A program made the translations under genes and the position numbers. From NCBI RefSeq assembly GCF_036226925.1, contig NZ_CP109031.1, positions 682,001-746,000 of the forward strand: 64,000 nt of DNA, read 5' to 3'. The notes beneath the pieces are model-generated. The model made no database searches. It was not told the DNA's origin and saw only the letters and a list, made by a program, of their open reading frames with translations. This DNA comes from Streptomyces sp. NBC_00659. Lineage in GTDB: Bacteria > Actinomycetota > Actinomycetes > Streptomycetales > Streptomycetaceae. Shown in pieces: positions 1 through 64,000 of the stretch; the first letter of the stretch is position 1, and each line of letters starts with the position of its first letter.

Positions 1-426
1 CACGGTGATCACCACCATCGCGCCGCGCAGTTCGGCCGCGGTGATCGCGCCGGTGACGAGCGGCCGGTCCGGGTGGTGGACACGGTCGTGGGCGAGGTCC
101 TTCTGTTCGTCCAGCATCCGCAGGAACAACAGGGCCAGTACGACGCTGACGACCCGGATCGCGGTGGTGCCGGAGGGACGCCAGGCCGTGCCGGACGCGG
201 CCGCCGCCGTGCCCTCCAGGGCGAGGACCCACAGCAGTCCGTAGGTGACGTAGATCTGCGGCCGGAACATGCGCAGCACGAAACGGCCGAGTCGAGCCGG
301 AACATGACGGCCAGGGCGGGCGGGCAGATGCCGGCCCGGTCGGGCGGGCACGTGCGGGGCGGCGGCAGTGGGCACTGCGGGGACCTCCCGGTGGGGTGCG
401 TCTCGGTTCGGTACGGCCGAACTCAT
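1..426 (-). CDS. UbiA-family membrane prenyltransferase-like protein (3' end beyond window)
   Basis: Partial gene read leftwards off the window; the first 142 codons are visible. After a Pro/Arg/His-rich cytoplasmic N-terminus come two hydrophobic segments (about residues 55-70 and 84-96) and then DEQKDLAHDRVHHPDRPLVTG-type sequence, which matches the Asp-rich signature of the UbiA superfamily (D-x-x-x-D-x-x-x-D followed by P-x-RPL-x-x-G). UbiA proteins bind a prenyl diphosphate through Mg2+ and transfer the prenyl group to an acceptor inside the membrane. The ATG at 426 overlaps the TGA of the AfsA-family gene by 4 nt, so it is translationally coupled to that operon. Acceptor and prenyl donor cannot be inferred. 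The family call is fairly firm; the specific function is open. Confidence 0.75.
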   Translation of the reverse strand, partial: MSSAVPNRDAPHREVPAVPTAAAPHVPARPGRHLPARPGRHVPARLGRFVLRMFRPQIYVTYGLLWVLALEGTAAAASGTAWRPSGTTAIRVVSVVLALLFLRMLDEQKDLAHDRVHHPDRPLVTGAITAAELRGAMVVITV

Positions 427-1403
427 GCGGCCTTGTGGGTGGTCGGGGCCGCCGTGGAACGAACCGGCCGGATGTCCGGGTCGGCGAGCCTGATGCTGGC
501 CTCGGCGGCCAGGGTGCCTGGCTGGCGCAGGGTGCACTCGATGTCGGCGCCCGGCCGGGCCGGAGCGGTCCGGCACACCAGCGGCAGATCCATCTCGGCG
601 AAACGTCGGAACCGTGCTCTCAGGGCGACCGGCAGCGGGCTGGGTGTGCGAACGGTTCCGGCGGACACACAGGCGCGCAGGGCGAGTTGGCGGAACGCCT
701 CCAGCTCCAGCATGCCGGGCACGTGGTCCACCCAGTGGTCGTAGAGGGTCGGGTGGCCGGTCTCGGCGACCAGGTCTGCCGTGTGGGTGCCGTCGTCCGC
801 GGTGCGCGGCGGGGAGATGACCGTGTTGGCAGGGGTGCGCCGGCCGACGAGTGCGGGCTCGACGCGTGCGCCGCGCAGGGCGACGGGCACGGCCGGAAGG
901 CCGAGCGCACGGCGCTGTGCGGCCCTCAGACGCGTCCAGTCCTCGGGCGGCATCCAGGAGTAGTCGATGCGGGCCAGCAGTGCCTCCCGGCCGCCGATGG
1001 CCAGCGTGAAGCAGAGGCGCAGGCCCCGCACTTCGGCCCGGGTCCGGAACCGCTTCTCGATCCGGGTGACGACGACCGCCTCGGTGGGCCGGTCCTCCCG
1101 GGTGAGGGCGGCCGGGTCCGGCACCTCGAACTCGACAGCCCTGAGCAGGAACTTGTGCCCCGGACGGACGCCGAGGTAGCGGTGGGCCACCACGAAGATG
1201 CCCTGCCGGCACGCCTCGAGGAGCAGCAAGGGGTCGAGGCGGTCGGCGGGGCCGAGGGTGTCGTCGTAGAAGGCGTGACGGCGGGGGAACCGTGCGGCCA
1301 GCAGCAACTCGTTCTCGCCGTGACGTTCGGAGTCTGTCAGGAAGACCTCCGCGGCCGCGTAACGGTGGACCAGTTCCTTGGGGAGTGTCCGGGTGAACTG
1401 CAT
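423..1403 (-). CDS. AfsA/ScbA-family gamma-butyrolactone (butenolide) synthase
   Basis: A 326-aa protein of the A-factor biosynthesis AfsA family, with two hot-dog-like halves. The N-terminal half contains DRLDPLLLLEACRQ followed by VEFEVPDP-type strands. The C-terminal half contains the matching YDHWVDHVPGMLELEAFRQ segment. Characterised AfsA-type enzymes join a beta-ketoacyl thioester to dihydroxyacetone phosphate, giving a phosphorylated butenolide that is later reduced and dephosphorylated to a Streptomyces autoregulator. The length is close to the usual family length of about 300 aa. The start lies 10 nt after the stop of the NDK-like gene and the stop overlaps the UbiA-like gene, so it sits in the middle of the left operon. 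No ArpA-like receptor gene is visible nearby, so the product could be a hormone or a different acyl-DHAP-derived metabolite. Confidence 0.9.
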   Translation of the reverse strand: MQFTRTLPKELVHRYAAAEVFLTDSERHGENELLLAARFPRRHAFYDDTLGPADRLDPLLLLEACRQGIFVVAHRYLGVRPGHKFLLRAVEFEVPDPAALTREDRPTEAVVVTRIEKRFRTRAEVRGLRLCFTLAIGGREALLARIDYSWMPPEDWTRLRAAQRRALGLPAVPVALRGARVEPALVGRRTPANTVISPPRTADDGTHTADLVAETGHPTLYDHWVDHVPGMLELEAFRQLALRACVSAGTVRTPSPLPVALRARFRRFAEMDLPLVCRTAPARPGADIECTLRQPGTLAAEASIRLADPDIRPVRSTAAPTTHKAA

Positions 1404-1413
1404 GGGCCGCTCC

Positions 1414-2358
1414 TCAGTTCGCGGTGGCGCGGAGGGTGTCCAGGTGAAGGCGCCAGGTGTCGGCGTCGGCTCCGTCCAGCACGGGCGTCCGGCCCGGCTG
1501 CCGCATGGGAAGCACCTTCGAGCCGACGATGACGGCGTCCCACGGGTCGAGGTCGACTCCCCGCCGCCAGGCGGTCTCCAGCAGCGTGCGCGGGGTGGCG
1601 GAGGGGTCGGCGCCCGGGTGCCGGGACACGGTGGCGCGCAGCCGGGCGACGGCGGGGTCGAAGGCGAGGTCCCGGGGCGCGGTCGCGTCGTACAACCGGC
1701 CGGTCAGTTCCCGGGCATGCCCGGTGCGGTCCTCGTCGGCGAGGGCGGAGCGGAACAGGCGGTCGCGCTCGCCGTCGTCGAAGTGGACGGCCAACTCGCG
1801 CAGGACGTCGGCGGGTTCGTCGGGGGTGTGCACGAGGTTCAGCAAGTAGCTGTAGCGGCCCAGGAGATGACGCAGCTGGCCGGGCCGGCGGGCGTCCGGG
1901 TCCGTGGGTCCCTTGAGCCGGGTGAGTTCGACCGAGGCGGGCACGTCCAGGTCGTGGCGGGGGCGGACGAGGAGCACGAGGGCGTCGGCGTCCTCCAGGA
2001 AGAGTGCGGCCAGCCGCCTGCGGTAGGGGGTGGCGAGGTTCCACTGGAAGTACCACAGGGAGCGGATCATGGTGCGGGTCAGCCGGGTGACAGCCGCGCC
2101 GACGATCCTGAAGCCCAGCCCGGCCAGCCAGTCCACGGCCGCGTCCAGCCTGCGGGCCACGACGGCGTCGGGCTTGAGGAGCAGCAGCGCGTGACGGTGG
2201 GCGAAGCCGGTGATGTCGCCGGTGAGGGCGGCGAGCTGGTCGTGGCTCTCCTGGTAGTAGGTGTCCGCGCCGTACAGGCGTTGTTTGTCGGGGTGGCAGG
2301 TCAGCAGGGGTGAAACGGGTATGCCGTACGAGGGTTCGGTGGGGTGGGCGGGTGTCAT
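1414..2358 (-). CDS. Divergent nucleoside-diphosphate-kinase-like protein
   Basis: A 314-aa protein, about twice the size of a normal NDK. An NDK-like domain spans roughly residues 55-190. It has HALLLLKPDAV (the K62 region, matching the NDK I-I-K-P-D strand) and GPTDP, corresponding to the NDK GPTNP loop. It also has NLVHTPD, in which H177 lines up with the phosphorylated histidine of the usual N-x-x-H-G-S-D motif. The Gly-Ser of that motif is replaced by Thr-Pro. The remaining C-terminal 120 residues are unrecognised and polar, and the N-terminus carries a short extension. The ATG at 2358 overlaps the upstream SDR stop by 4 nt. It is inferred to handle phosphoryl transfer on a non-standard substrate; a plain housekeeping NDK is unlikely given size and context. 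Confidence 0.75.
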   Translation of the reverse strand: MTPAHPTEPSYGIPVSPLLTCHPDKQRLYGADTYYQESHDQLAALTGDITGFAHRHALLLLKPDAVVARRLDAAVDWLAGLGFRIVGAAVTRLTRTMIRSLWYFQWNLATPYRRRLAALFLEDADALVLLVRPRHDLDVPASVELTRLKGPTDPDARRPGQLRHLLGRYSYLLNLVHTPDEPADVLRELAVHFDDGERDRLFRSALADEDRTGHARELTGRLYDATAPRDLAFDPAVARLRATVSRHPGADPSATPRTLLETAWRRGVDLDPWDAVIVGSKVLPMRQPGRTPVLDGADADTWRLHLDTLRATAN

Positions 2359-3611
2359 CGGTGGGTGCTCCCGTCGGGTCGGGCGGCGGCCGGCTCCTTG
2401 CGCGGGGGCGGGCCGAGGTAGCCGGTCGCGAGGCAGTGGTCGAGAAGGCGGCGCAGGTAGGCATGTGCGCCCGTCGCGGGCGGGCGGTGGCCGAAGGCCT
2501 CGGCGTGGGTGGCGTCGAAACGGACGCGGCGCCGGAAGTAGGGGGCGTACAGGGAGACGACACGGTCGTAGTAGGGGCGTTCCCGGCCGGGCAGGGCCGT
2601 GGCGGAGAACGCGGACGGGGGGACGAAGCGCGGCACGTGGAGGGACGGGTACTCGGCGAGGACGTCGGACATGTCGCGCAGGGTCAGCTCGTGGCCGACG
2701 GCGTGCAGGGTGCGGCCCTCGGCGTCCTGGAACCGGGTGGCGGCCTCCGTCACCAGGTCGGCGACCCGGTCGACCGGGACCAGGTCGAGGACGGCGTCCT
2801 GGTGGCCGGGCACGGTGCGGACCAGGCCTCTGGTCAGGACGCGGAGCACGGGGTAGATGGTCTTGAGGTCGCGGACCCGGCCGGTGCGGGAGGCTCCGGT
2901 GACGATGCTCGGGCGGACCACGGCGACGGGCAGGCCGTCCGCCGCGGCCTTGCGGACGAGGGTCTCCGCGGCCAGCTTGCTCTTCTCGTAGTCGTTGCCG
3001 GGGCGTTGGCCGAGGTCGAGTTCGTCCTCGTACGCGGTGCCGTCGCGTTCGCCGCACACGTAGGCGGTGCTGACGTGCACCAGGGGGACACCGCCCGCCA
3101 GGGCGACGCCCAGGACGTGCCGGGTGCCCTCGACGTTGACGCGCTCGTAGCGTCCCGGTGGCAGTCCGAAGTCGGTGACGGCGGCGCAGTGGACGATCCG
3201 GTCGGCGGTGACGGCGAGCCGCCGGTCGTCGCCGCTCAGCCCGAGGCCGGGGCGGGTGATGTCACCGGTCATCCGGGTGAGGGTGCCCGGACCGGCCGTG
3301 AGCCTTCTGCCGTTGTTGCGGACGAGGTCGCCGTTGCGGTGCAGCACGGCCAGCACGGTGTGACCGGCGGCGGTGAGCCGGGCGGTCACCTCGGCACCCA
3401 CGAAGCCGCTGGCGCCGGTCACCAGCACCGTCATCGGGCCGGACACCGCCGGATCGGGCACCACCGGGTCGGCCGCCATCGGCTGAGACGTCATCGGATC
3501 GGAAACCGACGTATCGGTGTTCATCGGACCGGTGTTCATCGGATCGGAGTTCTTCGAATCGAATTTGATCGGACCGGAGTTGATCGGATCGGAGTTGATC
3601 GGATCGGACAT
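2355..3611 (-). CDS. Extended-SDR (NAD-dependent epimerase / thioester-reductase-like) with repeat-built N-terminus
   Basis: 418 aa. A Rossmann fold begins at residue 60 (TVLVTGASGFVG, with Gly66-Gly69-Gly72). The active-site Y208-x3-K212 lies in YEKSK, preceded by HVSTAYVCG with Ser181. This layout is that of extended SDRs, including the male-sterility/thioester-reductase type that reduces acyl thioesters. Residues 1-59 are an unusual extension made of Asn/Thr-Ser-Asp-Pro-Ile/Met pentapeptides encoded by a 15-bp tandem repeat. I chose the ATG at 3611 because GGAGG lies 8 nt upstream, whereas the in-frame Met at residue 60, where SDRs normally begin, has no clear ribosome site. It lies 52 nt after the nucleotidyltransferase gene and overlaps the NDK-like gene. 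Reduction of the AfsA product or of an acyl precursor is a reasonable inference. Confidence 0.85.
   Translation of the reverse strand: MSDPINSDPINSGPIKFDSKNSDPMNTGPMNTDTSVSDPMTSQPMAADPVVPDPAVSGPMTVLVTGASGFVGAEVTARLTAAGHTVLAVLHRNGDLVRNNGRRLTAGPGTLTRMTGDITRPGLGLSGDDRRLAVTADRIVHCAAVTDFGLPPGRYERVNVEGTRHVLGVALAGGVPLVHVSTAYVCGERDGTAYEDELDLGQRPGNDYEKSKLAAETLVRKAAADGLPVAVVRPSIVTGASRTGRVRDLKTIYPVLRVLTRGLVRTVPGHQDAVLDLVPVDRVADLVTEAATRFQDAEGRTLHAVGHELTLRDMSDVLAEYPSLHVPRFVPPSAFSATALPGRERPYYDRVVSLYAPYFRRRVRFDATHAEAFGHRPPATGAHAYLRRLLDHCLATGYLGPPPRKEPAAARPDGSTHR
3520..3611 (-). repeat. Degenerate 15-bp tandem repeat inside the SDR reading frame
   Basis: About six imperfect copies of a 15-bp unit (on the plus strand ttgatcggatcggag and variants ttgatcggaccggag, ttcatcggatcggag, ttcatcggaccggtg). 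They encode the pentapeptide-like series Ser-Asp-Pro-Ile-Asn at the N-terminus of the reductase. Because the unit is a multiple of three, gain or loss of copies keeps the frame. The copies nearest the start codon are the most alike, suggesting recent expansion at that end. Confidence 0.85.
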
Positions 3612-3663
3612 CGGTGGATCCTCCGCGCGGAACGTCGGGTGGGATGCTCGGAGCCCGGCGCCG

Positions 3664-5316
3664 TCACCGGGCCTGATGGGGCTGGGCCCCGTTGCCGGCC
3701 AGCAGGTCGCGGGCCTCTTCGATGGGCAGCTCCGCGCCGAGGTGGGCGCCCAGGCGCAGCCAGTCGTGGCCGAGCTGCAGCGTCGCCCGCCAGGTGTGGG
3801 CGGAGTCGAACGAGAGCGGGAAGGAGTCGGCACCCACGGCACCCCGCACCAGGCCGATGAAGCGGCGCAGCTCCGCGCGGAGGGCGTCGCCGTCCTCCGC
3901 CGAGTCCACGCCCCGCACCAGCAGCTCGGCGGCGTGCACGCCGATCGGCCGGGTGGCTGCGGGAAGCAGGTCCATACGCCGTACGAGGTCGGCGTCCGCG
4001 GGCAGTGGATTGACCCCGTGGGCGCTGAACAGCGCGCGCAGCGCGGCGTGCACGGCGCGGCGCGCGGTGAGTTCGGCCACCCGGTGCTGGCCGCGTCGCA
4101 GGGCCCCGGTCAGGTCCTCGAGGGCGTTCTCGACCACGACGTTGGACCACACCAGGGCCATGGCGGCGGCGGCGAACCGGTCGGCGGGCAGGGGCATCAG
4201 GTCGACCGAGCGGGTTTCGCCGACGGCCGCGCCGCGCACGGAGAGCAGCGGCTGCGCGGTGGAGGGCGGCGGGGTCACGGGGCCGGGCGGAGCGGCGAGG
4301 GGAAGAGCGGGGGTGACGGCGCCGCCACCCTTCCAGGCGAGGCGGATCAGTCCGTAGCGCAGGAAGACGGCCAACAGCGCTCCGGGATCGGTGACACCGG
4401 TACCGGCGGCCCCGGCCAGCACTTGGGGCAGCGGCCTGCCGAGGACGAGGGAGCGCCAGACGGCTCCGGCGTCGGCGCCGAGGGCGAACACGTCGCGCCG
4501 GCCGCGGACGACGTGGATCCGTTCGCCGGTCTGCCAGGTGGTCACCCGGGCCACGCGTTCGACGGTGAGCCGCTCGGGCCGCCGGGGGACCTTGGTGAGT
4601 CCGAGGTTCTCGGCGAAGTCGAGGCAGTCGGTCAGCTGGGCCTGGGCGGCATCGGAGTCGCCGGGCCGGACCGCAGCCGATTCGAGCTCCCAGTAGCGGT
4701 CGCGTATGTCCGTCCGTCCCGCCCGGTCCAGTTGCATGGACAGCCACTTGGGTTCGAGATAGGTCTCGCCCAGTCCGGCCGCCCAGGACTTGACGCTCTG
4801 CACGAGCGCGGCGCGCGTCCAGTCGACCGCCTCTTCGCTCTCGCCGAGGCACTGGAGTGCCATCGCGTGCCGCAGGGACTGCCGGGCCCGGTGCGCCCAC
4901 CAGTCGGCGGCGATCCGGCGGAAGCGCTCCACGGGCAGCAGCGCCTTCACTTCCTCGATGAGGCTGTGCCCGCGCAGCGGATGGCTGTGCAGCACCCGCT
5001 GGCAGCGGTTGAGGAGATCCTCGGAGAGCCGGCCAGGCCTTCCCGCTCCTTGCTCCAGCGCCGTGAACTCGTCGGCGAGCCGGCGCACCGACCGGGTGCG
5101 GATCTCCACCCGCCTGCCGTCCACGAACAGCAGCGACGGCATGGTCGGCAGATCGTCGTCCGTGCGGCTCACGAGCAGGAAGTCGATGTCGGAGGAGGGG
5201 TTGCCGAACCCTTCCGCTATGGAGCCCTCCAGGGTCACGGCCCACTCGGTGTCAGAGGGGAGTTCGGCGAGCGACTTGTCGAGCAGGTCCTGCAGCCGTT
5301 CCTCGGTGAGGATCAC
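3664..5316 (-). CDS. MNT/KNT-type nucleotidyltransferase-domain protein
   Basis: 550 aa. The first 60 residues carry the polymerase-beta-type nucleotidyltransferase signature GSIAEGFGNPSSDID (Gly31-Ser32 and the metal-binding Asp43/Asp45), as in small MNT proteins and kanamycin nucleotidyltransferases that transfer a nucleotide monophosphate to a hydroxyl. The middle region (about 100-230) is helical, with Trp/Arg-rich HEPN-like or substrate-binding character. The C-terminal half is unrecognised. GTG at 5316 is preceded by ggag at 8 nt and overlaps the dikinase stop by 4 nt, so it is coupled to that gene. The pairing of a PEP-dependent phosphotransferase with a nucleotidyltransferase suggests successive phosphorylation and nucleotidylation of a substrate, or self-resistance chemistry. 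The exact role is unknown. Confidence 0.75.
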   Translation of the reverse strand: MILTEERLQDLLDKSLAELPSDTEWAVTLEGSIAEGFGNPSSDIDFLLVSRTDDDLPTMPSLLFVDGRRVEIRTRSVRRLADEFTALEQGAGRPGRLSEDLLNRCQRVLHSHPLRGHSLIEEVKALLPVERFRRIAADWWAHRARQSLRHAMALQCLGESEEAVDWTRAALVQSVKSWAAGLGETYLEPKWLSMQLDRAGRTDIRDRYWELESAAVRPGDSDAAQAQLTDCLDFAENLGLTKVPRRPERLTVERVARVTTWQTGERIHVVRGRRDVFALGADAGAVWRSLVLGRPLPQVLAGAAGTGVTDPGALLAVFLRYGLIRLAWKGGGAVTPALPLAAPPGPVTPPPSTAQPLLSVRGAAVGETRSVDLMPLPADRFAAAAMALVWSNVVVENALEDLTGALRRGQHRVAELTARRAVHAALRALFSAHGVNPLPADADLVRRMDLLPAATRPIGVHAAELLVRGVDSAEDGDALRAELRRFIGLVRGAVGADSFPLSFDSAHTWRATLQLGHDWLRLGAHLGAELPIEEARDLLAGNGAQPHQAR

Positions 5317-8138
5317 CTGTGTGTCTCCGTTCGGGGGCTGTCCGCGGCGGCCGGGCTGTCGTGCGGCGGGTCGGCGAGTACGGTGACCGTGCCCGCCGCG
5401 CCGTCGACCCGCAGCCGGGTGCCGGAGCGGATCTCGGTGGTGGCGCCCTTGACCTGGACGACGGTCGGAATGCCCAGCTCCCTTGCCACGACGGCCACAT
5501 GGGTCAGAGGGCTGCCCCGTTCGATGACGATGGCCGCGGCCGAGGAGAGCGCGGTCACCCATCCGGGGTCGGTGCGGTAGGCGAGCAGGATGCCGCCGCC
5601 GATGTCGCGTGGGGTGTCGGTGACCACGGCGGGCCCCTCGACAACGCCGGGGCAGCAGGGGACTCCGGTCAGTTCGCGGGCGCCGCTGGGGGCGGCGGGG
5701 CCGCTGCTCCAGCCGGCCCGTTCGAGGTTGCCCGACCAGTACGGCGCGCCGTGGGTGGTGAAGCGGGACGGTGCGTGCAGTTCGGCGTCGGCGGCCTGTT
5801 GCCGGCGGCGCAGCACGACCAGGTCCCGCAGTTCGGTGTGGGCGATCGTGCCTTCGTAGGCGCCCCGGATCTCCTCCAGGCGCAGCAGGAAGACGTCGTC
5901 CCAGGCGTCGATGGCACCGGCTCGTGCCAGATCGCGGCCCAGGGCGCGCAGCATGCGCTTGGCCGCTCCGAAGGCGCGGGTGCGGCAGAACCTGAGCCGT
6001 TCCCGGTCGGCGAGAGCGGCGCGGGCCTTGCCGCGCACCCGTTCGTACACCAGGCGCCGCGGACGGCTCAGATGCTCGTCGAGGTACGTGTCGGCCTCGC
6101 CACCGCGGTCCGGTGTGCCGCCGCCGTCGGCGTCGCCGTCGCCGGAATCCGGCAGGACTTCGCGCAGCAGTGTGAAGACTCCCGCCGGGTTCTCGCTCAG
6201 GTCGGGGACCTCCAGCTTGAGTTCGTCGGGACTGCGGTAGCCGTAGTCTGCGATGTACGCGTCGACGGCCCGCAGGAAGCCGGTGTGACCGGCGTCGGCC
6301 AGCGCCTGTCGGGCCTCGGAGTCAGGGGTGCGTTCCAGCAGCGCCAGGATGTCGGCGTCGGCACGCGCCTGGGCGGCCAGCTCGCGCAGGGCCCAGACCG
6401 GTTCCGCGGACTCGACCGTGTCGCCCGGGGCCGCCGCGGCCCAGATGAACCATTCGGGCGAGGCCGGCAGCCATCTGCGGGTCAGCAGGGCCAGGAGTCC
6501 CACGGAGAGCAGGATCGTGGCGTCGAGGGTCTGCATCGGGCCCCATTTTTCGATGAGTTCCCGCTGGAGCCGCCGGAATCGGCGGTAGGTCTCGTCTCCC
6601 GGCAGTGCGTCGTAGTCGACATTGTTGAATACCGTGTACGAGCGATAGAAATCTCGATGAAACGTGTCGACGGACTTTCGGATGGTGAGAAATCTTCCGG
6701 CAAAGATGACCGTACGTGTCAGACGTGAGGCATGGCCGCGCAGCCCGGGCCGGGGCGTGAACGGGTGGAGCGTGTCCGCGAGTTCATCGGGAATACTCTC
6801 GGCGACGCCCAGGGATTTCTCCAGGACGCGCCGGTTGAGCGGGTACAACGGGGCGAGACGCACCATGCGGTACCAGTGGAACAGGTTGTAGTAGACCCGT
6901 CCGTGGACATAGCCGAGGAGGTACGGGGTCCACTCCCGCACCTCGCGCAGCCGCTCCCCGCGGACTCCCAGGGCTCGGGCGTAGCTGTCGTATACCTTCG
7001 CGTAGGTGTCGGCGGCGAAGCTGAAGGTGAGCGGGGACACGACACCGCTGAAGCTCTCGATGATGTTGGAGTTGTCCCACAGCCGCAGGTCCTGCCCGGG
7101 CTCGGGTGCGGGGCCCGTGGCCGGGGCGAGGGTCGTGACGGGCCGGCTCTGCAGGATCCACAGGGCGTCCTCGTCGATGGCCCACTCGATGTCCTGGGGG
7201 GCGCCGTACCGGGCGGTGACGCGGGCCCCGGCCGCGTGCAGCCGGGCCAGTCGGGCGTCCGTCAGCACCGGTCGGGCGCGGTCCTCGTGGGCGACGGGCG
7301 ACACCTGACAGCCGGGTCCGGATCCGGCGTCGTAGCGCTCCTGTTTGTCGCCGAGCACCCTGGTCAGCGGCTCGCCGGTGGCGGCGTCCAGGACGACGGT
7401 GTCGGCGTCGACGGCGCCCGACACCAGCCCCTCCCCCAGTCCGTGGACGGCGCTGACGACATGCCGGTCGGTGCGCCCGCTCGCCGGGTCGGCGGTGAAC
7501 AGCACACCGCTGACTTCGGCGGCCACCATGCGCTGCACGATGACGGCGACGCCTCCGGTGTCGATCGCCAGCCCGTGGCGCGCGCGGTAGCGCAGGGAGC
7601 GTTCGCTGAAGGCCGAGGCCCAGCAGCGGCGGACATGGGCGACGACCTCGTCGAGGCCGCGGACGTTGAGGAAGCTGTCGAACTGGCCGGCGAACGAGTG
7701 GCGTGCGCCGTCCTCCTGCGCACCGGACGACCGGATCGCGACGGCGCCCCCGCCGGCCAGGCCGTAGGCCAGTCCGATGGCGTCGGTGAGGCGGTCGTCG
7801 AGCGGAGCGGCCTCGATCAGGCCGGCGATCTCGGCGGCGATCCGGCCCGCTTTCGGCTCCCAGTCGTCGGCGAGCAGCCGCTTCAGGTGCCCGTCGAGGC
7901 CGCTGCCGCGGCTGAATTCAGCGAATACGTCCAGGCCGATGACCGACCATCGCGGTACTTGAAATCCGGACGCGGTCAGGGTGTGCAGGTTCTTCCCTTT
8001 ACCACCGGCCCATTCGGTGACAAGGGATTCGTCGCTGGACTGTGTGAGAACGTGCGGGGACCGGTGTTCGGATCCCGTGGTGGGCGACAATGCGTTTCCC
8101 CTCCGAGGCTGTTGCTCGACCTCGCTCGAATGTTGCAC
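5313..8138 (-). CDS. PEP-synthase / rifampin-phosphotransferase-like dikinase
   Basis: 941 aa. Residues about 40-335 form a PPDK-type ATP-grasp domain (GGKGKNLHTL, then AIRSSGAQEDG and SFAGQFDSFLNV, ending DIEWAIDEDALWILQSRP). A long middle linker domain follows (about 350-800). The C-terminal swivelling phosphohistidine domain (about 850-925) has GSPLTHVAVVARELGIPTVV, in which His880 is the expected phospho-carrier. This order is that of PEP synthase and of rifampin phosphotransferases, which use ATP to phosphorylate either pyruvate or an antibiotic. The linker differs from PEP synthase, so a specialised substrate is more likely. It is the first gene of the left operon. The GTG at 8138 is the longest option; no strong ribosome site is visible, and a start nearer residue 38 is possible. 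Confidence 0.8.
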   Translation of the reverse strand: MQHSSEVEQQPRRGNALSPTTGSEHRSPHVLTQSSDESLVTEWAGGKGKNLHTLTASGFQVPRWSVIGLDVFAEFSRGSGLDGHLKRLLADDWEPKAGRIAAEIAGLIEAAPLDDRLTDAIGLAYGLAGGGAVAIRSSGAQEDGARHSFAGQFDSFLNVRGLDEVVAHVRRCWASAFSERSLRYRARHGLAIDTGGVAVIVQRMVAAEVSGVLFTADPASGRTDRHVVSAVHGLGEGLVSGAVDADTVVLDAATGEPLTRVLGDKQERYDAGSGPGCQVSPVAHEDRARPVLTDARLARLHAAGARVTARYGAPQDIEWAIDEDALWILQSRPVTTLAPATGPAPEPGQDLRLWDNSNIIESFSGVVSPLTFSFAADTYAKVYDSYARALGVRGERLREVREWTPYLLGYVHGRVYYNLFHWYRMVRLAPLYPLNRRVLEKSLGVAESIPDELADTLHPFTPRPGLRGHASRLTRTVIFAGRFLTIRKSVDTFHRDFYRSYTVFNNVDYDALPGDETYRRFRRLQRELIEKWGPMQTLDATILLSVGLLALLTRRWLPASPEWFIWAAAAPGDTVESAEPVWALRELAAQARADADILALLERTPDSEARQALADAGHTGFLRAVDAYIADYGYRSPDELKLEVPDLSENPAGVFTLLREVLPDSGDGDADGGGTPDRGGEADTYLDEHLSRPRRLVYERVRGKARAALADRERLRFCRTRAFGAAKRMLRALGRDLARAGAIDAWDDVFLLRLEEIRGAYEGTIAHTELRDLVVLRRRQQAADAELHAPSRFTTHGAPYWSGNLERAGWSSGPAAPSGARELTGVPCCPGVVEGPAVVTDTPRDIGGGILLAYRTDPGWVTALSSAAAIVIERGSPLTHVAVVARELGIPTVVQVKGATTEIRSGTRLRVDGAAGTVTVLADPPHDSPAAADSPRTETHR

Positions 8139-8596
8139 AGCAGGGCCGGTCGAAAAAACTCAGGCGGGCCGCCGTAGGCGCTTTTCGGTCGTCGTACCTC
8201 CTTCACCTTCCGGTGGCGCGCCGCTGTTCAGGGCGAATGCCGGGGACGCGAAGAGAAACGGGATGATCCGGCCGAAGTGGGTCGGCCCGACGCCGGTCAC
8301 GGGCCGGCCCGCGGTGGCGGTACGCGGCAGTAACACCGCGTACGTCCCCGTCGTCTCGCCCGTCCTGACGGAGTGAGGGCGCCGGGCCGGAGCAGACCGC
8401 CACGCAGACCGTCGGTCGCTGTCGGGCTCCACAAAGCCACACGTTCGGACACCGACAAAGGTCTACCAGAAAGGAAAGCAACAAATATTGACGCAATCGA
8501 CCAGCGCTTGTAACTTCCGTCTCAGTCGCCAGGCAGCCCTGAACTCGGCTGTCCCGAGGGCGAGTTGTAGCTCCACCCTCCACTCCGGGAGCACAC
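8139..8596. other. Divergent intergenic region, no gene seen
   Basis: About 460 nt separate the start of the left operon from the divergent GH54 gene. No reading frame here has credible codon usage on either strand and I see no clear hairpin. The region presumably carries both promoters. The stretch around 8440-8510 is locally less GC-rich than its surroundings, which fits a promoter for the GH54 gene, but no convincing -10/-35 pair could be chosen. Confidence 0.4.
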
Positions 8597-10495
8597 ATGC
8601 GCAGAAGAAGATCTGCCTCCTCGCGTCTCTTCCCCTCACCCACGGCCGGACCCTTACCCTTACCCGGGCTGCGCCGCGCCCTTCTGTCCGTCGCCGCAGT
8701 CCTCGGCCTTCTGGTGACCGTCCTGGTCGGCATGCCCGGCATCGCTCAGGCCGCGGGTTCCCAGCCCTGCGACATCTACGCCGCCGCGGGCACCCCGTGC
8801 GTCGCCGCCCACAGCTCGACACGCGCGCTGTTCTCGGCGTACAACGGCCCGCTCTACCAAGTCACCCGCGTCTCCGACGGCGCGAGCGCCGACATCGGGC
8901 TGCTGGCGGCCGGCGGCTACGCGAACGCCGCCCAGCAGGACGGCTTCTGCGCGAACACCACGTGCAGCATCTCGAAGGTGTACGACCAGACGTCCCGCCA
9001 CAACGACCTGTTCCCCGGCCCCGCGGGCACGGCCGGAATGGGTGCCGACCGGGGTGCGGACGCCGCTGAACTGTCCGTCACGGCGGGCGGCCACAAGGTG
9101 TACGGGATCTGGATCTCCCCCGGAGTCGGCTACCGCTCGCACGGCGCCGCGTCCGGCACCGCGGTCAACGGCCAGCCGGAGGGCGCCTACATGGTCGCCA
9201 GCGGCACCCACGTCGGCTCCGCCTGCTGCTTCGACTACGGCAACGCCGAGGCCACCCCCGCCGACACCGGCAACGGGCACATGGACGCCGTGTCCATCGC
9301 CACCACCTGCTACTTCGCTCCCTGCAGCGGGTCCGGCCCCTGGGTCGAGGCCGACCTGGAGAACGGCATGTTCCAGGGCGACAACGGCTCCAACACCGCG
9401 AACAAGGGGAACAACAGCACGTACGTGACGGCGGTCCTCAAGAACAACGGCCAGACCACCTACGCGTTGAAGGGCGGCAACTCGCAGTCAGGAGGCCTGA
9501 CCACCTGGTGGGACGGGGCGCTGCCCACGCGGGGCGGCTACCGGCCGATGCAGCAGGAGGGCGGCATCATCCTGGGCACGGGCGGCGACAACAGCAACTG
9601 GAACATGGGAACGTTCTTCGAGGGCGTCATGGTCGCGGGCTACCCGACCGACGCGGCCGAGAACGCCGTCCAGGCGAACATCGTCTCCGTGGGCTACTCG
9701 GGCCAGACCAACGTCCCGAACGGTCCGCAGAGCACCATCAGCGGCCCTGGCAGCCAGTGCGTCGACGTCGCCGCGGACGACACCGGGGTGAACGGCGCCG
9801 CCGTACAGCTGTGGAACTGCCAGTCGTACGCCGAGGACCAGTACTGGACGCACAACGCCAACGGATCGCTCGGCACCATCGGCCGCTGCCTGGACATCGT
9901 CGGCAACGGCACCGCCAACGGCACCCAGGTCGAGCTGTGGGACTGCAACGGGGTCGGGGGCCAGAAGTGGGTGCAGCGCGCCGACGGCTCGCTGTTCAAC
10001 CCGCAGTCGGGCCGCTGCCTGGACTCCCCCGACGGCGCCACGGCCAACGGCACCCGCCTGCGCATCTGGGACTGCAACGGCTCCGCAGCGCAGCGGTTCG
10101 CGGTCAACGCGGGCGCGCCCGTCACCGGCCCCGGCGGCACCTGTGCCGATGTGGCCGGTGACGACAACGGCTCCAACGCGACCGCCGTTCAGCTCTGGAG
10201 CTGCCAGTCGTACGCGGTCGACCAGCACTGGTTCCACAGCTCGGACGGCCGGCTGCACACGCTGGGCCGCTGCCTGGACATCATCGGCAACGGCACCGCC
10301 AACGGCACCCAGGCCGAACTGTGGGACTGCAACGCGGCCGGCGGCCAGATCTGGCAGCAGCAGGCCGACGGCTCGCTGCTCAACCCGCAGTCGGGCCGCT
10401 GCCTGGACTCCCCCGACGGCGCCACGGCCAACGGCACCCGCCTGCGCATCTGGGACTGCAACGGCTCCGCCGCACAGAAGTTCGCACTGAGCTGA
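8597..10495 (+). CDS. Secreted GH54 alpha-L-arabinofuranosidase with two CBM13 ricin-type lectin domains
   Basis: 632 aa. An Arg-rich N-terminus and a long hydrophobic core (about 27-52, ending AQAAG) form the signal peptide. Residues about 54-375 match the AbfB catalytic domain: PCDIYAAAGTPCVAAHS, the adjacent-cysteine pair in SACCFDYGNAE, E255 in ADLEN (nucleophile position) and D331 in GGDNSN (acid/base position). The E-to-D spacing of 76 residues equals that of Aspergillus AbfB (E221/D297). Instead of the fungal CBM42, the C-terminus has two beta-trefoil CBM13 lectin domains (about 378-505 and 507-632) with repeated C-L-D and L-W-D-C-N motifs. It should release arabinose from arabinan or arabinoxylan outside the cell. 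GGGAG lies about 6 nt before the ATG. Confidence 0.93.
   Translation: MRRRRSASSRLFPSPTAGPLPLPGLRRALLSVAAVLGLLVTVLVGMPGIAQAAGSQPCDIYAAAGTPCVAAHSSTRALFSAYNGPLYQVTRVSDGASADIGLLAAGGYANAAQQDGFCANTTCSISKVYDQTSRHNDLFPGPAGTAGMGADRGADAAELSVTAGGHKVYGIWISPGVGYRSHGAASGTAVNGQPEGAYMVASGTHVGSACCFDYGNAEATPADTGNGHMDAVSIATTCYFAPCSGSGPWVEADLENGMFQGDNGSNTANKGNNSTYVTAVLKNNGQTTYALKGGNSQSGGLTTWWDGALPTRGGYRPMQQEGGIILGTGGDNSNWNMGTFFEGVMVAGYPTDAAENAVQANIVSVGYSGQTNVPNGPQSTISGPGSQCVDVAADDTGVNGAAVQLWNCQSYAEDQYWTHNANGSLGTIGRCLDIVGNGTANGTQVELWDCNGVGGQKWVQRADGSLFNPQSGRCLDSPDGATANGTRLRIWDCNGSAAQRFAVNAGAPVTGPGGTCADVAGDDNGSNATAVQLWSCQSYAVDQHWFHSSDGRLHTLGRCLDIIGNGTANGTQAELWDCNAAGGQIWQQQADGSLLNPQSGRCLDSPDGATANGTRLRIWDCNGSAAQKFALS
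9996..10470 (+). repeat. 91-bp perfect direct repeat within the two CBM13 domains
   Basis: Bases 9996-10086 are identical to 10380-10470, an offset of 384 bp (128 codons). Sequence on either side is similar but not identical. The two lectin domains thus arose by tandem duplication and this block has been kept identical by recent duplication or gene conversion. Confidence 0.9.
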
Positions 10496-10514
10496 CCCCG
10501 TCTCACCACCCTTC

Positions 10515-10545
10515 GGCCCGGCCGGACTCGACGTCCGGCCGGGCC
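10515..10545 (+). terminator. Hairpin terminator after GH54 gene
   Basis: A perfect 13-bp GC-rich stem (ggcccggccggac / gtccggccgggcc) with a 5-nt loop, 19 nt after the GH54 stop. There is no T-run, as is usual for Streptomyces terminators. Confidence 0.8.
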
Positions 10546-10627
10546 CAGCCGTCGCGGATCACGGACGGCCCGCCCGTAACCGTTCCCCGGATCCGGCGGG
10601 AACGGACCCCGCATCGGCAAGCCGTCC

Positions 10628-10659
10628 TTGACGCTGTCGGCGCCGTCTGTGGTAATCGA
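10628..10659 (+). promoter_or_regulatory. Candidate sigma-70-type promoter, leaderless transcript
   Basis: TTGACG at 10628-10633 and TAATCG at 10653-10658 are separated by 19 nt and end 6 nt before the ATG of the YihY-like gene. That would put transcription start at or near the start codon. No ribosome site is visible, in line with a leaderless mRNA. The spacing is slightly long and this rests on sequence inspection only. Confidence 0.35.
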
Positions 10660-10664
10660 TCTGC

Positions 10665-11522
10665 ATGCCGAAAAACGCCCCACCGGACGCCGACGACCAC
10701 GACCGGCCCACCGCGCGGGTACGGCTGTCCACGGCGCTGCGCGACTCCCCGGCCGGCCGGGGATGGCGGCACGGCAAGGACATCGAACTGGGGCAGAGGT
10801 CGCTGGGCTTCGCGGCCCTCGGTTTCCTCACGCTGGTGCCCCTCCTGGTCGTCGTCTCCGCCGCCGATCCGGCGCACGGGCGGGGCTTCGCACAGTGGCT
10901 GGGGGACGGCCTCGGGGTGTCCAGGGCCGCCAGGGACGAGGTCGCGCGGCTGTTCGCCGGGCCCGCGCAGGTGCGGCAGACCACGACGGCCTTCGGTCTC
11001 GCCGCGCTCGCCGTCTTCGGCCTGAGCTTCGGCGCGGCGGTGCAGACCGGCTACGAGAAGATCTGGGACCTGCCCGCGGCCCGCTGGTACGCCAGATGGC
11101 GCCAGGTCCTCTGGCTCGCCGTGCTCATCGGCACCATCTACGTGACCGCGACGACCACGTTGTGGCGCCACTCGGCCGCCGGAACGGTGACCGCGGCACT
11201 GAGCGCCGTCCTGTTCTTCTGGTGGTCGCAGTGGATGCTGCTCGGCGGCAGGATCGCCGGGAAGGCACTCCTGCCCGGCGCCGTACTGACGGCACTCGGC
11301 CTGTTCGGTCTACGGATGTTCTCGCGTCTGGTCTTCTCGCCCCTGATCGCCTCCAGCACCGTCAACTACGGTCCTTTCGGCACCGTCCTGGTCGTCCAGT
11401 CCTGGCTGGTCGGTGTCGGCGTCGTCGTCTTCGGCGGCGCGCTGGTGGGGCGGCTGGCGCACGAGGAGATCATCACCGCGGTGGAGACCCTTCTGCGCCG
11501 GGCGCAGCATCGTAGGGGGTGA
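10665..11522 (+). CDS. YihY/BrkB-family inner membrane protein
   Basis: 285 aa with six hydrophobic segments (about 46-67, 105-125, 145-165, 175-195, 200-220 and 240-265), matching the six-helix YihY/BrkB (formerly RNase BN) family. Conserved family features include the YEKIWDLP-like stretch after the second helix and a small-residue-rich last helix. Family members are membrane proteins of uncertain function, sometimes linked to complement resistance or lipid movement. It stands alone, with its own candidate promoter and a terminator on either side. The family assignment is good; the function is not known. Confidence 0.85.
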   Translation: MPKNAPPDADDHDRPTARVRLSTALRDSPAGRGWRHGKDIELGQRSLGFAALGFLTLVPLLVVVSAADPAHGRGFAQWLGDGLGVSRAARDEVARLFAGPAQVRQTTTAFGLAALAVFGLSFGAAVQTGYEKIWDLPAARWYARWRQVLWLAVLIGTIYVTATTTLWRHSAAGTVTAALSAVLFFWWSQWMLLGGRIAGKALLPGAVLTALGLFGLRMFSRLVFSPLIASSTVNYGPFGTVLVVQSWLVGVGVVVFGGALVGRLAHEEIITAVETLLRRAQHRRG

Positions 11523-11559
11523 GTCCGGGCGGCCTTCCTCGGACTCCGGCTCCGCCCGG
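11521..11559. terminator. Short inverted repeat between convergent genes
   Basis: An 8-bp inverted repeat (ccgggcgg at 11525-11532 and ccgcccgg at 11552-11559) lies between two convergent genes whose stops are about 38 nt apart. A competing gagtcc/ggactc pairing is also present. It may serve as a weak two-way terminator. Confidence 0.4.
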
Positions 11560-12375
11560 TCAGACGGGCTCGCCGAGCGGGCCGGTGGCCTCCTTGCCCG
11601 GCGGGGATGCCGGGGACGGCTCCCGGTCCCAGCGCAGGGCGAGGACCGTGGCCGGGACCGCGATCAGGGCCCAGAGGACCACGGCCATGACCACAGCCGT
11701 CCAGGTGTCCCAGAAATGACCGGCGGAGAAACCCGCGACCAGTGGCACGGCGATCACGCCCACGGGCGTCGCTTTTCGGAACGGTACGCGGGGATCGGCG
11801 GGGCGGCCGGTGGCGAGGCAGCGGGCCCGCCGGGCGCTGCCGAACGCGGCGATGAAGGCCAGGGCCGCCGGCCAGACGGCGATCAGGGCGGCTCCAGTGA
11901 GCACGGTGGGGTCCTCGTCCGGCAGTCCCGCGAGCCTCTCGCTCACCCCGCCCTGGCTGACGGAGACCGCGTCGTTCCGCCACGTGGTGACGTCCACCCG
12001 CTCCCCCGGCTGGACGAGTTCGGAGAGGTCACCGTGCGCGTCGAGGTCGATGGACCGATCGGCGGGGGCGGGAACCGGCGGCCGCAGCCGTACGCGGAAG
12101 GCCTTCGTCCTGCCGCTCTTGACCGTCCGGGCGGAGAGGACCGTGCCCCGGATCGTGCGCAGGCAGCCGGCGCCGTCGTCCCGTGCCGGAGCTTCACCGG
12201 CGCACGGCCGGGCGTCGCGGAAGGCCGTCTCCGTGGCGACCTTTCCGGGGACGTACAGGCTCGGCACCACGGCCACCGCCGACAGGGACAGTCCGAGCAG
12301 CGCCCATGCCACCGCCTGCCACCACTCCTTTCGGATCCGCGCCGAGATCCACCGGTCCGTCGTCCGCACAGCCAC
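11560..12375 (-). CDS. Hypothetical integral membrane protein
   Basis: 271 aa. An N-terminal transmembrane helix (about 19-40) is followed by a 110-residue extracytoplasmic region with a possible disulphide pair in the CAGEAPARDDGAGC stretch. Three hydrophobic segments follow in the C-terminal half (about 155-175, 205-225 and 230-250). This layout resembles the many Streptomyces membrane proteins that hold a small beta domain between helices; no named domain is recognised. I chose the GTG at 12375 because aaggagg lies 7 nt upstream. An ATG 27 nt further out has no ribosome site. It converges with the YihY-like gene and follows the PASTA-containing gene on the same strand after a gap. Confidence 0.75.
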   Translation of the reverse strand: MAVRTTDRWISARIRKEWWQAVAWALLGLSLSAVAVVPSLYVPGKVATETAFRDARPCAGEAPARDDGAGCLRTIRGTVLSARTVKSGRTKAFRVRLRPPVPAPADRSIDLDAHGDLSELVQPGERVDVTTWRNDAVSVSQGGVSERLAGLPDEDPTVLTGAALIAVWPAALAFIAAFGSARRARCLATGRPADPRVPFRKATPVGVIAVPLVAGFSAGHFWDTWTAVVMAVVLWALIAVPATVLALRWDREPSPASPPGKEATGPLGEPV

Positions 12376-12544
12376 TCCCGTGCCTCCTTCGTTCCGGAGC
12401 ATTAGGTCACACCTTGCCGATCGGCCGACATGGCAGGTCCCGGAAGCGTGGAGCCCCGGCTGAACTGCCGGTTTCCGGCAACATGGGATGCTCACGGGGC
12501 CGGCCCCCGACCAGCCGGAGCCACGGCCCGACGGGCGCTCCCGA

Positions 12545-14254
12545 TCAGCCGGAGTTGTAGCCCCAACGGGCCTGACCGTCCCTGCCCATGAAGCACTTCG
12601 CGGGGCGGCCGTCGGCCGTGGTCGCGGTGGCACCCACAGGAGAGCAGTACTGCCCGAACCCGACGCCGGACCCGCCGCCCGTGCCGCCCGTGCCGCCCGT
12701 GCCGCCGGTGGTTCCGCCCGAGGTCCCGGAGGAGCCGCCCGCGGAACCACCACTCACCGCGCCGCCTCCTGCCGTGCCGCCCGCCGTGGCGGAGCCGCTC
12801 GTGCCCCCGGTACCCGGTTTCGGCTCGGGTCTGGGCTTCGGCTTCGGTTTGGGCTTCGGCTTCGGCTTCGGGCTGGGCTTCGGGCTGGGCTCGGTGCAGG
12901 AGTCACCAGGACCGATCAGCCACAGGTCCGCCCGGGTCGAGAGCAGAACCTCGCGGTCGGGTGCCGGCTGCTGGCGGCACACCCGCCAGTCGTCCACGTC
13001 CCGGGAACCGTGGTCGAGACGCTCACCCGTGTGCGCGTGCAAGGCGGCCGTGTACACGAACCCCAGGTCGTCCACGGCACGTGAGGCCTCGCCGAAACTT
13101 TCGCCCCGGAGGTCCGGCATGACGATCCGTCGGGGGCCGAGCAGCCGCGTGGGGCACGCCTCCTGCTCGGGGACCGCGTAGAGCGTCAGCACCCTGACAG
13201 CCGGGCGGACCGTTTCCTTTCGGGAGGGCGCCTGGAAGCAGACCCGCCAGCCGGGCGCCGAATGCTTCACCGGCCTGAAGGACGAGGAGGCATCGACCGT
13301 CGTCACGGCCATCCAGGACTGGCGTCGCGCGTCCGCGACGGCCGTGGTGAGCGCCGTTCCCTTGAAGTCCCGTACCGCCACGGGGCCGTCGGCGCCTGCC
13401 CGGGCCGGTGTCTCGTGTCCCGCGCCCCAGGCGGCGGAGACCATCGTCATCGCGACCATGGAGGCGAGGATGGGGCGTCTGCGGGCCCAGGCCCATACCC
13501 GGGCTCGGCCGTGGGGGCGTACGACGGAGCCGGCGGGCAGCATCTCGCCCGTCTCCGCGAGCAGTTCCCCCTTCGGGTCGAGCGTGGACCCGTGCAGTTT
13601 GTACTCCTTGCCGTCGACGACGATGACGGTGGAGTCGAGGATGCCGTGCTCCCGGCGAAGGATGGACACGGGCTCGGGCACCCGGGTCGCCTTGGGGGCC
13701 ATGAGGCTGCGGAGCAGCACGAGTCCACGCCCGGTGAGTGCGGCGTAGCCCCAGCCGCAGTGGTAGAGGGACCGCACGGATTCACCGGGTCCGAGTTCCG
13801 CGAGCAGTGCCTTCTTGTGGTCGGCGGGCAGCGACAGCTTCTCCCCGGCGACGACCGCGGCCAGGCGCGGATCATCGGCGGTGGAGGCCTGCCCCACGTT
13901 CCCGGTCCCCGGCAGAAGGTCGCCGGACGGGTCGATCAGCGAACCCCACACGGTGATCCGTCGCCCCTCCACGGACACGTCCACGCGTGACGCGGCCCCG
14001 TGCGCGGGGCGCATGACCACCAGAGGCCGGTCGACCCGCGCGGGCGTCTCCCCGTTCAGGAGGATGAGCGCGTCGGTGGTGAGCGCGGCGTATCCCAGCC
14101 CCTGGTGGTAGAGCGCGATCACCCTCTCCCTGGACCCGAGCGTACGGAGCAGGGCGTCGGCCTGGCGGAGGGGAAGGGGGACGATCTCGCGGGCGGCCAC
14201 CTCGGCGGTGCGCGGGTCGTCACGCAGCCGACGCTGCGCGGGGGTTGGGGACAT
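12545..14254 (-). CDS. Membrane-anchored protein: two N-terminal repeats, PASTA-like domain, Pro/Lys- and Gly-rich stalk
   Basis: 569 aa with an unusual architecture. Two related cytoplasmic modules (about 18-110 and 118-225) each contain a Y-H-x-G-x-G-Y-A-A-L-T core followed by a hydrophobic strand, possibly PH-like folds. A transmembrane helix lies near 240-258. Outside are an unrecognised domain with Cys pairs (about 290-345) and a PASTA-like unit starting VMPDLRGESFGEASRAVDDL. A Pro-Lys repeat (PKPKPK type, about 440-465), a Gly/Ser/Thr-rich stretch and a small C-terminal domain with two Cys (about 530-569) complete it. PASTA units bind peptidoglycan or muropeptides, so a cell-wall sensor or linker role is plausible. 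It has no kinase domain. The low-complexity region is visible as a G+T-rich plus-strand tract around 12810-12890. Confidence 0.75.
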   Translation of the reverse strand: MSPTPAQRRLRDDPRTAEVAAREIVPLPLRQADALLRTLGSRERVIALYHQGLGYAALTTDALILLNGETPARVDRPLVVMRPAHGAASRVDVSVEGRRITVWGSLIDPSGDLLPGTGNVGQASTADDPRLAAVVAGEKLSLPADHKKALLAELGPGESVRSLYHCGWGYAALTGRGLVLLRSLMAPKATRVPEPVSILRREHGILDSTVIVVDGKEYKLHGSTLDPKGELLAETGEMLPAGSVVRPHGRARVWAWARRRPILASMVAMTMVSAAWGAGHETPARAGADGPVAVRDFKGTALTTAVADARRQSWMAVTTVDASSSFRPVKHSAPGWRVCFQAPSRKETVRPAVRVLTLYAVPEQEACPTRLLGPRRIVMPDLRGESFGEASRAVDDLGFVYTAALHAHTGERLDHGSRDVDDWRVCRQQPAPDREVLLSTRADLWLIGPGDSCTEPSPKPSPKPKPKPKPKPKPRPEPKPGTGGTSGSATAGGTAGGGAVSGGSAGGSSGTSGGTTGGTGGTGGTGGGSGVGFGQYCSPVGATATTADGRPAKCFMGRDGQARWGYNSG

Positions 14255-14379
14255 AGGCGGAGAATAGCCGCTGTCGATCTTCGGCAGAAACTCCGCTCCA
14301 TGAACCGATGCAGGGCTGTGACCTGCACAGATGATGCCGCCTCGCCGGAACGCGAAGCAAAGCTGTCCGGGAGAGGACG

Positions 14380-15129
14380 TCAGCCGATCAGTTCCGGCGC
14401 GAGCCGGTGATACCGCACCAGGAGCACGTTGAGCGCCGCGATGATCAGGACCGCGGCGGCGATGGCGAGCAACGCGCGGCCCGTCCCCCACGGCGTGATG
14501 AGCGTGCCGAGGGCGCCGCCCACGAAGATGCCGCCGACGGTGGCGACGAGCCGGGGACGGATCGTGTGCCGTTCCGGTGTCGCGGGGACGGCTCCGGTGA
14601 GGCCGTGGATGAGGCGGACCAGCGACACCTGGACGAGCAAGGTGGGCATACCGGGAACAGCGGCGCGCAGTGCGGTGTCCGCGCGCAGTCCCATGGCGAA
14701 GCCGACGATGGCGATGACCAGGTTGTCCGGGTCCTCGGCGAGCGAGCCGGAACCGTGCCTCCACAGCGCTGTCGCGCCCGCGAGCGCCAGCAGTACCCCT
14801 TCCGCCGCCAGCGCGGCCGCGAACCAGTGCCGGTGGTGTGCGACGAGACCCTTGGTGGTCAGGGCGCCGGCCAGGGCACCGAGGACGAAGGCGACCAGGG
14901 CGATCGCTGGGCGGGCCACCGACACCTGTCCCTCACCGGCTACGGCGAAGGACAGGAAGAGCACGTTGCCCGTGGCCAGGGCGGTGAAGACGTGGCCCAT
15001 GGTCAGGAAGCTGACCGCGTCGGCCGCGCCCGCCAGGACGGTGAGGGTCGCCATGACGACGGTCCGTTGGCGTTCGCGTCGTTCGGCGGACGGCAGCGGT
15101 GGCGGTGGCGGTGCGGATTCTTCACTCAT
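14380..15129 (-). CDS. DUF1275 (YoaK-family) membrane protein
   Basis: 249 aa. A short Pro-rich cytoplasmic tail is followed by six or seven hydrophobic segments. The first contains LAGAADAVSFLTMGHVFTALATGNVLFL, whose G-A-x-D-x-x-S-F and T-G-N motifs identify the YoaK/DUF1275 family. Members are predicted transporters with no firmly established substrate. The ATG at 15129 gives the canonical N-terminus. The gene is monocistronic in appearance, with 125 nt to the next gene on the same strand. Confidence 0.88.
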   Translation of the reverse strand: MSEESAPPPPPLPSAERRERQRTVVMATLTVLAGAADAVSFLTMGHVFTALATGNVLFLSFAVAGEGQVSVARPAIALVAFVLGALAGALTTKGLVAHHRHWFAAALAAEGVLLALAGATALWRHGSGSLAEDPDNLVIAIVGFAMGLRADTALRAAVPGMPTLLVQVSLVRLIHGLTGAVPATPERHTIRPRLVATVGGIFVGGALGTLITPWGTGRALLAIAAAVLIIAALNVLLVRYHRLAPELIG

Positions 15130-15539
15130 GTGGTCAGTCTCGACACCGGCGGCTCCACAGTCGCGGAGTCGGGTCCGACACGCGCCGGCCGTGCCGCCAA
15201 TGGACGGCGCGCCGGGGCCCGCCGTCGGCGTGCGCGCGCTGTGCAAGGGCCCGGCTTTCCGTACCCCTCCTATGCTGCTCACCCACTGATCGCCGAGACG
15301 AGGGAGACCAGGAGCTGACAACTCTCCTGCGCGGCATCGACCACATCACCGACTCCGCCCCCCTTGGACCGCTGGCCTGGCGGGCTCGGATTCAGCAGTA
15401 CCGGGCCACACTTCGGTACTGGTGGTGCGGGACGCCAGCGGCCGCTCACAGCGCAGGGAGCACCAACCGGAGCGGAGCCGGGAGCCGGGAGCCGTAGCAT
15501 GCATGTGATTCCTTTGCGGTAACGACCGGGGGACACACG
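15130..15539 (+). other. Intergenic region with a possible decayed coding remnant
   Basis: About 410 nt between divergent genes. In one plus-strand frame (about 15310-15420) there is a protein-like stretch, LTTLLRGIDHITDSAPLG then WRARIQQYRATLRYW, preceded by aggag. The frame soon degenerates into Ala/Arg/Gly-rich sequence and no family is recognised. It is either a chance reading or the start of a broken gene. Nothing else stands out. Confidence 0.3.
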
Positions 15540-16100
15540 GTGTCAGGGATGACGCGTAGAACATCCATAGCGGTGGTCGGCTGCCTTGTACTCGCTGGTT
15601 GCACCTCCACCAGTTCCCCTTCACAGCCGCCCTCCCGCTCCTCGGGTAAGGCTCCTGCGCAGCCCTCCGATCCGGTCGCGGCAGAGACAACGCTCAACTG
15701 CTCGGACCCGATCGTCACCGACCGGCCCGCCGATAATCTCCACACCGTCAAAGGCGTCGTGGCACTGCCCGTGGCCAGTACAGCCGGCGCGCTGAGGGCG
15801 AACCCGGTCCACCCTCGGTCACACGCGGAGCTGTTCGCCAAACAGGGCCTGGTTGTCAGAGCAGGTCGAACATTCGATCTGGTAGTCCCGCCCGAGGAGA
15901 GGAACCGCCTGGCGATGGAGTGGGGCAGTTCGGGTCACAAGACGTGGCGTCTGCACGTGTCCTGCCCACACACGACCACCGCCGGCTGGCTCGCCTTCCC
16001 GGGCGGCTACTACGTGCCTCGCCGCGCATGCGTTTCACTGATCGTGCACTCCGCGAGCACGCAGGAACGCGTACGCATCGGCGTCGGCGTAGCCTGCTGA
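15540..16100 (+). CDS. Secreted lipoprotein of unknown function
   Basis: 186 aa. A short Arg-bearing N-terminus, a hydrophobic core and a lipobox LAGC (Cys at about residue 21) mark a lipid-anchored envelope protein. A Ser/Pro-rich linker (about 22-45) leads to a compact domain with Cys in NCSDPI, a second in HVSCPH and two more near the C-terminus (RRACVSLIV and GVAC), possibly forming two disulphides. No family is recognised. The GTG at 15540 has gggggacac upstream; an ATG three codons in is an alternative. It stands alone on the plus strand. Confidence 0.7.
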   Translation: MSGMTRRTSIAVVGCLVLAGCTSTSSPSQPPSRSSGKAPAQPSDPVAAETTLNCSDPIVTDRPADNLHTVKGVVALPVASTAGALRANPVHPRSHAELFAKQGLVVRAGRTFDLVVPPEERNRLAMEWGSSGHKTWRLHVSCPHTTTAGWLAFPGGYYVPRRACVSLIVHSASTQERVRIGVGVAC

Positions 16101-16296
16101 AGCCGTGGACCGTCCCCGCCGCGGCGGTCCCGCCCGGTGCGCAACACCGATGAGCGTGCCCCGATCCCCGGCAGCGGCCGCGCCGCCCGTCCTCGCCTTC
16201 CCCCGAGAAGAGAGTCTCCACGGGACATCACCAGGCATCGGGGTGCCAGGGTTGTGACAGGCTTCCCTCCCGAACCGGATGAGAGGGGTGACGGTC

Positions 16297-16803
16297 GTGT
16301 CGAGTGGCGCCGTGTCAGCGGACGATCCTGGCTGGGACCCGGACGAGCACGTGCGGTTCGCTCGTTACCGGAGGGCGTTCGACGAGGTCGCCCCGGCGAA
16401 TGCTGCTTCCCTCATCGCCCGAGTACTCACCGATCCGGATAAAGCAATGGCGAACAGCGCCGTCTGCGAGTACCTCGACGGACGAGCCGCTGAACTGCTC
16501 ACGGATCCCGGCTATCCTGCCTGGTGCCTGGAGATGACTGGCCCCGTCGGAGTGGACGACTTCTCCACACGGCGCCTCAATGAGTGGACCTTGCTGCGGG
16601 CGATGACCTTGAACGAGCCGTGGGACGCCGAGAACCTGCTTACGGCCTCCAACTGGCTACAGCTCCGCACCGCCGAGAAGTTCTCAGACGTGACCGTTCT
16701 GGAAGTTCTGGCCGAGAGTGGCCGCACCCGCCGCATCCGCAACATCGCCGAGTCCCGGCTGTCCGCCGCCCAGCGGTCGATGCCGGCCGGACCGGTGCGC
16801 TGA
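16297..16803 (+). CDS. Hypothetical conserved-looking helical protein
   Basis: 168 aa, acidic N-terminus (DDPGWDPDEHVRFARYRRAF), predicted mostly helical with no membrane segment or recognised domain. Trp- and Leu-rich sections (LNEWTLLRAMTLNEPWDAENLLTA) and an Arg-rich end suggest a small soluble helical-repeat protein. I prefer the GTG at 16297, which follows gagagggg by 8 nt; the ATG at 16279 lacks a ribosome site. Neighbouring genes give no functional clue. Confidence 0.65.
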   Translation: MSSGAVSADDPGWDPDEHVRFARYRRAFDEVAPANAASLIARVLTDPDKAMANSAVCEYLDGRAAELLTDPGYPAWCLEMTGPVGVDDFSTRRLNEWTLLRAMTLNEPWDAENLLTASNWLQLRTAEKFSDVTVLEVLAESGRTRRIRNIAESRLSAAQRSMPAGPVR

Positions 16804-17012
16804 GCCCCGGGCCCTTCGGCGCGAGCCGATACAAGGGCCGGACGCTCAACCGACGTCGGGCTGCCGATCGCGGGGAAATACGTGAGGTTGAGAAACCGGA
16901 CTGTTGCCGGCCATGGCAGCCGGGCACCGGAGTGCGGCCGTGGTCGCCCGTGTGGTGCTGCGATCCATCGACCTCAAACCACACGCTGTCCGTGAGGCAG
17001 CAGTGCCGACAG
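16804..17012. other. Intergenic stretch, no gene seen
   Basis: No credible reading frame. Local GC is a little lower than average around 16960-17010. Together with the possible pseudogene downstream, about 700 nt here lack an intact gene. Confidence 0.35.
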
Positions 17013-17480
17013 TCACGCACTTCCCGGGTACACAGGCGGCCATGGGTAGCCGAGTTGCTCGGCATCGTGTGAACCACCCCAGACCTGCGCAGTGGCACGG
17101 GGATCATCCGCGGTCAGTCCTGCCTCAAGTCGCTCGGCCTGGTCGGCCTGGTCGGCCTGGTCGGCCTGGTCGGCCTGGTCGGCTGGATCGTCCGCGGAGA
17201 TCGGGAGAGTCATCCCGAACTGGAGCCAGGGTCGGTCCGCCTCGGTCCGGATACGGGGATGCATCAGGACGACGTGGATCCGATCGGGTTCCGTGCGGGA
17301 GGCCCAGATGGTTGCGCAGGCTCCCGATGTCCGCGTCGTTGTTCCAGACGTAGGCACACCCACAGTGCCGAACCACTCCACCTCGCGCTCGTCTTCGGCA
17401 TCGGTGAGAAGACGGCCATCCGCTGCGCGGACTCCGCACGCGCGCTTCTGGGTGAGGCTGCCGAGCGGCCATCGCAGTGA
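17013..17480 (-). pseudogene. Possible frameshifted hypothetical gene with ADQ repeat
   Basis: On the minus strand, protein-like sequence switches frame. DGRLLTDAEDEREVEWFGTV is in one frame, AYVWNNDADIGSLRNHLGLP is in the next, and DRIHVVLMHPRIRTEADRPW continues in the first frame, followed by ISADDPADQA and an Ala-Asp-Gln repeat. Read together they would make one continuous soluble protein, so two compensating indels, a decayed gene or sequencing errors are likely. No family is recognised. A single-frame reading of the same strand is possible but includes a Thr/Ser/Arg-rich patch exactly where the second frame looks protein-like. Confidence 0.35.
17135..17179. repeat. Five tandem copies of a 9-bp unit (cggcctggt)
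   Basis: Five exact head-to-tail copies of cggcctggt at 17135-17179. On the minus strand they encode Ala-Asp-Gln repeats in the possible pseudogene. A simple slippage-prone minisatellite. Confidence 0.9.
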
Positions 17481-17517
17481 AATCCGCTCGACCCGGTCAC
17501 CTCGTTGAAGAGACCCT

Positions 17518-18075
17518 ATGGGCATGGAGTTCCTCTGCTTCCACCGCGACCGGCCCGACTCCCTGCCGCTGCGCGACGAGCTACTGGAAGAGCACTGGTC
17601 ATATATGGACCGGTACGCGAAGGAGATGATCGCCCGGGGCCCGACCCTCGCCGACGACGGCGACACAGCCACCGGCAGCGTGCACATCGTCGACCTGCCC
17701 GATCCCGTCGCCGCCCGCGCGTTCGCGTTCGACGAGCCGAACTACCAGGCCGGCGTCTACCGGGACGTGCTGCTGCGACGGTGGCGCAACACACTGGGGC
17801 GCACCATGTGGGACTTTTCCGGTGGCCGGACCGGTGGCAACCGGTACCTGGTGCTCGGCCTCGGCACGGGGCACGCCGCCGATCTCGCGGTCCCGCCCGC
17901 CCGGGACGAGCTGATCGCCTACGGGCCGCTGCTGTCCGACAACGGCGCCACCTGGCTGGGCACGGCGGCGCTGCTCCGGGCGCCGGACCCGGACACGGCA
18001 CGCGCCATCCTGACCCCGGACCGGTACGCCGACATCGAGGTGCACAACTGGCAGTTCGGCGGGCGGCCGTCTTAA
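17518..18075 (+). CDS. YCII-family (YciI-like) protein, two-domain
   Basis: 185 aa. The N-terminal half (HRDRPDSLPLRDELLEEHWSYMDRY, then IARGPTLADDGDTATGSVHIVDLPDPVAARAF) matches the YCII-related ferredoxin-like fold, including the His-Asp region and the G-P-x-L motif. The C-terminal half repeats the pattern (ELIAYGPLLSDNGATWLGTAAL). Family members are small dimeric proteins, some of them dehydrochlorinases or muconolactone-type isomerases; the role here cannot be specified. The ATG at 17518 follows an aagaga sequence. It converges with the regulator gene at 18097. Confidence 0.8.
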   Translation: MGMEFLCFHRDRPDSLPLRDELLEEHWSYMDRYAKEMIARGPTLADDGDTATGSVHIVDLPDPVAARAFAFDEPNYQAGVYRDVLLRRWRNTLGRTMWDFSGGRTGGNRYLVLGLGTGHAADLAVPPARDELIAYGPLLSDNGATWLGTAALLRAPDPDTARAILTPDRYADIEVHNWQFGGRPS

Positions 18076-18096
18076 CCCCAGGACGTCCGGCCGACG

Positions 18097-19125
18097 TTAC
18101 GGCCGAAGCCCCTCGGATCTCTCAGCATCCTCGCGTTTCACCCGAACCCCCCGGGTACCGGATCCGGATGCGTCCAAGAGCACCTCCCCTGCCGCCGTCC
18201 GGACGTACAGCACCGATCGCCCCGCCCTCCGCCGCTCCACCATTCCCGCGTCGAGCAGCACACGCAGATGCCCGCCCACCGAACCCAGCGGCCGCCCGGT
18301 CACGGCGGCCAACTGGGTTGTACTCATGGGCGTCCCGAGCAGCGTCAGCAACCCGGCCCGCGCCGTCCCGATGAGCCTCCCGAGCCCGGCCGGGACGGGC
18401 CGCCTGTCGTGGTCCTCGGAGAGCACCCCCAGACACGGGTAGACGACTGCGTACCGCTCTCGCCCCTCCCACGACACCCAACTGGTCCTCGGCGTGACCG
18501 GCATGAACAGCAGCTCGGCCCCGGCGGTGATCTCCCGCGGCGGATAGGTGTTGTGATTGACCTGGAAGCGGCTGTTCCCGAGCCACCGCGTCCCCGGCTT
18601 CAGCGAGTCGAGGACTGCCGCCCAGCCGCCCTGATTGACTCGCGCGGTCCGCGCGGCCATGTCGGCGTCCATGACGCGCCGACGGCGCTCCCAGTCCGGC
18701 CGGACGGTCTCCTCCCAGACGTATGTCAGGAGCGCGGTCGCCCGCTCGGGCAGGTCGTCCCGCTCCAAGACGGAAGGGAGCGGTCCCCGCAGGGACACCC
18801 GGAGGTTGGCCCGTGCCTCCCCGCCATCGGTAGTCCGCACCCGGGCCACGGTCTCCTCGAAGCTCTCCCCGACGCGCGAGGTGGGGCAGAAGAAGTCGGC
18901 GATCCAGGATGTGCCGATGGCCGCCTGTACGAGCGGCGCGGCAGCCGGATCGGCCGCGAGATACGCACGGTAGCCGGGCAGATGCGCGCGCAGCCAGGCA
19001 TCCTCGCCCGGATGGGCACCGGTCCCCGCGTACAGCAGTCTCAGGCTCGCGAAGGCCTCGGCGAACGGCGAGAGCACGAACCGGCTGCGGGCGAGGGTGT
19101 CGGTGTCGATCTGCCACAAGCCCAT
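18097..19125 (-). CDS. ArsR-like winged-helix transcriptional regulator (DUF5937-type)
   Basis: 342 aa. The N-terminal 240 residues are an unrecognised ligand-type domain (LARSRFVLSPFAEAFASLRLL at the start), as in Streptomyces regulators annotated with DUF5937. The C-terminal part is an ArsR-type winged helix (LLTLLGTPMSTTQLAAVTG as the first helices, then GSVGGHLRVLLDAGMVERRR as recognition helix and wing). ATG at 19125 has gaaagg upstream and gives the typical MGLWQI N-terminus. It is divergent, 68 nt apart, from an MFS transporter gene, and so probably controls that transporter, a very common arrangement. The operator would lie in 19126-19193. Confidence 0.82.
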   Translation of the reverse strand: MGLWQIDTDTLARSRFVLSPFAEAFASLRLLYAGTGAHPGEDAWLRAHLPGYRAYLAADPAAAPLVQAAIGTSWIADFFCPTSRVGESFEETVARVRTTDGGEARANLRVSLRGPLPSVLERDDLPERATALLTYVWEETVRPDWERRRRVMDADMAARTARVNQGGWAAVLDSLKPGTRWLGNSRFQVNHNTYPPREITAGAELLFMPVTPRTSWVSWEGRERYAVVYPCLGVLSEDHDRRPVPAGLGRLIGTARAGLLTLLGTPMSTTQLAAVTGRPLGSVGGHLRVLLDAGMVERRRAGRSVLYVRTAAGEVLLDASGSGTRGVRVKREDAERSEGLRP

Positions 19126-19193
19126 CCGTACGACCTTTCGCGTGTCGCCGAAACAGTACACACGGCCCCGGATACGACTGGAGACTCCGGATC

Positions 19194-20417
19194 ATGCGCA
19201 GCTACAGATCCCTGTTCCGCACGGCGGAGTTCACCCCGTTCCTGCTCTCCTTCGCCGCTTTCGCCGCGGCCCAGACGATCGGCGGACTGGCCCTCGCCAC
19301 ACTGGTCTTCCGGGCCACCGGCTCCCCGTTCCTGTCGGCGGTGAGCATGTTCGGACCGCAACTGGCGCAGTTGCTGGGCGGCGCCTTCCTGCTCTCGGGC
19401 GCCGACCGACTGCCGCCGCGCGCGGTCCTGTCCGCCCTGGCGCTCTCTTTCGCGGCCGCCACGACGGTCCTGGCGCTGCCCGGTCTGCCGGTCTGGGCAG
19501 TCTTCGGCGTCGTGCTCCTGCAGGGCCTGGTCGCGTCGCTGGGCGGCGGAGTGCGCGGCGGCCTGCTGAACGAAATCTTGACCAAGGACGGCTACGTCCT
19601 GGGCCGTTCGGTATTCAACATGCTCTGGGGCCTGACGCAAATGGCCGGTTTCGCGACAGGTGGCGCGCTCCTCGCTCTCCTCTCCCCGCGGACCTGCCTG
19701 CTCCTCGCGGCGGCGCTGTACTTGCTGTCCGCCCTCGTCACCCACCTCGGCCTCACGGCCCGCCCGCCGCGCTCCGTCGGCCGCCCGTCCCTCGCGGCGA
19801 CCTGGCGCGCCAACGCCCTCCTGTGGTCCTCACACCACCGCCGCCTGACGTATCTGGGCCTGTGGGTTCCCAACGGCCTCATCGTCGGCGGCGATTCGCT
19901 GTATGTCTCGTACGCCCCCGAAGCGGCCGGCATGCTCTACGCGTTCGGCGCGCTCGGGATGTTCGCGGGCGACTTGGCCGTGGGCCGTCTCGTACCGCCC
20001 GCCCTGCGCCGTCGCCTCGCGACGCCGCTGCGCCTGCTGCTCGCGGTTCCCTACCTGTTCTTCGTCCTGCAGCCGGGGGTGGCGCTGTCAGCCGTGGCGG
20101 TCACCGTCGCCTCCGTCGGCTTCGCCGCGAGCCTGGTCCTCCAGGAACGCCTGATGTCACTCACCCCCGACGACCTCGCGGGCCAGGCCCTCGGGCTGCA
20201 CGCCACCGGCATGGCTGCCTTCCAAGGCATCGGCGCCCTCCTCGCGGGCACGCTGGCCCAACTGACCTCCCCGGCCACGGCGATGACACTGATGGCGGCC
20301 GCATCGGTCACCGTGACCCTGGCCCTCGCGGCACCGGGGAGGTGCGAGAAACGGCAGTCGGCCGTCCCCGGTACCCGCCCCGGCTTCCTGCCGGAACCAG
20401 CCGCCAGAGACACATGA
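19194..20417 (+). CDS. MFS transporter
   Basis: 407 aa with about 12 hydrophobic segments and a short charged tail. The N-terminus MRSYRSLFRTAEFTPFLLSFA is typical of the Streptomyces 12-TM MFS exporters found beside ArsR-like regulators. The substrate is not predictable. The start at 19194 leaves a 68-nt promoter region shared with the divergent regulator, whose product likely represses it. Confidence 0.88.
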   Translation: MRSYRSLFRTAEFTPFLLSFAAFAAAQTIGGLALATLVFRATGSPFLSAVSMFGPQLAQLLGGAFLLSGADRLPPRAVLSALALSFAAATTVLALPGLPVWAVFGVVLLQGLVASLGGGVRGGLLNEILTKDGYVLGRSVFNMLWGLTQMAGFATGGALLALLSPRTCLLLAAALYLLSALVTHLGLTARPPRSVGRPSLAATWRANALLWSSHHRRLTYLGLWVPNGLIVGGDSLYVSYAPEAAGMLYAFGALGMFAGDLAVGRLVPPALRRRLATPLRLLLAVPYLFFVLQPGVALSAVAVTVASVGFAASLVLQERLMSLTPDDLAGQALGLHATGMAAFQGIGALLAGTLAQLTSPATAMTLMAAASVTVTLALAAPGRCEKRQSAVPGTRPGFLPEPAARDT

Positions 20418-20714
20418 GCTGAGCTGCCTCTTCGTCGACGGCCTTGCACAGCGCGGTTTCGAAGCCGTCATTCCATCAGGACGCCATCGACGGCAACGCC
20501 ATGACCATCAACGCGCCCTGGCAGCCTCCGTCCAGACCGGGCGGAGCGCCCGTGGGGCGGCCGTAGTGAGCGCGGTCGGCGTCGAGGACGAGCCACGGGC
20601 ACTGGCGGCCGAAGCACTGGCGGCAACGGCGGCCATCCTGAAGTCTGGCCGCAGGTACCTGACAGCGGGCTCCTCCCGGGAGGGGTACCGACACGACGAC
20701 GGAGGCAGCATTCG
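20418..20714. other. Intergenic region, no gene supported
   Basis: About 300 nt. A plus-strand frame around 20566-20660 (Ala/Glu-rich, LAAEALAATAAILKSG) looks weakly protein-like but has no extension, ribosome site or family match. Nothing else is seen. Confidence 0.35.
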
Positions 20715-21908
20715 ATGGACCGAGCCGACGACGACGCACGGAAGATTCGCAGGGATCACACCGGACCGGGCTGCCCGATCGAACGCCGAGACGACGGCAC
20801 ATGGCAGGTGCGCGGCTACCCGACGGCACGCGCCGTTCTGCGCAGCACCGACACCGTACAGGCGGGTCTGGGCATCGAGACCGTCGAGAAGCTACCCGCC
20901 CGGATCCGGCGGCCCGTGCTGTACCGCGACGGGCCCGAACACCGGGAACACCGCCGTCAGACCGCCCGCTACTTCACCCCCCGCCGCGTGGACGAGCACT
21001 ACCGGGAACTCACCGAACGCGTCACGCACAAGCACCTGGACACCCTGCGTACCGAGGGCGAGGCACGGCTGGAGGACCTCACCTTCGGCGTCGCGATCGA
21101 CGTGGCGTGCGGGGTGATCGGCCTGACCCGCAGCAGACCCGGCATCCAGCGCCGCCTGGAGCGCTTCTTCCCCGAGGAGTTCGGCAGGCCCGGGCTGACC
21201 AGCCCGCACGGCATCTACTGGCTGCTGCGCCAGAACACCAACTGGCTGCGGATCTACCTCGCCGACGTACGCCCAGCCGTTCGCGCCCACCGCGAACGGC
21301 CCGCCGACAACCTGATTTCGCACCTGATCGCGGAGGGCTGTTCGAACCCCGAGATCCTCGGCGAGTGCCTCACCTACGCCGCTGCCGGAATGGTCACGAC
21401 CCGCGAGTTCATGTGCGTCGCCGCCTGGCATCTGTTCACCGACGCTGCTCTGCGCGAGCGCTACTCGACCGGGAGCGAGACCGAACGCCTTGCGGTGATC
21501 CATGAGCTCCTTCGCCTGGAACCCGCGGTCGCCCGACTGAGCCGGCGAACCACCGGCGCCTTCGACGTCCCGGGCGCCGACGGCCCGGTCACCGTACCCG
21601 CCGGCGCGCTCGTCGACATCTACGTGGACGAGGCCAACACCGACCCGCAGGCTGTGGGCGCCGCCCCCACGGCGGTCTGCCCCGGCCGGCCGGCAACGAC
21701 AGGGCGGTACGCGGCCGCCCTGTCCTTCGGAGACGGACCGCACCGCTGTCCCGGTGCCGACATCGCGATGATGGAGACCAACGTCTTCCTCGGGCACCTC
21801 TTCGCCCTCAAGGGCATCCGAATGCTCACGCCGCCCCGCGTCACGTTCCAGGACGAGATAGGGGGCTATGTGATCCGCGGACTCCGGGTGGCCGTCGACC
21901 GGGGGTGA
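20715..21908 (+). CDS. Cytochrome P450
   Basis: 397 aa. The heme-binding loop FGDGPHRCPG places the axial Cys at residue 345. The K-helix E-x-x-R is ELLR and the I-helix region is TYAAAGMVTTRE, with the acid/alcohol pair shifted from the usual AGxE/DT. A soluble class I bacterial P450 needing an external ferredoxin and reductase; none is adjacent. GGAGG 9 nt before the ATG supports the start. It stands apart from biosynthetic genes, so its substrate is unknown. The altered I-helix (T-T-R-E instead of D/E-T) may affect oxygen activation. Confidence 0.9.
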   Translation: MDRADDDARKIRRDHTGPGCPIERRDDGTWQVRGYPTARAVLRSTDTVQAGLGIETVEKLPARIRRPVLYRDGPEHREHRRQTARYFTPRRVDEHYRELTERVTHKHLDTLRTEGEARLEDLTFGVAIDVACGVIGLTRSRPGIQRRLERFFPEEFGRPGLTSPHGIYWLLRQNTNWLRIYLADVRPAVRAHRERPADNLISHLIAEGCSNPEILGECLTYAAAGMVTTREFMCVAAWHLFTDAALRERYSTGSETERLAVIHELLRLEPAVARLSRRTTGAFDVPGADGPVTVPAGALVDIYVDEANTDPQAVGAAPTAVCPGRPATTGRYAAALSFGDGPHRCPGADIAMMETNVFLGHLFALKGIRMLTPPRVTFQDEIGGYVIRGLRVAVDRG

Positions 21909-21981
21909 TGCCGGGCCGTCAGCACTCGTCCGGCGTCCCGGCCACGCACGCGTCCCCACGCGCCGGCCGCGTCGCCCGGTG

Positions 21982-22860
21982 TCAGATGTCCAGAACGCTC
22001 CTGATGGTGCGGACGACGCCGTCGTCGCTGTGCGCGGGAGCCAGGTGGCGGGCGCGGCTGATGACGGCGGGGTGGGCGTTGGCCATGGCGTACGACCAGT
22101 CGGCGGCGTCGAGCATGCCGAGATCGTTCAGATAGTCCCCGAACACCATCGTCTGGGCCGGACCGATGTTCAGGTGCTCCTGAAGCCGGCGCACGGCGAC
22201 TCCCTTGTCGGCGGTGTGGTTCATGACGTCGATCCAGTGCTCGCTGGAGACGACGACCTGGTGGGTGTCGGCGAAGGACGCCAGGGCGGGCGCCGTGGTG
22301 CGCTCGATCGGCCCGAAGTCGAAGACGGCCACCTTGACGATCTCGTCGTCCACCGCGGTGGCATCGTCGACCAGGCGGTGCGCGTTGTAGTACCGGCCCA
22401 CTTCATCGAGGAAGGCCTGGTCACCGCGTTCGATGTAGGCCGCGCGCTTGCCGCAGACGACGACGCCCACGTCCACACCCTCGTCCGTGAGCTGCCGGAC
22501 GGACTTGACCAGGCGGGCGGCGACGGCGGGGTCGAGTGGGTCCGAGGAAACCTCCACGCCGTCACGGACGACGAACGCGCCGTTCTCCGCTATGTAGACC
22601 ATGCCGTCGTCGGCGCCGACGAACAGGTGCGCCAGCGTGGCGTACTGACGTCCGCTGGCCGGACTGAAGACGACGCCCCGGCGGCGCAGCTCGGCCAGCA
22701 GGGGCCACAGCCCCTCCGGGACACGCCCGTCGGCGTCCAGCAGGGTGCCGTCCATGTCGGTGACGACGAGCCGGATGTCGGGACGAGGGGAGAAGGAAGC
22801 AGGAGCAGAGGCAGAGGCAGGGACAGGGACAGGGGCAGGGGCAGATCGCGTGGTCATCAT
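21982..22860 (-). CDS. HAD-superfamily (Cof-type) phosphatase
   Basis: 292 aa. After a low-complexity Ala/Pro/Val/Ser N-terminus (residues 8-24) comes the HAD motif I DMDGTLLDADGRVPE with its two catalytic Asp. Motif II lies in FSPASGRQYATL, the basic motif III in NHTADKGVAVRRL and motif IV in VFGDYLNDLGML. This is the Cof/IIB class, which dephosphorylates sugar phosphates or FMN-like substrates. The gene lies 37 nt downstream of a ROK repressor gene on the same strand, so it is probably co-transcribed and may act on a phosphosugar signal handled by that regulator. The start at 22860 includes the low-complexity tail; a start nearer motif I is possible. Confidence 0.87.
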   Translation of the reverse strand: MMTTRSAPAPVPVPASASAPASFSPRPDIRLVVTDMDGTLLDADGRVPEGLWPLLAELRRRGVVFSPASGRQYATLAHLFVGADDGMVYIAENGAFVVRDGVEVSSDPLDPAVAARLVKSVRQLTDEGVDVGVVVCGKRAAYIERGDQAFLDEVGRYYNAHRLVDDATAVDDEIVKVAVFDFGPIERTTAPALASFADTHQVVVSSEHWIDVMNHTADKGVAVRRLQEHLNIGPAQTMVFGDYLNDLGMLDAADWSYAMANAHPAVISRARHLAPAHSDDGVVRTIRSVLDI

Positions 22861-22897
22861 GTTCCGGTGGGTCGGTGCGGACAGGGGCTGAGGGCGG

Positions 22898-24040
22898 TCA
22901 CCACTGCGTGGCGGGGTGGGCGGCGCGGACGATCAGGGAACCGAGCTCCTCGACGGCACGGGAGCGTGCTCCGGCCAGCTCGGGCAGGGTCAGGGCCGCC
23001 GCGGTGACCGGGACGGAGCGTGGCGAGCGGGTCAGGTGTTCCTCGAGTGCGGCGATCAGGCGGGGGCGGGAGCCCCAGGGTCCGCCCACGACGACCGTCC
23101 GGGGGTCGGCGAGGGAGAGGGCCGCGGACAGGACACCGCCGATGGCGTGTGCCAGTGCGACGCGTACCCGGTCGGCGCCGGCGTCGGGGGCTTCCAGGAT
23201 CTCCAGCAGTCTCGGCACGTCGACGGCGGTGGAGGAGGCCCGGCGCAGGCCGAGCGCGGCGAACACCTCCGTGAAGGGCATCGCCTGCCCGTCCGGCCCC
23301 GCCGTGTACAGGTGTGCGATCTCCCCGACGAGCCCGCGATGTCCGCGGCGCACGACGCCGTCGCCGACCACGGCGCAGCCGAGGCCTTCTCCGAGGTGGA
23401 GGTAGACGAAGTCGTCGACGCCCTGCACGCAGCCGTACTCGTACTCCGCGCGCGCGGCCCAGTTGACGTCGTTGTCCACCAGAACCGGGCCCGTCACCGT
23501 GCCGGCCAGGACGGCGGGCGGATCGAGCGCGCCCACCAGGAACGGGGCGTCCGGCAGGTGCACCAGTCGGCCGGTCGCCCGGTCGACGGGGTCGGCGGCG
23601 CTCACGACCGCCAGACGCAGCGGTCCGCCGTTCCGGCCGCCGAGCTGTACAGCGGCCGCGCCGAGCGCCTCGGCGACCGCTTCCTGTCCCGCGTCGGCCT
23701 GCAGCGCGGTACGGACCTGCCCGTGGGTGCGCCCGAGGGCGTCCACCGCCTCGGCGACAACACCGTGCGGGGTGATGCTCGCCACCAGGGCGGTACCGAG
23801 GTGCGGGGCGAGCGCGTAGTACGAGCCGACCCGGCCGCGCCCGGTGGTGCGCTCGCCGGTGTCGACCACGAGTCGTGCCTGCTCGAGCCGCTGGACACTC
23901 TCGGAGATGGTCGGCTTGGAGATGCCGGTCCTGGTGGCGATCTCCGCCCGGGTGAGCCGGGCGTGGGCCATCAGGACGCGCAGCACGTTCTCGTCCGTCA
24001 GGGCACGCAGCAGTTCCAGGGACGGTTTCGGTGCGGTCAC
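22898..24040 (-). CDS. ROK-family transcriptional repressor
   Basis: 380 aa. The N-terminal MarR-like winged helix (LTRAEIATRTGISKPTISESVQRLEQARLV) binds DNA. The C-terminal sugar-kinase-like fold has the phosphate loop LVDNDVNWAARAE and the ROK segment GEGLGCAVVGDGVVRRGHRGLVGEIAHL. The usual Cys-rich zinc motif (C-x-C-G-x-x-G-C-x-E) is missing. ROK repressors sense sugars or phosphosugars. The GTG start lies just inside an imperfect inverted repeat likely to be its own operator, suggesting autoregulation and a near-leaderless transcript. Its only operon partner is the HAD phosphatase. Confidence 0.88.
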   Translation of the reverse strand: MTAPKPSLELLRALTDENVLRVLMAHARLTRAEIATRTGISKPTISESVQRLEQARLVVDTGERTTGRGRVGSYYALAPHLGTALVASITPHGVVAEAVDALGRTHGQVRTALQADAGQEAVAEALGAAAVQLGGRNGGPLRLAVVSAADPVDRATGRLVHLPDAPFLVGALDPPAVLAGTVTGPVLVDNDVNWAARAEYEYGCVQGVDDFVYLHLGEGLGCAVVGDGVVRRGHRGLVGEIAHLYTAGPDGQAMPFTEVFAALGLRRASSTAVDVPRLLEILEAPDAGADRVRVALAHAIGGVLSAALSLADPRTVVVGGPWGSRPRLIAALEEHLTRSPRSVPVTAAALTLPELAGARSRAVEELGSLIVRAAHPATQW

Positions 24041-24049
24041 ACGACCATT

Positions 24050-24071
24050 CTAGTAAGGACTCTTTCCTAAA
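24050..24071 (-). promoter_or_regulatory. Candidate ROK operator overlapping the repressor promoter
   Basis: The plus-strand sequence tagtaagga-ct-ctttcctaa is an imperfect inverted repeat like the TTAGGAAA/TTTCCTAA boxes bound by several ROK repressors. It ends about 10 nt upstream of the GTG of the ROK gene, where it would overlap the -10 region. Confidence 0.55.
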
Positions 24072-24088
24072 CATGCACGCGGGCCTGC

Positions 24089-24277
24089 GTTGACGCACCA
24101 GGGGGTGGAGACGGCAGCCAGCCGCTCCGCGACCTGTTCGGGCCGCCAGGCGTCCGCCCACCGGGCATCGAGTTCATCCGCCGCGAGTACTACGCCACCA
24201 CGGGGCACGGAGTCGGTCATCCCCACGAGCTGGTGGGGTCAGCCCACGGTGACCGCTCCAGCGGGAACCGGGCATGA
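24089..24277 (+). pseudogene. Gene fragment (C-terminal remnant, family unknown)
   Basis: A 62-codon open stretch without a start codon reads GSQPLRDLFGPPGVRPPG then IEFIRREYYATTGHGVGHPH and ends at a TGA at 24275. The composition is protein-like, unlike the other frames here. It begins right after an in-frame stop near 24070, so it looks like the 3' end of a gene whose front was lost. No family recognised. Confidence 0.3.
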
Positions 24278-24281
24278 GCGA

Positions 24282-24312
24282 GGGAGGCGGCCCCGTGAAG
24301 GAGCCGCCTCCC
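24282..24312 (-). terminator. Hairpin terminator downstream of the lamin-tail gene
   Basis: A perfect 10-bp stem (gggaggcggc / gccgcctccc) with an 11-nt loop, 14 nt past the stop of the minus-strand gene at 24326. Confidence 0.8.
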
Positions 24313-24325
24313 GTGTTCGGCACGA

Positions 24326-26311
24326 TCAGCAGGGGAAGGTGCCGCTGTAGAGGGCGTGTCCGTACGAGGAGGTGCCGGAACCGAAGCCGTAGACTCCGTC
24401 GTCGCTCCAGACCGCCTCGCGGAACCCGTTGACGCAGGTGGAGGCCGGCGCGATCGCGAAGCCCTCCAGGTTGTCGGCCGGCATGACGGCCGGGTTCGTG
24501 TAGGTCACGTCCGGAACGATCGCGCCGGAGGCGTTGACCTTCATGAAGGTGTGGGTCTCACCGCAGGTGTTGTCGCAGGTGGCGACGAGGCGCTGGGTGC
24601 CGGCGTCGTACGTCACGTCCATCACGGAGGCCTTGCCGGTCGTGATCGTGCCGAACGTGGTGAACGTGCCGTCGGAGTTCAGACCGTAGACATGCAGCGA
24701 GCCGTCCCACTCCAGGCCGGCGAAGAACAGGCCCGACCCGTGCAGCGGGTAGTTCGCCGGGTTGTAGGCGGCACCGGTGAGCGGGTTGACCCAGCCGTTC
24801 GCGGTCAGCCAGCTGTCCGGTACGTATCCGACGCCCTCGAAGCCGAGGTTGGCGTCGTCCTTGTCACCGGTGTCGAGCTGCGGGAACTGCGAGGTCATGT
24901 CCCACTGGTGGACCGGCGTCAGCGTCGATCCGGTCGCGGCCGGGTCGAACTCCAGGATCGTGTCCTTGGGAACCGTGTTGTTGGTGTTGTCGCGCTCGGA
25001 GGTCACGTAGAGGTGGCCGTTGCTGCCGACGGTCAGGCCCTCGGAGTCCGGCTCGCCGGAGCCGCTAGCGAAGCGGATCTGCTTGCCGGTCGCGCTCCAG
25101 GTCGTGTCCGGGATCCACTTGCCGTTGCTCTTGACCAGCTTGTACAGCCAGTTCTTGTTCTTGACGGCCCACAGCACCGACGGGTTCGCCGAGTCGAACG
25201 CCAGACCGCTCACGTCCCGGCCCTCGGGGCCGGTGGACGTGGTGAACGCGCAGACGTTGTCCACGATCGTGACGTCCAGCCCGCCCGGCCATGCCGTGGT
25301 GCCCGTCGGGGTGGAACCCGTACCGGACGGCGCCTCGGGCGCGCAGCCGCTGGTGAGCGAGCCGCCACCGCCGAGCAGTTGGCCGGTCCCCGAACCGCCG
25401 CCGCCGGTGCCGCCGCCGGTGCTGCCCGAGCAGGAGTTCGCGCTGCCGAGCGTCGCGGTCGTGGCGGTCTGGAACCAGCCGGTGCCATTGGCGCAGCGCT
25501 CGTCCGACGGCTTGGCGGCGTCGGTCGTCCAGGTCACCGAGTCGATGGTGTTGCCGCTGCCGTCGACGAGGAAGACCGAGTCGTTGTCGCCCAGGCCGAT
25601 GGTGGAGTTGAACGTGACGTAGCCGCCCGCGGGGATGCTGCTCGCGCTCGGCGAGGAGGACGAGACCGTCACCGCGGCGTGGGAGGTGTCGGCGTCGACG
25701 TACTTCCACGAGCCGACGCTGACCGCGCTCGTTCCGCCGTTGTACAGCTCCACGGTGTCGGAGCCGTCCGAGGTGACCTCGTTGATCCGTACCCGGCTCG
25801 CCGCCGGGATCGACGACGGGCAGCCCGAGGCGTTCGCGGCGCCGAACGTGGCCGCCGAGGTCGCGGTCGCCCACGCCCCGGCGCCGTCGCCGCCACAACG
25901 CGCCATCGCCGGCTTCGCCTTGTCGGTCGCCCACTCGACGCGGTCGACCACTGTGCCGCCGGAGGTGTAGATCGCCAGCTTGTCCGAATCACCCAGTCCC
26001 TTGGGCGAGTTGAAGGTGACGAAGCCGCCGGCCGGAATGGACGTGGAGGACGGGCTGAACGACTGCTGCGAGAAGCTGTCGTCGGACATCTTCCAGCCGC
26101 TGATACTCACCGCGGCCGAGCCGGAGTTGTACAGCTCCACCGTGTCGTTGTTCGATGAGGTGACTTCGTTGATCCGAACGTTCTGATAGCCGACCGGGTC
26201 GGCGGCGGCCGCGGGCTGAGCGGCCAGCAATCCGGTGACGAGGAGTCCTGAGAGTGTCAGGGACACGGCGCACACAGAGGCGACGCCGGCGCGTGAAGGT
26301 GAGGTAGGCAC
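24326..26311 (-). CDS. Large secreted protein: two lamin-tail domains plus esterase-like/beta-propeller region
   Basis: About 661 aa. A signal peptide ends AAQPAAAADP. Two lamin-tail (LTD) Ig-fold domains follow, each starting RINEVTS and carrying DTVELYN, with the W-K and SIPAGG(Y/F)VTFNS core (about 40-155 and 170-290). A Gly-rich linker leads to a C-terminal half resembling the esterase-like / phytase-type propeller family: FDSANPSVLWAVKNKNWLYK, DSEGLTVGSNGHLYVTSERD and NLEGFAIAP. It is probably an extracellular hydrolase or binding protein on the cell surface. Start uncertain: GTG at 26311 gives a classical signal peptide; a TTG at 26368 would add 19 residues. A hairpin terminator follows. 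Confidence 0.82.
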   Translation of the reverse strand: MPTSPSRAGVASVCAVSLTLSGLLVTGLLAAQPAAAADPVGYQNVRINEVTSSNNDTVELYNSGSAAVSISGWKMSDDSFSQQSFSPSSTSIPAGGFVTFNSPKGLGDSDKLAIYTSGGTVVDRVEWATDKAKPAMARCGGDGAGAWATATSAATFGAANASGCPSSIPAASRVRINEVTSDGSDTVELYNGGTSAVSVGSWKYVDADTSHAAVTVSSSSPSASSIPAGGYVTFNSTIGLGDNDSVFLVDGSGNTIDSVTWTTDAAKPSDERCANGTGWFQTATTATLGSANSCSGSTGGGTGGGGSGTGQLLGGGGSLTSGCAPEAPSGTGSTPTGTTAWPGGLDVTIVDNVCAFTTSTGPEGRDVSGLAFDSANPSVLWAVKNKNWLYKLVKSNGKWIPDTTWSATGKQIRFASGSGEPDSEGLTVGSNGHLYVTSERDNTNNTVPKDTILEFDPAATGSTLTPVHQWDMTSQFPQLDTGDKDDANLGFEGVGYVPDSWLTANGWVNPLTGAAYNPANYPLHGSGLFFAGLEWDGSLHVYGLNSDGTFTTFGTITTGKASVMDVTYDAGTQRLVATCDNTCGETHTFMKVNASGAIVPDVTYTNPAVMPADNLEGFAIAPASTCVNGFREAVWSDDGVYGFGSGTSSYGHALYSGTFPC

Positions 26312-26519
26312 GAGGGGGAACTCTGGCCAAACGATCTTGAAACGCCGTGTACTCCGGTTGAACGGCAACTTCTGGCCACCGGAACGTCAGACATACGCCC
26401 CCAACGGCCGGGTGGCATCGTCCTCCTTGTCCCCCTGAGGCCCAGCAGTCCCCTGCATCACATGAAGAGGCTGCGCGGCGAACCCGTGACCGCCGTTCTC
26501 GTCGAGATCGCCGGTTGCT

Positions 26520-27764
26520 CTATCGCCGGCCGGTCTCGGAATGCACGTCCGCCTTGGCAGTACCGGTACGGACCGGAAGGGCAAGCAGACCGCGGGACCG
26601 CATCGTGGGACGCCATCGCAGTTCGGCCGGAGACACGTCCAGTGCCATGTCCGGAAAGCGGCCGAGGAGTGCGGACAGCGCGATCTCGGTTTCCATGCGG
26701 GCCAGGGGAGCGCCGAGGCAGTAGTGGATGCCGTGGCCCAGGGCGAGGTGCCCGGTGGCGTCCCGGTCGATGTCGAAGCGGTCGGGGTCGGTGAAGCGGC
26801 GCGGGTCCCGGTGGGCGGCGGCGAGGGACAGCAGAACAGTGTCGCCCGCCGGGACAGTCACCCCGCCGATGGAGATGTCCTCGGTCGGAAACCGGCGGAT
26901 GGCCAGGGGTACCGGGCCGTCGTAACGAGCCAACTCCCCCACCACAGCACTCAATCGCGCGGGATCGGCCCTCAACTCGGCCAACTGCTCGGGGTGGCGA
27001 AGCAGAGTCAGGATCGCGTTCCCGATGAGATGCACGGTGTTCTCGTATCCGGCGACCAGGATGAGGAAGGCCAAGGACATCAACTCGTCCTCGTTCAGCC
27101 GGTCTTCCTCGTCGCGTACGGCAATCAGCGCGGAGAGCAGATCGTCTGCCGGGGCGGTCCGCTTGCCGGCGATGAGGCGGGTGAGGAACGACAGCATGCT
27201 GCCGACCGCTTCTTTGGCGAGGGACGGGCGCGCCGGATCGGGAGCCACGAGAGCGTCGGTCCATGACCGGAAGTCGAGCCGGTCGGCCGGGGCCACACCG
27301 AGCAGGTCGCAGATCACGGTGATCGGCAGCGGCGCGGCGTACGAGCCGATCAGGTCCGCGTGTTCGTCCGCGGCGATACGGTCGAGAAGCCGGTCGGCGG
27401 TGCGCTGGATCGGCTCGCGCAGCTGCTCGATTCGGCGCGGGGTGAAGGCCCGGGTCACCAGACGCCTGATGCGGGTGTGGTCCGGGGGGTCCATGTTGAG
27501 CAGGTTGGCGTCCAGTGCCGGTGGTAAGGCCATGCCTCGGTAGCCACCGGGCGTCGCGTTGCGCTTGTCGAGGGAGAGCCGCGGGTCGGCGAGCGCCTCA
27601 CGTACGTCGTCATAGCCGGTCACCAGCCAGGCAGGCAGCCCGTCCGTCCCGGTGATCCGGTGTACGGGCCCTGCTCGGCGAAACCGCGCATAGACGGCGT
27701 AGGGATCTTCCGCGAGTGCCGTGATGTCAATTGGCGCCTGCTGAGCGGGGGTTGCATCAGTCAT
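26520..27764 (-). CDS. Cytochrome P450 (CYP105/107-like soluble bacterial type)
   Basis: 414 aa with all landmarks: the C-helix MDPPDHTRIRRLVTRAFTPRRI, the I-helix LILVAGYENTVHLIGN (AGxEN-T instead of AGxET), the K-helix ELARYDG and the heme loop LGHGIHYCLGAPLARME with axial Cys at residue 349. A standard Streptomyces soluble P450 needing ferredoxin partners. It lies alone, divergent from the PPOX gene. The substrate is not predictable, although such genes often act on xenobiotics or macrolides. Confidence 0.92.
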   Translation of the reverse strand: MTDATPAQQAPIDITALAEDPYAVYARFRRAGPVHRITGTDGLPAWLVTGYDDVREALADPRLSLDKRNATPGGYRGMALPPALDANLLNMDPPDHTRIRRLVTRAFTPRRIEQLREPIQRTADRLLDRIAADEHADLIGSYAAPLPITVICDLLGVAPADRLDFRSWTDALVAPDPARPSLAKEAVGSMLSFLTRLIAGKRTAPADDLLSALIAVRDEEDRLNEDELMSLAFLILVAGYENTVHLIGNAILTLLRHPEQLAELRADPARLSAVVGELARYDGPVPLAIRRFPTEDISIGGVTVPAGDTVLLSLAAAHRDPRRFTDPDRFDIDRDATGHLALGHGIHYCLGAPLARMETEIALSALLGRFPDMALDVSPAELRWRPTMRSRGLLALPVRTGTAKADVHSETGRR

Positions 27765-27954
27765 GTCCTGACCCTACTTGCGAATGAGCTGCGTACCTTT
27801 GATGGCCCGCCGCCGGCCGCAGTGTCAGGGGATTACGCGTCACCTGCGCGTGTCCGTCTCGGCCCGCGGGTTCAGGCGAGAGCGGCGACCAGCAGGGAGT
27901 GTTGGCGCATGGAGTCCACGAAATTGCTGGACGGTCAGGGGCGTTGGTCACTTC

Positions 27955-28413
27955 ATGACCCAACGACCAGAGCCTCGCTCCCTGTCCGACGAAGCCCTCT
28001 CCAGCTTGCTCGGCCGGCAGCAGTTCGGAACGCTCGCCACCGTCAAACGCAGTGGCCACCCTCACCTGACAACCATGGTGTACAGCTGGGACCCCGAAGC
28101 CCGCATTGTACGGTTCTCGACCACGGCGGATAGGGTCAAAGTCCGGCACCTGCGGCGCAATCCACGGGCGGCGCTGCACGTGCCGGGCGGCGACGTGTGG
28201 TCGTTCGCCGTCGCCGAGGGCGAGACCGTGGTCTCCGAGAGCACGACCGTTCCGGGGGACGCGGTCGGGCTGGAACTGCTCGGGATGATCCCGAAGGCCG
28301 CGAGGCCCGAGGACGAGGATACGTACCTGGAGGAGTTGGTCGCCGAGCGCCGGGTGGTCATCCGGCTGAAGGTGGACCGGCTGTACGGCACGGTGCTCGA
28401 CATCGACGACTAG
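27955..28413 (+). CDS. PPOX-class (F420- or FMN-dependent) flavin-type oxidoreductase
   Basis: 152 aa. The pattern LSDEALSSLLGRQQFGTLATVKRSGHPHLTTMVYSWDPEA, then DRVKVRHLRRNPRAALHV, is that of the split-barrel PPOX / pyridoxamine-phosphate-oxidase-like family, in which actinobacterial members often use coenzyme F420. The length fits the single-domain form. The start ATG at 27955 gives the expected N-terminus. Divergent from the P450 at 27764, but 190 nt apart; functional coupling is not shown. Confidence 0.85.
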   Translation: MTQRPEPRSLSDEALSSLLGRQQFGTLATVKRSGHPHLTTMVYSWDPEARIVRFSTTADRVKVRHLRRNPRAALHVPGGDVWSFAVAEGETVVSESTTVPGDAVGLELLGMIPKAARPEDEDTYLEELVAERRVVIRLKVDRLYGTVLDIDD

Positions 28414-28440
28414 GACATATCGGGCCGGTGCTGGTCGCAG

Positions 28441-28560
28441 TCACTCGTTGAGGATCTCGACCAGCACGGTCGCTTCGCAGCGGACGGCGACGTTGTCCTC
28501 TCTCGTTGCCACGGCCCGTGCCGCTTGGGACGGTTGATCACGGGAGGAAAGAATGGGCAC
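28441..28560 (-). CDS. Possible 39-codon small ORF or fragment
   Basis: A short minus-strand frame from GTG at 28560 to TGA at 28441 has protein-like character at its end (EDNVAVRCEATVLVEILNE). It overlaps the first codons of the divergent membrane protein gene, has no ribosome site and no recognised family. It may be a remnant. Confidence 0.2.
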   Translation of the reverse strand: MPILSSRDQPSQAARAVATREDNVAVRCEATVLVEILNE

Positions 28561-29509
28561 TGCGCTGGTCGAACCGACGGCCGTGAAGCGGTCGAGGCAT
28601 GTGCAACGTGCCGCACGGGCTGCAGGGGTCGGGTTCGCCTCGGTGGTGGTCTCCGCGCTCGCGACGTGGCTGCTGTGGGACTCCGACGCCTGCCGGAACG
28701 CGCCGGACTACGGCTGCCTCGGCTTCGTCATCGTGTGGTCCTCCCTCTTACCCTTCCTGAACTTCCTCCTCACCTGGCCGGCCCTGCGCCTCGTCGGAAT
28801 CCGGCCGGCCTGGCTCACCGCACTGATCGGCACCGGCATCGGCTGGTACCTGGTCCGGAACATCGAAGCTCTCCAGTGGCTCCCCGGTGGCACGCGGTAC
28901 GTCCAACCTGTCTTGTACGTGGCTGCGTTCGCCCTCGCGGCCTGGATCACCCAGTCCCGCAGGCCACTGTGGCCGCGGGCAGCCGTAGCCCTCGCCCTGG
29001 TCCTGCTGATGCCACTCGACTCGCTCGCCACCACGCAGCACGTCCGGAGCAGGCAGGACGATGAACTGGCCGGTGCCCGTGTCCCCCTGCTCGGGCCGCG
29101 AGTGCCCGCGGGCTACCACCTGAACGGCGTCGGCACCAACGGGTCGACGACCGAAGCCGAGGCCACCTTCTTCTACCGGATCTCACCCGACGGTCTGAGC
29201 GGCGCGGACACCATGGACGAGCTCCGTCAGGAGATCCAGGTGACCGTCGGCCCCGTACAGCCGGGTTTCACCCCGCCGTCCCACTGCGCCGCGCTCACCA
29301 GCGTCTACCCGGTGCCGTCACCCGCCTGCACCCCGGTGGCTCCTGGAGTGTGGCGGTGGTCGAAGTACGAGTACGTCAAGTACTTCACCCGGGTCGGCGA
29401 CGCTGTCGCGGTCCTCCAAGCCCGCACCCCTCCAGTGAGCGACACCGTTCTCCGAAACCTCGCCGGCTCCATGCGCGTCCGCACGCCGTCCTACTTCACC
29501 GGCGGCTGA
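28553..29509 (+). CDS. Hypothetical multi-pass membrane protein with extracytoplasmic domain
   Basis: 318 aa. Four or five hydrophobic segments occupy residues about 24-43, 58-80, 86-102, 120-138 and 143-160. They are followed by a soluble domain of about 150 residues with several Cys (HCAAL, ACTPV) and aromatic residues (WRWSKYEYVKYFTRVGDAVAVLQAR). No family is recognised. GGGAGG lies 7 nt before the ATG, a strong start. Most likely a surface-exposed envelope protein. Confidence 0.72.
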   Translation: MGTALVEPTAVKRSRHVQRAARAAGVGFASVVVSALATWLLWDSDACRNAPDYGCLGFVIVWSSLLPFLNFLLTWPALRLVGIRPAWLTALIGTGIGWYLVRNIEALQWLPGGTRYVQPVLYVAAFALAAWITQSRRPLWPRAAVALALVLLMPLDSLATTQHVRSRQDDELAGARVPLLGPRVPAGYHLNGVGTNGSTTEAEATFFYRISPDGLSGADTMDELRQEIQVTVGPVQPGFTPPSHCAALTSVYPVPSPACTPVAPGVWRWSKYEYVKYFTRVGDAVAVLQARTPPVSDTVLRNLAGSMRVRTPSYFTGG

Positions 29510-29805
29510 ACGGTGTGAAGTGTTTTTGCCGGCGCGCCAGTTCGGCGTCTCGCGCATGAGGACCGCTTCCTCCTCGGCCTTCCGGGCCTGTCGGCGCTTC
29601 TGCAGTGTGCGGTAGCCGGCGGCGAGGGCAACCTGGGCGGACAGCGTCAGGGGTGGGTACGACCGAGGGTGTCGAGGGCCCGGGGAGCGGTGGTCCCGGG
29701 ACTGCGGGGCTTGCGAGCAGGAGCTGTGGCATCAGGTTCCCTGGGGGTTAAGATCCGCTGCCGACCTGCGGAAAGTCCGAATGGGCGGCTTCCAGGGGGT
29801 GTGAA
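29510..29805 (-). other. Intergenic region with a possible gene remnant on the minus strand
   Basis: About 300 nt. One minus-strand frame (about 29530-29650) reads LSAQVALAAGYRTLQKRRQ then ARKAEEEAVLMRETPNWRAG, which looks like a membrane-proximal helix plus tail. It lacks a clear start or ribosome site and runs into the 3' end of the plus-strand gene. It is probably a decayed small gene. Confidence 0.3.
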
Positions 29806-30444
29806 GTGACCGGATCGGTCAGGGTGCCGCGCGGACAGGCCCGGTTCGCCTGCGGCGCGATCGCCGCGTTCGCGCTGGTGACCCTCGCGGCCGGGCTGGT
29901 GGCGTGGCACAAGTACCAGCTGCTGGCCGGACCCCTGACGCGAGGACCTTACGTCGACAACCCGTTGGTCGAGGCCGACACGTACTTCAGAAACCTGATG
30001 GGCTGGCGGACCGCTCTGCTTCTCATGGCCCTGCTCCAGTTCAGCGTCTGGCTCGCCACCATGCGCGATGTCGCGGACGTGCTCTGGCGCCAGGGACAGC
30101 GTCGGCGCAGAGCGTGGCTGGTCTTCGGCTGGGTGATCCCGGTGGCGCAGCTCTTCGTACCCAAGATGTTCGTCAACGACCTGTGGGCCGCCGGCCGGCC
30201 GGAACCGCAGCCCCGTCGAGGGCATCCCCTGCTCACGGCATGGTGGCTGTCCGTCCTCGTCGCGGCGAACGCCTACAGCGGCGCCTCCGACGATCTGAAG
30301 AAGGCGGTCAGCGCGAGCCAGGCACGTCATGCGCTGCGGCAGATCATGCTCAGCGACGGTCTGTACATCTGCGCCGCAGCGCTGTCGATCATCGTCGTCC
30401 GGCAGCTCATCCGCAGACTGGAACGCACCGCACCGACTGCGTGA
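29806..30444 (+). CDS. DUF4328 membrane protein
   Basis: 212 aa with four hydrophobic segments. The central stretch RAWLVFGWVIPVAQLFVPKM followed by FVNDLWAA is the DUF4328 hallmark (W-x-V-P-x-x-N/Q-L-x-x-P-x-x-x-x-x-D-L-W). Many Streptomyces carry several copies; function unknown. GTG at 29806 is preceded by cagggggtg, a plausible ribosome site. A strong terminator follows at 30554. Confidence 0.85.
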   Translation: MTGSVRVPRGQARFACGAIAAFALVTLAAGLVAWHKYQLLAGPLTRGPYVDNPLVEADTYFRNLMGWRTALLLMALLQFSVWLATMRDVADVLWRQGQRRRRAWLVFGWVIPVAQLFVPKMFVNDLWAAGRPEPQPRRGHPLLTAWWLSVLVAANAYSGASDDLKKAVSASQARHALRQIMLSDGLYICAAALSIIVVRQLIRRLERTAPTA

Positions 30445-30553
30445 CCGCGGCACCCTCGATCATCGGATCGTGTTCGCGATCAGGACGAACCGCGTCCGAT
30501 CCGGAGGGGGAGACTCCCACGCCCGAGAACGGTGGCCGGTAGGCGCACGCAGG

Positions 30554-30581
30554 GGTGGCCCGGCGGGACGGCCGGGCCACC
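30554..30581. terminator. Hairpin terminator between convergent genes
   Basis: A perfect 11-bp stem (ggtggcccggc / gccgggccacc) with a 6-nt loop between the DUF4328 gene and the convergent FAD dehydrogenase gene; it can serve both. Confidence 0.8.
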
Positions 30582-30595
30582 GTCTCAAGGAAGCG

Positions 30596-32419
30596 TCAGG
30601 TCGCGGTGGCGGCCGCCGCCGCGCGTCCCGCCTGGCGGCCGGAGAAGAGGCAGCCGCCCAGGAAGGTGCCTTCCAGGGAACGGTAGCCGTGAACGCCGCC
30701 GCCACCGAAGCCGGCGACCTCACCGGCCGCGTACAGTCCGGGAACCGGGCTGCCGGAAGCGTTCAGGACGCGGCCCGAGAGGTCGGTCTGGAGGCCGCCG
30801 AGGGTCTTGCGCGTGAGGATGTTGAGCCGTACGGCGATGAGCGGACCGGCGTCGGGGTCCAGGATCTTGTGGGCGGGCGCCGTGCGGCTCAGGGAATCCC
30901 CGACGTAGGCGAGGGCGTTCCGGATGCCCATCACCTGGACGTCCTTGGTGTAGGGGTTGTCCATCTCGCGGTCACGGGCCTCGATCTGGCGCTGGAGGTC
31001 GGCACGGTCGACGAGGTTGCCGCCGGTGAGCTTGTTCATCCCGGTGACGAGGTCGGCGAGCGTGGTGGCGACCACGAAGTCTGCGCCGTTCTTCTTGAAC
31101 TTCTCGATCGGCTCCGGGCTCTGCCAGATCCGGGAGAGCAGTTTCCACACGTCCTTGTTGGTGAGGTCCGGATTCTGCTCCGAGCCGGAGAGCGCGAACT
31201 CCTTGGCGAGGATCTTCTGCGTGGTGACGAACCAGGAGTAGTCGTAGCCGGAGCCCGTGATCGACTTGAGGGTGTGGAGGGTGTCGTAGCCGGGGATGTC
31301 GGGGCTGCCGAAGCGGCGGCCCCGCGCGTCGAACCACATGGACGACGGACCGGGCAGGATGCGGATGCCGTGACCGGGCCAGATCGGGTCGTAGTTGCGC
31401 AGCCCCTCGGTGTAGTGCCACATGCGGTCCGGGTTCACGATCCGGCCGCCGGCCTGCTCGGTGATCGCCAGCATGCGGCCGTCCACATGCGCGGGCACAC
31501 CGGTGACCATGAACTTGGGCGGGGTGCCGAGGCGGTCCGGCCAGTTCTGCCGTACGAGATCATGGTTGGCGCCGATGCCCCCGGAGGTGACGACGACGAC
31601 CGGGGCGCGCAGCTCGAAGTCACCCACGACGGTGCGGGAACTGGGCTTCCCGCGTGCCACGCCGCTCGGTTCCAGAACCGCGCCACGGACGCCCGTGACG
31701 ACCCCGCCGGTCGTCACGATCCCGTCGACCCGGTGCCGGAACTTGAAGGTGACCTTGCCCGCCGCCACCGCGGCGCGGACCTTCTTCTCGAACGGCTCGA
31801 CCACCGCGGGTCCGGTGCCCCAGGTGACATGGAAGCGCGGTACCGAGTTGCCGTGTCCGTCCGCGAGCCCGCCGCCCCGCTCGGCCCAGCCGACGACCGG
31901 GAACCACTGCACACCCAGGCCGGAGAGCCACGACCGCTTCTCACCCGATGCGAAGTCCACATAAGCCTCGGCCCACTTGTACGCCCAGTGGTCCTGGCCG
32001 GACGGGTCACCGACTCCACGGTCGAAGCCCGCGCTGCCGAGCCAGTCCTGCCAGGCGAGGTCACGGGAGTCCTTGACACCCATCAGCCGCTGCTCGTCGG
32101 AGTCGACGAAGAACAGTCCGCCGAAGGACCAGAACGCCTGACCGCCCAGACCGGCCTCCGGCTCCTGGTCGAGGAGGAGCACCTTCCGTCCGGCCGCGGC
32201 GAGTTCAGCGGTCGCGACCAGTCCGGCGAGCCCGTGGCCGACCACGATCGCGTCCGCGTCCTGCGACTCGGCACCGAAGGCGGGGAAGGCCTGGGCGGCG
32301 AGCGCGGCTCCGGCGATCATCCCTCCGGTGACGGTGAGGGCGCGGCGGCGTGTGATGCCCCCTCCCGCCTCCGCGTCGTTCCCGTGACGTGATGCGGAGT
32401 TGCCTCTGGAGTTCTCCAT
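30596..32419 (-). CDS. Tat-exported FAD-dependent dehydrogenase (KstD/fumarate-reductase-like)
   Basis: 607 aa. The N-terminus holds a twin-arginine signal (ITRRRALTVTGGMIAGAALA). The FAD Rossmann fold follows (ADAIVVGHGLAGLVATAELAAAG, with an unusual GHGLAG loop). The C-terminus has the flavoprotein signature PGLYAAGEVAGFGGGGVHGYRSLEGTF-type sequence, as in 3-ketosteroid dehydrogenase and fumarate-reductase flavoprotein subunits. It is the type annotated FAD-binding dehydrogenase in actinomycetes; the substrate is unknown, possibly a steroid or fatty enone. The ATG at 32419 has only a weak ribosome site. A 25-bp tandem repeat 75-125 nt upstream may be a regulatory element. Confidence 0.85.
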   Translation of the reverse strand: MENSRGNSASRHGNDAEAGGGITRRRALTVTGGMIAGAALAAQAFPAFGAESQDADAIVVGHGLAGLVATAELAAAGRKVLLLDQEPEAGLGGQAFWSFGGLFFVDSDEQRLMGVKDSRDLAWQDWLGSAGFDRGVGDPSGQDHWAYKWAEAYVDFASGEKRSWLSGLGVQWFPVVGWAERGGGLADGHGNSVPRFHVTWGTGPAVVEPFEKKVRAAVAAGKVTFKFRHRVDGIVTTGGVVTGVRGAVLEPSGVARGKPSSRTVVGDFELRAPVVVVTSGGIGANHDLVRQNWPDRLGTPPKFMVTGVPAHVDGRMLAITEQAGGRIVNPDRMWHYTEGLRNYDPIWPGHGIRILPGPSSMWFDARGRRFGSPDIPGYDTLHTLKSITGSGYDYSWFVTTQKILAKEFALSGSEQNPDLTNKDVWKLLSRIWQSPEPIEKFKKNGADFVVATTLADLVTGMNKLTGGNLVDRADLQRQIEARDREMDNPYTKDVQVMGIRNALAYVGDSLSRTAPAHKILDPDAGPLIAVRLNILTRKTLGGLQTDLSGRVLNASGSPVPGLYAAGEVAGFGGGGVHGYRSLEGTFLGGCLFSGRQAGRAAAAATAT

Positions 32420-32767
32420 GGCTGCCTTTCGTCAAGAGGTGCCGGAGGTACGGGAGATACGTGCGGGGGGGGTGCCGAGGCGCAAAGGCGTCACCGATGG
32501 GCCGACCGGCAGGTGTTACCGATGGGTTGACCGGCAGGTGTTACCGACGGTAGCCCATGAGGTCTGCGTTACAACAGCCCTTGAAATAAAGGGAGTTGGG
32601 CCAGAGTTGGGAGATGCGGAGACCTGCCCGGCACGTTCGGCGCAGGGACGCATCGCGGAGGGACACGCGGCCATACGCAGCCCACGCGGGCACGCGGAAC
32701 GGCGGGCATACGGAACGGCGGGCCATATGCCGGCTCCGCCGTCCGCGCGAGTTGTTCCGACGAGACG
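32420..32767. other. Intergenic region upstream of the FAD dehydrogenase
   Basis: About 350 nt between a minus-strand start (32419) and a minus-strand stop (32768). It holds the 25-bp tandem repeat, then a locally AT-richer patch near 32565-32600 that may contain the promoter. I see no intact gene. Confidence 0.4.
32493..32550 (-). repeat. 25-bp direct repeat, candidate operator
   Basis: Two head-to-tail copies of a 25-bp unit (32493-32517 and 32518-32542, two mismatches) plus the first bases of a third. On the minus strand the core reads catcggtaacacctgccggt. The position upstream of the dehydrogenase gene suggests paired binding sites for a regulator. Confidence 0.7.
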
Positions 32768-34366
32768 TCAGACAGAGTGCTCCGCAGCCGCGTCGAGCGC
32801 TTCACGCGCCGCGGTCAGGGCCGCGGACCGGTCCTCGGGTACCAGGCCGATGCGGGTGCGCCGGTCCAGGAGGTCAGACTCGTCGAGGGCGCCCTCGTGC
32901 AGCACGGCCCACAGCAGCGCGGCCCGCGTGACGGGGTGTCCGGGCACCACGGGCTCGCCCAGCCGGGGCTCGCCGGCGGCGAGGGCGTGGACGGCGGGGG
33001 CTTCGGCGCCGTAGCGGCGGATCAGGTGGCCGGGGGCGGCAAGGGACCCGAGCCGGTGCGGGGCCGCCGCGCCGACCAGCGGCAGAGAGGCGGTCGTCGA
33101 GGGACCGGCACGCAGACCCCGGGCCTCGACCGCCGCGTCGACGGCGTCCTGGGCCATGCGCCGGTAGGTGGTGAGTTTGCCGCCGACCACGGTGGTCACT
33201 CCGTCGTCGGAGGTGAGGACGGCGTGCCGGCGGGAGATGTCGGAGGTGCGGGCGGCCCCTCCCGAGCGGCCCGGAGCGGTGTCGAGCAAGGGGCGCAGCC
33301 CCGCGAAGGCGCCGACGACGTCATGGCGCCTCACCGGGGTGTCCAGGGCGGAGCCGACGACGTCGAGCAGGAAGCCGATGTCCGACTCCGGAACCTGGGG
33401 CACGTCCGGAAGGTCCCCGTCGACGGGCTCGTCGGTCAGGCCCACGTACACGCGGCCGTCGTCCTGCGGCAGGACGAGGACGAACCTGTTGGTCTCGCCC
33501 GGGATCGGGATGTGCAGCCCGGCGGGCAGCGGTCCGAACAGGTCGGCGCGCAGCACCAGATGCGTTCCGCGCGAGGGGCGGATACGGATGCCCTCGACCA
33601 GGTCGCCCGCCCAGACGCCGGACGCGTTGATGACCGAACGGGCCCTGATCTCGCCCTGCTCGCCGGTCAGTTCGTCGCGGACCCGGGTGACGGTCCCGCC
33701 CGTCTCCAGGGCCCTGACCCGGGTGAGGATCTTCGCGCCGTGGGCGGCCGCGGTGCGGGCGAGCGCTGTCACGAGCCGGGCGTCGTCGGTCACTTTGCCG
33801 TCCCAGGACAGCAGGCCGCCGCGCAGGCCCGCCGGGCGCACCGACGGTGCCAGGTGCCGGGCCTCCACCGCGGAGAGGCGGCGCGGAGCGGGCAGGGTGG
33901 CGCGGGAGGTGCGGGCCGCCAGTCGCAGGGTGTCCCCGGCCCGGAACCCGGCCCAGGCCAGGGAGGCCTGGCCGCGTGACACGAGCGGTGTCAGGGGCAG
34001 CACGAAGGGCTGGGCGCGAACCAGGTGGGGGGCGGTGCGTTCCATGAGGACGCCGCGTTCGACCGCGCTCTCGTGGGCGACATCGAGCTGCCCGGAGGCC
34101 AGGTAGCGCAGTCCGCCGTGGATGAGCTTGGAACTCCAGCGCGAGGTGCCGAAGGCGAGGTCGTGGGCGTCGACGGCGACGACGTCGAGACCGCGCGCGG
34201 CCGCGTCCAGGGCGACGCCGGCGCCGGTGGCGCCGAGTCCGATCACCAGGACGTCCACCGTGTCGCCGCCCACCGCCTCGGCCAGTTCACGGCGGCGGCG
34301 GGCGGCGGAGAGCGAGGATCCGGGCGCCGGGGCCGCCGGGCCGGACGGACTGCTTGTGGGACTCAT
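32768..34366 (-). CDS. glpD: Aerobic glycerol-3-phosphate dehydrogenase
   Basis: 532 aa, the usual length. FAD fold VDVLVIGLGATGAGVALDAA near residue 37, the GlpD signature FGTSRWSSKLIHGGLRYL, and the C-terminal helical DAO domain. The enzyme oxidises sn-glycerol-3-phosphate to dihydroxyacetone phosphate at the membrane, passing electrons to quinone. Its start overlaps the TetR-family gene stop by 4 nt, so both are one transcription unit. A glpFK operon is not adjacent, so this is probably a second GlpD paralogue. The divergent neighbour is an alkyl-DHAP-synthase-like enzyme, which would use DHAP-derived substrates. Confidence 0.93.
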   Translation of the reverse strand: MSPTSSPSGPAAPAPGSSLSAARRRRELAEAVGGDTVDVLVIGLGATGAGVALDAAARGLDVVAVDAHDLAFGTSRWSSKLIHGGLRYLASGQLDVAHESAVERGVLMERTAPHLVRAQPFVLPLTPLVSRGQASLAWAGFRAGDTLRLAARTSRATLPAPRRLSAVEARHLAPSVRPAGLRGGLLSWDGKVTDDARLVTALARTAAAHGAKILTRVRALETGGTVTRVRDELTGEQGEIRARSVINASGVWAGDLVEGIRIRPSRGTHLVLRADLFGPLPAGLHIPIPGETNRFVLVLPQDDGRVYVGLTDEPVDGDLPDVPQVPESDIGFLLDVVGSALDTPVRRHDVVGAFAGLRPLLDTAPGRSGGAARTSDISRRHAVLTSDDGVTTVVGGKLTTYRRMAQDAVDAAVEARGLRAGPSTTASLPLVGAAAPHRLGSLAAPGHLIRRYGAEAPAVHALAAGEPRLGEPVVPGHPVTRAALLWAVLHEGALDESDLLDRRTRIGLVPEDRSAALTAAREALDAAAEHSV

Positions 34367-34962
34367 GGCGTGAGGGTCCTCTCCAGAAGGGTGCGCAGCT
34401 CGTCGAGAAAGGCCGTGCTGGTCAGTTCGGGGTCGTCCTCGTCGGTCATGGTCCGCAGCGACAGGGTGAAGGACTGGACCACGAGCAGTACGGCACGGGC
34501 CTGTCTCCTCGTGGGCGCGAGCCGCACCGAGCCGTCGGCGTGCCCCCGCTCCAGGGCGTCGGCGAGGAGTCCCAGGAGGGCTTCCTGGCTGGCTCCGCGC
34601 CGGTCCAGCACGTACGGGAGCAGGAGTTCGGGGTCGACGTCGATGATCTTGCGGAAGAGCGGGTGGGCGCGGAAGCCCTCCACTCCGGCCACCAGACCGT
34701 CCACGATCTGGGCCCGCGTGACCTTGTCCGGGTGCGGCTCGGGCATGGCGCGGGTCGCCACGTCGATCCACTCACGGGTCATCAGGTCGCCGACCAGTGA
34801 CCGCACATCGGGCCAGCGCCGGTAGAGCGTCATGCGCGAGACACCGGCGCGGCGGGCCACGTCGGTCAGGGTGGTACGCCGGACTCCGACCGCCAGGACG
34901 CAGTCGCGTACGGCGTCGAGGACGGGGTCGCCGTCCGAGTGCTTGTGACGAATAGGCGTCAT
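34363..34962 (-). CDS. TetR-family transcriptional regulator
   Basis: 199 aa. N-terminal helix-turn-helix (VGVRRTTLTDVARRAGVSRMTLYRRWPDVRSL) and a C-terminal helical ligand domain with a TetR_C-like end. Overlaps glpD by 4 nt and is divergent from the alkyl-DHAP-synthase-like gene, which it likely regulates together with its own operon. A palindrome lies immediately before its ATG. The ligand might be a fatty acyl or glycerolipid derivative; this is inference from neighbours. Confidence 0.9.
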   Translation of the reverse strand: MTPIRHKHSDGDPVLDAVRDCVLAVGVRRTTLTDVARRAGVSRMTLYRRWPDVRSLVGDLMTREWIDVATRAMPEPHPDKVTRAQIVDGLVAGVEGFRAHPLFRKIIDVDPELLLPYVLDRRGASQEALLGLLADALERGHADGSVRLAPTRRQARAVLLVVQSFTLSLRTMTDEDDPELTSTAFLDELRTLLERTLTP

Positions 34963-34977
34963 GTGTCACAGTGTAAC
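34963..34977. promoter_or_regulatory. Candidate TetR operator
   Basis: gtgtcacagtgtaac is an imperfect palindrome (half-sites matching 5 of 7) abutting the ATG of the tetR-family gene in the 72-nt divergent promoter region. Confidence 0.5.
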
Positions 34978-35034
34978 GCCCCGTGCTGCTGTGCGGGAGA
35001 CGGCACGTCGCGACCGACCGATGAGGACTAGTTC

Positions 35035-36624
35035 ATGGACATGCTGTGGAGTGGCTGGGGCGACCCGGCCAAGGCGGCACCGCTGCCCGACTCGGTGACC
35101 GGCCTGCTGCGGGATCTGCTCGGCGTCAAGCCGCGGGACACCGCCGCACACGCTCTCGACGAGATCTCCGTTCCCGAGCCCCTGCCGGACCGGGCCCTGG
35201 ACGCGCTGGCGGACGCCGTCGGCGGCGCGGAGCATGTGCGCACCGACGCGGAGACCCGGATCAGGCACACCCGCGGGAAGTCGACGCCCGATCTGCTGAG
35301 GCTCCGCGCGGGCGACGCGGGAGACGCCCCCGGGGCCGTCGTCCTGCCCTCCACCCACGACGAGGTTCTCGACGTACTGCGCGTCTGCGCCGAACACGGC
35401 CTCGCCGTCGTCCCGTTCGGCGGCGGCACCTCAGTCGTCGGCGGCCTCGCCCCGGAGCGGAGCGCCTTCGTCGCCCTCGACCTGCGCCGTATGAACGCCA
35501 TGCTCGGCATCGACCCGGTCTCCCGGACGGCGACGCTCCAGCCGGGCCTGCGCGCTCCCGACGCGGAGGCACTCCTGGCCGAATACGGCTTCACCCTCGG
35601 GCACTTCCCCCAGTCCTACGAGTGGGCGACCATCGGCGGGTTCGCCGCCGCCCGTTCCAGCGGCCAGGCCTCCGCCGGATACGGCCGCTTCGACGAGATG
35701 GTCCTCGGACTCACCCTCGCGACCCCTGAAGGCACCCTGGACACGGGCCGCGCCCCCCGGTCGGCGGCAGGCCCCGACCTGCGGCAGCTGATCCTCGGCT
35801 CCGAGGGCGCCTTCGGGGTCATCACCTCCGTCACCGTACGGATCAGGCCGCTGCCGCGGACGCGTGTGTACGAGGGGTGGCGGTTCGCCTCGTTCGAGGA
35901 GGGAGCCACCGCGCTGCGCCGGCTCGCCCAGGACGGGCCGCGCCCCACCGTGCTGCGGCTGTCCGACGAGACCGAGACCTTTGTCGGACTCGCCCAGCCC
36001 GACGCCATCGGCTCGGCCGAGGCCCCCACGGCCGCCGGCTGCACGGCCATCGCCGGGTACGAGGGGACCGAGGAGGAAACCGCGCGCCGCCGCGAGGACG
36101 CCGCGGCGGTCCTGCGCGCGGCCGGAGGCACCTACCTGGGCGCCGAACCCGGCGAACGCTGGGCGCACGGCCGCTACTCGGCGCCCTATCTGCGCGACGC
36201 GCTGCTCGACGCCGGGGCCTTCGCCGAGACCCTGGAGACCGCGACCTTCTGGTCCCGCGTTCCCGAGCTCTACGCCGCCGTGCGCGCCGCCCTGACCGAG
36301 ACGCTCACCGCCGCGGGAACCCCGCCCCTGGTCATGTGCCACATCTCGCACGTCTACGAGAACGGTGCCTCGCTCTACTTCACGGTCGTCTCCGCGCAGG
36401 GCGAGGACGCCGTGGCCCACTGGGTGCCGGCCAAGGAGGCCGCCAACGAGGCCGTGCTGAGCGCGGGCGGAACCATCAGCCACCACCACGGGGTGGGAAC
36501 GGACCACCGTGACTGGTACCTCCGGGAGGCGGGACCGCTGGGTGTCGAGGCCCTGCGGGCCGTCAAGGAGCGGCTGGACCCCGACGGCCTTCTCAATCCC
36601 GGGATCCTGCTGCCCGTCGACTGA
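35035..36624 (+). CDS. Alkyl-DHAP-synthase-like FAD oxidase (VAO/PCMH family)
   Basis: 529 aa. PCMH FAD-binding domain (about 100-280) with VVPFGGGTSVVGG and QSYEWATIGGFAAARSSGQ, a C-terminal cap, and near the end TISHHHGVGTDHRDW. That motif matches the H-H-H-G-x-G active site of alkylglycerone-phosphate synthases, which swap the acyl chain of acyl-DHAP for a fatty alcohol to give the first ether lipid. The length is close to that of the eukaryotic enzyme catalytic part. A good ribosome site (gatgagga) precedes the ATG. Divergent from tetR-glpD and followed by a lipid kinase, a context that supports lipid rather than general oxidase chemistry. Actinobacterial homologues are mostly uncharacterised, so a glycolate-oxidase-like role is the alternative. 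Confidence 0.87.
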   Translation: MDMLWSGWGDPAKAAPLPDSVTGLLRDLLGVKPRDTAAHALDEISVPEPLPDRALDALADAVGGAEHVRTDAETRIRHTRGKSTPDLLRLRAGDAGDAPGAVVLPSTHDEVLDVLRVCAEHGLAVVPFGGGTSVVGGLAPERSAFVALDLRRMNAMLGIDPVSRTATLQPGLRAPDAEALLAEYGFTLGHFPQSYEWATIGGFAAARSSGQASAGYGRFDEMVLGLTLATPEGTLDTGRAPRSAAGPDLRQLILGSEGAFGVITSVTVRIRPLPRTRVYEGWRFASFEEGATALRRLAQDGPRPTVLRLSDETETFVGLAQPDAIGSAEAPTAAGCTAIAGYEGTEEETARRREDAAAVLRAAGGTYLGAEPGERWAHGRYSAPYLRDALLDAGAFAETLETATFWSRVPELYAAVRAALTETLTAAGTPPLVMCHISHVYENGASLYFTVVSAQGEDAVAHWVPAKEAANEAVLSAGGTISHHHGVGTDHRDWYLREAGPLGVEALRAVKERLDPDGLLNPGILLPVD

Positions 36625-36629
36625 CACCG

Positions 36630-36676
36630 GCCCGATGACGTGGTGGCGGCCCGGGGCCACCGCCACGTCATCGGGC
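36630..36676 (+). terminator. Long hairpin terminator
   Basis: Outer stem of 14 bp (gcccgatgacgtgg / ccacgtcatcgggc) with an inner ggtggc/gccacc pairing possibility, 6 nt after the stop of the alkyl-DHAP-synthase-like gene. It may reduce read-through into the kinase gene. Confidence 0.8.
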
Positions 36677-36798
36677 TCCGGCGGCCCGAACCCCGCCGCG
36701 TACAGCCGTACCGCCGGCCCTGACCCCGACACCGCCGCCGTACACAGGTTCCGCCCCTGCCCGCTCCGTCTCACCCGTCACTGCCCGGAGGCACACCG

Positions 36799-37680
36799 AT
36801 GCGACAGTTCACCGCCGTCGTCAATCCCACCGCGGGCGGCTCCACCGGGGCGGCGGCACTGCTCCCGGTGGCCCGCCTGCTCAGGGAGGCCGGAGCCGGT
36901 CTGGAGACCGAGTACAGCCGGAGCCTTGCCCACGCGCAGGAGCTCGCGCTCCGCGCCGGGGAACGGGGCCGGGTCGTCCTCGCCGTGGGCGGCGACGGGA
37001 TCGCGGGCGGGATCGGCGGCGCCCTGAGCGGGACCGACACCGTCCTCGGGCTGATACCGGCCGGCCGCGGCAACGACTTCGCCCGCGCACTCCGACTGCC
37101 GACCGCGGCCGCGGACCTGACGCGCGTCCTGCTGCACCACGAGCCCCGGCGCGTCGACACCATCGAGGTGGAATCCGCGGTGCACGCGCGCACCGTGGTT
37201 CTCGGAAGCGTGTACGCGGGCGTCGACGCTCTCGCCAATCAGCACGCCAACCACGCACGCGTGCTGCGCGGGGCCGCCTCGTACTACGCCGGCGGCCTGC
37301 GCGCGGTCACCGGCTGGCGTCCGGTGTCGTACCGCGTCACCGTCGACGGGGAGGAACACCTCCACCGCGGCTACACCGTCGTGGCCGCGAACTCCGCCTA
37401 CTACGGCTCCGGGCGCATCATCGCCCCGGCGGCCCTGACGGACGACGGTCTGCTGGACGTCGTGATGATCCGCGAGGCCCCGCGCCGGCTGTTCTTCACC
37501 CTCATGAACGAGCTCAAGACCGGCGCGCACACCGCGCGGCCGGAGGTGGTGATGCTTCGGGGCCGGGAGATCCGCATCGAGGCCGACCGGCCCGTGCCCT
37601 ACGGCGCGGACGGGGAGGTCGAGGCCGCCCTCCCCGTCACGGCCCGGGTGCGGCCGGGCGATCTGGCCATGCTCTTCTGA
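36799..37680 (+). CDS. Diacylglycerol/lipid kinase family protein
   Basis: 293 aa, the normal DagK/YegS size. N-terminal AVVNPTAGGSTGAAALL and the nucleotide-binding VVLAVGGDGIAGGIGGAL, then GLIPAGRGNDFARAL, are the standard signatures of the DAGK catalytic domain; C-terminal domain complete, with FFTLMNELKTGAHTARPEV. These enzymes phosphorylate diacylglycerol or related lipids or sphingoid bases. Follows the alkyl-DHAP-synthase-like gene at 174 nt with a hairpin between, so it may be expressed partly on its own. A shared lipid role is plausible. Confidence 0.92.
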   Translation: MRQFTAVVNPTAGGSTGAAALLPVARLLREAGAGLETEYSRSLAHAQELALRAGERGRVVLAVGGDGIAGGIGGALSGTDTVLGLIPAGRGNDFARALRLPTAAADLTRVLLHHEPRRVDTIEVESAVHARTVVLGSVYAGVDALANQHANHARVLRGAASYYAGGLRAVTGWRPVSYRVTVDGEEHLHRGYTVVAANSAYYGSGRIIAPAALTDDGLLDVVMIREAPRRLFFTLMNELKTGAHTARPEVVMLRGREIRIEADRPVPYGADGEVEAALPVTARVRPGDLAMLF

Positions 37681-37710
37681 TCGCCCCGGCCCCCGGTGCG
37701 CCACCGCAGG

Positions 37711-38688
37711 TCACCCCGCGGCGGTCTCTCCGCTCGCGCTGCCCGCCAGCCACTGGTCCCAGCTCAGGTTGAACGAGGCGAAGCCGTTGTCGGCCGAGGC
37801 CTTCGCGCGCGGGGAGCCGGTCACGGAGACCGGGTCACCCTGCTTGACCTGGCCGTAGAACCACTTGGCGTCGGTGATCGAGAGGTGGACACAGCCGTGC
37901 GAGCCCCGGGCGCTGCCACTGCCCGGGTTCGGGTCGCCGGTCGAGTAGTGGACGTAGGTCCCGGACTGGGTCAGGTGGACGTCCCAGGGAAGGGTCAGGT
38001 CGTAGTAGTTCGCGTCGCCCTTGTTGCAGCTGATACCGACGCTGCACGAGGTCATGTGGACCTTCTCCTGCTTGTCGATCACCGCCATCACGCCGTTCCA
38101 CGTGGGGTATTCGGCACTGCCCGCGTTGATCGACAGGGTCCGTACCGGCGCGCCGTTCTTGGTGACCTTCATGGTGTGGCCGGTGACGGACACATCCGCG
38201 CGGACGTCGTCGCCGACGGTGAAGTCGTGGACGTAGGAACGCGTGCCGTAGCGGCCGTTGCCGTTGGCGACACCCTCCAGGTCGGCGGTGATCTTCACCT
38301 TCGTACCGCTCGCCCAGTACGACTTGGGCCGCCAGTCGGCGCGCCGGTCCCCGAACCAGTGCCACGCGCCCGTCATCGGCTGGGAGCTGGTGACCTTCAT
38401 GTGCTTCTCGATGTCGGCGCGGGCCTTCTGCCCCACCGGATTGGTGAAGATCACCGAGATCGGCATCGCGACACCGACCGTGGCACCGGTCTGCGGCGTG
38501 ATCGTCTCCAGCAGCATCGGTGGCCCGGCGGGCTTCGATGGAGACGGCTTCGCACTGGCCGCCGGCTTCTTCGAGCCTGCCTTTCCGTCGTCTGAACTCG
38601 CCTTCGGCGTACCCCCGCCACAGGCACTGGCCCCCGCCAGCACCGCAACCATCACGAGTGCCGTCGATATCCCGCTACGTCGCTTCAC
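37711..38688 (-). CDS. L,D-transpeptidase lipoprotein (YkuD family)
   Basis: 325 aa. Signal peptide with a lipobox ending ASAC (Cys about residue 23), a Lys/Ser/Pro-rich linker, an Ig-like domain (about 60-170) and a YkuD domain with HGCVHLS; catalytic Cys266 and His264. This is the actinobacterial Ldt layout (Ig-like domain plus YkuD, C-terminal extension) of enzymes that make 3-3 peptidoglycan crosslinks and resist most penicillins. GTG start at 38688 with a weak ribosome site. Converges with the lipid-kinase gene. Confidence 0.93.
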   Translation of the reverse strand: MKRRSGISTALVMVAVLAGASACGGGTPKASSDDGKAGSKKPAASAKPSPSKPAGPPMLLETITPQTGATVGVAMPISVIFTNPVGQKARADIEKHMKVTSSQPMTGAWHWFGDRRADWRPKSYWASGTKVKITADLEGVANGNGRYGTRSYVHDFTVGDDVRADVSVTGHTMKVTKNGAPVRTLSINAGSAEYPTWNGVMAVIDKQEKVHMTSCSVGISCNKGDANYYDLTLPWDVHLTQSGTYVHYSTGDPNPGSGSARGSHGCVHLSITDAKWFYGQVKQGDPVSVTGSPRAKASADNGFASFNLSWDQWLAGSASGETAAG

Positions 38689-38984
38689 TTTTACCCCGGC
38701 TCACAATCGTGCCTGCCTCACTGTTCACTTGGACTGCGGGCACCGGCCCGCGGTTGCAGTACGTGTGTAAAGCACGGTTCAAAACCCGGCTCGGGAGGCT
38801 CGCGCCCCCCGCGGATCGGGCGGAACGCGTGACGGCTACCGGTGCCGGACCGCCGGTCACCGGTACCCGCTTCGGGTCGGCTCACGCCTGTGCGGCGGCG
38901 CCGGCGCGGCCCGGATGCCGGGAGAGGAACGGCACCGCGCCGTCGGCCTCGACCCTGGGCAAGTCCCTTGTGCCGACCGGGGTT
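38689..38984. other. Intergenic region, no gene seen
   Basis: About 300 nt between the L,D-transpeptidase start and the large inverted repeat at 38985. An AT-richer patch near 38690-38775 probably holds the transpeptidase promoter. No credible reading frame. Confidence 0.4.
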
Positions 38985-39044
38985 CTAGTGCCCCGACAGG
39001 CAACGTTCGCCGCGTCGCGTAAACGTTGCCTGCCGGGGCACTAG
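38985..39044 (-). terminator. 23-bp near-perfect inverted repeat overlapping the MFS stop codon
   Basis: Arms 38985-39007 and 39022-39044 (22 of 23 positions pair) surround a 14-nt loop; the core is tgccccg-c-aggcaacgtt. The MFS exporter TAG stop is formed by the arm itself. It will act as a terminator, but its length and symmetry are also those of a dispersed palindromic element. GC content is moderate for a terminator. Confidence 0.8.
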
Positions 39045-40507
39045 GAGCGCGTTCGCCGGGCCGCGTCGGCCCCTTGGGGCGCCGTCGCGGGCTGTCCCGT
39101 CGACGTCCCCGCTCCGGAGCGGACGAGCGGTACCAGCACTCCGGCACCGGCCACGGCGAGCACGGCGACCACCCGCAGCACCCCGTTGATCGCCGATCCG
39201 TCGGACGCCGCTCCGCCGGCGGACCCGCTGATCTCCTCCAGCACGGTCGCGGCCACCGTCACGGCCACCGCGCCCCACAGCACCAGGGAGGTGAGCACCA
39301 GGCCCGACGCGGCCGCGAGCCGCCCGGCGGACACGTACGACTGGGTGGCCGCGTTGGTGAGCGCCCAGCCGAGCCCGACACCCGCTCCGACCACCGCGAA
39401 CACCGCGGCGTAGAGCGGCAGGGGATGCGCCCAGGTCAGCGCGGCGAGCGCCACCCCGCTCAGCAACAGCCCCACCGCCATCAGCACCTCCGCCCGCCAC
39501 CGGTGCGCCAGATGGCCCGACCAGTAGCTCGCCGCGCCGACTCCCGCCGACAGCGCCAGGAAGACCACTCCCGACTCCAGCGGTGACAGCCCCCGCGCCT
39601 GCTCCAGATACAGCGCCGCCAGCACCGCGACGAGGCAGTACACGATGTTCGACGCCGTCCCGGCCACCGTCACGGTCACGAACGGCCGGTTGCGCAGCAG
39701 GGACAGGTCGATCAGCGGTTCCGCCGCCCGCCGCTCGACCGCCACGAACAGGGCCAGCATCGACGCACCCACGGCGAAGCACGCCAGGGTGGCCGCCGAG
39801 CCCCAGCCCCAGTCCGACCCCTGGTCGACGGCGATCATGACGGCTGTCAGACCGCCGGCCAGCGTGATCGCGCCCGGCAGGTCCATCCCCCGCGTGGCCC
39901 CCTGGTCCCGCGACTCCGTCACGTACCGCAGCATCAGCAGCGCAGCCAGCGCGCAGAACGGAACGTTCAGCAGGAAGACCGCACGCCAGCTGACGAGTTC
40001 GGCGAAGGTGCCGCCGACGAAGGGCCCCAGCGCGGTGCCGACGGCGCTGAAGGCGAGAACCGTCCCGACGGCCCGGCCCTGACGGCCGTCACGAAAGTGC
40101 GCGGTCACCACCGCCACCGCGATGGGCAGGACCAGGGCCGCCGCCATCCCCTGGACCGCGCGTCCCGCGGTCAGCCACACCGCGTTCTGCGCGGCGCTGC
40201 ACACCACCGACATCACGGCGAAGCCGGTCAGCCCGACGACGATGATCCGTCTGCGGCCGTACAGGTCGGCTGCCCGCCCGCCGACGATCATCAGTGCCCC
40301 GAGTGTCAGCATGTAGCCGCTCACGAGCCACTGAAGGTTCGTGGCCGGTGTCCCGAAGTCCCGGGCGATCACGGGCAGCATCAGGTTCAGCGCGAACCAG
40401 TCCAGCTCCACCAGCAGCACCGCGATCGAGGTGGCGGCGATGACCGCGCGGTCCCGGCGTGAGAACAGTGCCGTCGTCCGGCCTGCGGATCCGCTCACGA
40501 CGACCAT
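39041..40507 (-). CDS. 14-TM MFS drug exporter (DHA2/EmrB-QacA type)
   Basis: 488 aa with 14 hydrophobic segments. Motif A-like GGRAADLYGRRRIIVVG follows the second helix, and motif C-like ALGPFVGGTFAELVSWRAVFLLNVP lies at helix 5-6, both diagnostic of the 14-TM drug:H+ antiporters. Likely exports a toxic compound; the substrate is unknown. The GTG or ATG choice at the N-terminus (MVVVSGSAG) is uncertain by a few codons. No regulator adjoins it. The long palindrome replaces its final codons and stop. Confidence 0.9.
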   Translation of the reverse strand: MVVVSGSAGRTTALFSRRDRAVIAATSIAVLLVELDWFALNLMLPVIARDFGTPATNLQWLVSGYMLTLGALMIVGGRAADLYGRRRIIVVGLTGFAVMSVVCSAAQNAVWLTAGRAVQGMAAALVLPIAVAVVTAHFRDGRQGRAVGTVLAFSAVGTALGPFVGGTFAELVSWRAVFLLNVPFCALAALLMLRYVTESRDQGATRGMDLPGAITLAGGLTAVMIAVDQGSDWGWGSAATLACFAVGASMLALFVAVERRAAEPLIDLSLLRNRPFVTVTVAGTASNIVYCLVAVLAALYLEQARGLSPLESGVVFLALSAGVGAASYWSGHLAHRWRAEVLMAVGLLLSGVALAALTWAHPLPLYAAVFAVVGAGVGLGWALTNAATQSYVSAGRLAAASGLVLTSLVLWGAVAVTVAATVLEEISGSAGGAASDGSAINGVLRVVAVLAVAGAGVLVPLVRSGAGTSTGQPATAPQGADAARRTRS

Positions 40508-40746
40508 CCCCTGCCACGGGTCACTCCTCCCGCCAGCCTGCGGGCGCCCGCGGAGCCGCGCAACCGGAGCCCTGCCCGGCCGGCCGCGCGGCTCCGCGGC
40601 CCCGGCGGGGTGCCCGGCCCCTCCCGTTCCTCGCGGGCGGCTCCTTGTCCGCTCAACTCCCTTACCGTGCCGACCACATGACTGCTCCGAGTAGGATGAT
40701 CGAACACTTGGTCTGCCCGCGTTTCCGTGGTGCGATGGGAGCTAGC

Positions 40747-41532
40747 ATGACGATCGACCGACAGTCGTTTCCGCCGCTCGACACCAGTAAGGCGCATCCC
40801 GCGCGGGTCTACGACTGGCTGTTGGGCGGCAAGGACAACTACCCGGTCGACGAGGCGGTGGGAGAGAAGCTGCCGCCCGAGGCGAGGGACGCGGCCCGGC
40901 AGAACCGCGAGTTCATGCAGCGGGCGTCCGCGTGGCTCGCCGAGCAGGGCGTCGACCAGTTCCTGGACATAGGCACCGGCATCCCCACCCAGCCGAACCT
41001 GCACCAGATCGTCCAGGACATCACGCCGTCGGCGAAGGTCGTCTACACCGACAACGACCCGATCGTGCTGCGTCACGCCGAGGCGCTCCTGGTCAGCCGG
41101 CCCGAGGGCGTCACCGACTACATCCAGGCCGATGTGCGGCGGCCGCAGGACATCGTCCAACACGCCCGCCACGTGCTGGACTTCAGCCGCCCGATCGCGC
41201 TGTCGCTGATCGCGCTCATGCACTTCATCCCCGACGAGCAGGACGCCCACTCCATCGTCCGCAACCTCGTCGACACCCTGCCCTCGGGCAGTTACCTGGT
41301 GCTGTCGCACGCCTCCTCCGACGTGTTCCCCGAGCTCTCCGCGCAGGTCACCGCCGAGTACGCGAAGGGCGGCATCCAGCTCGGTTTCCGTACCCGTGCC
41401 GAGGTGGAGCGCTTCTTCGAGGGCCTCGACCTCGTCTCCCCCGGCCTGGTGACGGCGACGAAGTGGGCCAAGTCGGGGGCGCCCGCTCCGGAGGACAGCG
41501 GCATCTACGCGGCGGTGGCACGCGTCCGCTGA
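40747..41532 (+). CDS. DUF574 SAM-dependent methyltransferase
   Basis: 261 aa. The N-terminal DTSKAHPARVYDWLLGGKDNYPVD signature and FLDIGTGIPTQPNLHQI as SAM motif identify the Streptomyces DUF574 family of Rossmann methyltransferases, present in many copies per genome with unknown substrates. I chose the ATG at 40747 because gggag lies 5 nt upstream and the protein then has the usual family N-terminus; an upstream in-frame ATG would add about 18 residues. Monocistronic. Confidence 0.9.
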   Translation: MTIDRQSFPPLDTSKAHPARVYDWLLGGKDNYPVDEAVGEKLPPEARDAARQNREFMQRASAWLAEQGVDQFLDIGTGIPTQPNLHQIVQDITPSAKVVYTDNDPIVLRHAEALLVSRPEGVTDYIQADVRRPQDIVQHARHVLDFSRPIALSLIALMHFIPDEQDAHSIVRNLVDTLPSGSYLVLSHASSDVFPELSAQVTAEYAKGGIQLGFRTRAEVERFFEGLDLVSPGLVTATKWAKSGAPAPEDSGIYAAVARVR

Positions 41533-41723
41533 GCGGAACGGGTACGGCGGATGTGCCGCGCCCCACACACGCCCCACGCCCCACGCCCCCGGTGATGGTG
41601 ATCCGCAGGACGCGGCCCGGCATCGCGTCCATGCGGGTGGCGTATGGGGCGGCGGCGAGCCCCTGATGGCATGACCGGCGTTGTGCACGGTGCCAACTCA
41701 CGATCAGTCAGAGAGGACGTCCC

Positions 41724-41813
41724 GTGCGTCGAACCATGCTGTTGTCTGTCTGTGCTCTTGTCGCCGCCGCCGCCACCGGATTCTTCACCACCAGCGCCAT
41801 CCGCAACCGCTGA
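41724..41813 (+). CDS. 29-aa small hydrophobic peptide
   Basis: GTG at 41724 with gagagg 7 nt upstream; product MRRTMLLSVCALVAAAATGFF plus a short polar end. Two N-terminal Arg and a single hydrophobic stretch suggest a membrane-inserted or secreted micropeptide. It stops at a TGA followed by a strong terminator. Only the ribosome site, length and composition support it. Confidence 0.45.
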   Translation: MRRTMLLSVCALVAAAATGFFTTSAIRNR

Positions 41814-41862
41814 CAGCGAGACGCCCCCACGCGCTCCCGGACAGTGCGCGACCGGGCGGCCG

Positions 41863-41897
41863 CCGGGTGGGACGGCCGCGGAGGCCGTCCCACCCGG
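41863..41897. terminator. 15-bp perfect hairpin terminator
   Basis: Stem ccgggtgggacggcc / ggccgtcccacccgg with a 5-nt loop, between the micropeptide and the convergent DUF6328-like gene. Confidence 0.85.
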
Positions 41898-41918
41898 GGC
41901 ATGTGCCGGGCAGCCGGT

Positions 41919-42446
41919 TCAGTCCGCTCCCCCGCTGTCCTCGTCGCGGGAGCCGGCCGCGCGGTCCGCCATGCGCACGCGAAGAGCCGCCGGGATGACG
42001 AGCCACCACAGGATGTACAGCCCGGCCACACCCGCGACGATCCAGGGCACGTACGAGTCGTCGTCGGTGGCGGTGCGCAGCACCAGCAGGAGGGAGGAGA
42101 TCATGGTGAGCAGCAGAAGCAGCAGGCCGAGCAGAGTCAGCCTGGACGCCCATACGACAGCCTCCGGCTTGATGAAGCGGCCCGTCACGATGCGGTGGAA
42201 CGCCACGGGGGCGACCAGCGCGCCGATGGCCGCGGCACCGAGGACGATCGTGACCATGTACAGGGTCTGGTCCGCCTCGGACAGCCGCCGGTAGGACGGC
42301 TGGAACACCACGGTCAGCAGGAAGCCGAACAGGATCTGCACGCCGGTCTGGGCCACGCGGATCTCCTGGAGCAGGTCGGCCCACTTGCGGTCGGCCCGCT
42401 CCTCGGGCGATTCATCGCGTCCGTCGGTCCGTGTGTCGCCCTGCAT
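41919..42446 (-). CDS. DUF6328-like membrane protein
   Basis: 175 aa. Acidic N-terminus (ERADRKWADLLQEIRVAQTGVQILFGFLLTVVF), then four hydrophobic segments (about 35-52, 66-86, 100-122, 132-152) and a charged C-terminus. The VAQTGVQILFGFLL motif near the first helix is the hallmark of Streptomyces proteins annotated DUF6328. Function unknown; possibly an envelope stress protein. The start has agtcctctcctgg complement, giving a ggag ribosome site near the ATG. Confidence 0.8.
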   Translation of the reverse strand: MQGDTRTDGRDESPEERADRKWADLLQEIRVAQTGVQILFGFLLTVVFQPSYRRLSEADQTLYMVTIVLGAAAIGALVAPVAFHRIVTGRFIKPEAVVWASRLTLLGLLLLLLTMISSLLLVLRTATDDDSYVPWIVAGVAGLYILWWLVIPAALRVRMADRAAGSRDEDSGGAD

Positions 42447-42497
42447 CGGCAGTCCTCTCCTGGTGGCACCACCCGCCGAGCCGCCGCGGTACGTCGC

Positions 42498-42593
42498 TCA
42501 GCGGCCCAGCGCGTTCTTCAGCTGCTGCTTGGTCAATGTGCTGGACGCGGCCCGTACGTGGACATGGAGTGCCCCGATGGTCCGCGGCCTCAC
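42498..42593 (-). CDS. Possible 31-aa small protein
   Basis: GTG at 42593, product ends SSTLTKQQLKNALGR. The helix-like polar sequence resembles a natural C-terminus more than random translation, but there is no ribosome site and no family. May be a remnant of a longer gene. Confidence 0.25.
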   Translation of the reverse strand: MRPRTIGALHVHVRAASSTLTKQQLKNALGR

Positions 42594-42632
42594 GGGTCGC
42601 CCGGAATTGCGTCCCGACGGCCCAGGAACGGC

Positions 42633-42666
42633 GGAAGTCCCCGCACCGGGACGGCCGGGGACTTCC
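42633..42666 (-). terminator. Hairpin terminator after the DUF3618 gene
   Basis: 11-bp stem (ggaagtccccg / cggggacttcc) with a 12-nt loop, about 80 nt past the DUF3618 stop. Confidence 0.7.
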
Positions 42667-42746
42667 CTGCGGCAGCGGACACCGGCGGACAGGAGTGCCG
42701 CGCGTCGCGGCGGATCAGCCCGACGCCGCTCCGCGCGGCCGCCCGT

Positions 42747-43250
42747 TCATCCCTTACGGTGGCGGAGCACCAGCCACAGGAGGACGGCGGCGCCCGCCGC
42801 GGCCAGAACCAGCGTGCGGTTCTCGCGCGCCAGCCGCGCCCCCTGGGCCGCCTGCTGCCGCAGGGGCTCCGGTGCCTTCTCCTGCCACACGCCGCCGGCC
42901 TGCGCGGCCTTGTCCCGCACCTGGTCCGCGGCCTGGGCCGCCCGGTCCCTGACCGGGTCGGGCACCTTGTCCTGCACGGTGTGCGCGGCCCTGGCCGCCC
43001 TGCTCCTCAGCTCGCCCGCCTTGGCCAGGGCCTGCTCGGCGACTTCGGCGGTCTTCTCCTTGGCCTGCTCGGCCATCTCCACGGTCTTCTCCTTGACCTC
43101 GACGCCCTTGTCCTTGGCACGGGCCTTGGCATCGGCCTTGTCGGCCAGTCCCTGGACCGTCTCTCCCAGCTCGGCGCGGGTCCGCTCGACCTGCTCACGC
43201 ATCTCGCCGGGTGTCGTGGGGGTGTGCTTGTCGTCGGACGGTTCACTCAT
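42747..43250 (-). CDS. DUF3618 membrane-tethered coiled-coil-like protein
   Basis: 167 aa. N-terminal EMREQVERTRAELGETVQGL is the DUF3618 signature. A long Ala/Lys/Glu/Asp-rich helix (about 40-130) with repeated AxDxVRDKAAQA-type units suggests an amphipathic coiled coil, and a single C-terminal TM helix (about 145-162) ends RHRKG. Often found near membrane proteins for phage-shock or envelope stress. ATG at 43250 has agaggag 9 nt upstream. Lies 157 nt from the phenolic-lipid cassette, same strand. Confidence 0.85.
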   Translation of the reverse strand: MSEPSDDKHTPTTPGEMREQVERTRAELGETVQGLADKADAKARAKDKGVEVKEKTVEMAEQAKEKTAEVAEQALAKAGELRSRAARAAHTVQDKVPDPVRDRAAQAADQVRDKAAQAGGVWQEKAPEPLRQQAAQGARLARENRTLVLAAAGAAVLLWLVLRHRKG

Positions 43251-43407
43251 CGGTGGGCACTCCTCTTGATCGCGATCACGGTGGCCACGAGGACCTGAAT
43301 TGTCGGGACCCAGCGTGCTCCGGCCGTCGCTCAGGACCCGGGTACCCCGAACCAGGCGGTCCAGGGCGGTTCTCGCCATTCCCCGTCGTTTCCGAGGTTC
43401 CGCCGCG

Positions 43408-44421
43408 CTACTGGAGGGCGCGGACCGCGGCGGTGAACACCGGAGGCAGCCGGGCCGCCGCCGGGACGACCATGCGGGCCGTGCCGGGGCGGCGGCTCGC
43501 GGCCAGGAGGGCACCGGTCAGCAACCGGTGCCGCCTGGTCAGCAGGGCCCATGCCCGCTCGTACTCCCGCGCCCTCCCCGACGCGAGGCAGCGGACGGCG
43601 GCACCGGCCGTCGCCAGGCCGAGGGCGATCCCCTCGCCGGTGAGGGCGTCGACATAGCCTGCCGCGTCGCCGACGAGCAGGACACGTCCGGCGACCCTGC
43701 GGCGTACCCGCTGGAGCAGCGGCCCGGCGCCTCGCACATCCGTGGCCCCCGCCCCGCGCAGCGACGCGGTGAGGTCCGGAAAGCCGACCAGGTGCTCGTC
43801 GTATCCACGCCGCACGCGGCTGAGGACCGCGACACCGACCAGGTCGTCGGCGACCGGTGTCACGTAGGCCTCGCCCCGGCCGGACCAGTGGACCTCGACG
43901 AAGTCCGTCCAGGGCTCGACACGGTAGTGCCGGCGCAGTCCGTAGCGCCGGTGCGCGCCGCCGGGCAGTTCCAGCCCGAGGCCGCGGCGGACGGCGGAGT
44001 GCAGGCCGTCGGCGGCGATCAGCCAGCGCGCCGTGAGCCCCGCGGCGGTGACCGTCTCCGCGGTCTGGCGCACCTCCCCCGCCCTGCCCGGCACGATCCG
44101 CACACCGAGGCCGAGCGCGCGCTCGTGCAGCGCGCGGTGCAGCTCGGTACGGCGGATGCCCAGGCCGCGGGAACCGCGGAAGGACGCCTCGGCTCGGGCG
44201 GTGCCGTCCACGTACCGGATTCCGCGCAGTTCCTTGCCCACGGGTTCGACGCCCAGCGCCCGCAGCCCGGCGACGCCGCTGGGCATGACCCCTTCTCCGC
44301 AGGCCTTGTCGACGGGCGCGGACCGCGGCTCGACGACGACCGCCTCCAAGCCTGCCAGCGCGCTGTGGATCGCGGCGGCCAGACCGGCCGGGCCGCCACC
44401 GGCCACCAGGACGTCGATCAC
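43408..44421 (-). CDS. FAD-dependent oxygenase/reductase of a phenolic-lipid cassette (SrsC-like)
   Basis: 337 aa. FAD fold VIDVLVAGGGPAGLAAAIHSA at the N-terminus, then CGEGVMPSGVAGLRALG, and GRVLLVGDAAGYVDALTGEGIALGL near 265-290: the geranylgeranyl-reductase / aromatic-hydroxylase group. In the S. griseus srsABC operon the third enzyme is an FAD hydroxylase that oxidises the resorcinol ring of a phenolic lipid to a quinone precursor. Gene order here (type III PKS, ICMT-like methyltransferase, flavoprotein) is identical. Start GTG 44421 overlaps the methyltransferase stop by 4 nt. Assigning the same reaction is inference from synteny. Confidence 0.85.
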   Translation of the reverse strand: MIDVLVAGGGPAGLAAAIHSALAGLEAVVVEPRSAPVDKACGEGVMPSGVAGLRALGVEPVGKELRGIRYVDGTARAEASFRGSRGLGIRRTELHRALHERALGLGVRIVPGRAGEVRQTAETVTAAGLTARWLIAADGLHSAVRRGLGLELPGGAHRRYGLRRHYRVEPWTDFVEVHWSGRGEAYVTPVADDLVGVAVLSRVRRGYDEHLVGFPDLTASLRGAGATDVRGAGPLLQRVRRRVAGRVLLVGDAAGYVDALTGEGIALGLATAGAAVRCLASGRAREYERAWALLTRRHRLLTGALLAASRRPGTARMVVPAAARLPPVFTAAVRALQ

Positions 44422-44951
44422 GCCGGAACGGACCCGAACGAGGTGGCCACGCCGGCCAGTGCCCGGTTCTCGCACCGGATGCGTACCGTGAGCACGGCGG
44501 CGTTCACCAGCGTGAACACGACCGCCGTGACCCAGGCGGTGTGCACCAGGGGCAGGGCCACACCCTCCGCGACGACCGCCACGTAGTTCGGATGCCGCAG
44601 CACCCTGTAGGGGCCGCGAGCCACCAGCGGCAGGCCGGGCACGACGATCACCCGGGTGTTCCACCGGGACCCCAGGGTGACGATGCACCACCAGCGCAAC
44701 GCCTGGGCGCCCGCGAGCACGGCCAGCATGGGCCAGCCGAGTACCGGGACGAAGGGCCGGCCGGCCAGCCACACCTCGGCCGGGCAGCCGAGCAGCAGAG
44801 CGGTGTGCAGGGCGACCATCGCCGGGTAGTGCCCCCGGCCCGCCTCGATCGCGCCGCGCGCACGGCTCCAGCGCCCGTTGCGACGGGCGACGACGAGTTC
44901 GCCGGCCCGTTCGGCGGCGACGGCGGCCACCAGCAGTGCGTACCAGTCCAT
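44418..44951 (-). CDS. ICMT-like phenolic-lipid O-methyltransferase (SrsB-like)
   Basis: 177 aa with four or five TM segments. C-terminal GPYRVLRHPNYVAVVAEGVALPL is the isoprenylcysteine-carboxyl-methyltransferase signature (R-H-P-x-Y) that binds SAM in a membrane setting. In the srs operon of S. griseus the corresponding SrsB methylates the phenolic hydroxyl. ATG at 44951 gives the expected first TM helix. 40 nt from the PKS gene stop. Confidence 0.85.
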   Translation of the reverse strand: MDWYALLVAAVAAERAGELVVARRNGRWSRARGAIEAGRGHYPAMVALHTALLLGCPAEVWLAGRPFVPVLGWPMLAVLAGAQALRWWCIVTLGSRWNTRVIVVPGLPLVARGPYRVLRHPNYVAVVAEGVALPLVHTAWVTAVVFTLVNAAVLTVRIRCENRALAGVATSFGSVPA

Positions 44952-44991
44952 GTGTCCGTGTCCCACCGTTCCATGTCGTGCGCCGGGTGGC

Positions 44992-46050
44992 CTACCAGCG
45001 CAACAGCACCAGTTCACAGGCGAAGCCCGGCCCCATCGCCAGCAGTACGCCCGGGGTGCCGGTGGGCGGGCGGCGGGTGGCCAGGGTGTCGCGCAGTACG
45101 TGCAGTACGGACGACGAGGAGAGGTTGCCCACGTCGGCCAGATGACGCCAGGTCACGTCCAGGGCCCCGTCCGGCAGGTCGAGTGCGTCACCGACGGCCT
45201 CCAGGATCTGGGGCCCGCCGGGATGGCACACCCACGCGCTGACGTCCTTCGTCTTCAGACCGTGGTCGTCCAGGAACCCCCGTACGTCGTCGGCGAGGTG
45301 ACGGCGCACCACCTCGGGGATCTCCGGGTCCAGAACGACCTGGAAGCCCGAGTCCTTGATGTCCCAGCCGAGGATGCGGCTGGTACCGGGATACAGCCGG
45401 CTGCGCGTGTCCACGATCGTGGGGCCGTCGGCTCCGCCCGTACGACGGGATCCGCAGGCCACCACCGCGGCCGCGCCGTCCCCGAACAGGCCGGTGGCGA
45501 CCAGGTTGGCCAAGGAGGCGTCGCCGCGCTGGAAGGTCAGCGAGCACAGTTCCACCGACAGCAGGACCGCGACTTGCTCGGGCCGGCCCAGCAGATAGTC
45601 GTGCATCCGGGAGAGGCCCGCGGCGCCCCCGGCGCAGCCCAGACCGAACATCGGCACCCGTCTGACGTCCGGCCGCAGTCCGAGGCGGCCCGCGAGCCGG
45701 GCGTCGACCGAGGGCGCGGCGATCCCCGTGACGGAGGTGAAGACCAGCAGGTCCACATCGGCCGCGGACAGACCGGCCAGGCGCAGTGCCTCCCGGACGG
45801 CCTTGGCCCCCATGTCCGTCGCGGCCTGGACGAAGACGCTGTTCGCGGCGCCGAACCCGTCCAGCGCCTCGTACTGTTCGAGCGGCAGGGTCATATGGCG
45901 GCCGCCGACCTTCGCGGCGCGGTGCAGCCGGTCGAGCGCGCGGCGGTCGGCTCCGTCCCGCAGACACCTGCGGGCCACCATGTCGGTGATCTCGGACTGG
46001 TCGTAGCGGTGCGGCGCGAGGGTTCCGTGAACGGCGGCGATCCGCGTCAT
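44992..46050 (-). CDS. Type III polyketide synthase (alkylresorcinol type, SrsA-like)
   Basis: 352 aa chalcone-synthase fold. Catalytic triad Cys139 (GLGCAGG), His276 (CHPGGP) and Asn309 (VGNLSSSS). The chain GLGCAGGAAGLSR and the FGDGAAAVV loop are those of bacterial alkylresorcinol/alkylpyrone synthases that use long-chain acyl-CoA starters and malonyl-CoA (or methylmalonyl-CoA) extenders. Starting the three-gene operon and divergent from a UbiA prenyltransferase. ATG at 46050 gives a typical N-terminus; no strong ribosome site. Confidence 0.93.
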   Translation of the reverse strand: MTRIAAVHGTLAPHRYDQSEITDMVARRCLRDGADRRALDRLHRAAKVGGRHMTLPLEQYEALDGFGAANSVFVQAATDMGAKAVREALRLAGLSAADVDLLVFTSVTGIAAPSVDARLAGRLGLRPDVRRVPMFGLGCAGGAAGLSRMHDYLLGRPEQVAVLLSVELCSLTFQRGDASLANLVATGLFGDGAAAVVACGSRRTGGADGPTIVDTRSRLYPGTSRILGWDIKDSGFQVVLDPEIPEVVRRHLADDVRGFLDDHGLKTKDVSAWVCHPGGPQILEAVGDALDLPDGALDVTWRHLADVGNLSSSSVLHVLRDTLATRRPPTGTPGVLLAMGPGFACELVLLRW

Positions 46051-46193
46051 AGGGCTCCCGTCCGAACCGGCTGGGGTGGGCTTGCCCCACAGCCCTTCCC
46101 CGGACCCGCGCATCGCCACCAGGGATCGCCCGTCCGGCCGTTCGTCCCGTGGCGAGCCCGGACCGCGTGGACAAAGCCTTCTACCATCAGCGG

Positions 46194-47066
46194 GTGGGTA
46201 CTCCCGAGCACACGACGGCCGGAGACACCGCGGGGCGTGGGAGTGGCCTGGTGGCCGGTCTGGGCCGGGCGTGCCACCCCGGTCCTGTCGTGGCGGTCAC
46301 CACGCTGGCGGCGGCGCTGGCCGTGATCACCGGCCGTGGTCCCGGGGGTTGTTTCCTGGTCTGGGCCGCCGTGCTCGCGGGGCAGTTGTCCGTCGGCTGG
46401 TGCAACGACGCGTTCGACGCGCGGCGGGACAACGCGGCCGGCCGCCGTGGCAAGCCCGTCGTGGACGGCTCGATCGGAGCGGGGCAGGTGTGGGCTGCCG
46501 CGTACGCGGCGCTGGCCCTGTGTGTACCCCTCTCGCTCCTCTGCGGCCTCGCGGCCGGCGCCGTCCACCTGGCCGCGGTCGGTGCGGCATGGGCCTACAA
46601 CCTGCGGCTCAAGGCCACCTGTTGGTCCTGGGCGCCCTACGCGCTGGGGTTCGCCGCACTCCCCGCCTTCGTGACGCTCGGGCTGCCCGGCCGTCCGTGG
46701 CCGGCCTGGTGGGTCCTCGCCGCCGGGGCGCTCCTGGGGGTCGGAGCGCATCTGGGCGATGTGCTTCCCGACATCCGCGGCGATCTGGTGACGGGTGTAC
46801 GGGGGTGGCCGCAGCGGCTGGGACCGGACCGTGCCCGACTGCTGCTCCCGGTACCGCTGGTGATCGCGTCCGCGCTGCTGGCGCTGGGGCCCGCGGGGCC
46901 GCCCGGCCGGCGCGAGGTGACGGCGCTGGCCCTGGTGCTCCTGGTGGCGGTGACGGGGACGGTGCTGGGACGCCGCAGGGAGCGGCTGGCGTTCGCGACG
47001 GCGGTCGTCGTGGCGGCGGTCGATGTGGGCCTGTTGCTCGGCGGCACAGGGATGGGGCCCGGCTGA
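46194..47066 (+). CDS. UbiA-family prenyltransferase, divergent from the phenolic-lipid genes
   Basis: About 290 aa with eight or nine TM segments. First Asp-rich motif QLSVGWCNDAFDARRDNAAG (N-D-x-x-D-x-x-x-D) and a following KPVVDG; second motif HLGDVLPDIRGD. UbiA enzymes prenylate aromatic acceptors. Being 144 nt from and divergent to the alkylresorcinol cassette, it may prenylate the phenolic lipid or its quinone, making a meroterpenoid quinone. Start uncertain: GTG at 46194 is preferred for the N-terminal length; GTG at 46149 would add 15 residues. Confidence 0.85.
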   Translation: MGTPEHTTAGDTAGRGSGLVAGLGRACHPGPVVAVTTLAAALAVITGRGPGGCFLVWAAVLAGQLSVGWCNDAFDARRDNAAGRRGKPVVDGSIGAGQVWAAAYAALALCVPLSLLCGLAAGAVHLAAVGAAWAYNLRLKATCWSWAPYALGFAALPAFVTLGLPGRPWPAWWVLAAGALLGVGAHLGDVLPDIRGDLVTGVRGWPQRLGPDRARLLLPVPLVIASALLALGPAGPPGRREVTALALVLLVAVTGTVLGRRRERLAFATAVVVAAVDVGLLLGGTGMGPG

Positions 47067-47104
47067 ACGGTCATGGCCCCGGAGGGGCGCCTTCCCGTAC
47101 ACGC

Positions 47105-47136
47105 GGAGGACCCGCACCGTGCGGTGCGGGTCCTCC
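47105..47136. terminator. 14-bp hairpin terminator
   Basis: Perfect stem ggaggacccgcacc / ggtgcgggtcctcc with a 4-nt loop between the UbiA gene and the convergent lamin-tail gene; serves both. Confidence 0.85.
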
Positions 47137-47246
47137 TCGGCGAAGCCGTCCGGCGAGCCGAGTGATCACGGGGTCTGGCGGCGCCCGGCCGTCGGCCGGT
47201 CATCCTCCATCATCCGGTGCTGAACGGGCGTGCCGTCAGCGGACGT

Positions 47247-47780
47247 TCAGCGGCCGTCGTGGCCACGGTGGTCGTCGCGGCCGTGGCCACGGTGGTCGTC
47301 ACGGCCGTGGTTGCGGTCGTGGTGCCGGCCCCAGGAGACGCTGTCGACGAAGCGGCCGCGGTCGTTCCGCAGCGTGGCGCTGTCGGAACGGTTGTCCCAG
47401 ACCTCGTTGCGGCGGTCCTGGAAGAGGTCACGGCTGGTGTCATGGCCGTAGCCGGTGTGGACACGGACGGTGGCACGGCCGGCCAGGGTGTAGTGCCTGA
47501 AGGTGTAGCGGTTGCCGTCCTCGTCCTTCAGCGTCCACCCGTTCAGGTTCACCCCGCGGCGACCGGAGTTGGTGATTTCCACCCACTCCGCGTTCAAGGA
47601 ACGGGCGGAGCGGTCGTCAAAGCCCGGCGCGTTGCTCTGGACCCTGCTGATGCCGACGTGCGAGCGGTCGAAGCGCGGATCCGCGGCCGAGGCCGACACG
47701 GACGCCGAGCCGACCAGCGCGCCGGCCGCCAGGGCGGCGGCCACCATGCGACGGGCAGTGACAGACGTGGAAACGGACAT
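47247..47780 (-). CDS. Secreted lamin-tail protein with His/Asp-rich tail
   Basis: 177 aa. Signal peptide to about residue 33 (ASVSASAADP), one LTD fold (about 40-150: SRVQSNAPGF, LNAEWVEITNSGRRGVNLNG, then YGHDTSRDLFQDRRNEVWDN), and a tail of Asp/His/Arg/Gly (HDRNHGRDDHRGHGR) encoded by a tandem repeat near 47247-47320. A His/Asp cluster of this kind could bind divalent metals. A lone gene after a bidirectional terminator. Related in fold to the larger lamin-tail gene at 24326. Confidence 0.85.
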   Translation of the reverse strand: MSVSTSVTARRMVAAALAAGALVGSASVSASAADPRFDRSHVGISRVQSNAPGFDDRSARSLNAEWVEITNSGRRGVNLNGWTLKDEDGNRYTFRHYTLAGRATVRVHTGYGHDTSRDLFQDRRNEVWDNRSDSATLRNDRGRFVDSVSWGRHHDRNHGRDDHRGHGRDDHRGHDGR

Positions 47781-48640
47781 GAATGCTCCTCAAGGTTCGA
47801 GAGCCGGCACACCCCGTGCGGGCCCCCTCTCGGGGAACCCGCACGGTGCGACCCTGTGCGAGTCCCGGCCCGGTGGCCGAGGACTCATAACTTGCTGCAC
47901 ATCTCCGCCCAGGACGGGCGACACCCGACCCCTGTTACGAATTACGGACATGTCGGTTACAGATGCTTGTATCAGCCCTTTAACTGCTGAAAGCCGATGA
48001 TTGACGGCTCGTCATCGCCAACTCCCGTACTCCTACAGCTTCCAGGCGATAGTCGGGCATCCTCGACGTCACCCCAGCCCACCGAGCCGTCACCCGAAAG
48101 TGAGTAACACCGTTCCGCTCCGGTCGGATCGCGTGACGGTCCGTGGATCAGGCTCGACGAGCCGACCCGGAAGACGGGACCTCGAAAACAGGGCCTCGAA
48201 AACACGGCCCGGACACAAAACTCGGGAACAGGACCCGGAAGGCAGACACATCATCGACGCGGCCGGACCACGAGCCGCGGAAGCAACGAGGGGCATCCGG
48301 GGGAAGTCTGCGCCGCGACAAACGTCATCGGCAGGACCCTCGCCGACGGGCTCGGCCCGGTCTCGGGCCGGAAGGTCTCGGGCGCTTCGGCACGACCCGC
48401 GCGAGGTGGTGGGTCGCCGACGAGGGAGGACGGCGCCACTCGGGCCGTCGGAGCATCGGCGCCGGAGGCGCCGGAAAGGGCGGATGCCGCCCGCCGCAGG
48501 CGTGTCGCACGCTGCCGCTGTGTCAGTACGCGGCCCGGCCGCCCCTCTTGAGGGAACAGCGAGCCTTCGTGGTCCGTCGTCCCGCACGACGCCTCGGTCG
48601 AAAGTGTTCGGCGAGGCGCCGTGCGGGCGTGACGCGTAAA
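47781..48640. other. 860-nt region without a recognised gene
   Basis: No plus- or minus-strand frame has natural composition here. An AT-richer stretch near 47885-47960 (tgttacgaattacgg) is probably the promoter of the lamin-tail gene. A short direct repeat (cctcgaaaaca twice, near 48180-48200) is the only other structure. It may hold an unannotated regulatory RNA or a decayed gene. Confidence 0.4.
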
Positions 48641-48844
48641 TCAGGCGGGGGTGATGTTCTCCGCCTGCGGGCCCTTCTGACCCTGGGTGATGTCGAACGT
48701 CACTGCCTGGCCTTCCTGGAGCTCACGGAAGCCAGTGGCGTTGATGTTGGAGTAGTGCGCGAAGACGTCGGGGCCGCCGCCGTCCTGCGCGATGAAACCG
48801 AAGCCCTTTTCGGCGTTGAACCACTTGACAGTTCCGCTGGCCAT
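48641..48844 (-). CDS. CspA-family cold-shock protein
   Basis: 67 aa, full length. RNP1 [10 protein letters not shown] and RNP2 VFAHYSNI identify the OB-fold nucleic-acid chaperone, with [15 protein letters not shown] at the start. Binds single-stranded RNA and prevents secondary structure at low temperature; Streptomyces carry many copies. A long untranslated leader with a terminator-like hairpin upstream fits post-transcriptional control. The ATG at 48844 is the canonical start. Confidence 0.95.
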
Positions 48845-49360
48845 GCCAGTGCCTCTCACTCGATGACGGGTCCGCACCGCGCGAACCCGGAGGTAGTCGT
48901 CCTGGTCCTCGGGCACTGCACAGCAAAACGCCCGCACCACGGCGCGGGCAGGTACTGCGAACCACGACATCTGCCAGCGACGTTACACGGCGAGAGCGCC
49001 TCTCACCAGAGAGCGAGGGCTGTCAGGTGCAGCGCCACTGCAGACACACACGCCCCACGACGGCCCGATGTCCGCGTCCGGCCCCGGTCGTCGAGCAACG
49101 TCGGAACGCGGCCGCCCCATGGCTCATGGTCACGGACCACCCGTCGGGGCGGCGCCGAAAAGGTTCACGGACGGGGCCGCCCCACGTGACGCAGAACACG
49201 ATGAGAAAACGCGGTCACTTCGTGTGCGATGTGCGGGGCCGCTGTCGTTCGGAGTGGCGGGCGGGGCGCAGAGAGTCGACGCGGGCACTGTCGCAGGTCG
49301 CTGACTGTCCGTACGCTGACAAGTCAGGTAGCTTCAGGCGTGATCGACGGGGGGACCGTC
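48845..49360. other. Divergent leader/promoter region between csp and the 519-aa gene
   Basis: About 515 nt. The csp-proximal part is probably its long 5' leader. No protein-like frame was found; a ribosome site (ggggggac) serves the 49361 gene. Confidence 0.4.
48926..48949 (-). terminator. Terminator-like hairpin in the csp leader
   Basis: On the minus strand gcccgc-(8 nt)-gcgggc is followed by gtttt, i.e. a 6-bp GC stem with a short T-run, about 80 nt upstream of the csp ATG. It could be an attenuator in the leader if transcription starts upstream. Confidence 0.45.
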
Positions 49361-50920
49361 ATGTCCTGGGATCATCAAAGTGCTCGTGACGGCTTCGTCG
49401 TTCCGCCGATGCCGGCCGCGCCGCCGCCCGCTCCCGCCAACCCCTGGCGGGCCCTCGCGGTGGCGTTGCTGAACCTCAGCGGGCTCGGGCTCGGTTATGC
49501 CGTCGTGCGCCGCTGGGGGCTGATGGCCGTGTGCTGGGTCGCGACGGCGATCCTGCTCGTGGTGGCCCTGCCCGCGGACCCCGACGGGGTCCCCGGTGCG
49601 GCGCTCGTGCTCTACCTGCTCTTCCTCGTACTGGCCGCCGCGCACGGCGCGTCCGTGGGCCTGCGGACCCGGTTGGCGCTGCTGCCGAGCGCCTTGATCG
49701 CGGCCGTGCTCGGCGTCGTCCTGCTGGCCGTGCCCGCCGCGGGAGTCGTCCTGTACGACGGAGCGCGCGACGAGGCCACGGAACAGATGCTCCTCGACCG
49801 GCTCGAACGGGCCGACAAGCTGGTCGGACAGTCCGGGAAGCAGGACTTCGCGGCGGCCGAGGCCGGATATCGCCGCGCCCTGGCCGCCTACGGCGCGCTC
49901 GGCGAGGACCACCCGGGTTCACGCGCCGCCCGGCAAGTGCCCGACCGGCTCAAGACCTACTACGCCACCGTCGCCGCCCCGTACGCGCAAAAGGACTACT
50001 GCTCCGCCGTACCTCCCTTGAAGTACCTGCGTACGCTGCCGCGCACCATGGACAGGAAGACACTGGGCAGCCTCGCCCGCTGGCCCGACGACCGACTGGC
50101 CACCTCACTCTACGAATGCGCGGCGGCGTCCCTGAGCGGCGAAACCGAGGGCTGGACCACACAGTTCGCCGAGCTCCTGTCGACCTTCCCCAGGTCCGCA
50201 CAGGCCGGGAAGGTCGAGCCCGCCGTGAAGAGCGCGGTCGACAAGGCGGTCGGCTCCGTGGGCGGCGGCGCCCCGTGCACCGCCGTGGAGCGGCTCGGCA
50301 CCCTCGACACCCAGGTCCGCGGACTGCCCGGGGAACAGGCCGGTGTGGCCGACGCCCTCGGCAAGGACGCCGACCGGGCCTCGCAGAGCGCGCGTTCGGG
50401 CGCGTACGCCTGCGGTGTGGACCAGTACAGGGACGGGAGCTTCGCCGACGCCGTCACCACCATGAACGACTTCGCCAAGAACAACCCGCACCACAAGAAC
50501 CGGGCGCGCGCCCAGAAGATCGCCATCGCCGCGGAGGTCGCGCAGACCGTGCCCGCGGCCGGGAAGCGTCTGCCGACGACGGCGTCGGGCGGCAGCATCG
50601 CCGTCACGGTCAAGAACGACAGCCCCGACGAGATAACGGTCCTGTACACGGGACCTGTGACGGGGAGCTTCAACCTCAAGGCCTGCGGGGGCTGCTCGTC
50701 GTACTCGCTGGGCAGCACGCTGGGAATCGGCTTCAAGCCGTGCAGCGACAGCGGCAAGCACTATCCGCAGCGGACCATCCATCTGCCCGTCGGCACCACC
50801 TACTTCGTGCACAAGTCCCGGAGCGGCACCGGGAAGTCCCCCGCCTCGGACACCGCCAAACTGTCACCGGGCTACATCTACACGGAGTGTGCGTACACCA
50901 CCACGGGCTTCGGTTACTGA
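49361..50920 (+). CDS. Hypothetical protein: N-terminal TM helices and TPR-like extracytoplasmic region
   Basis: 519 aa. Pro-rich start, three or four TM segments (about 28-45, 55-72, 76-95, 105-125) with L-N-x-x-G-L-G-x-G-Y at the first, then a long soluble helical region (about 130-430) with repeated Cys (DYCSAVPPL, LYECAA, APCTAV, AYACGVDQY) like TPR/bacterial-tail-anchored helices, and a C-terminal beta-rich domain with CGGCSSYSLGS. Annotated elsewhere as DUF1109-type only weakly, so I leave it unnamed. ggggggac before the ATG. A hairpin follows. Confidence 0.75.
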   Translation: MSWDHQSARDGFVVPPMPAAPPPAPANPWRALAVALLNLSGLGLGYAVVRRWGLMAVCWVATAILLVVALPADPDGVPGAALVLYLLFLVLAAAHGASVGLRTRLALLPSALIAAVLGVVLLAVPAAGVVLYDGARDEATEQMLLDRLERADKLVGQSGKQDFAAAEAGYRRALAAYGALGEDHPGSRAARQVPDRLKTYYATVAAPYAQKDYCSAVPPLKYLRTLPRTMDRKTLGSLARWPDDRLATSLYECAAASLSGETEGWTTQFAELLSTFPRSAQAGKVEPAVKSAVDKAVGSVGGGAPCTAVERLGTLDTQVRGLPGEQAGVADALGKDADRASQSARSGAYACGVDQYRDGSFADAVTTMNDFAKNNPHHKNRARAQKIAIAAEVAQTVPAAGKRLPTTASGGSIAVTVKNDSPDEITVLYTGPVTGSFNLKACGGCSSYSLGSTLGIGFKPCSDSGKHYPQRTIHLPVGTTYFVHKSRSGTGKSPASDTAKLSPGYIYTECAYTTTGFGY

Positions 50921-50930
50921 GCCGGTGGCG

Positions 50931-50957
50931 GGGCGCCCGGCGCGAGTCCGGGCGCCC
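50931..50957 (+). terminator. 10-bp hairpin terminator
   Basis: Stem gggcgcccgg / ccgggcgccc with a 7-nt loop, 10 nt after the stop of the 519-aa gene. Confidence 0.75.
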
Positions 50958-51057
50958 TCGGCCGTCGGCGACACGACGCCCGCGTGGCCTCGCCGTTGCA
51001 TGCCGGTGCGTGCCGGTGGCGAGGCGGCAGCCCCGCGTCCCGGGGTTCGTCCCGGCG

Positions 51058-51606
51058 TCAGCGAAAGTCGAACTCGGCGCGCGGGACACAGTCGTCCAGC
51101 GTGTACGCCCAGTCCTGGAAGTCTCCGACGAAGAAGGCTCGTGTCAGGAGGAGGTCAGAGGCCCGTTGGACCCGCACCAGCAGGCCGAGCTCTTCGGATT
51201 GCGGTTCGCTCTCGATGAGACACCATCGCTCGAGGCCCCGGTTCTCCGCATACCTCACGAACTCCTCCTCTAGCTGGGAGGGCACACGGCCGATCAGGCG
51301 AACGCCGTCGACGCGGACCTGAGGTCCGCGCAGAGCGTCGACCGCGACGGCGGCCAGCTCACCGGACTCCCTGTGGTAGGTCACGACATCCTGCTCGTAC
51401 AGCGGGCCGCCCTTGGGGCGGAAGGCCACACTCTGCGCCAGGGCGCCATGCGGCCGGCCCAGCACATCGTCGCTACCGAAGAAGCCCTGTGCGTCCATTG
51501 TCGCGGCCACGTCCTCCAGTCCCATGCCGAACCGCAGCGGACCGACGGACTCGTACGGTACGAGGTCCCACTGCGGACGCTCGGCGTCGTCGATGACGGT
51601 CCACAT
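51058..51606 (-). CDS. Hypothetical protein
   Basis: 182 aa, acidic, no signal peptide or TM. Start MWTVIDDAERPQWDLVPYESVGPLRFGMGLED; the segment V-G-P-L-R-F-G-M is common in small actinomycete soluble proteins that may be immunity or contact-system proteins, but no named family is certain. ATG at 51606 has ggaggg about 11 nt upstream. Convergent with the 519-aa gene and divergent from the nitrate reductase. Confidence 0.7.
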   Translation of the reverse strand: MWTVIDDAERPQWDLVPYESVGPLRFGMGLEDVAATMDAQGFFGSDDVLGRPHGALAQSVAFRPKGGPLYEQDVVTYHRESGELAAVAVDALRGPQVRVDGVRLIGRVPSQLEEEFVRYAENRGLERWCLIESEPQSEELGLLVRVQRASDLLLTRAFFVGDFQDWAYTLDDCVPRAEFDFR

Positions 51607-51777
51607 CGGTGCGCATCCCTCCGGGGCATCACGGAACCACGTCGAAAGCGGCCCGCTGATCGGCAGCGGCTGTACAACTGCCCCGTCGCACGGATCACCG
51701 AGGCCCGGAATCCGGATCGGCGCAGGCCACACCGTGCGGGCACCTCACAGGCCCCGGGGCGGCGGTGTGTGGAGCGC

Positions 51778-51816
51778 GTAACCCCCGGTGATCGAGCGGC
51801 GTGACAACCGCGTAAT
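51778..51816 (+). promoter_or_regulatory. Candidate GlnR box
   Basis: gtaac (51778), gtgat (51788), gtgac (51801) and gtaat (51812) form two roughly 11-nt-spaced half-site pairs resembling the GlnR g-T-n-A-c-n6 pattern that controls nitrogen genes in Streptomyces. Spacing is imperfect (10, 13 and 11 nt). Position 50-90 nt before the nitrate reductase start fits. Confidence 0.35.
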
Positions 51817-51868
51817 GGGTCCTTCGTAGCGTCGGTGGAGGAAGGTACCGATAAACGGAGGGCCGCTC

Positions 51869-54800
51869 GTGACCACGACCACCCAGCAGGTGCGGACGGT
51901 CTGCTCGTACTGCGGTGTCGGCTGCGGGATGGTTCTCGACGTCGGTATGGGGCCCGACGGACGGCGTACGGTCCTGAAGGCGTCCGGCGACAAGGCGCAC
52001 CCCGCCAACTTCGGGCGTCTGTGCACCAAGGGCGCGACCACGGCCGACATGCTCGCCGCCCCCGGACGGCTGGCCTCGGCCCTCGTGCGCGCCGAACGGG
52101 GAGCGGAGGCCGAGCCCTCCCCGGTGGACGCGGCGATCACCGAGACAGCCCGTCGGCTCCGCGCGGTGATCGACGAGCACGGCCCGGACGCCTTCGCGTT
52201 CTACGTGTCCGGGCAGATGAGCCTGGAGGCCCAGTACCTGGCGAACAAGCTGGCCAAGGGTTTCGTCGGGACCAACCAGATCGAGTCGAACTCCCGGCTG
52301 TGCATGGCCAGCGCGGGCACCGGATACAAGCTGTCGCTGGGCGCGGACGGCCCGCCCGGCTCCTACCAGGACTTCGAGCACGCCGACGTCTTCCTCGTGA
52401 TCGGCTCCAACATGGCCGACTGCCATCCCATCCTGTTCCTGCGGATGATGGACCGGGTCAAGTCGGGCGGCGCCCGGCTGATCGTCGTCGACCCGCGCCG
52501 CACCGCGACCGCCGACAAGGCGGACCTGTTCCTGCCGGTCCGTCCCGGTACGGACCTGGCGCTGCTCAACGGTCTGCTGCACCTGCTGTACGAGAACGGG
52601 CACACCGACCCCGACTTCATAGCCGCGCACACCGAGGGATGGGAGGCGATGCCGGAGTTCCTGGCCGACTACCCGCCCGCCGCGGTCGCCGCGATCACGG
52701 GCGTGGCGGAGGACGACATCCGCGAGGCGGCCCGGCTCATCGGCGAGGCCGGGGAGTGGATGAGCTGCTGGACCATGGGCCTGAACCAGTCCACGCACGG
52801 CACCTGGAACACCAACGCGCTGGTGAACCTGCATCTGGCGACGGGGGCGATCTGCCGGACCGGCAGCGGCCCGTTCTCGCTGACCGGCCAGCCCAACGCC
52901 ATGGGCGGCCGGGAGATGGGATACATGGGTCCAGGACTGCCCGGCCAGCGGTCGGTGCTGGTCGACGCGGAGCGGGCCTTCATCGAGGAGTTGTGGGACC
53001 TGGCCCCCGGCACGGTCCGCAAGGACGGGGTCGGCCAGGGCACGATCGAGATGTTCCGGAAGATGGCCGACGGGGACATCAAGGCGTGCTGGATCATCTG
53101 CACCAACCCCGTCGCGTCCGTGGCCAACCGCAAGACCGTCATCGAGGGCCTGGAGCGGGCCGAGTTCGTCGTCACCCAGGACGTGTTCGCCGAGACGGAG
53201 ACCAACGCGTACGCGGATGTCGTGCTGCCGGGGGCGCTGTGGACCGAGACCGAGGGCGTCCTCGTCAACAGCGAGCGCAATGTCACGCTCGCCCGGCCCG
53301 CGGTGGATCCGCCCGGGGAGGCGATGGCGGACTGGCGGATCATCGCCGCCGTCGCCCGCGCGATGGGCTACGAGCGGGGCTTCTCCTACGACAGCGCGGA
53401 AGAGGTCTTCGAGGAGATCAAGCGCGCCCGCAACCCGAAGACGGGCTACGACCTGCGGGGCGTCACCTATGAGCGGCTGCGCTCCACCCCGGTGCAGTGG
53501 CCCTCCGCGCGCGAGGACGGTCCCGACCGCAATCCGATCCGCTATGTGGGCGAGGACGGCGGGGGCCCGGTCTTCCCGACGGCGAGCGGCCGCGCGGTGT
53601 TCCACGCCCGCCCGCACATCGCCCCCGCCGAGATGCCGGACGACGACTACCCGTACGTCCTGAACACCGGCCGGGTGCAGCATCAGTGGCACACCCTGAC
53701 CAAGACGGGCAGGGTCGCCAAGCTGAACAGGCTCAACCCCGGGCCCTTCGTGGAACTGCACCCGGACGACGCCGCCGCGCTCGGTGTCGCCGACGGCGAC
53801 TCGGTGGAGGTCGCCTCCCGGCGCGGCCGGGCGGTGCTGCCCGCGGTGGTGACCGACCGGGTACGGCCGGGCTGCTGCTTCGCGCCCTTCCACTGGAACG
53901 ACCTGTTCGGTGAATACCTGAGTGTCAACGCCGTCACGAGCGACGCCGTGGACCCGCTGTCCTTCCAGCCGGAGTTCAAGGTGTGCGCGGTGTCGCTGAC
54001 CAAGGTGGCGACTCCGGTGTCCGTGACGGCGCCGCGAACGTCCACGGCCCCGGCCACGGTCACGACGGAACCCGGGAGCGGGGCGGTTCCGGCTCTCACG
54101 GCGACCGCCGCGACCGGGAGGCCGGGCCTGACGGCCGCCCTGCCCGCGGGTCCCGCAGGCGTCTTCGGGCTCGAGCCCGCCCCGCCACCGGTCCTGGCGG
54201 AGCACGAGCGGCGGTATCTGGTCGGCTTCCTCGCCGGCATCGAACCGGGTGCTCCCGGCGTACCGGTGCTGCCTCCGAGCGCGCCCTTCAGTCCCGAGCA
54301 CGCCCTGTGGGTGAACGGGGTGCTCGCCGGCATGTACTCCCGGGCCGTTCCGGGAACGCCGCTCCCGGCCCCGGCGCCCGCCGGCCCCGTCCGGGAGGTC
54401 GTCGTCCTGTGGGCCTCGCAGACCGGCAACGCCGAGGAGTTCGCCACGGCCACCGCCGACCGGCTGACCACCACCGGGCACAAGGCCACGCTGGTCGGGA
54501 TGCACGACGCCCACCCGGGGGAACTGCCCGCCGGCGCCGACGTCCTTCTGATCACCAGCACCTTCGGTGACGGTGACGCGCCCGACAACGGCTCCGGGTT
54601 CTGGGACGCCCTGGCCGCGCCCGACACTCCCCGCCTGGACGGCCTGCGCTACGCGGTCCTCGCGTTCGGCGACTCCTCGTACGACGACTTCTGCGGGCAC
54701 GGCCGCCGCCTCGACCGGCGCCTCGACGAACTGGGTGCCGTACGCCTCGCACCGCGCACCGACTGCGAACCCGACTACGGGCCCTCGGCCACGGCCTGGC

Positions 54801-56035
54801 TCGACCAGGTCCTCGCCTCCCTGACCGACGACGCCGTGGGGACGGCAGGGCCGGGAGCGTCCCCTCCCCCGGGAGCGTCCCCTCCTCCGGCACCGCCGTC
54901 CGCCGCCCCGCCGAGGAGGCCGGGCCCCGTCACCGCCCGTCTGGCCGGAAATCGGCTGCTCAGCCTGCCCGGCGCGGGCAAGGAGGTCCGACGCTTCACC
55001 TTCGACACCCGCGACAGCGAGACCCCGCTCGTGTACCAGGCCGGCGACGCCCTCGGCGTACGCCCCGTCAACAGCCCGGAACTCGTCGCGGAATGGCTGG
55101 CCGCGACCGGACTCGCGCCGGACGGCACCGTGCGCCTGGAAGGCGGCGGGGAGGTGCCCTTCCACGACGCCCTGCGCCGGCATCTGGACATCACCCGGAT
55201 CACTCCCGGGATGCTGCGCTTCGTCGCCGAACACACCCACGACCGGGTCCTGAAGAAGCTCCTGCGCCCCGACAACAAGGACGAACTGGCCCAGTGGTCC
55301 TGGGGCCGTCAGGCGGTCGACCTCATCGCCGAGCACCCGGTCCGGGCCGACGCCCAGGAGTGGGCCGACATGCTGAGGCCGCTCCAGCCCCGGCTGTACT
55401 CCATATCCTCCAGCCCGCTGACCGACCCGCACCTCGTCTCGCTCACGGTCTCCGTCGTCCGCTACGAGAACCACGCCGGACGACGGCGCCAGGGCGTCTG
55501 CTCACCGTTTCTCGCCGACGCGGCCCCCGGCACACCGGTACCGGTCTTCGTCCAGTCCTCCCCGAGGTTCCGGCCGCCGGCCGACCCCGCCACCCCCATG
55601 GTGATGGTGGGCCCCGGCACCGGGATCGCGCCCTTCATGGGTTTCCTGCACGAACGACGCGCCCTCGGCCACCGCGCGCCCAACTGGCTGTTCTTCGGCG
55701 AGCAGCACCGGGCCACCGACTTCTACTACGAGGAGGAGCTCACCGGCCTCCTCGCCGACGGGACCCTCAGCCGCCTCGACACGGCCTTCTCCCGCGACCA
55801 GCGGGCCAAGGTCTACGTCCAGGACCGGATGCGCGAGCACGGTTCCCAGCTGTGGTCCTGGCTCCGCGACGGAGCGCACTTCTCTGTGTGCGGCGACGCC
55901 TCCCGCATGGCCAAGGACGTCGACCAGGCCCTCCGGGACATCGCCGTCGCCCACGGCGGCCACAGCGCGGAGGGCGCCGCCGCGTACGTCAAACAACTCG
56001 CGGCCGAGAGGCGGTACGTCCGCGACGTGTACTGA
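51869..56035 (+). CDS. Single-chain assimilatory nitrate reductase fused to a CysJ-type flavoprotein
   Basis: 1388 aa. N-terminal 4Fe-4S motif Cys12-x2-Cys15-x3-Cys19-x32-Cys52 ([10 protein letters not shown] and RLCTKG), then the molybdopterin-bis-MGD nitrate reductase domain (to about 710) with [18 protein letters not shown], whose Cys is the usual Mo ligand, and a C-terminal molydopterin-dinucleotide domain. An Ala/Thr/Pro-rich linker (about 715-830) leads to a flavodoxin/FMN domain ([29 protein letters not shown]) and a CysJ-like FAD/NADPH reductase domain ([23 protein letters not shown]; ending RDVY). The protein can thus take electrons from NAD(P)H through FAD, FMN and Fe-S to Mo in one chain. 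GTG with cggaggg at about 7 nt. Confidence 0.93.
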
Positions 56036-56055
56036 TCGAGCGGGCCCCGACGTAC

Positions 56056-56094
56056 ACGGGGGCCTCGCTCCCGCTCAGGGCGCGAGGCCCCCGT
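56056..56094. terminator. Bidirectional hairpin terminator
   Basis: Perfect 13-bp stem (acgggggcctcgc / gcgaggcccccgt) with a 13-nt loop between the convergent nitrate reductase and Nudix genes. Its right arm lies inside the last codons of the Nudix gene. Confidence 0.8.
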
Positions 56095-56572
56095 CTGGCA
56101 GGAAACCGAGGTCGACGGGCGTCGTGGGCGGACCGTCCCGCCGTACCGAGGCCAGCAGTTCCGCAAGCCGGGGCGGCCACAGCGGTTCCGCCGCTTCCGA
56201 GAGGTCGCGCGGCGACCACCATCTCCCGCCGAGAATGCCTTCCGCCGCCTGCGAGGCGGCCAGCTCGCCGCCCGGCTGCCGGCGAGGGCCGTACGCGAGG
56301 AAGATGTGCTCGTACTGCCGTACGGGGACACCGACGCGGGTGAAGTCGTGTTCCCAGAAGCACAACGCCGTGCCGCCGGGCTCGATGTCCGTCCAGCCCG
56401 TCTCCTCCCGCACCTCGCGCACGGCGGCCTGGAGCGGGGTCTCCCCCGGATCCATTCCGCCGCCGGGCAGCGCCCAGTGGACACCGACCTCCTCGTTGTC
56501 GTACCGGAACATGAAGACGGCGCCCGCCGGGTCCAGCACCGCGACTCTGGCTGCCTGCCTGGGTATCCGCAT
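56075..56572 (-). CDS. Nudix hydrolase
   Basis: 165 aa. Nudix box GGGMDPGETPLQAAVREVREETGW fits G-x5-E-x7-R-E-U-x-E-E-x-G-U, with a strand at the start ARVAVLDPAGAVFMFRYDNEE. Cleaves a nucleoside diphosphate linked to another group; the exact substrate is not predictable. ATG at 56572 gives the canonical start. Convergent with the nitrate reductase gene, divergent from mutA. Confidence 0.9.
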   Translation of the reverse strand: MRIPRQAARVAVLDPAGAVFMFRYDNEEVGVHWALPGGGMDPGETPLQAAVREVREETGWTDIEPGGTALCFWEHDFTRVGVPVRQYEHIFLAYGPRRQPGGELAASQAAEGILGGRWWSPRDLSEAAEPLWPPRLAELLASVRRDGPPTTPVDLGFLPDGGLAP

Positions 56573-56799
56573 CGGTTCACCGTGACAGAGCCGGGCCGCG
56601 CTGTCGATCAGCCCGGACGGCGTCGGCAGAACACCGCCAGGTCGGCGTATTTGCCCGGGGTGAGGCTTCCCGGACCGTCCTCCCAGCGGCGGGCGAAGGC
56701 CCCGCCCGACGGCTGAGATCTGGATCACCGAAACCAAGAGGTCAAGGTCACAGGCTTCGCCTCTGCTGTCGCCCTAGCGGTCTGACCTAGCATCCGAGC

Positions 56800-58608
56800 A
56801 TGACAGTCCTGCCCAACGACGGGCTCGCGCTGGCCGCCGAGTTCCCTTCCGCGACCCATGACCAGTGGCAGCTCCTGGTAGAAGGCGTGCTGCGCAAATC
56901 GGGCAAGGAGGCCTCGGGCGCGGCAGCCGAAGACGTGCTGACCACAACGCTCGAGGACGGTCTCGCCTCCAGGCCCCTCTACACCGCGCGTGACACGGCC
57001 GCCGACGCCGGTTTCCCCGGCTTCGCCCCGTTCGTCCGGGGCAGCAGGCCCGAGGGCAACACCGCGGGCGGCTGGGATGTACGGCAGCGGCACACGGCGG
57101 CGGACAACGCCCTGGTCCTCGGCGACCTGGAGAACGGCGTCACGTCGCTGTGGCTCACGGTCGGCGAGGGCGGCATTCCGGTCCCCTCGCTCGAAGCGGT
57201 CCTGGACGGCGTCTACCTCGATCTGGCGCCTGTCGTCCTCGACGCGGGAACTGACGTCGAAGCGGCGGCCCAGGAGCTGCTGCGGCTGTACGCGGCACGA
57301 GGCGTCGCGCCGAGCGCCGCGCGCGGCAACCTCGGCGCGGACCCGCTCGGCCACGAGGCCCGTACCGGGTCCCCGATGGACTTCGCCGCGGTCGTCCCGC
57401 TCGCCGCGCGGTGCGTCGCCGAATACCCCGGACTCCGGGCGCTGACCGTCGACGCGCTCCCGTACCACGAGGCGGGCGGCTCGCCCGCGCAGGAGCTGGG
57501 CGCCTCCCTGGCGACCGGTGTCGCCTATCTGCGCGAGCTGACCGAGGCGGGCCTGTCCGTCGAACAGGCCTGTGCGCAGCTGGAGTTCCGGTACGCCGCG
57601 ACCGCCGACCAGTTCCTGACGATCGCCAAGCTGCGGGCGGCACGCAGGCTGTGGGCCCGGATCGCCGAGGTGTGCGGGGCGCCGGGCGCGGGTGCGCAGG
57701 TGCAGCACGCCGTGACCTCGCCGGTGATGATGTCGCGCCGCGACCCGTGGGTGAACATGCTGCGCGCGACCATCGCGACGCTCGCGGCCGGCGTCGGCGG
57801 CGCCGACTCCGTCACCGTCCTCCCCTTCGACCACGCTCTCGGTCTGCCGGACGCGTTCGCGCGGCGCATCGCCCGCAACACCTCCACGATCCTCATCGAG
57901 GAGTCGCACCTGTCCCGGGTGATCGACCCGGCCGGCGGCTCCTGGTACGTGGAGAAGCTGACCGACGAACTCGCCCACGCCGGCTGGGAGTTCTTCCAGG
58001 GCATCGAGCGGGACGGCGGCCAGGCCGCGGTCCTGCGCTCGGGCCGGCTGGCGCGCGACCTGGCGGACACCTGGGCGGCCCGTTCGGTCAAGCTCGCCAA
58101 GCGGCGCGAACCGATCACCGGCGTCAGCGAGTTCCCGCATCTGTCGGAGCGCCCGGTGGAGCGCGAGCCCGCTCCCGAGGCACCGTCCGGCGGACTGCCG
58201 CGGGTGCGCCGCGACGAGGCCTACGAGGCGCTGCGGGCCCGCTCCGACGCGCATCTCGCCGCCACCGGGGCCCGCCCCCGGATCTATCTCGCCGCGATCG
58301 GCCCGGCCGCCGCGCACACGGCGCGGACCACCTTCGTCGCGAACCTGTTCCAGGCCGGCGGCATCGAGGCCGTCACGGACGGCTCGTTCGAGGACAGCGG
58401 CGCCACCGAGGCCTGCCTGTGCTCCAGCGACGCGCTCTACGAGGAGCAGGCCGTGAGCACCGCCGAGGCCCTCGCCGCGGCCGGGGCCCGGCACGTCTTC
58501 CTGGCCGGCCGCCCCGCGGGGTACGCCGGTGTCGACTCCTATGTCTTCGCGGGCTGCGACGCCGTCGCCGTCCTCTCCGCCACCCTCGACCGCATGGGAG
58601 TGTCCTGA
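56800..58608 (+). CDS. mutA: Methylmalonyl-CoA mutase small (beta) subunit
   Basis: 602 aa, the usual length. N-terminal mutase-type TIM-barrel ([43 protein letters not shown]) and a degenerate C-terminal B12-like domain (about 470-600) that lacks the D-x-H-x-x-G motif, as all MutA subunits do. Together with MutB it forms the heterodimer that interconverts succinyl-CoA and methylmalonyl-CoA. Stop TGA overlaps the mutB ATG (tgatg). A promoter-like AT-richer patch precedes it at about 56760-56795. Confidence 0.96.
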
Positions 58609-60782
58609 TGGGAATCCCCGACTTCTCCGGAATCGAACTGGGGACGCCCACCACCGAAGGCAGCGCCGACGAGTGGAGTGCCGCCGCAGAGAAGGCCACG
58701 GGCGGGAGCCAGGCCGTCTGGGAGACCCCGGAGGGCATCGCGGTCAAGCCGCTGTACACCGGCCGTGACACGGAAGGCCTGGACTTCCTGGACACGTACC
58801 CGGGCATGGCACCCTACCTGCGCGGTCCGTACCCGACGATGTACGTCAACCAGCCCTGGACCATCCGCCAGTACGCGGGCTTCTCCACGGCGGAGGAGTC
58901 CAACGCCTTCTACCGCCGCAACCTCGCCGCGGGCCAGAAGGGCCTGTCGATCGCCTTCGACCTTCCCACGCACCGCGGTTACGACAGCGACCACCCGCGG
59001 GTGACGGGCGACGTGGGCATGGCGGGCGTGGCCATCGACTCCATCTACGACATGCGGCAGCTCTTCGACGGCATCCCGCTGGACAAGATGACCGTGTCGA
59101 TGACGATGAACGGCGCCGTACTGCCCGTCCTCGCGCTGTACATCGTGGCCGCCGAGGAACAGGGCGTGCCGCCCGAGAAGCTGGCCGGAACCATTCAGAA
59201 CGACATTCTGAAGGAGTTCATGGTCCGCAACACCTACATCTATCCGCCGAAGCCGTCGATGCGGATCATCTCCGACATCTTCGCGTACACCTCGCAGCGG
59301 ATGCCGCGCTACAACTCCATCTCCATCTCCGGCTATCACATCCAGGAAGCGGGCGCGACGGCCGACCTGGAGCTGGCGTACACGCTCGCGGACGGTGTGG
59401 AGTACATCCGGGCGGGCCGTGAGGCGGGGCTTGACGTGGACGCGTTCGCGCCGCGGCTCTCGTTCTTCTGGGCGATCGGCATGAACTTCTTCATGGAGGT
59501 CGCCAAGCTGCGGGCGGCGCGCCTGCTGTGGGCGAAGATGGTGAAGCAGTTCGACCCGAAGAACGCCAAGTCCCTTTCCCTGCGCACCCATTCGCAGACT
59601 TCCGGCTGGTCGCTGACCGCGCAGGACGTGTTCAACAACGTGACGCGCACGTGTGTGGAGGCCATGGCCGCCACCCAGGGCCACACCCAGTCGCTGCACA
59701 CCAACGCCCTGGACGAGGCGCTGGCGCTGCCCACCGACTTCTCCGCGCGGATCGCCCGCAACACGCAGTTGCTGATCCAGCAGGAGTCCGGCACGACCCG
59801 GGCCATCGACCCGTGGGGCGGCAGCGCGTACATCGAGAAGCTGACGTACGACCTCGCCCGCCGGGCCTGGCAGCACATCGAGGAGGTCGAGGCGGCGGGC
59901 GGCATGGCGCAGGCCATCGACGCCGGCATCCCCAAGCTCCGGATCGAGGAAGCGGCGGCCCGCACCCAGGCCCGCATCGACTCCGGCCGCCAGCCGGTCA
60001 TCGGCGTCAACAAGTACCGCGTCGAGACCGACGAGAAGATCGACGTCCTCAAGGTCGACAACTCCTCCGTACGCACGCAGCAGATCGAGAAGCTGCGGCG
60101 GCTGCGGGCCGAGCGCGACGAGCGGGCGTGCCAGGACGCGCTGGACGACCTGACGCGGGCGGCCGGCGGTGAGGGCAATCTGCTGGAGCTGGCGGTGCGC
60201 GCGGCCCGCGCGATGGCCACCGTCGGGGAGATCTCCGACGCCCTGGAGAAGGTGTACGGGCGGCACGCGGGCCAGATCCGTACGATCTCCGGCGTGTACC
60301 GCAACGAAGCAGGGGAGTCCCCGTCCGTGGACCGCACCCGCACCCTGGTGGACGCGTTCGAGGAGGCCGAGGGCCGGCGCCCGCGCATCCTGGTCGCCAA
60401 GATGGGCCAGGACGGTCACGACCGCGGCCAGAAGGTGATCGCGACCGCCTTCGCCGACCTGGGCTTCGACGTGGACGTCGGCCCGCTGTTCCAGACGCCG
60501 GGCGAGGTCGCCCGTCAGGCGGTGGAGGCGGACGTGCACATCGTGGGCGTCTCGTCGCTGGCCGCAGGACACCTCACCCTCGTGCCGGCGCTGCGCGAGG
60601 AACTGGCGGCGGAGGGCCGCGAGGACATCATGGTCGTGGTCGGCGGGGTGATCCCGCCGCAGGACGTGCCGACGCTGCTGGAGATGGGTGCGGCGGCGGT
60701 CTTCCCGCCCGGGACGGTGATCCCGGACGCGGCGTACGACCTCGTCCAGCGGCTCTCTGCCGACCTCGGGCACGACCTGTGA
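58608..60782 (+). CDS. mutB: Methylmalonyl-CoA mutase large (alpha) subunit
   Basis: 724 aa. Substrate barrel ([28 protein letters not shown]) and a C-terminal adenosylcobalamin domain with [13 protein letters not shown]; His604 is the lower axial cobalt ligand (equivalent to His610 of the Propionibacterium enzyme). Carries the radical carbon-skeleton rearrangement needed for propionate and odd-chain/branched-chain catabolism and, in Streptomyces, for supplying methylmalonyl-CoA to polyketide synthases. Translationally coupled on both sides. Confidence 0.98.
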
Positions 60783-61762
60783 TCCAACTCGACACCTATG
60801 TCAAGGGTGTGCTCGGCGGGAAGCGGGCGCTGGTCGCCCGCGCCATCACCCTCGTCGAGTCCACCCGGCCCCAGCACCGGGCGCTGGCGCAGGAGTTGCT
60901 GACCGAGCTGCTCCCGTACAGCGGCAAGGCGCGGCGGATCGGCATCAGCGGGGTGCCCGGCGTGGGCAAGTCGACGTTCATCGACGCGTTCGGCACCATG
61001 CTGACCTCGCTCGGGTACCGGGTCGCGGTGCTCGCCGTCGACCCTTCTTCCAGCCGTACGGGCGGCTCGATCCTCGGCGACAAGACCCGTATGGAGCGCC
61101 TGGCCGTGGACCCGGCCGCGTTCATCCGCCCCTCCCCCACCGCCGGCACGCTCGGCGGGGTGGCGAAGGCGACCCGCGAGTCGATCGTGGTGATGGAGGC
61201 GGCCGGCTACGACGTGGTACTCGTGGAGACCGTCGGCGTCGGCCAGTCGGAGACCGCGGTCGCGAACATGGTCGACTCCTTCCTGCTGTTGACGCTGGCG
61301 CGTACCGGGGACCAGTTGCAGGGCATCAAGAAGGGTGTCCTGGAGCTGGCCGACGTGATCGCCGTCAACAAGGCGGACGGGCCGCACGAACGCGACGCCC
61401 AGTCCGCCGCGCGTGAACTGGCGGGCGCCCTGCGGCTGATGCACGGCAGGGACGCGGCCTGGACACCTCCGGTGCTGAGTTGCAGCGCCCGCGAGTCGGC
61501 CGGCCTGGACACGGTCTGGGACCGCCTGGAACAGCACCGTGCGCTGCTCGACTCGACCGGCCGTCTCGCCGAGAAGCGCCGTGACCAGCAGGTGGACTGG
61601 ACCTGGACGATGGTCCGGGACGAGCTTCTGGGCCGCCTGCACTCCGATCAGGCCGTACGGGCGGTCACCCCCGACCTCGAACGGCAGGTACGGGAGGGCG
61701 GGTTGACGGCCACACTCGCGGCGGAACGCATTCTGAAGGTGTTCGGCGGCGAAGGCCGCTGA
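60779..61762 (+). CDS. meaB: MeaB-family G3E GTPase chaperone of methylmalonyl-CoA mutase
   Basis: 327 aa. Walker [12 protein letters not shown] (about 58-68), switch [12 protein letters not shown] and base motif NKADG. MeaB/ArgK proteins load adenosylcobalamin and protect the mutase from inactivation by coupling GTP hydrolysis to cofactor exchange. The GTG start overlaps the mutB stop by 4 nt, giving the standard mutA-mutB-meaB operon. Confidence 0.97.
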
Positions 61763-61871
61763 GTCGGACGGCGGTGGCGGGGCAGGTCGGAGCCCGGCCA
61801 CCGCTCACACCCGCGGTGACCCGCGACGGGCAGGCTCCCCGCAGCCGCCCGTCGCGGCCCGTACAGGACGA

Positions 61872-61900
61872 CAGGCCCCCGGAAGGATTCCGGGGGCCTG
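61872..61900. terminator. 13-bp hairpin terminator between convergent units
   Basis: Stem caggcccccggaa / ttccgggggcctg with a 3-nt loop; lies after meaB (plus) and directly after the cbtA stub (minus). Confidence 0.85.
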
Positions 61901-61909
61901 CGGTGTAGT

Positions 61910-61981
61910 CGGTTCACCGAGCAAGTAGGCGACGACCAGGGCGAGTACACCGGCCTCGAGGCCGACGAGCGCGCCTCGCAC
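61910..61981 (-). pseudogene. cbtA: Truncated cbtA (5' stub, about 24 codons)
   Basis: From GTG 61981, with gaggg 10 nt upstream, the product begins VRGALVGLEAGVLALVVAYL then LGEP, which matches the first TM helix and the conserved G-E-P of CbtA cobalt transporters. The reading then runs straight into the terminator hairpin at 61872-61900 and continues as Gly/Arg/Pro-rich nonsense to a TGA at 61805. CbtA is normally about 240 aa with five TM helices, so over 85 per cent is missing. Confidence 0.65.
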
Positions 61982-61999
61982 GAGCAGCTGTCCCTCGCG

Positions 62000-62221
62000 T
62001 CAGTGGCAGGGGAAACCGAGCAGGTGACGGGCGTCGTGCACCCACTCGTGGACGTTCTCGCCGGAGATGACGGAGGTGGCGCCCTGTTCGGCGCCGACGA
62101 AGTACAGCAGGACCAGCATCAGGATGCCGAAGAAGGCCGCCCAGGGGGCGATCGCACCGATCGGCAGCTTGGCGGGAAGGGCGGGGGTGGTGGCTGTCGG
62201 CGGAGCGACGGTCTGCGCCAT
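62000..62221 (-). CDS. cbtB: CbtB cobalt transporter subunit
   Basis: 73 aa, the usual length. One TM helix (APWAAFFGILMLVLLYFVGA) and C-terminal metal-binding motif NVHEWVHDARHLLGFPCH (H-x3-H-x2-x-R-H-x4-P-C-H). CbtAB form a predicted cobalt importer normally controlled by a B12 riboswitch, exactly the arrangement here. A gag/gagg ribosome site lies 10 nt before the ATG. The partner cbtA is only a stub. Confidence 0.92.
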   Translation of the reverse strand: MAQTVAPPTATTPALPAKLPIGAIAPWAAFFGILMLVLLYFVGAEQGATSVISGENVHEWVHDARHLLGFPCH

Positions 62222-62264
62222 GGCAGGACCTCCTCGGGAGTTCGCGTCCCATCTCGGTGGTGCA

Positions 62265-62405
62265 CAGGATGACGCCTACGGGTCTGACTCACGGGCGCCC
62301 AGCATGGCTGGAGCGTCTCGTTCACAGTGGCGCGACCGTGCCGGATCTCCACCGGCTTCCGTCTTGACGTCATCGATATCGGACCGACCGTACCGCGTGG
62401 CGCGT
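62265..62405 (-). ncRNA. Cobalamin riboswitch upstream of cbtB
   Basis: On the minus strand the leader carries the B12-box hallmark gccactgtga (62322-62331), preceded by ggaagccggtgg-agatccggcacggtcgc (the G-G-A-A-x-x-x-G-G-T-G plus A-T-C-C-G-G core), and followed by agccatgctgg and agtcagac (62281-62290 complement), i.e. the conserved elements of AdoCbl riboswitches in their normal order. It ends about 45 nt before the cbtB start, where it can control translation. Boundaries are approximate. Confidence 0.88.
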
Positions 62406-62466
62406 ACCTGGCCAAGACCGCGCCGACCGGGGTGATCTTCCTCTCGTCCCAGGTGACGCGCTGTCC

Positions 62467-63573
62467 TCAGTCCTGTCCCGCCGTGTCCCCGTCGGTGCCG
62501 GACTCGTCGTCGGACAGCCCGAGTTCACGCTCACCGAGGGGAGAGAAGAAGCGCTCGACGTCGGCGTCGGTGACCTCGGCGAGCGTGGCCGGGGACCAGC
62601 GCGGCTCACGGTCCTTGTCGATGATCTGGGCCCGGACACCCTCGACCAGGTCGGGTGCGGACAGGGCCGCGCAGGAGACGCGGTACTCCTGGTCCAGAAC
62701 GCGCTCCAGCGATCCGAGGCGCCTGGCCCGGCGCAAAGCGGCCAGCGTGACCTTCAGGGCGGTGGGCGAGTTGCCGAGGAGGATCTCAGCCGTCTCCTTG
62801 GCGGCCGGGTCGTCCGCCGCGAGCAGCCGCCGGACGATCTCCTCGACGGTGTCGGCGCCGTAGCAGGCGTCGATCCACTCGCGCCGCTCCGCGAGTTCCG
62901 CCGGTGGCGCGGGCCGTGCGTGAGCCGCCACGGCCTCCGGTACGGGCCGGTCCGCGAGGTCGGACACGAACCGCGGGAGCGCGGAGGACGGCAGGTAGTG
63001 GTCGGCGAGGCCGCACGACAGCGCGTCGCCTGCGCCGATGGAGGCGCCCGTCAGGGCGAGGTGGGTGCCGAGTTCGCCCGGGGCGAGGGCAAGAAGGTAG
63101 GTGCCGCCGACGTCGGGGACGAAGCCGATGCCGGTCTCGGGCATGGCGACGCGGGAGCGCTCGGTGACGATCCGGACGCTGCCGTGCGCGGAGACGCCGA
63201 CGCCGCCGCCCATGACGATGCCGTCCATGACCGCCACGTACGGCTTGGGATAGCGGGCGATCCGGGCGTTCAGGCGGTACTCGTCCCGCCAGAACGCGGC
63301 GGACGCGGTGCCGTCCCCGTCGCGCGCGTCGTCGTGGACGACGCGGATGTCGCCGCCCGCGCACAGTCCGCGTTCGCCGGCGCCGGTGATGACCACCGTC
63401 TCGACGGCCGGGTCGTGTTCCCAGGCGGCGAGCGCCCGGTCGATGCGGCGCACCATCGCGTGGTTCAGGGCGTTCAAGGCCCTCGGCCGGTTCAGGGTGA
63501 TGTGGGCGGCCCGCCCCTCGGTGTGCAGCAGGACGGATTCCCCGGCGGCGCCCGGTGCCCCGGTGCCGCTCAT
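62467..63573 (-). CDS. 3-Hydroxyisobutyryl-CoA hydrolase (enoyl-CoA hydratase family)
   Basis: 368 aa, longer than a crotonase and the usual size of HIBCH. Crotonase fold with oxyanion-hole segments LCAGGDIRVVHDDARDGDG and DGIVMGGGVG, and catalytic MPETGIGFVPDVGG (Glu and Asp positions of HIBCH). Hydrolyses 3-hydroxyisobutyryl-CoA in valine degradation, which leads to propionyl-CoA and thus to the mut operon next door. Start ATG 63573 overlaps the TGA of a preceding acyl-CoA dehydrogenase stub by 4 nt. Confidence 0.9.
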   Translation of the reverse strand: MSGTGAPGAAGESVLLHTEGRAAHITLNRPRALNALNHAMVRRIDRALAAWEHDPAVETVVITGAGERGLCAGGDIRVVHDDARDGDGTASAAFWRDEYRLNARIARYPKPYVAVMDGIVMGGGVGVSAHGSVRIVTERSRVAMPETGIGFVPDVGGTYLLALAPGELGTHLALTGASIGAGDALSCGLADHYLPSSALPRFVSDLADRPVPEAVAAHARPAPPAELAERREWIDACYGADTVEEIVRRLLAADDPAAKETAEILLGNSPTALKVTLAALRRARRLGSLERVLDQEYRVSCAALSAPDLVEGVRAQIIDKDREPRWSPATLAEVTDADVERFFSPLGERELGLSDDESGTDGDTAGQD

Positions 63574-63645
63574 CCGAACGCCTCCGTCAGGCGGCGGGCC
63601 ACGATGACGCGCATGATCTCGGTGGTTCCTTCCACGGTCCGGTCG
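63570..63645 (-). pseudogene. 3' stub of an acyl-CoA dehydrogenase gene
   Basis: Minus-strand frame ends LDRTVEGTTEIMRVIVARRL followed by TEAFG and a TGA at 63570. The E-G-T-x-E-I-M-R-V-I-x-A-R-x-L motif is the C-terminal FAD-contact/tail of acyl-CoA (isobutyryl-CoA) dehydrogenases, normally part of a 380-aa enzyme that acts just before the hydratase in valine degradation. Upstream, after about 25 codons, the frame loses meaning and the cupin gene begins within 65 nt, so nearly all of the gene has been deleted. Confidence 0.75.
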
Positions 63646-63708
63646 AGTCGCAGGTCACGACGTCGTCCTCGCTACCGTACCCACCGAGTGATCGAACGGC
63701 CCGTGCCG

Positions 63709-64000
63709 TCAGCCCTCTTCCCCGTCCCGCAGCACGTACAGCCCCGGCAGGTTGACCACGACCGCCTCCTGGGTACTGCGGGCGATGACGACGACGGCCT
63801 CCTCCGCGGGGTCCGGGTTCTCCTCGCGGTGCGGCACGAACGGGGGCACGAAGATGTAGTCACCGGGTGAGGTGCGCAGCCGCACTTCCTCGGGCGCTTC
63901 CCCCGAGTCGTCGAGGAAGACGAACTCGGGGTGTCCGCTGACCACGTAGATGGCGGTCTCGGAGGCTCCGTGGTGGTGGTCCGAGGACGCGGTGGAGGGG
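63709..64000 (-). CDS. Cupin-domain protein (5' end beyond window)
   Basis: At least 96 residues seen, running off the right edge. Cupin motif 1 SSDHHHGASETAIYVVSGHPEFVF (H-H-H cluster typical of a metal-binding cupin) and motif 2 PGDYIFVPPFVPHREENP. A small, single-domain cupin; possible isomerase, dioxygenase or sensor. The N-terminus lies outside, so length and start are unknown. Separated from the acyl-CoA dehydrogenase stub by 63 nt. Confidence 0.85.
   Translation of the reverse strand, partial: PSTASSDHHHGASETAIYVVSGHPEFVFLDDSGEAPEEVRLRTSPGDYIFVPPFVPHREENPDPAEEAVVVIARSTQEAVVVNLPGLYVLRDGEEG

Follow-up and report, generated by a model that had tools for sequence, protein, structure and literature searches.

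AfsA enzymes convert 3-ketothioesters and DHAP to phosphorylated butenolides, and the AfsA domain that ends the trans-AT PKS of gladiostatin builds part of a metabolite, not a signal (both from excerpts of PMC7756379). We propose a similar role for AfsA at the locus described here, which has no PKS among its seven genes. More familiar are the A-factor, SCB, and Rhodococcus jostii gblA-gblR-gblE loci, where an AfsA synthase and a redox enzyme share one locus. Across eight Streptomyces genomes, a divergent tetR lies directly 5' of an afsA in all except S. griseus, according to excerpts of PMC3848822. The Rhodococcus GBL loci are gblA-gblR-gblE, and the excerpted main text of PMC5735094 is free of the words "kinase" and "prenyltransferase."

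We analyzed a 64,000-nucleotide stretch of Streptomyces sp. NBC_00659 DNA (the window), at whose left end an AfsA gene and a redox enzyme gene likewise lie together. In contrast to the GBL loci, this AfsA has no adjacent divergent tetR, and the locus adds a dikinase (PPDK), a nucleotidyltransferase (NTase), an NDK-like phosphotransferase, a thioester reductase, and a UbiA enzyme; 41 of 76 related loci additionally have a fatty-acyl-AMP ligase (FAAL) and an acyl carrier protein (ACP). An initial sequence-only reading had set this dedicated unit of AfsA with phosphoryl and nucleotidyl enzymes apart from ordinary GBL loci, and our comparison agrees. We tentatively propose, at somewhat less than even confidence, that it belongs to a conserved type of actinobacterial biosynthetic cluster, here with seven genes, whose two arms would yield a phosphorylated, lipid-like butenolide.

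Organization of the operon

Gene calls and profile searches confirmed that the genes are real, lie on the minus strand, and are arranged as a single operon. The original count of six genes rises to seven: inspection of the sequence left of position 1 completed the UbiA gene, which extends beyond the window, and revealed a BluB/nitroreductase-like gene (NitR) that overlaps it by 4 nt (Table 1). The first codon of the dikinase is uncertain (GTG 8138, or 8090 by codon score), and the likely SDR start lies within an open frame that reaches past 3611. Overall, the operon layout and the AfsA/phosphoryl/nucleotidyl unit of the sequence-only reading stand, while its SDR and dikinase identities and its signal role are revised below.

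Table 1. Features of the operon, in window positions (negative positions lie left of the window)
Feature	Position	Strand	Basis
Dikinase-type small-molecule phosphotransferase (ATP-grasp PPDK_N + middle domain + His swivel domain)	5313..8138	-	PF01326 + PF00391
Nucleotidyltransferase (NTase), three parts	3664..5316	-	ANT(4')/kanamycin-nucleotidyltransferase-like + strand-rich + HEPN-fold
Intergenic gap with low-complexity repeat	3435..3663	-	Sequence; ACP gene occupies this place in ligase-type relatives
Thioester-reductase-type extended SDR	2355..3434	-	NAD_binding_4 142 bits; likely start 3434
NDK-like phosphotransferase, ~110-residue C-terminal extension	1414..2358	-	PF00334 44.8 bits
AfsA/ScbA-family phosphorylated butenolide synthase (predicted)	423..1403	-	PF03756 138 bits; NF041195 214 bits
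UbiA-superfamily membrane enzyme, N-terminal part in window	1..426	-	Whole gene -572..426 = L009:13428-14426
BluB/nitroreductase-like flavoprotein (NitR), seventh gene, outside window	-1222..-569 = L009:12778-13431		PF00881 66 bits

Distribution and conservation

The gene set is not confined to this strain. Among 294 other genomes of the genus, 14 carry it with the gene order unchanged, and its core is common to 76 loci in nine genera (25 of the loci in Nocardia); two genomes of a further genus carry the cluster without NitR. Scanning with two NTase peptide patterns yielded the 76 loci, a lower bound in which NTase is present by construction, so that of the PPDK and NTase counts only that of PPDK (76/76) is informative. 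In the relatives, genes were called with our own codon-score scripts, not a standard gene finder, with start sites and fusions only approximate. The count of 15 loci in the genus sample excludes five weak NTase matches (E 4e-6 to 1.5e-4).

AfsA and UbiA are co-present or co-absent at all 76 loci, with both at 68 and neither at 8, of which five are in Lentzea and three lie near contig ends. All five Lentzea loci keep ACP-SDR-PPDK-NTase, are missing NDK, AfsA, and UbiA, and also hold a thymidylate-kinase-like (TMK-like) protein and an acyl-CoA dehydrogenase. A quick PPDK tree came with a warning of a long-branch join between the Nocardia-type and Lentzea groups. dN/dS gave signs of purifying selection on the cassette; distance correlations between genes were also found, of a kind that shared descent yields too. 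Judged from these comparisons, the cassette is maintained across several actinobacterial families.

AfsA and its neighborhoods

AfsA passes the ScbA/BarX equivalog model NF041195 (214.3 bits; cut-off, 200), as does a relative at L085 (216.0), with L079 just short (198.7). Its sequence thus predicts a member of the phosphorylated butenolide synthase family with the corresponding enzymatic role. The cluster's AfsA proteins form their own set: in the genus sample, the top 15 matches coincide with the 15 cluster loci (42-100% identity, one at 41%), while AfsA in general is found in 239 of 295 genomes. At two control loci with the next-best AfsA outside the family (L144 and L145), the partner genes were absent at E<=1e-4. 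The first plasmid match, the AfsA of Rhodococcus fascians pFiD188 (36%), was set aside, with no partner gene among the 22 annotated features of that stretch.

Could the locus nevertheless be of the GBL signaling type, with AfsA making an autoregulator, its neighbors decorating it, and a TetR receptor responding? The equivalog score fits, as does a flavin oxidoreductase gene within the operon, and TetR genes near some loci leave room for such a role: one (P0009) is 2.1-3.0 kb beyond the left edge of the window, and two others are near L040 and L041. However, the window's TetR/MFS flank is common only to L031 and L032 among 14 relatives, and none of the flanking gene families, regulatory ones among them, is common to more than 4 of the 15 genus neighborhoods. 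AfsA is preceded by a same-strand NDK-like gene in the window and in 14 genus neighborhoods, where the divergent-tetR arrangement described in the excerpts of PMC3848822 was not found. The absence of kinase and prenyltransferase from the excerpted Rhodococcus account (PMC5735094) and the separate AfsA set also argue against signaling, which we regard as improbable. The signal product first suggested for this operon finds little support, given the low sharing of flanking families and the tailoring-type genes (P450, glycosyltransferase, methyltransferase) that border some relatives.

Thioester reductase, acyl ligase, and carrier protein

The enzyme first read as an extended SDR keeps that assignment but is better described as thioester-reductase-like. 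Its profile best matches MxaA in the PDB (4u7w, E 3.7e-36), followed by the AusA, FAR, and CAR reductases, and the YxxxK motif (Y208 and K212 of P0005) is invariant in 12 members; its TIGR01746 score (125.5 bits) is under the cut-off of 213.35.

The FAAL lies at PPDK/NTase in 41 of 76 loci (in pieces at L070) and is fused to the NTase in 28. The same 41 loci have an ACP ahead of the SDR, which links the SDR with an acyl group carried on the ACP. By our own codon-score calls, the ACP is fused to the SDR in three Nocardia loci; at L043, a small ACP-like gene lies between NTase and SDR (10874-11125). These counts omit AMP-ligase domains that belong to other genes at L054, L038, L065, and L066, as well as a weak and distant ACP match at L062. 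Acyl-AMP ligase, carrier, and thioester reductase are the three functions of the A-T-R fusion of carboxylic acid reductase; in contrast to that enzyme, the genes here are split, the ligase is FAAL-like and, in 28 of 76 loci, fused to the NTase, and A and T are missing in the window.

FAAL and ACP are missing at the locus in the window operon and its clade, and an ACP HMM had no match anywhere in the window. The best FAAL match in the genome is 36% identical and about 250 kb away, and could serve the operon or be unrelated to it. A LuxR-type regulator and a cutinase gene are found within 4 kb of this match, but no ACP match.

Dikinase and NDK-like phosphotransferase

The dikinase had been read as PEP-type. 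A Pfam scan found only PF01326 and PF00391, with no C-terminal PEP/pyruvate-binding barrel, although the protein matches NF004881, an NCBIfam model named PEP synthase (1088 bits; cut-off, 883). Its nearest solved chains are rifampin phosphotransferase (RPH; 5fbs, E 1.7e-113, named PEP synthase in the PDB), and RPH and the RedH-PigC ligases have the same barrel-free plan of ATP-grasp, middle, and His swivel domains. His880 (in GSPLTH), K47, and R136 are invariant across 11 aligned members, and from the family alignment His880 is the likely phospho-carrier. These features point to an RPH-like phosphotransferase of small-molecule type. In contrast to RPH and RedH-PigC, the protein sits in a biosynthetic-type operon and scores far under their equivalog cut-offs, including that of the rifampin-inactivating model NF041857 (332 bits versus 999). 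A 97-bp, 88% match to its gene at 2.33 Mb was dropped, as its neighborhood (L134) gave generic AMP-ligase and ACAD matches only.

RPH converts rifampin and ATP to phospho-rifampin, AMP, and Pi (abstract of PMC4844700). A PigC/RedH-type ligase would instead phosphoryl-activate an aldehyde or other group and condense it with a nucleophile, leaving no stable phosphate. The RedH and PigC models give 365 and 310 bits over the same length, near the score of the RPH model, and the thioester reductase could provide an aldehyde. We nonetheless think this unlikely: both scores are under their cut-offs (1350 and 1300), and the adjacent NDK- or TMK-like kinases would better suit the building of a phosphate.

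In the NDK-like protein, H177 aligns with the NDK His, and K62, R163, N174, and H177, which presumably correspond to NDK substrate and catalytic residues, are invariant in 12 members. The best NCBIfam NDK equivalog score (32.5 bits) does not reach the cut-off of 155. The usual substrates of NDK enzymes are diphosphates, and conversion of a monophosphate to a diphosphate would therefore be a specificity new to these enzymes. Relatives on plasmids were also considered; the four of nine matching records compared by annotation have neighborhoods unlike the cluster.

Nucleotidyltransferase

The NTase comprises an ANT(4')/kanamycin-nucleotidyltransferase-like part (residues 1-245), a strand-rich part (about 250-334) that by eye looks PqqD-like, and a HEPN-fold part (about 377-496). 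It carries GS..DxD..E residues, which we take to define the Pol-beta type, and its predicted fold is that of kanamycin nucleotidyltransferase (ANT/KNT), with a match list that also permits other folds.

Both this enzyme, by predicted fold (ANT(4')/KNT), and the dikinase, by sequence profile (RPH), are thus nearest to antibiotic-modifying enzymes, and they might mask a toxic product or intermediate as self-resistance or in a pro-drug, as RPH and ANT do on antibiotics. We find this doubtful, because PPDK is present at every locus (the NTase count being fixed by search design), the FAAL-NTase fusion in 28 loci indicates a biosynthetic step, and no transporter family is prominent among the flanking families scanned, a minority of the flanking genes.

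UbiA and the flavoprotein

The UbiA fold is likewise predicted, from a match list that permits other folds as well. The first Asp-rich motif, DxxxDxxxD (D106, D110, and D114), is invariant in 15 members. In contrast to other members of the family (DGGGP synthase, 6m31; ApUbiA, 4od4), the second is replaced by E232-F-ARK236, where we assume the usual DxxxD to lie; E232, A234, R235, and K236 are invariant in the same number of members. UbiA enzymes normally use allylic diphosphates, and given this E-x-ARK motif the donor may be another compound. The model resembles DGGGP synthase and a membrane PRTase, whose acceptors bear phosphate.

NitR falls below the cut-off of the BluB model TIGR02476 (39.5 bits versus 150) and is found in only 52 of 76 loci. 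In all three Paractinoplanes loci, a luciferase-like protein adjoins AfsA and NitR was undetected (the luciferase-like protein was scanned in one, L079).

Proposed pathway

Our favored two-arm model builds on observed gene content, order, and conservation, family assignments, retained catalytic residues, and predicted folds. In arm 1, an acyl thioester would be supplied, probably loaded by FAAL on the dedicated ACP in the 41 relatives and coming from another source in the window. The thioester reductase would reduce it to an aldehyde or alcohol, the RPH-like dikinase would phosphorylate the product with ATP going to AMP and Pi, and the NDK-like kinase and ANT-like NTase would modify the phosphate further. 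In arm 2, AfsA would join a beta-ketoacyl thioester and DHAP into a phosphorylated butenolide, which NitR may reduce. UbiA would link the arms by alkyl transfer. The Lentzea gene content suggests that arm 1 can stand alone and that another phosphate kinase can replace NDK.

Several points count against this model. None of the seven genes encodes a ketosynthase or another supplier of the AfsA substrate, and the NTase is given no particular step; the NDK specificity, the UbiA motif, the patchy NitR, and the FAAL/ACP-free window clade also fit poorly.

A more detailed form, which we consider a long shot, is a non-isoprenoid "prenylation." The split carboxylic acid reductase (FAAL, ACP, and thioester reductase) would make a fatty, perhaps allylic, alcohol; the dikinase and the NDK-like kinase (TMK-like in Lentzea) would convert it to an alkyl diphosphate; and UbiA would use this in place of a terpene diphosphate to alkylate the AfsA butenolide phosphate, giving an actinobacteria-wide lipid class. 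Least likely, in our estimate, is that the NTase makes an NDP-activated alkyl or butenolide phosphate for UbiA, while nucleotides would be supplied by the NDK- or TMK-like kinase. This would account for the NTase and for the TMK-like protein where NDK is missing, and UbiA does resemble enzymes with phosphate-bearing acceptors, but the AMP acceptors of ANT enzymes are hydroxyls rather than phosphates, and we know of no UbiA enzyme with an NDP-alkyl donor.

We found no characterized cluster matching this one, nor any description of it, in a search of the openly accessible journal literature; the excerpts of PMC5735094, PMC5550956, PMC3848822, and PMC4748050 do not describe it. Mining for "butyrolactone" clusters detects them by an afsA homologue (excerpts of PMC5550956), so the rest of the cassette would be hidden. 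Within that search, the combination of AfsA, thioester reductase, RPH-like kinase, ANT-like NTase, NDK-like kinase, and UbiA was not found. If the two-arm model is true, the cluster would represent a new way of producing and using alkyl (di)phosphates, and its products a new lipid class.

Organization of the operon

We examined the layout of the AfsA operon on the single, 9.66-Mb contig that carries the window (contig positions 682001-746000). Every gene of the operon is encoded on the minus strand, and transcription therefore proceeds leftward from the dikinase gene (position 8138). The order is dikinase (PPDK, rifampin-phosphotransferase [RPH]-like), nucleotidyltransferase (NTase), thioester-reductase-type SDR, NDK-like phosphotransferase, AfsA, and UbiA, followed by a nitroreductase/BluB-like gene (NitR) outside the window. 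Four of the junctions are 4-nt overlaps, one is a 10-nt gap, and one is a 229-nt gap. This bears out the one-strand, operon-like layout described in the sequence-only reading. The same reading had called a six-gene operon; the six genes stand, and the count rises with NitR, a seventh gene seen to the left of position 1.

The 52-nt gap that had been placed before the SDR gene falls away, as it rested on a start within a low-complexity repeat, and codon scores favor 3434 instead. We compared the N-terminal extension of the SDR with the region preceding the SDR in relatives and found no convincing match. Whole-length tblastn alignments reached into this extension in four relatives.

Features located in the window and in other loci
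Feature	Location	Context
Low-complexity, repeat-like stretch	window 3435-3611	NTase-SDR gap; place of the ACP gene in other clusters
Lentzea 264-aa protein	L093:6577-7371	Between SDR and PPDK; also in L098, L109, L111, L120
Second, divergent AfsA gene	L040:17919-18953	Near the cluster; accompanied by a pair of TetR genes and an acyl-CoA dehydrogenase-like gene
Second, divergent AfsA gene	L041:719-1783	Near the cluster; accompanied by a pair of TetR genes and an acyl-CoA dehydrogenase-like gene
Different putative operon	L123:4987-17224	Enterobacter chuandaensis plasmid; phosphotransferase, NDK-like protein, and nucleotidyltransferase-family protein (by annotation)

Distribution and conservation of the gene set

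The possibility that the gene set occurs only in this strain can be set aside. Of 295 genomes sampled from the genus, 15 gave a strong NTase match, the window's own genome counted, and all 14 of the other genus loci that we fetched had PPDK, NTase, SDR, NDK, AfsA, and UbiA in the same order. Within these 14, no NitR turned up in L037 or L043; L044 carries it between AfsA and UbiA. Across the phylum sample, the NTase was detected in 6 of 396 genomes (own genome included). Two sampled genomes of another genus in the same class (G331 and G646, with loci L141 and L142; sample codes g3 for the genus and f3 for the family) carry the full cluster with an NTase fused to a fatty-acyl-AMP ligase (FAAL), and lack NitR.

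A scan of named genomes yielded 76 loci, found by their NTase, which is therefore present in 76/76 by construction. They belong to Streptomyces (35), Nocardia (25), Lentzea (5), Kutzneria (4), and Paractinoplanes (3), with one locus each in Rhodococcus, Streptantibioticus, Gordonia, and Tsukamurella. PPDK was present in 76, SDR in 75, NDK in 69, AfsA and UbiA in 68 each, and NitR in 52. AfsA and UbiA are both missing from eight loci: the five from Lentzea, plus L058, L100, and L117, which lie near contig ends. The PPDK gene reads as two open frames in L061 (Streptomyces kebangsaanensis) and in L039, which may reflect either an assembly error or decay.

AfsA in general is common, occurring in 239 of 295 genus genomes, and the 15 best AfsA matches in the genus sample are exactly the 15 cluster loci. 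At the two next-best AfsA loci, used as controls, no partner genes were found. All seven genes gave dN/dS values of 0.23 to 0.58 against two relatives. Pairwise distances for the six main genes correlated at 0.91 to 0.98 over 66 loci, values that shared descent alone also gives.

FAAL and acyl carrier protein modules

In 41 of the 76 loci a FAAL-type acyl-AMP ligase is encoded between PPDK and NTase; in L070 it is in pieces. In 28/76 loci (25 Nocardia, Gordonia, Tsukamurella, and one Kutzneria), FAAL is fused to NTase. These head-to-tail fusions span approximately 1,100 to 1,340 aa (for example, in L085, L066, L099, and L118); our own gene caller gave 819 aa for the L118 protein. We know of no published head-to-tail fusion of FAAL with an ANT-like nucleotidyltransferase. 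An acyl carrier protein (ACP) gene precedes SDR in the 41 FAAL-bearing loci and in the five Lentzea loci, and by our own gene calls it is fused to SDR in three Nocardia.

Since FAAL presence on a 77-row PPDK tree requires six changes, repeated loss of the module is probable. The window belongs to a Streptomyces clade of 25 rows that lacks the module. The best FAAL-like protein in the window's genome is encoded approximately 250 kb from the operon, and no ACP was found within the 20-kb stretch around it.

Variant loci

Besides ACP, SDR, PPDK, and NTase, which they keep, the Lentzea loci encode an acyl-CoA dehydrogenase and a protein resembling thymidylate kinase. Their 264-aa protein had no Pfam or NCBIfam match. 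A luciferase-like family is present in the three Paractinoplanes loci and L078, where NitR was not detected. Genes for P450s, glycosyltransferases, O-methyltransferases, and amidohydrolases border some loci.

Comparison with known systems and proposed pathway

By score, the AfsA protein belongs to its family. The remaining enzymes can be placed in their families by fold or motif but score below the equivalog cutoff wherever there is one. We rejected a PEP synthase identity for the dikinase, as the barrel is missing.

A divergent tetR gene 5' of afsA is the usual arrangement, according to PMC3848822. In contrast to such loci, the cluster has no divergent tetR in this position, although TetR genes lie near some loci. 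Literature searches aimed at the cluster returned no description of it. We regard it as a putative biosynthetic cluster that depends on AfsA and whose set of partner genes we did not find described in the literature searched.

Published work describes AfsA enzymes as forming phosphorylated butenolides (PMC7756379) and gives the RPH reaction (PMC4844700); beyond this chemistry, we infer the reactions of the cluster. One arm would be a reductive acyl route with phosphorylation, and in the other AfsA would produce a butenolide phosphate. UbiA would be the enzyme joining both arms. Judging by the L123 plasmid operon, the trio of kinase, NDK-like protein, and nucleotidyltransferase may also recur in other pathways.
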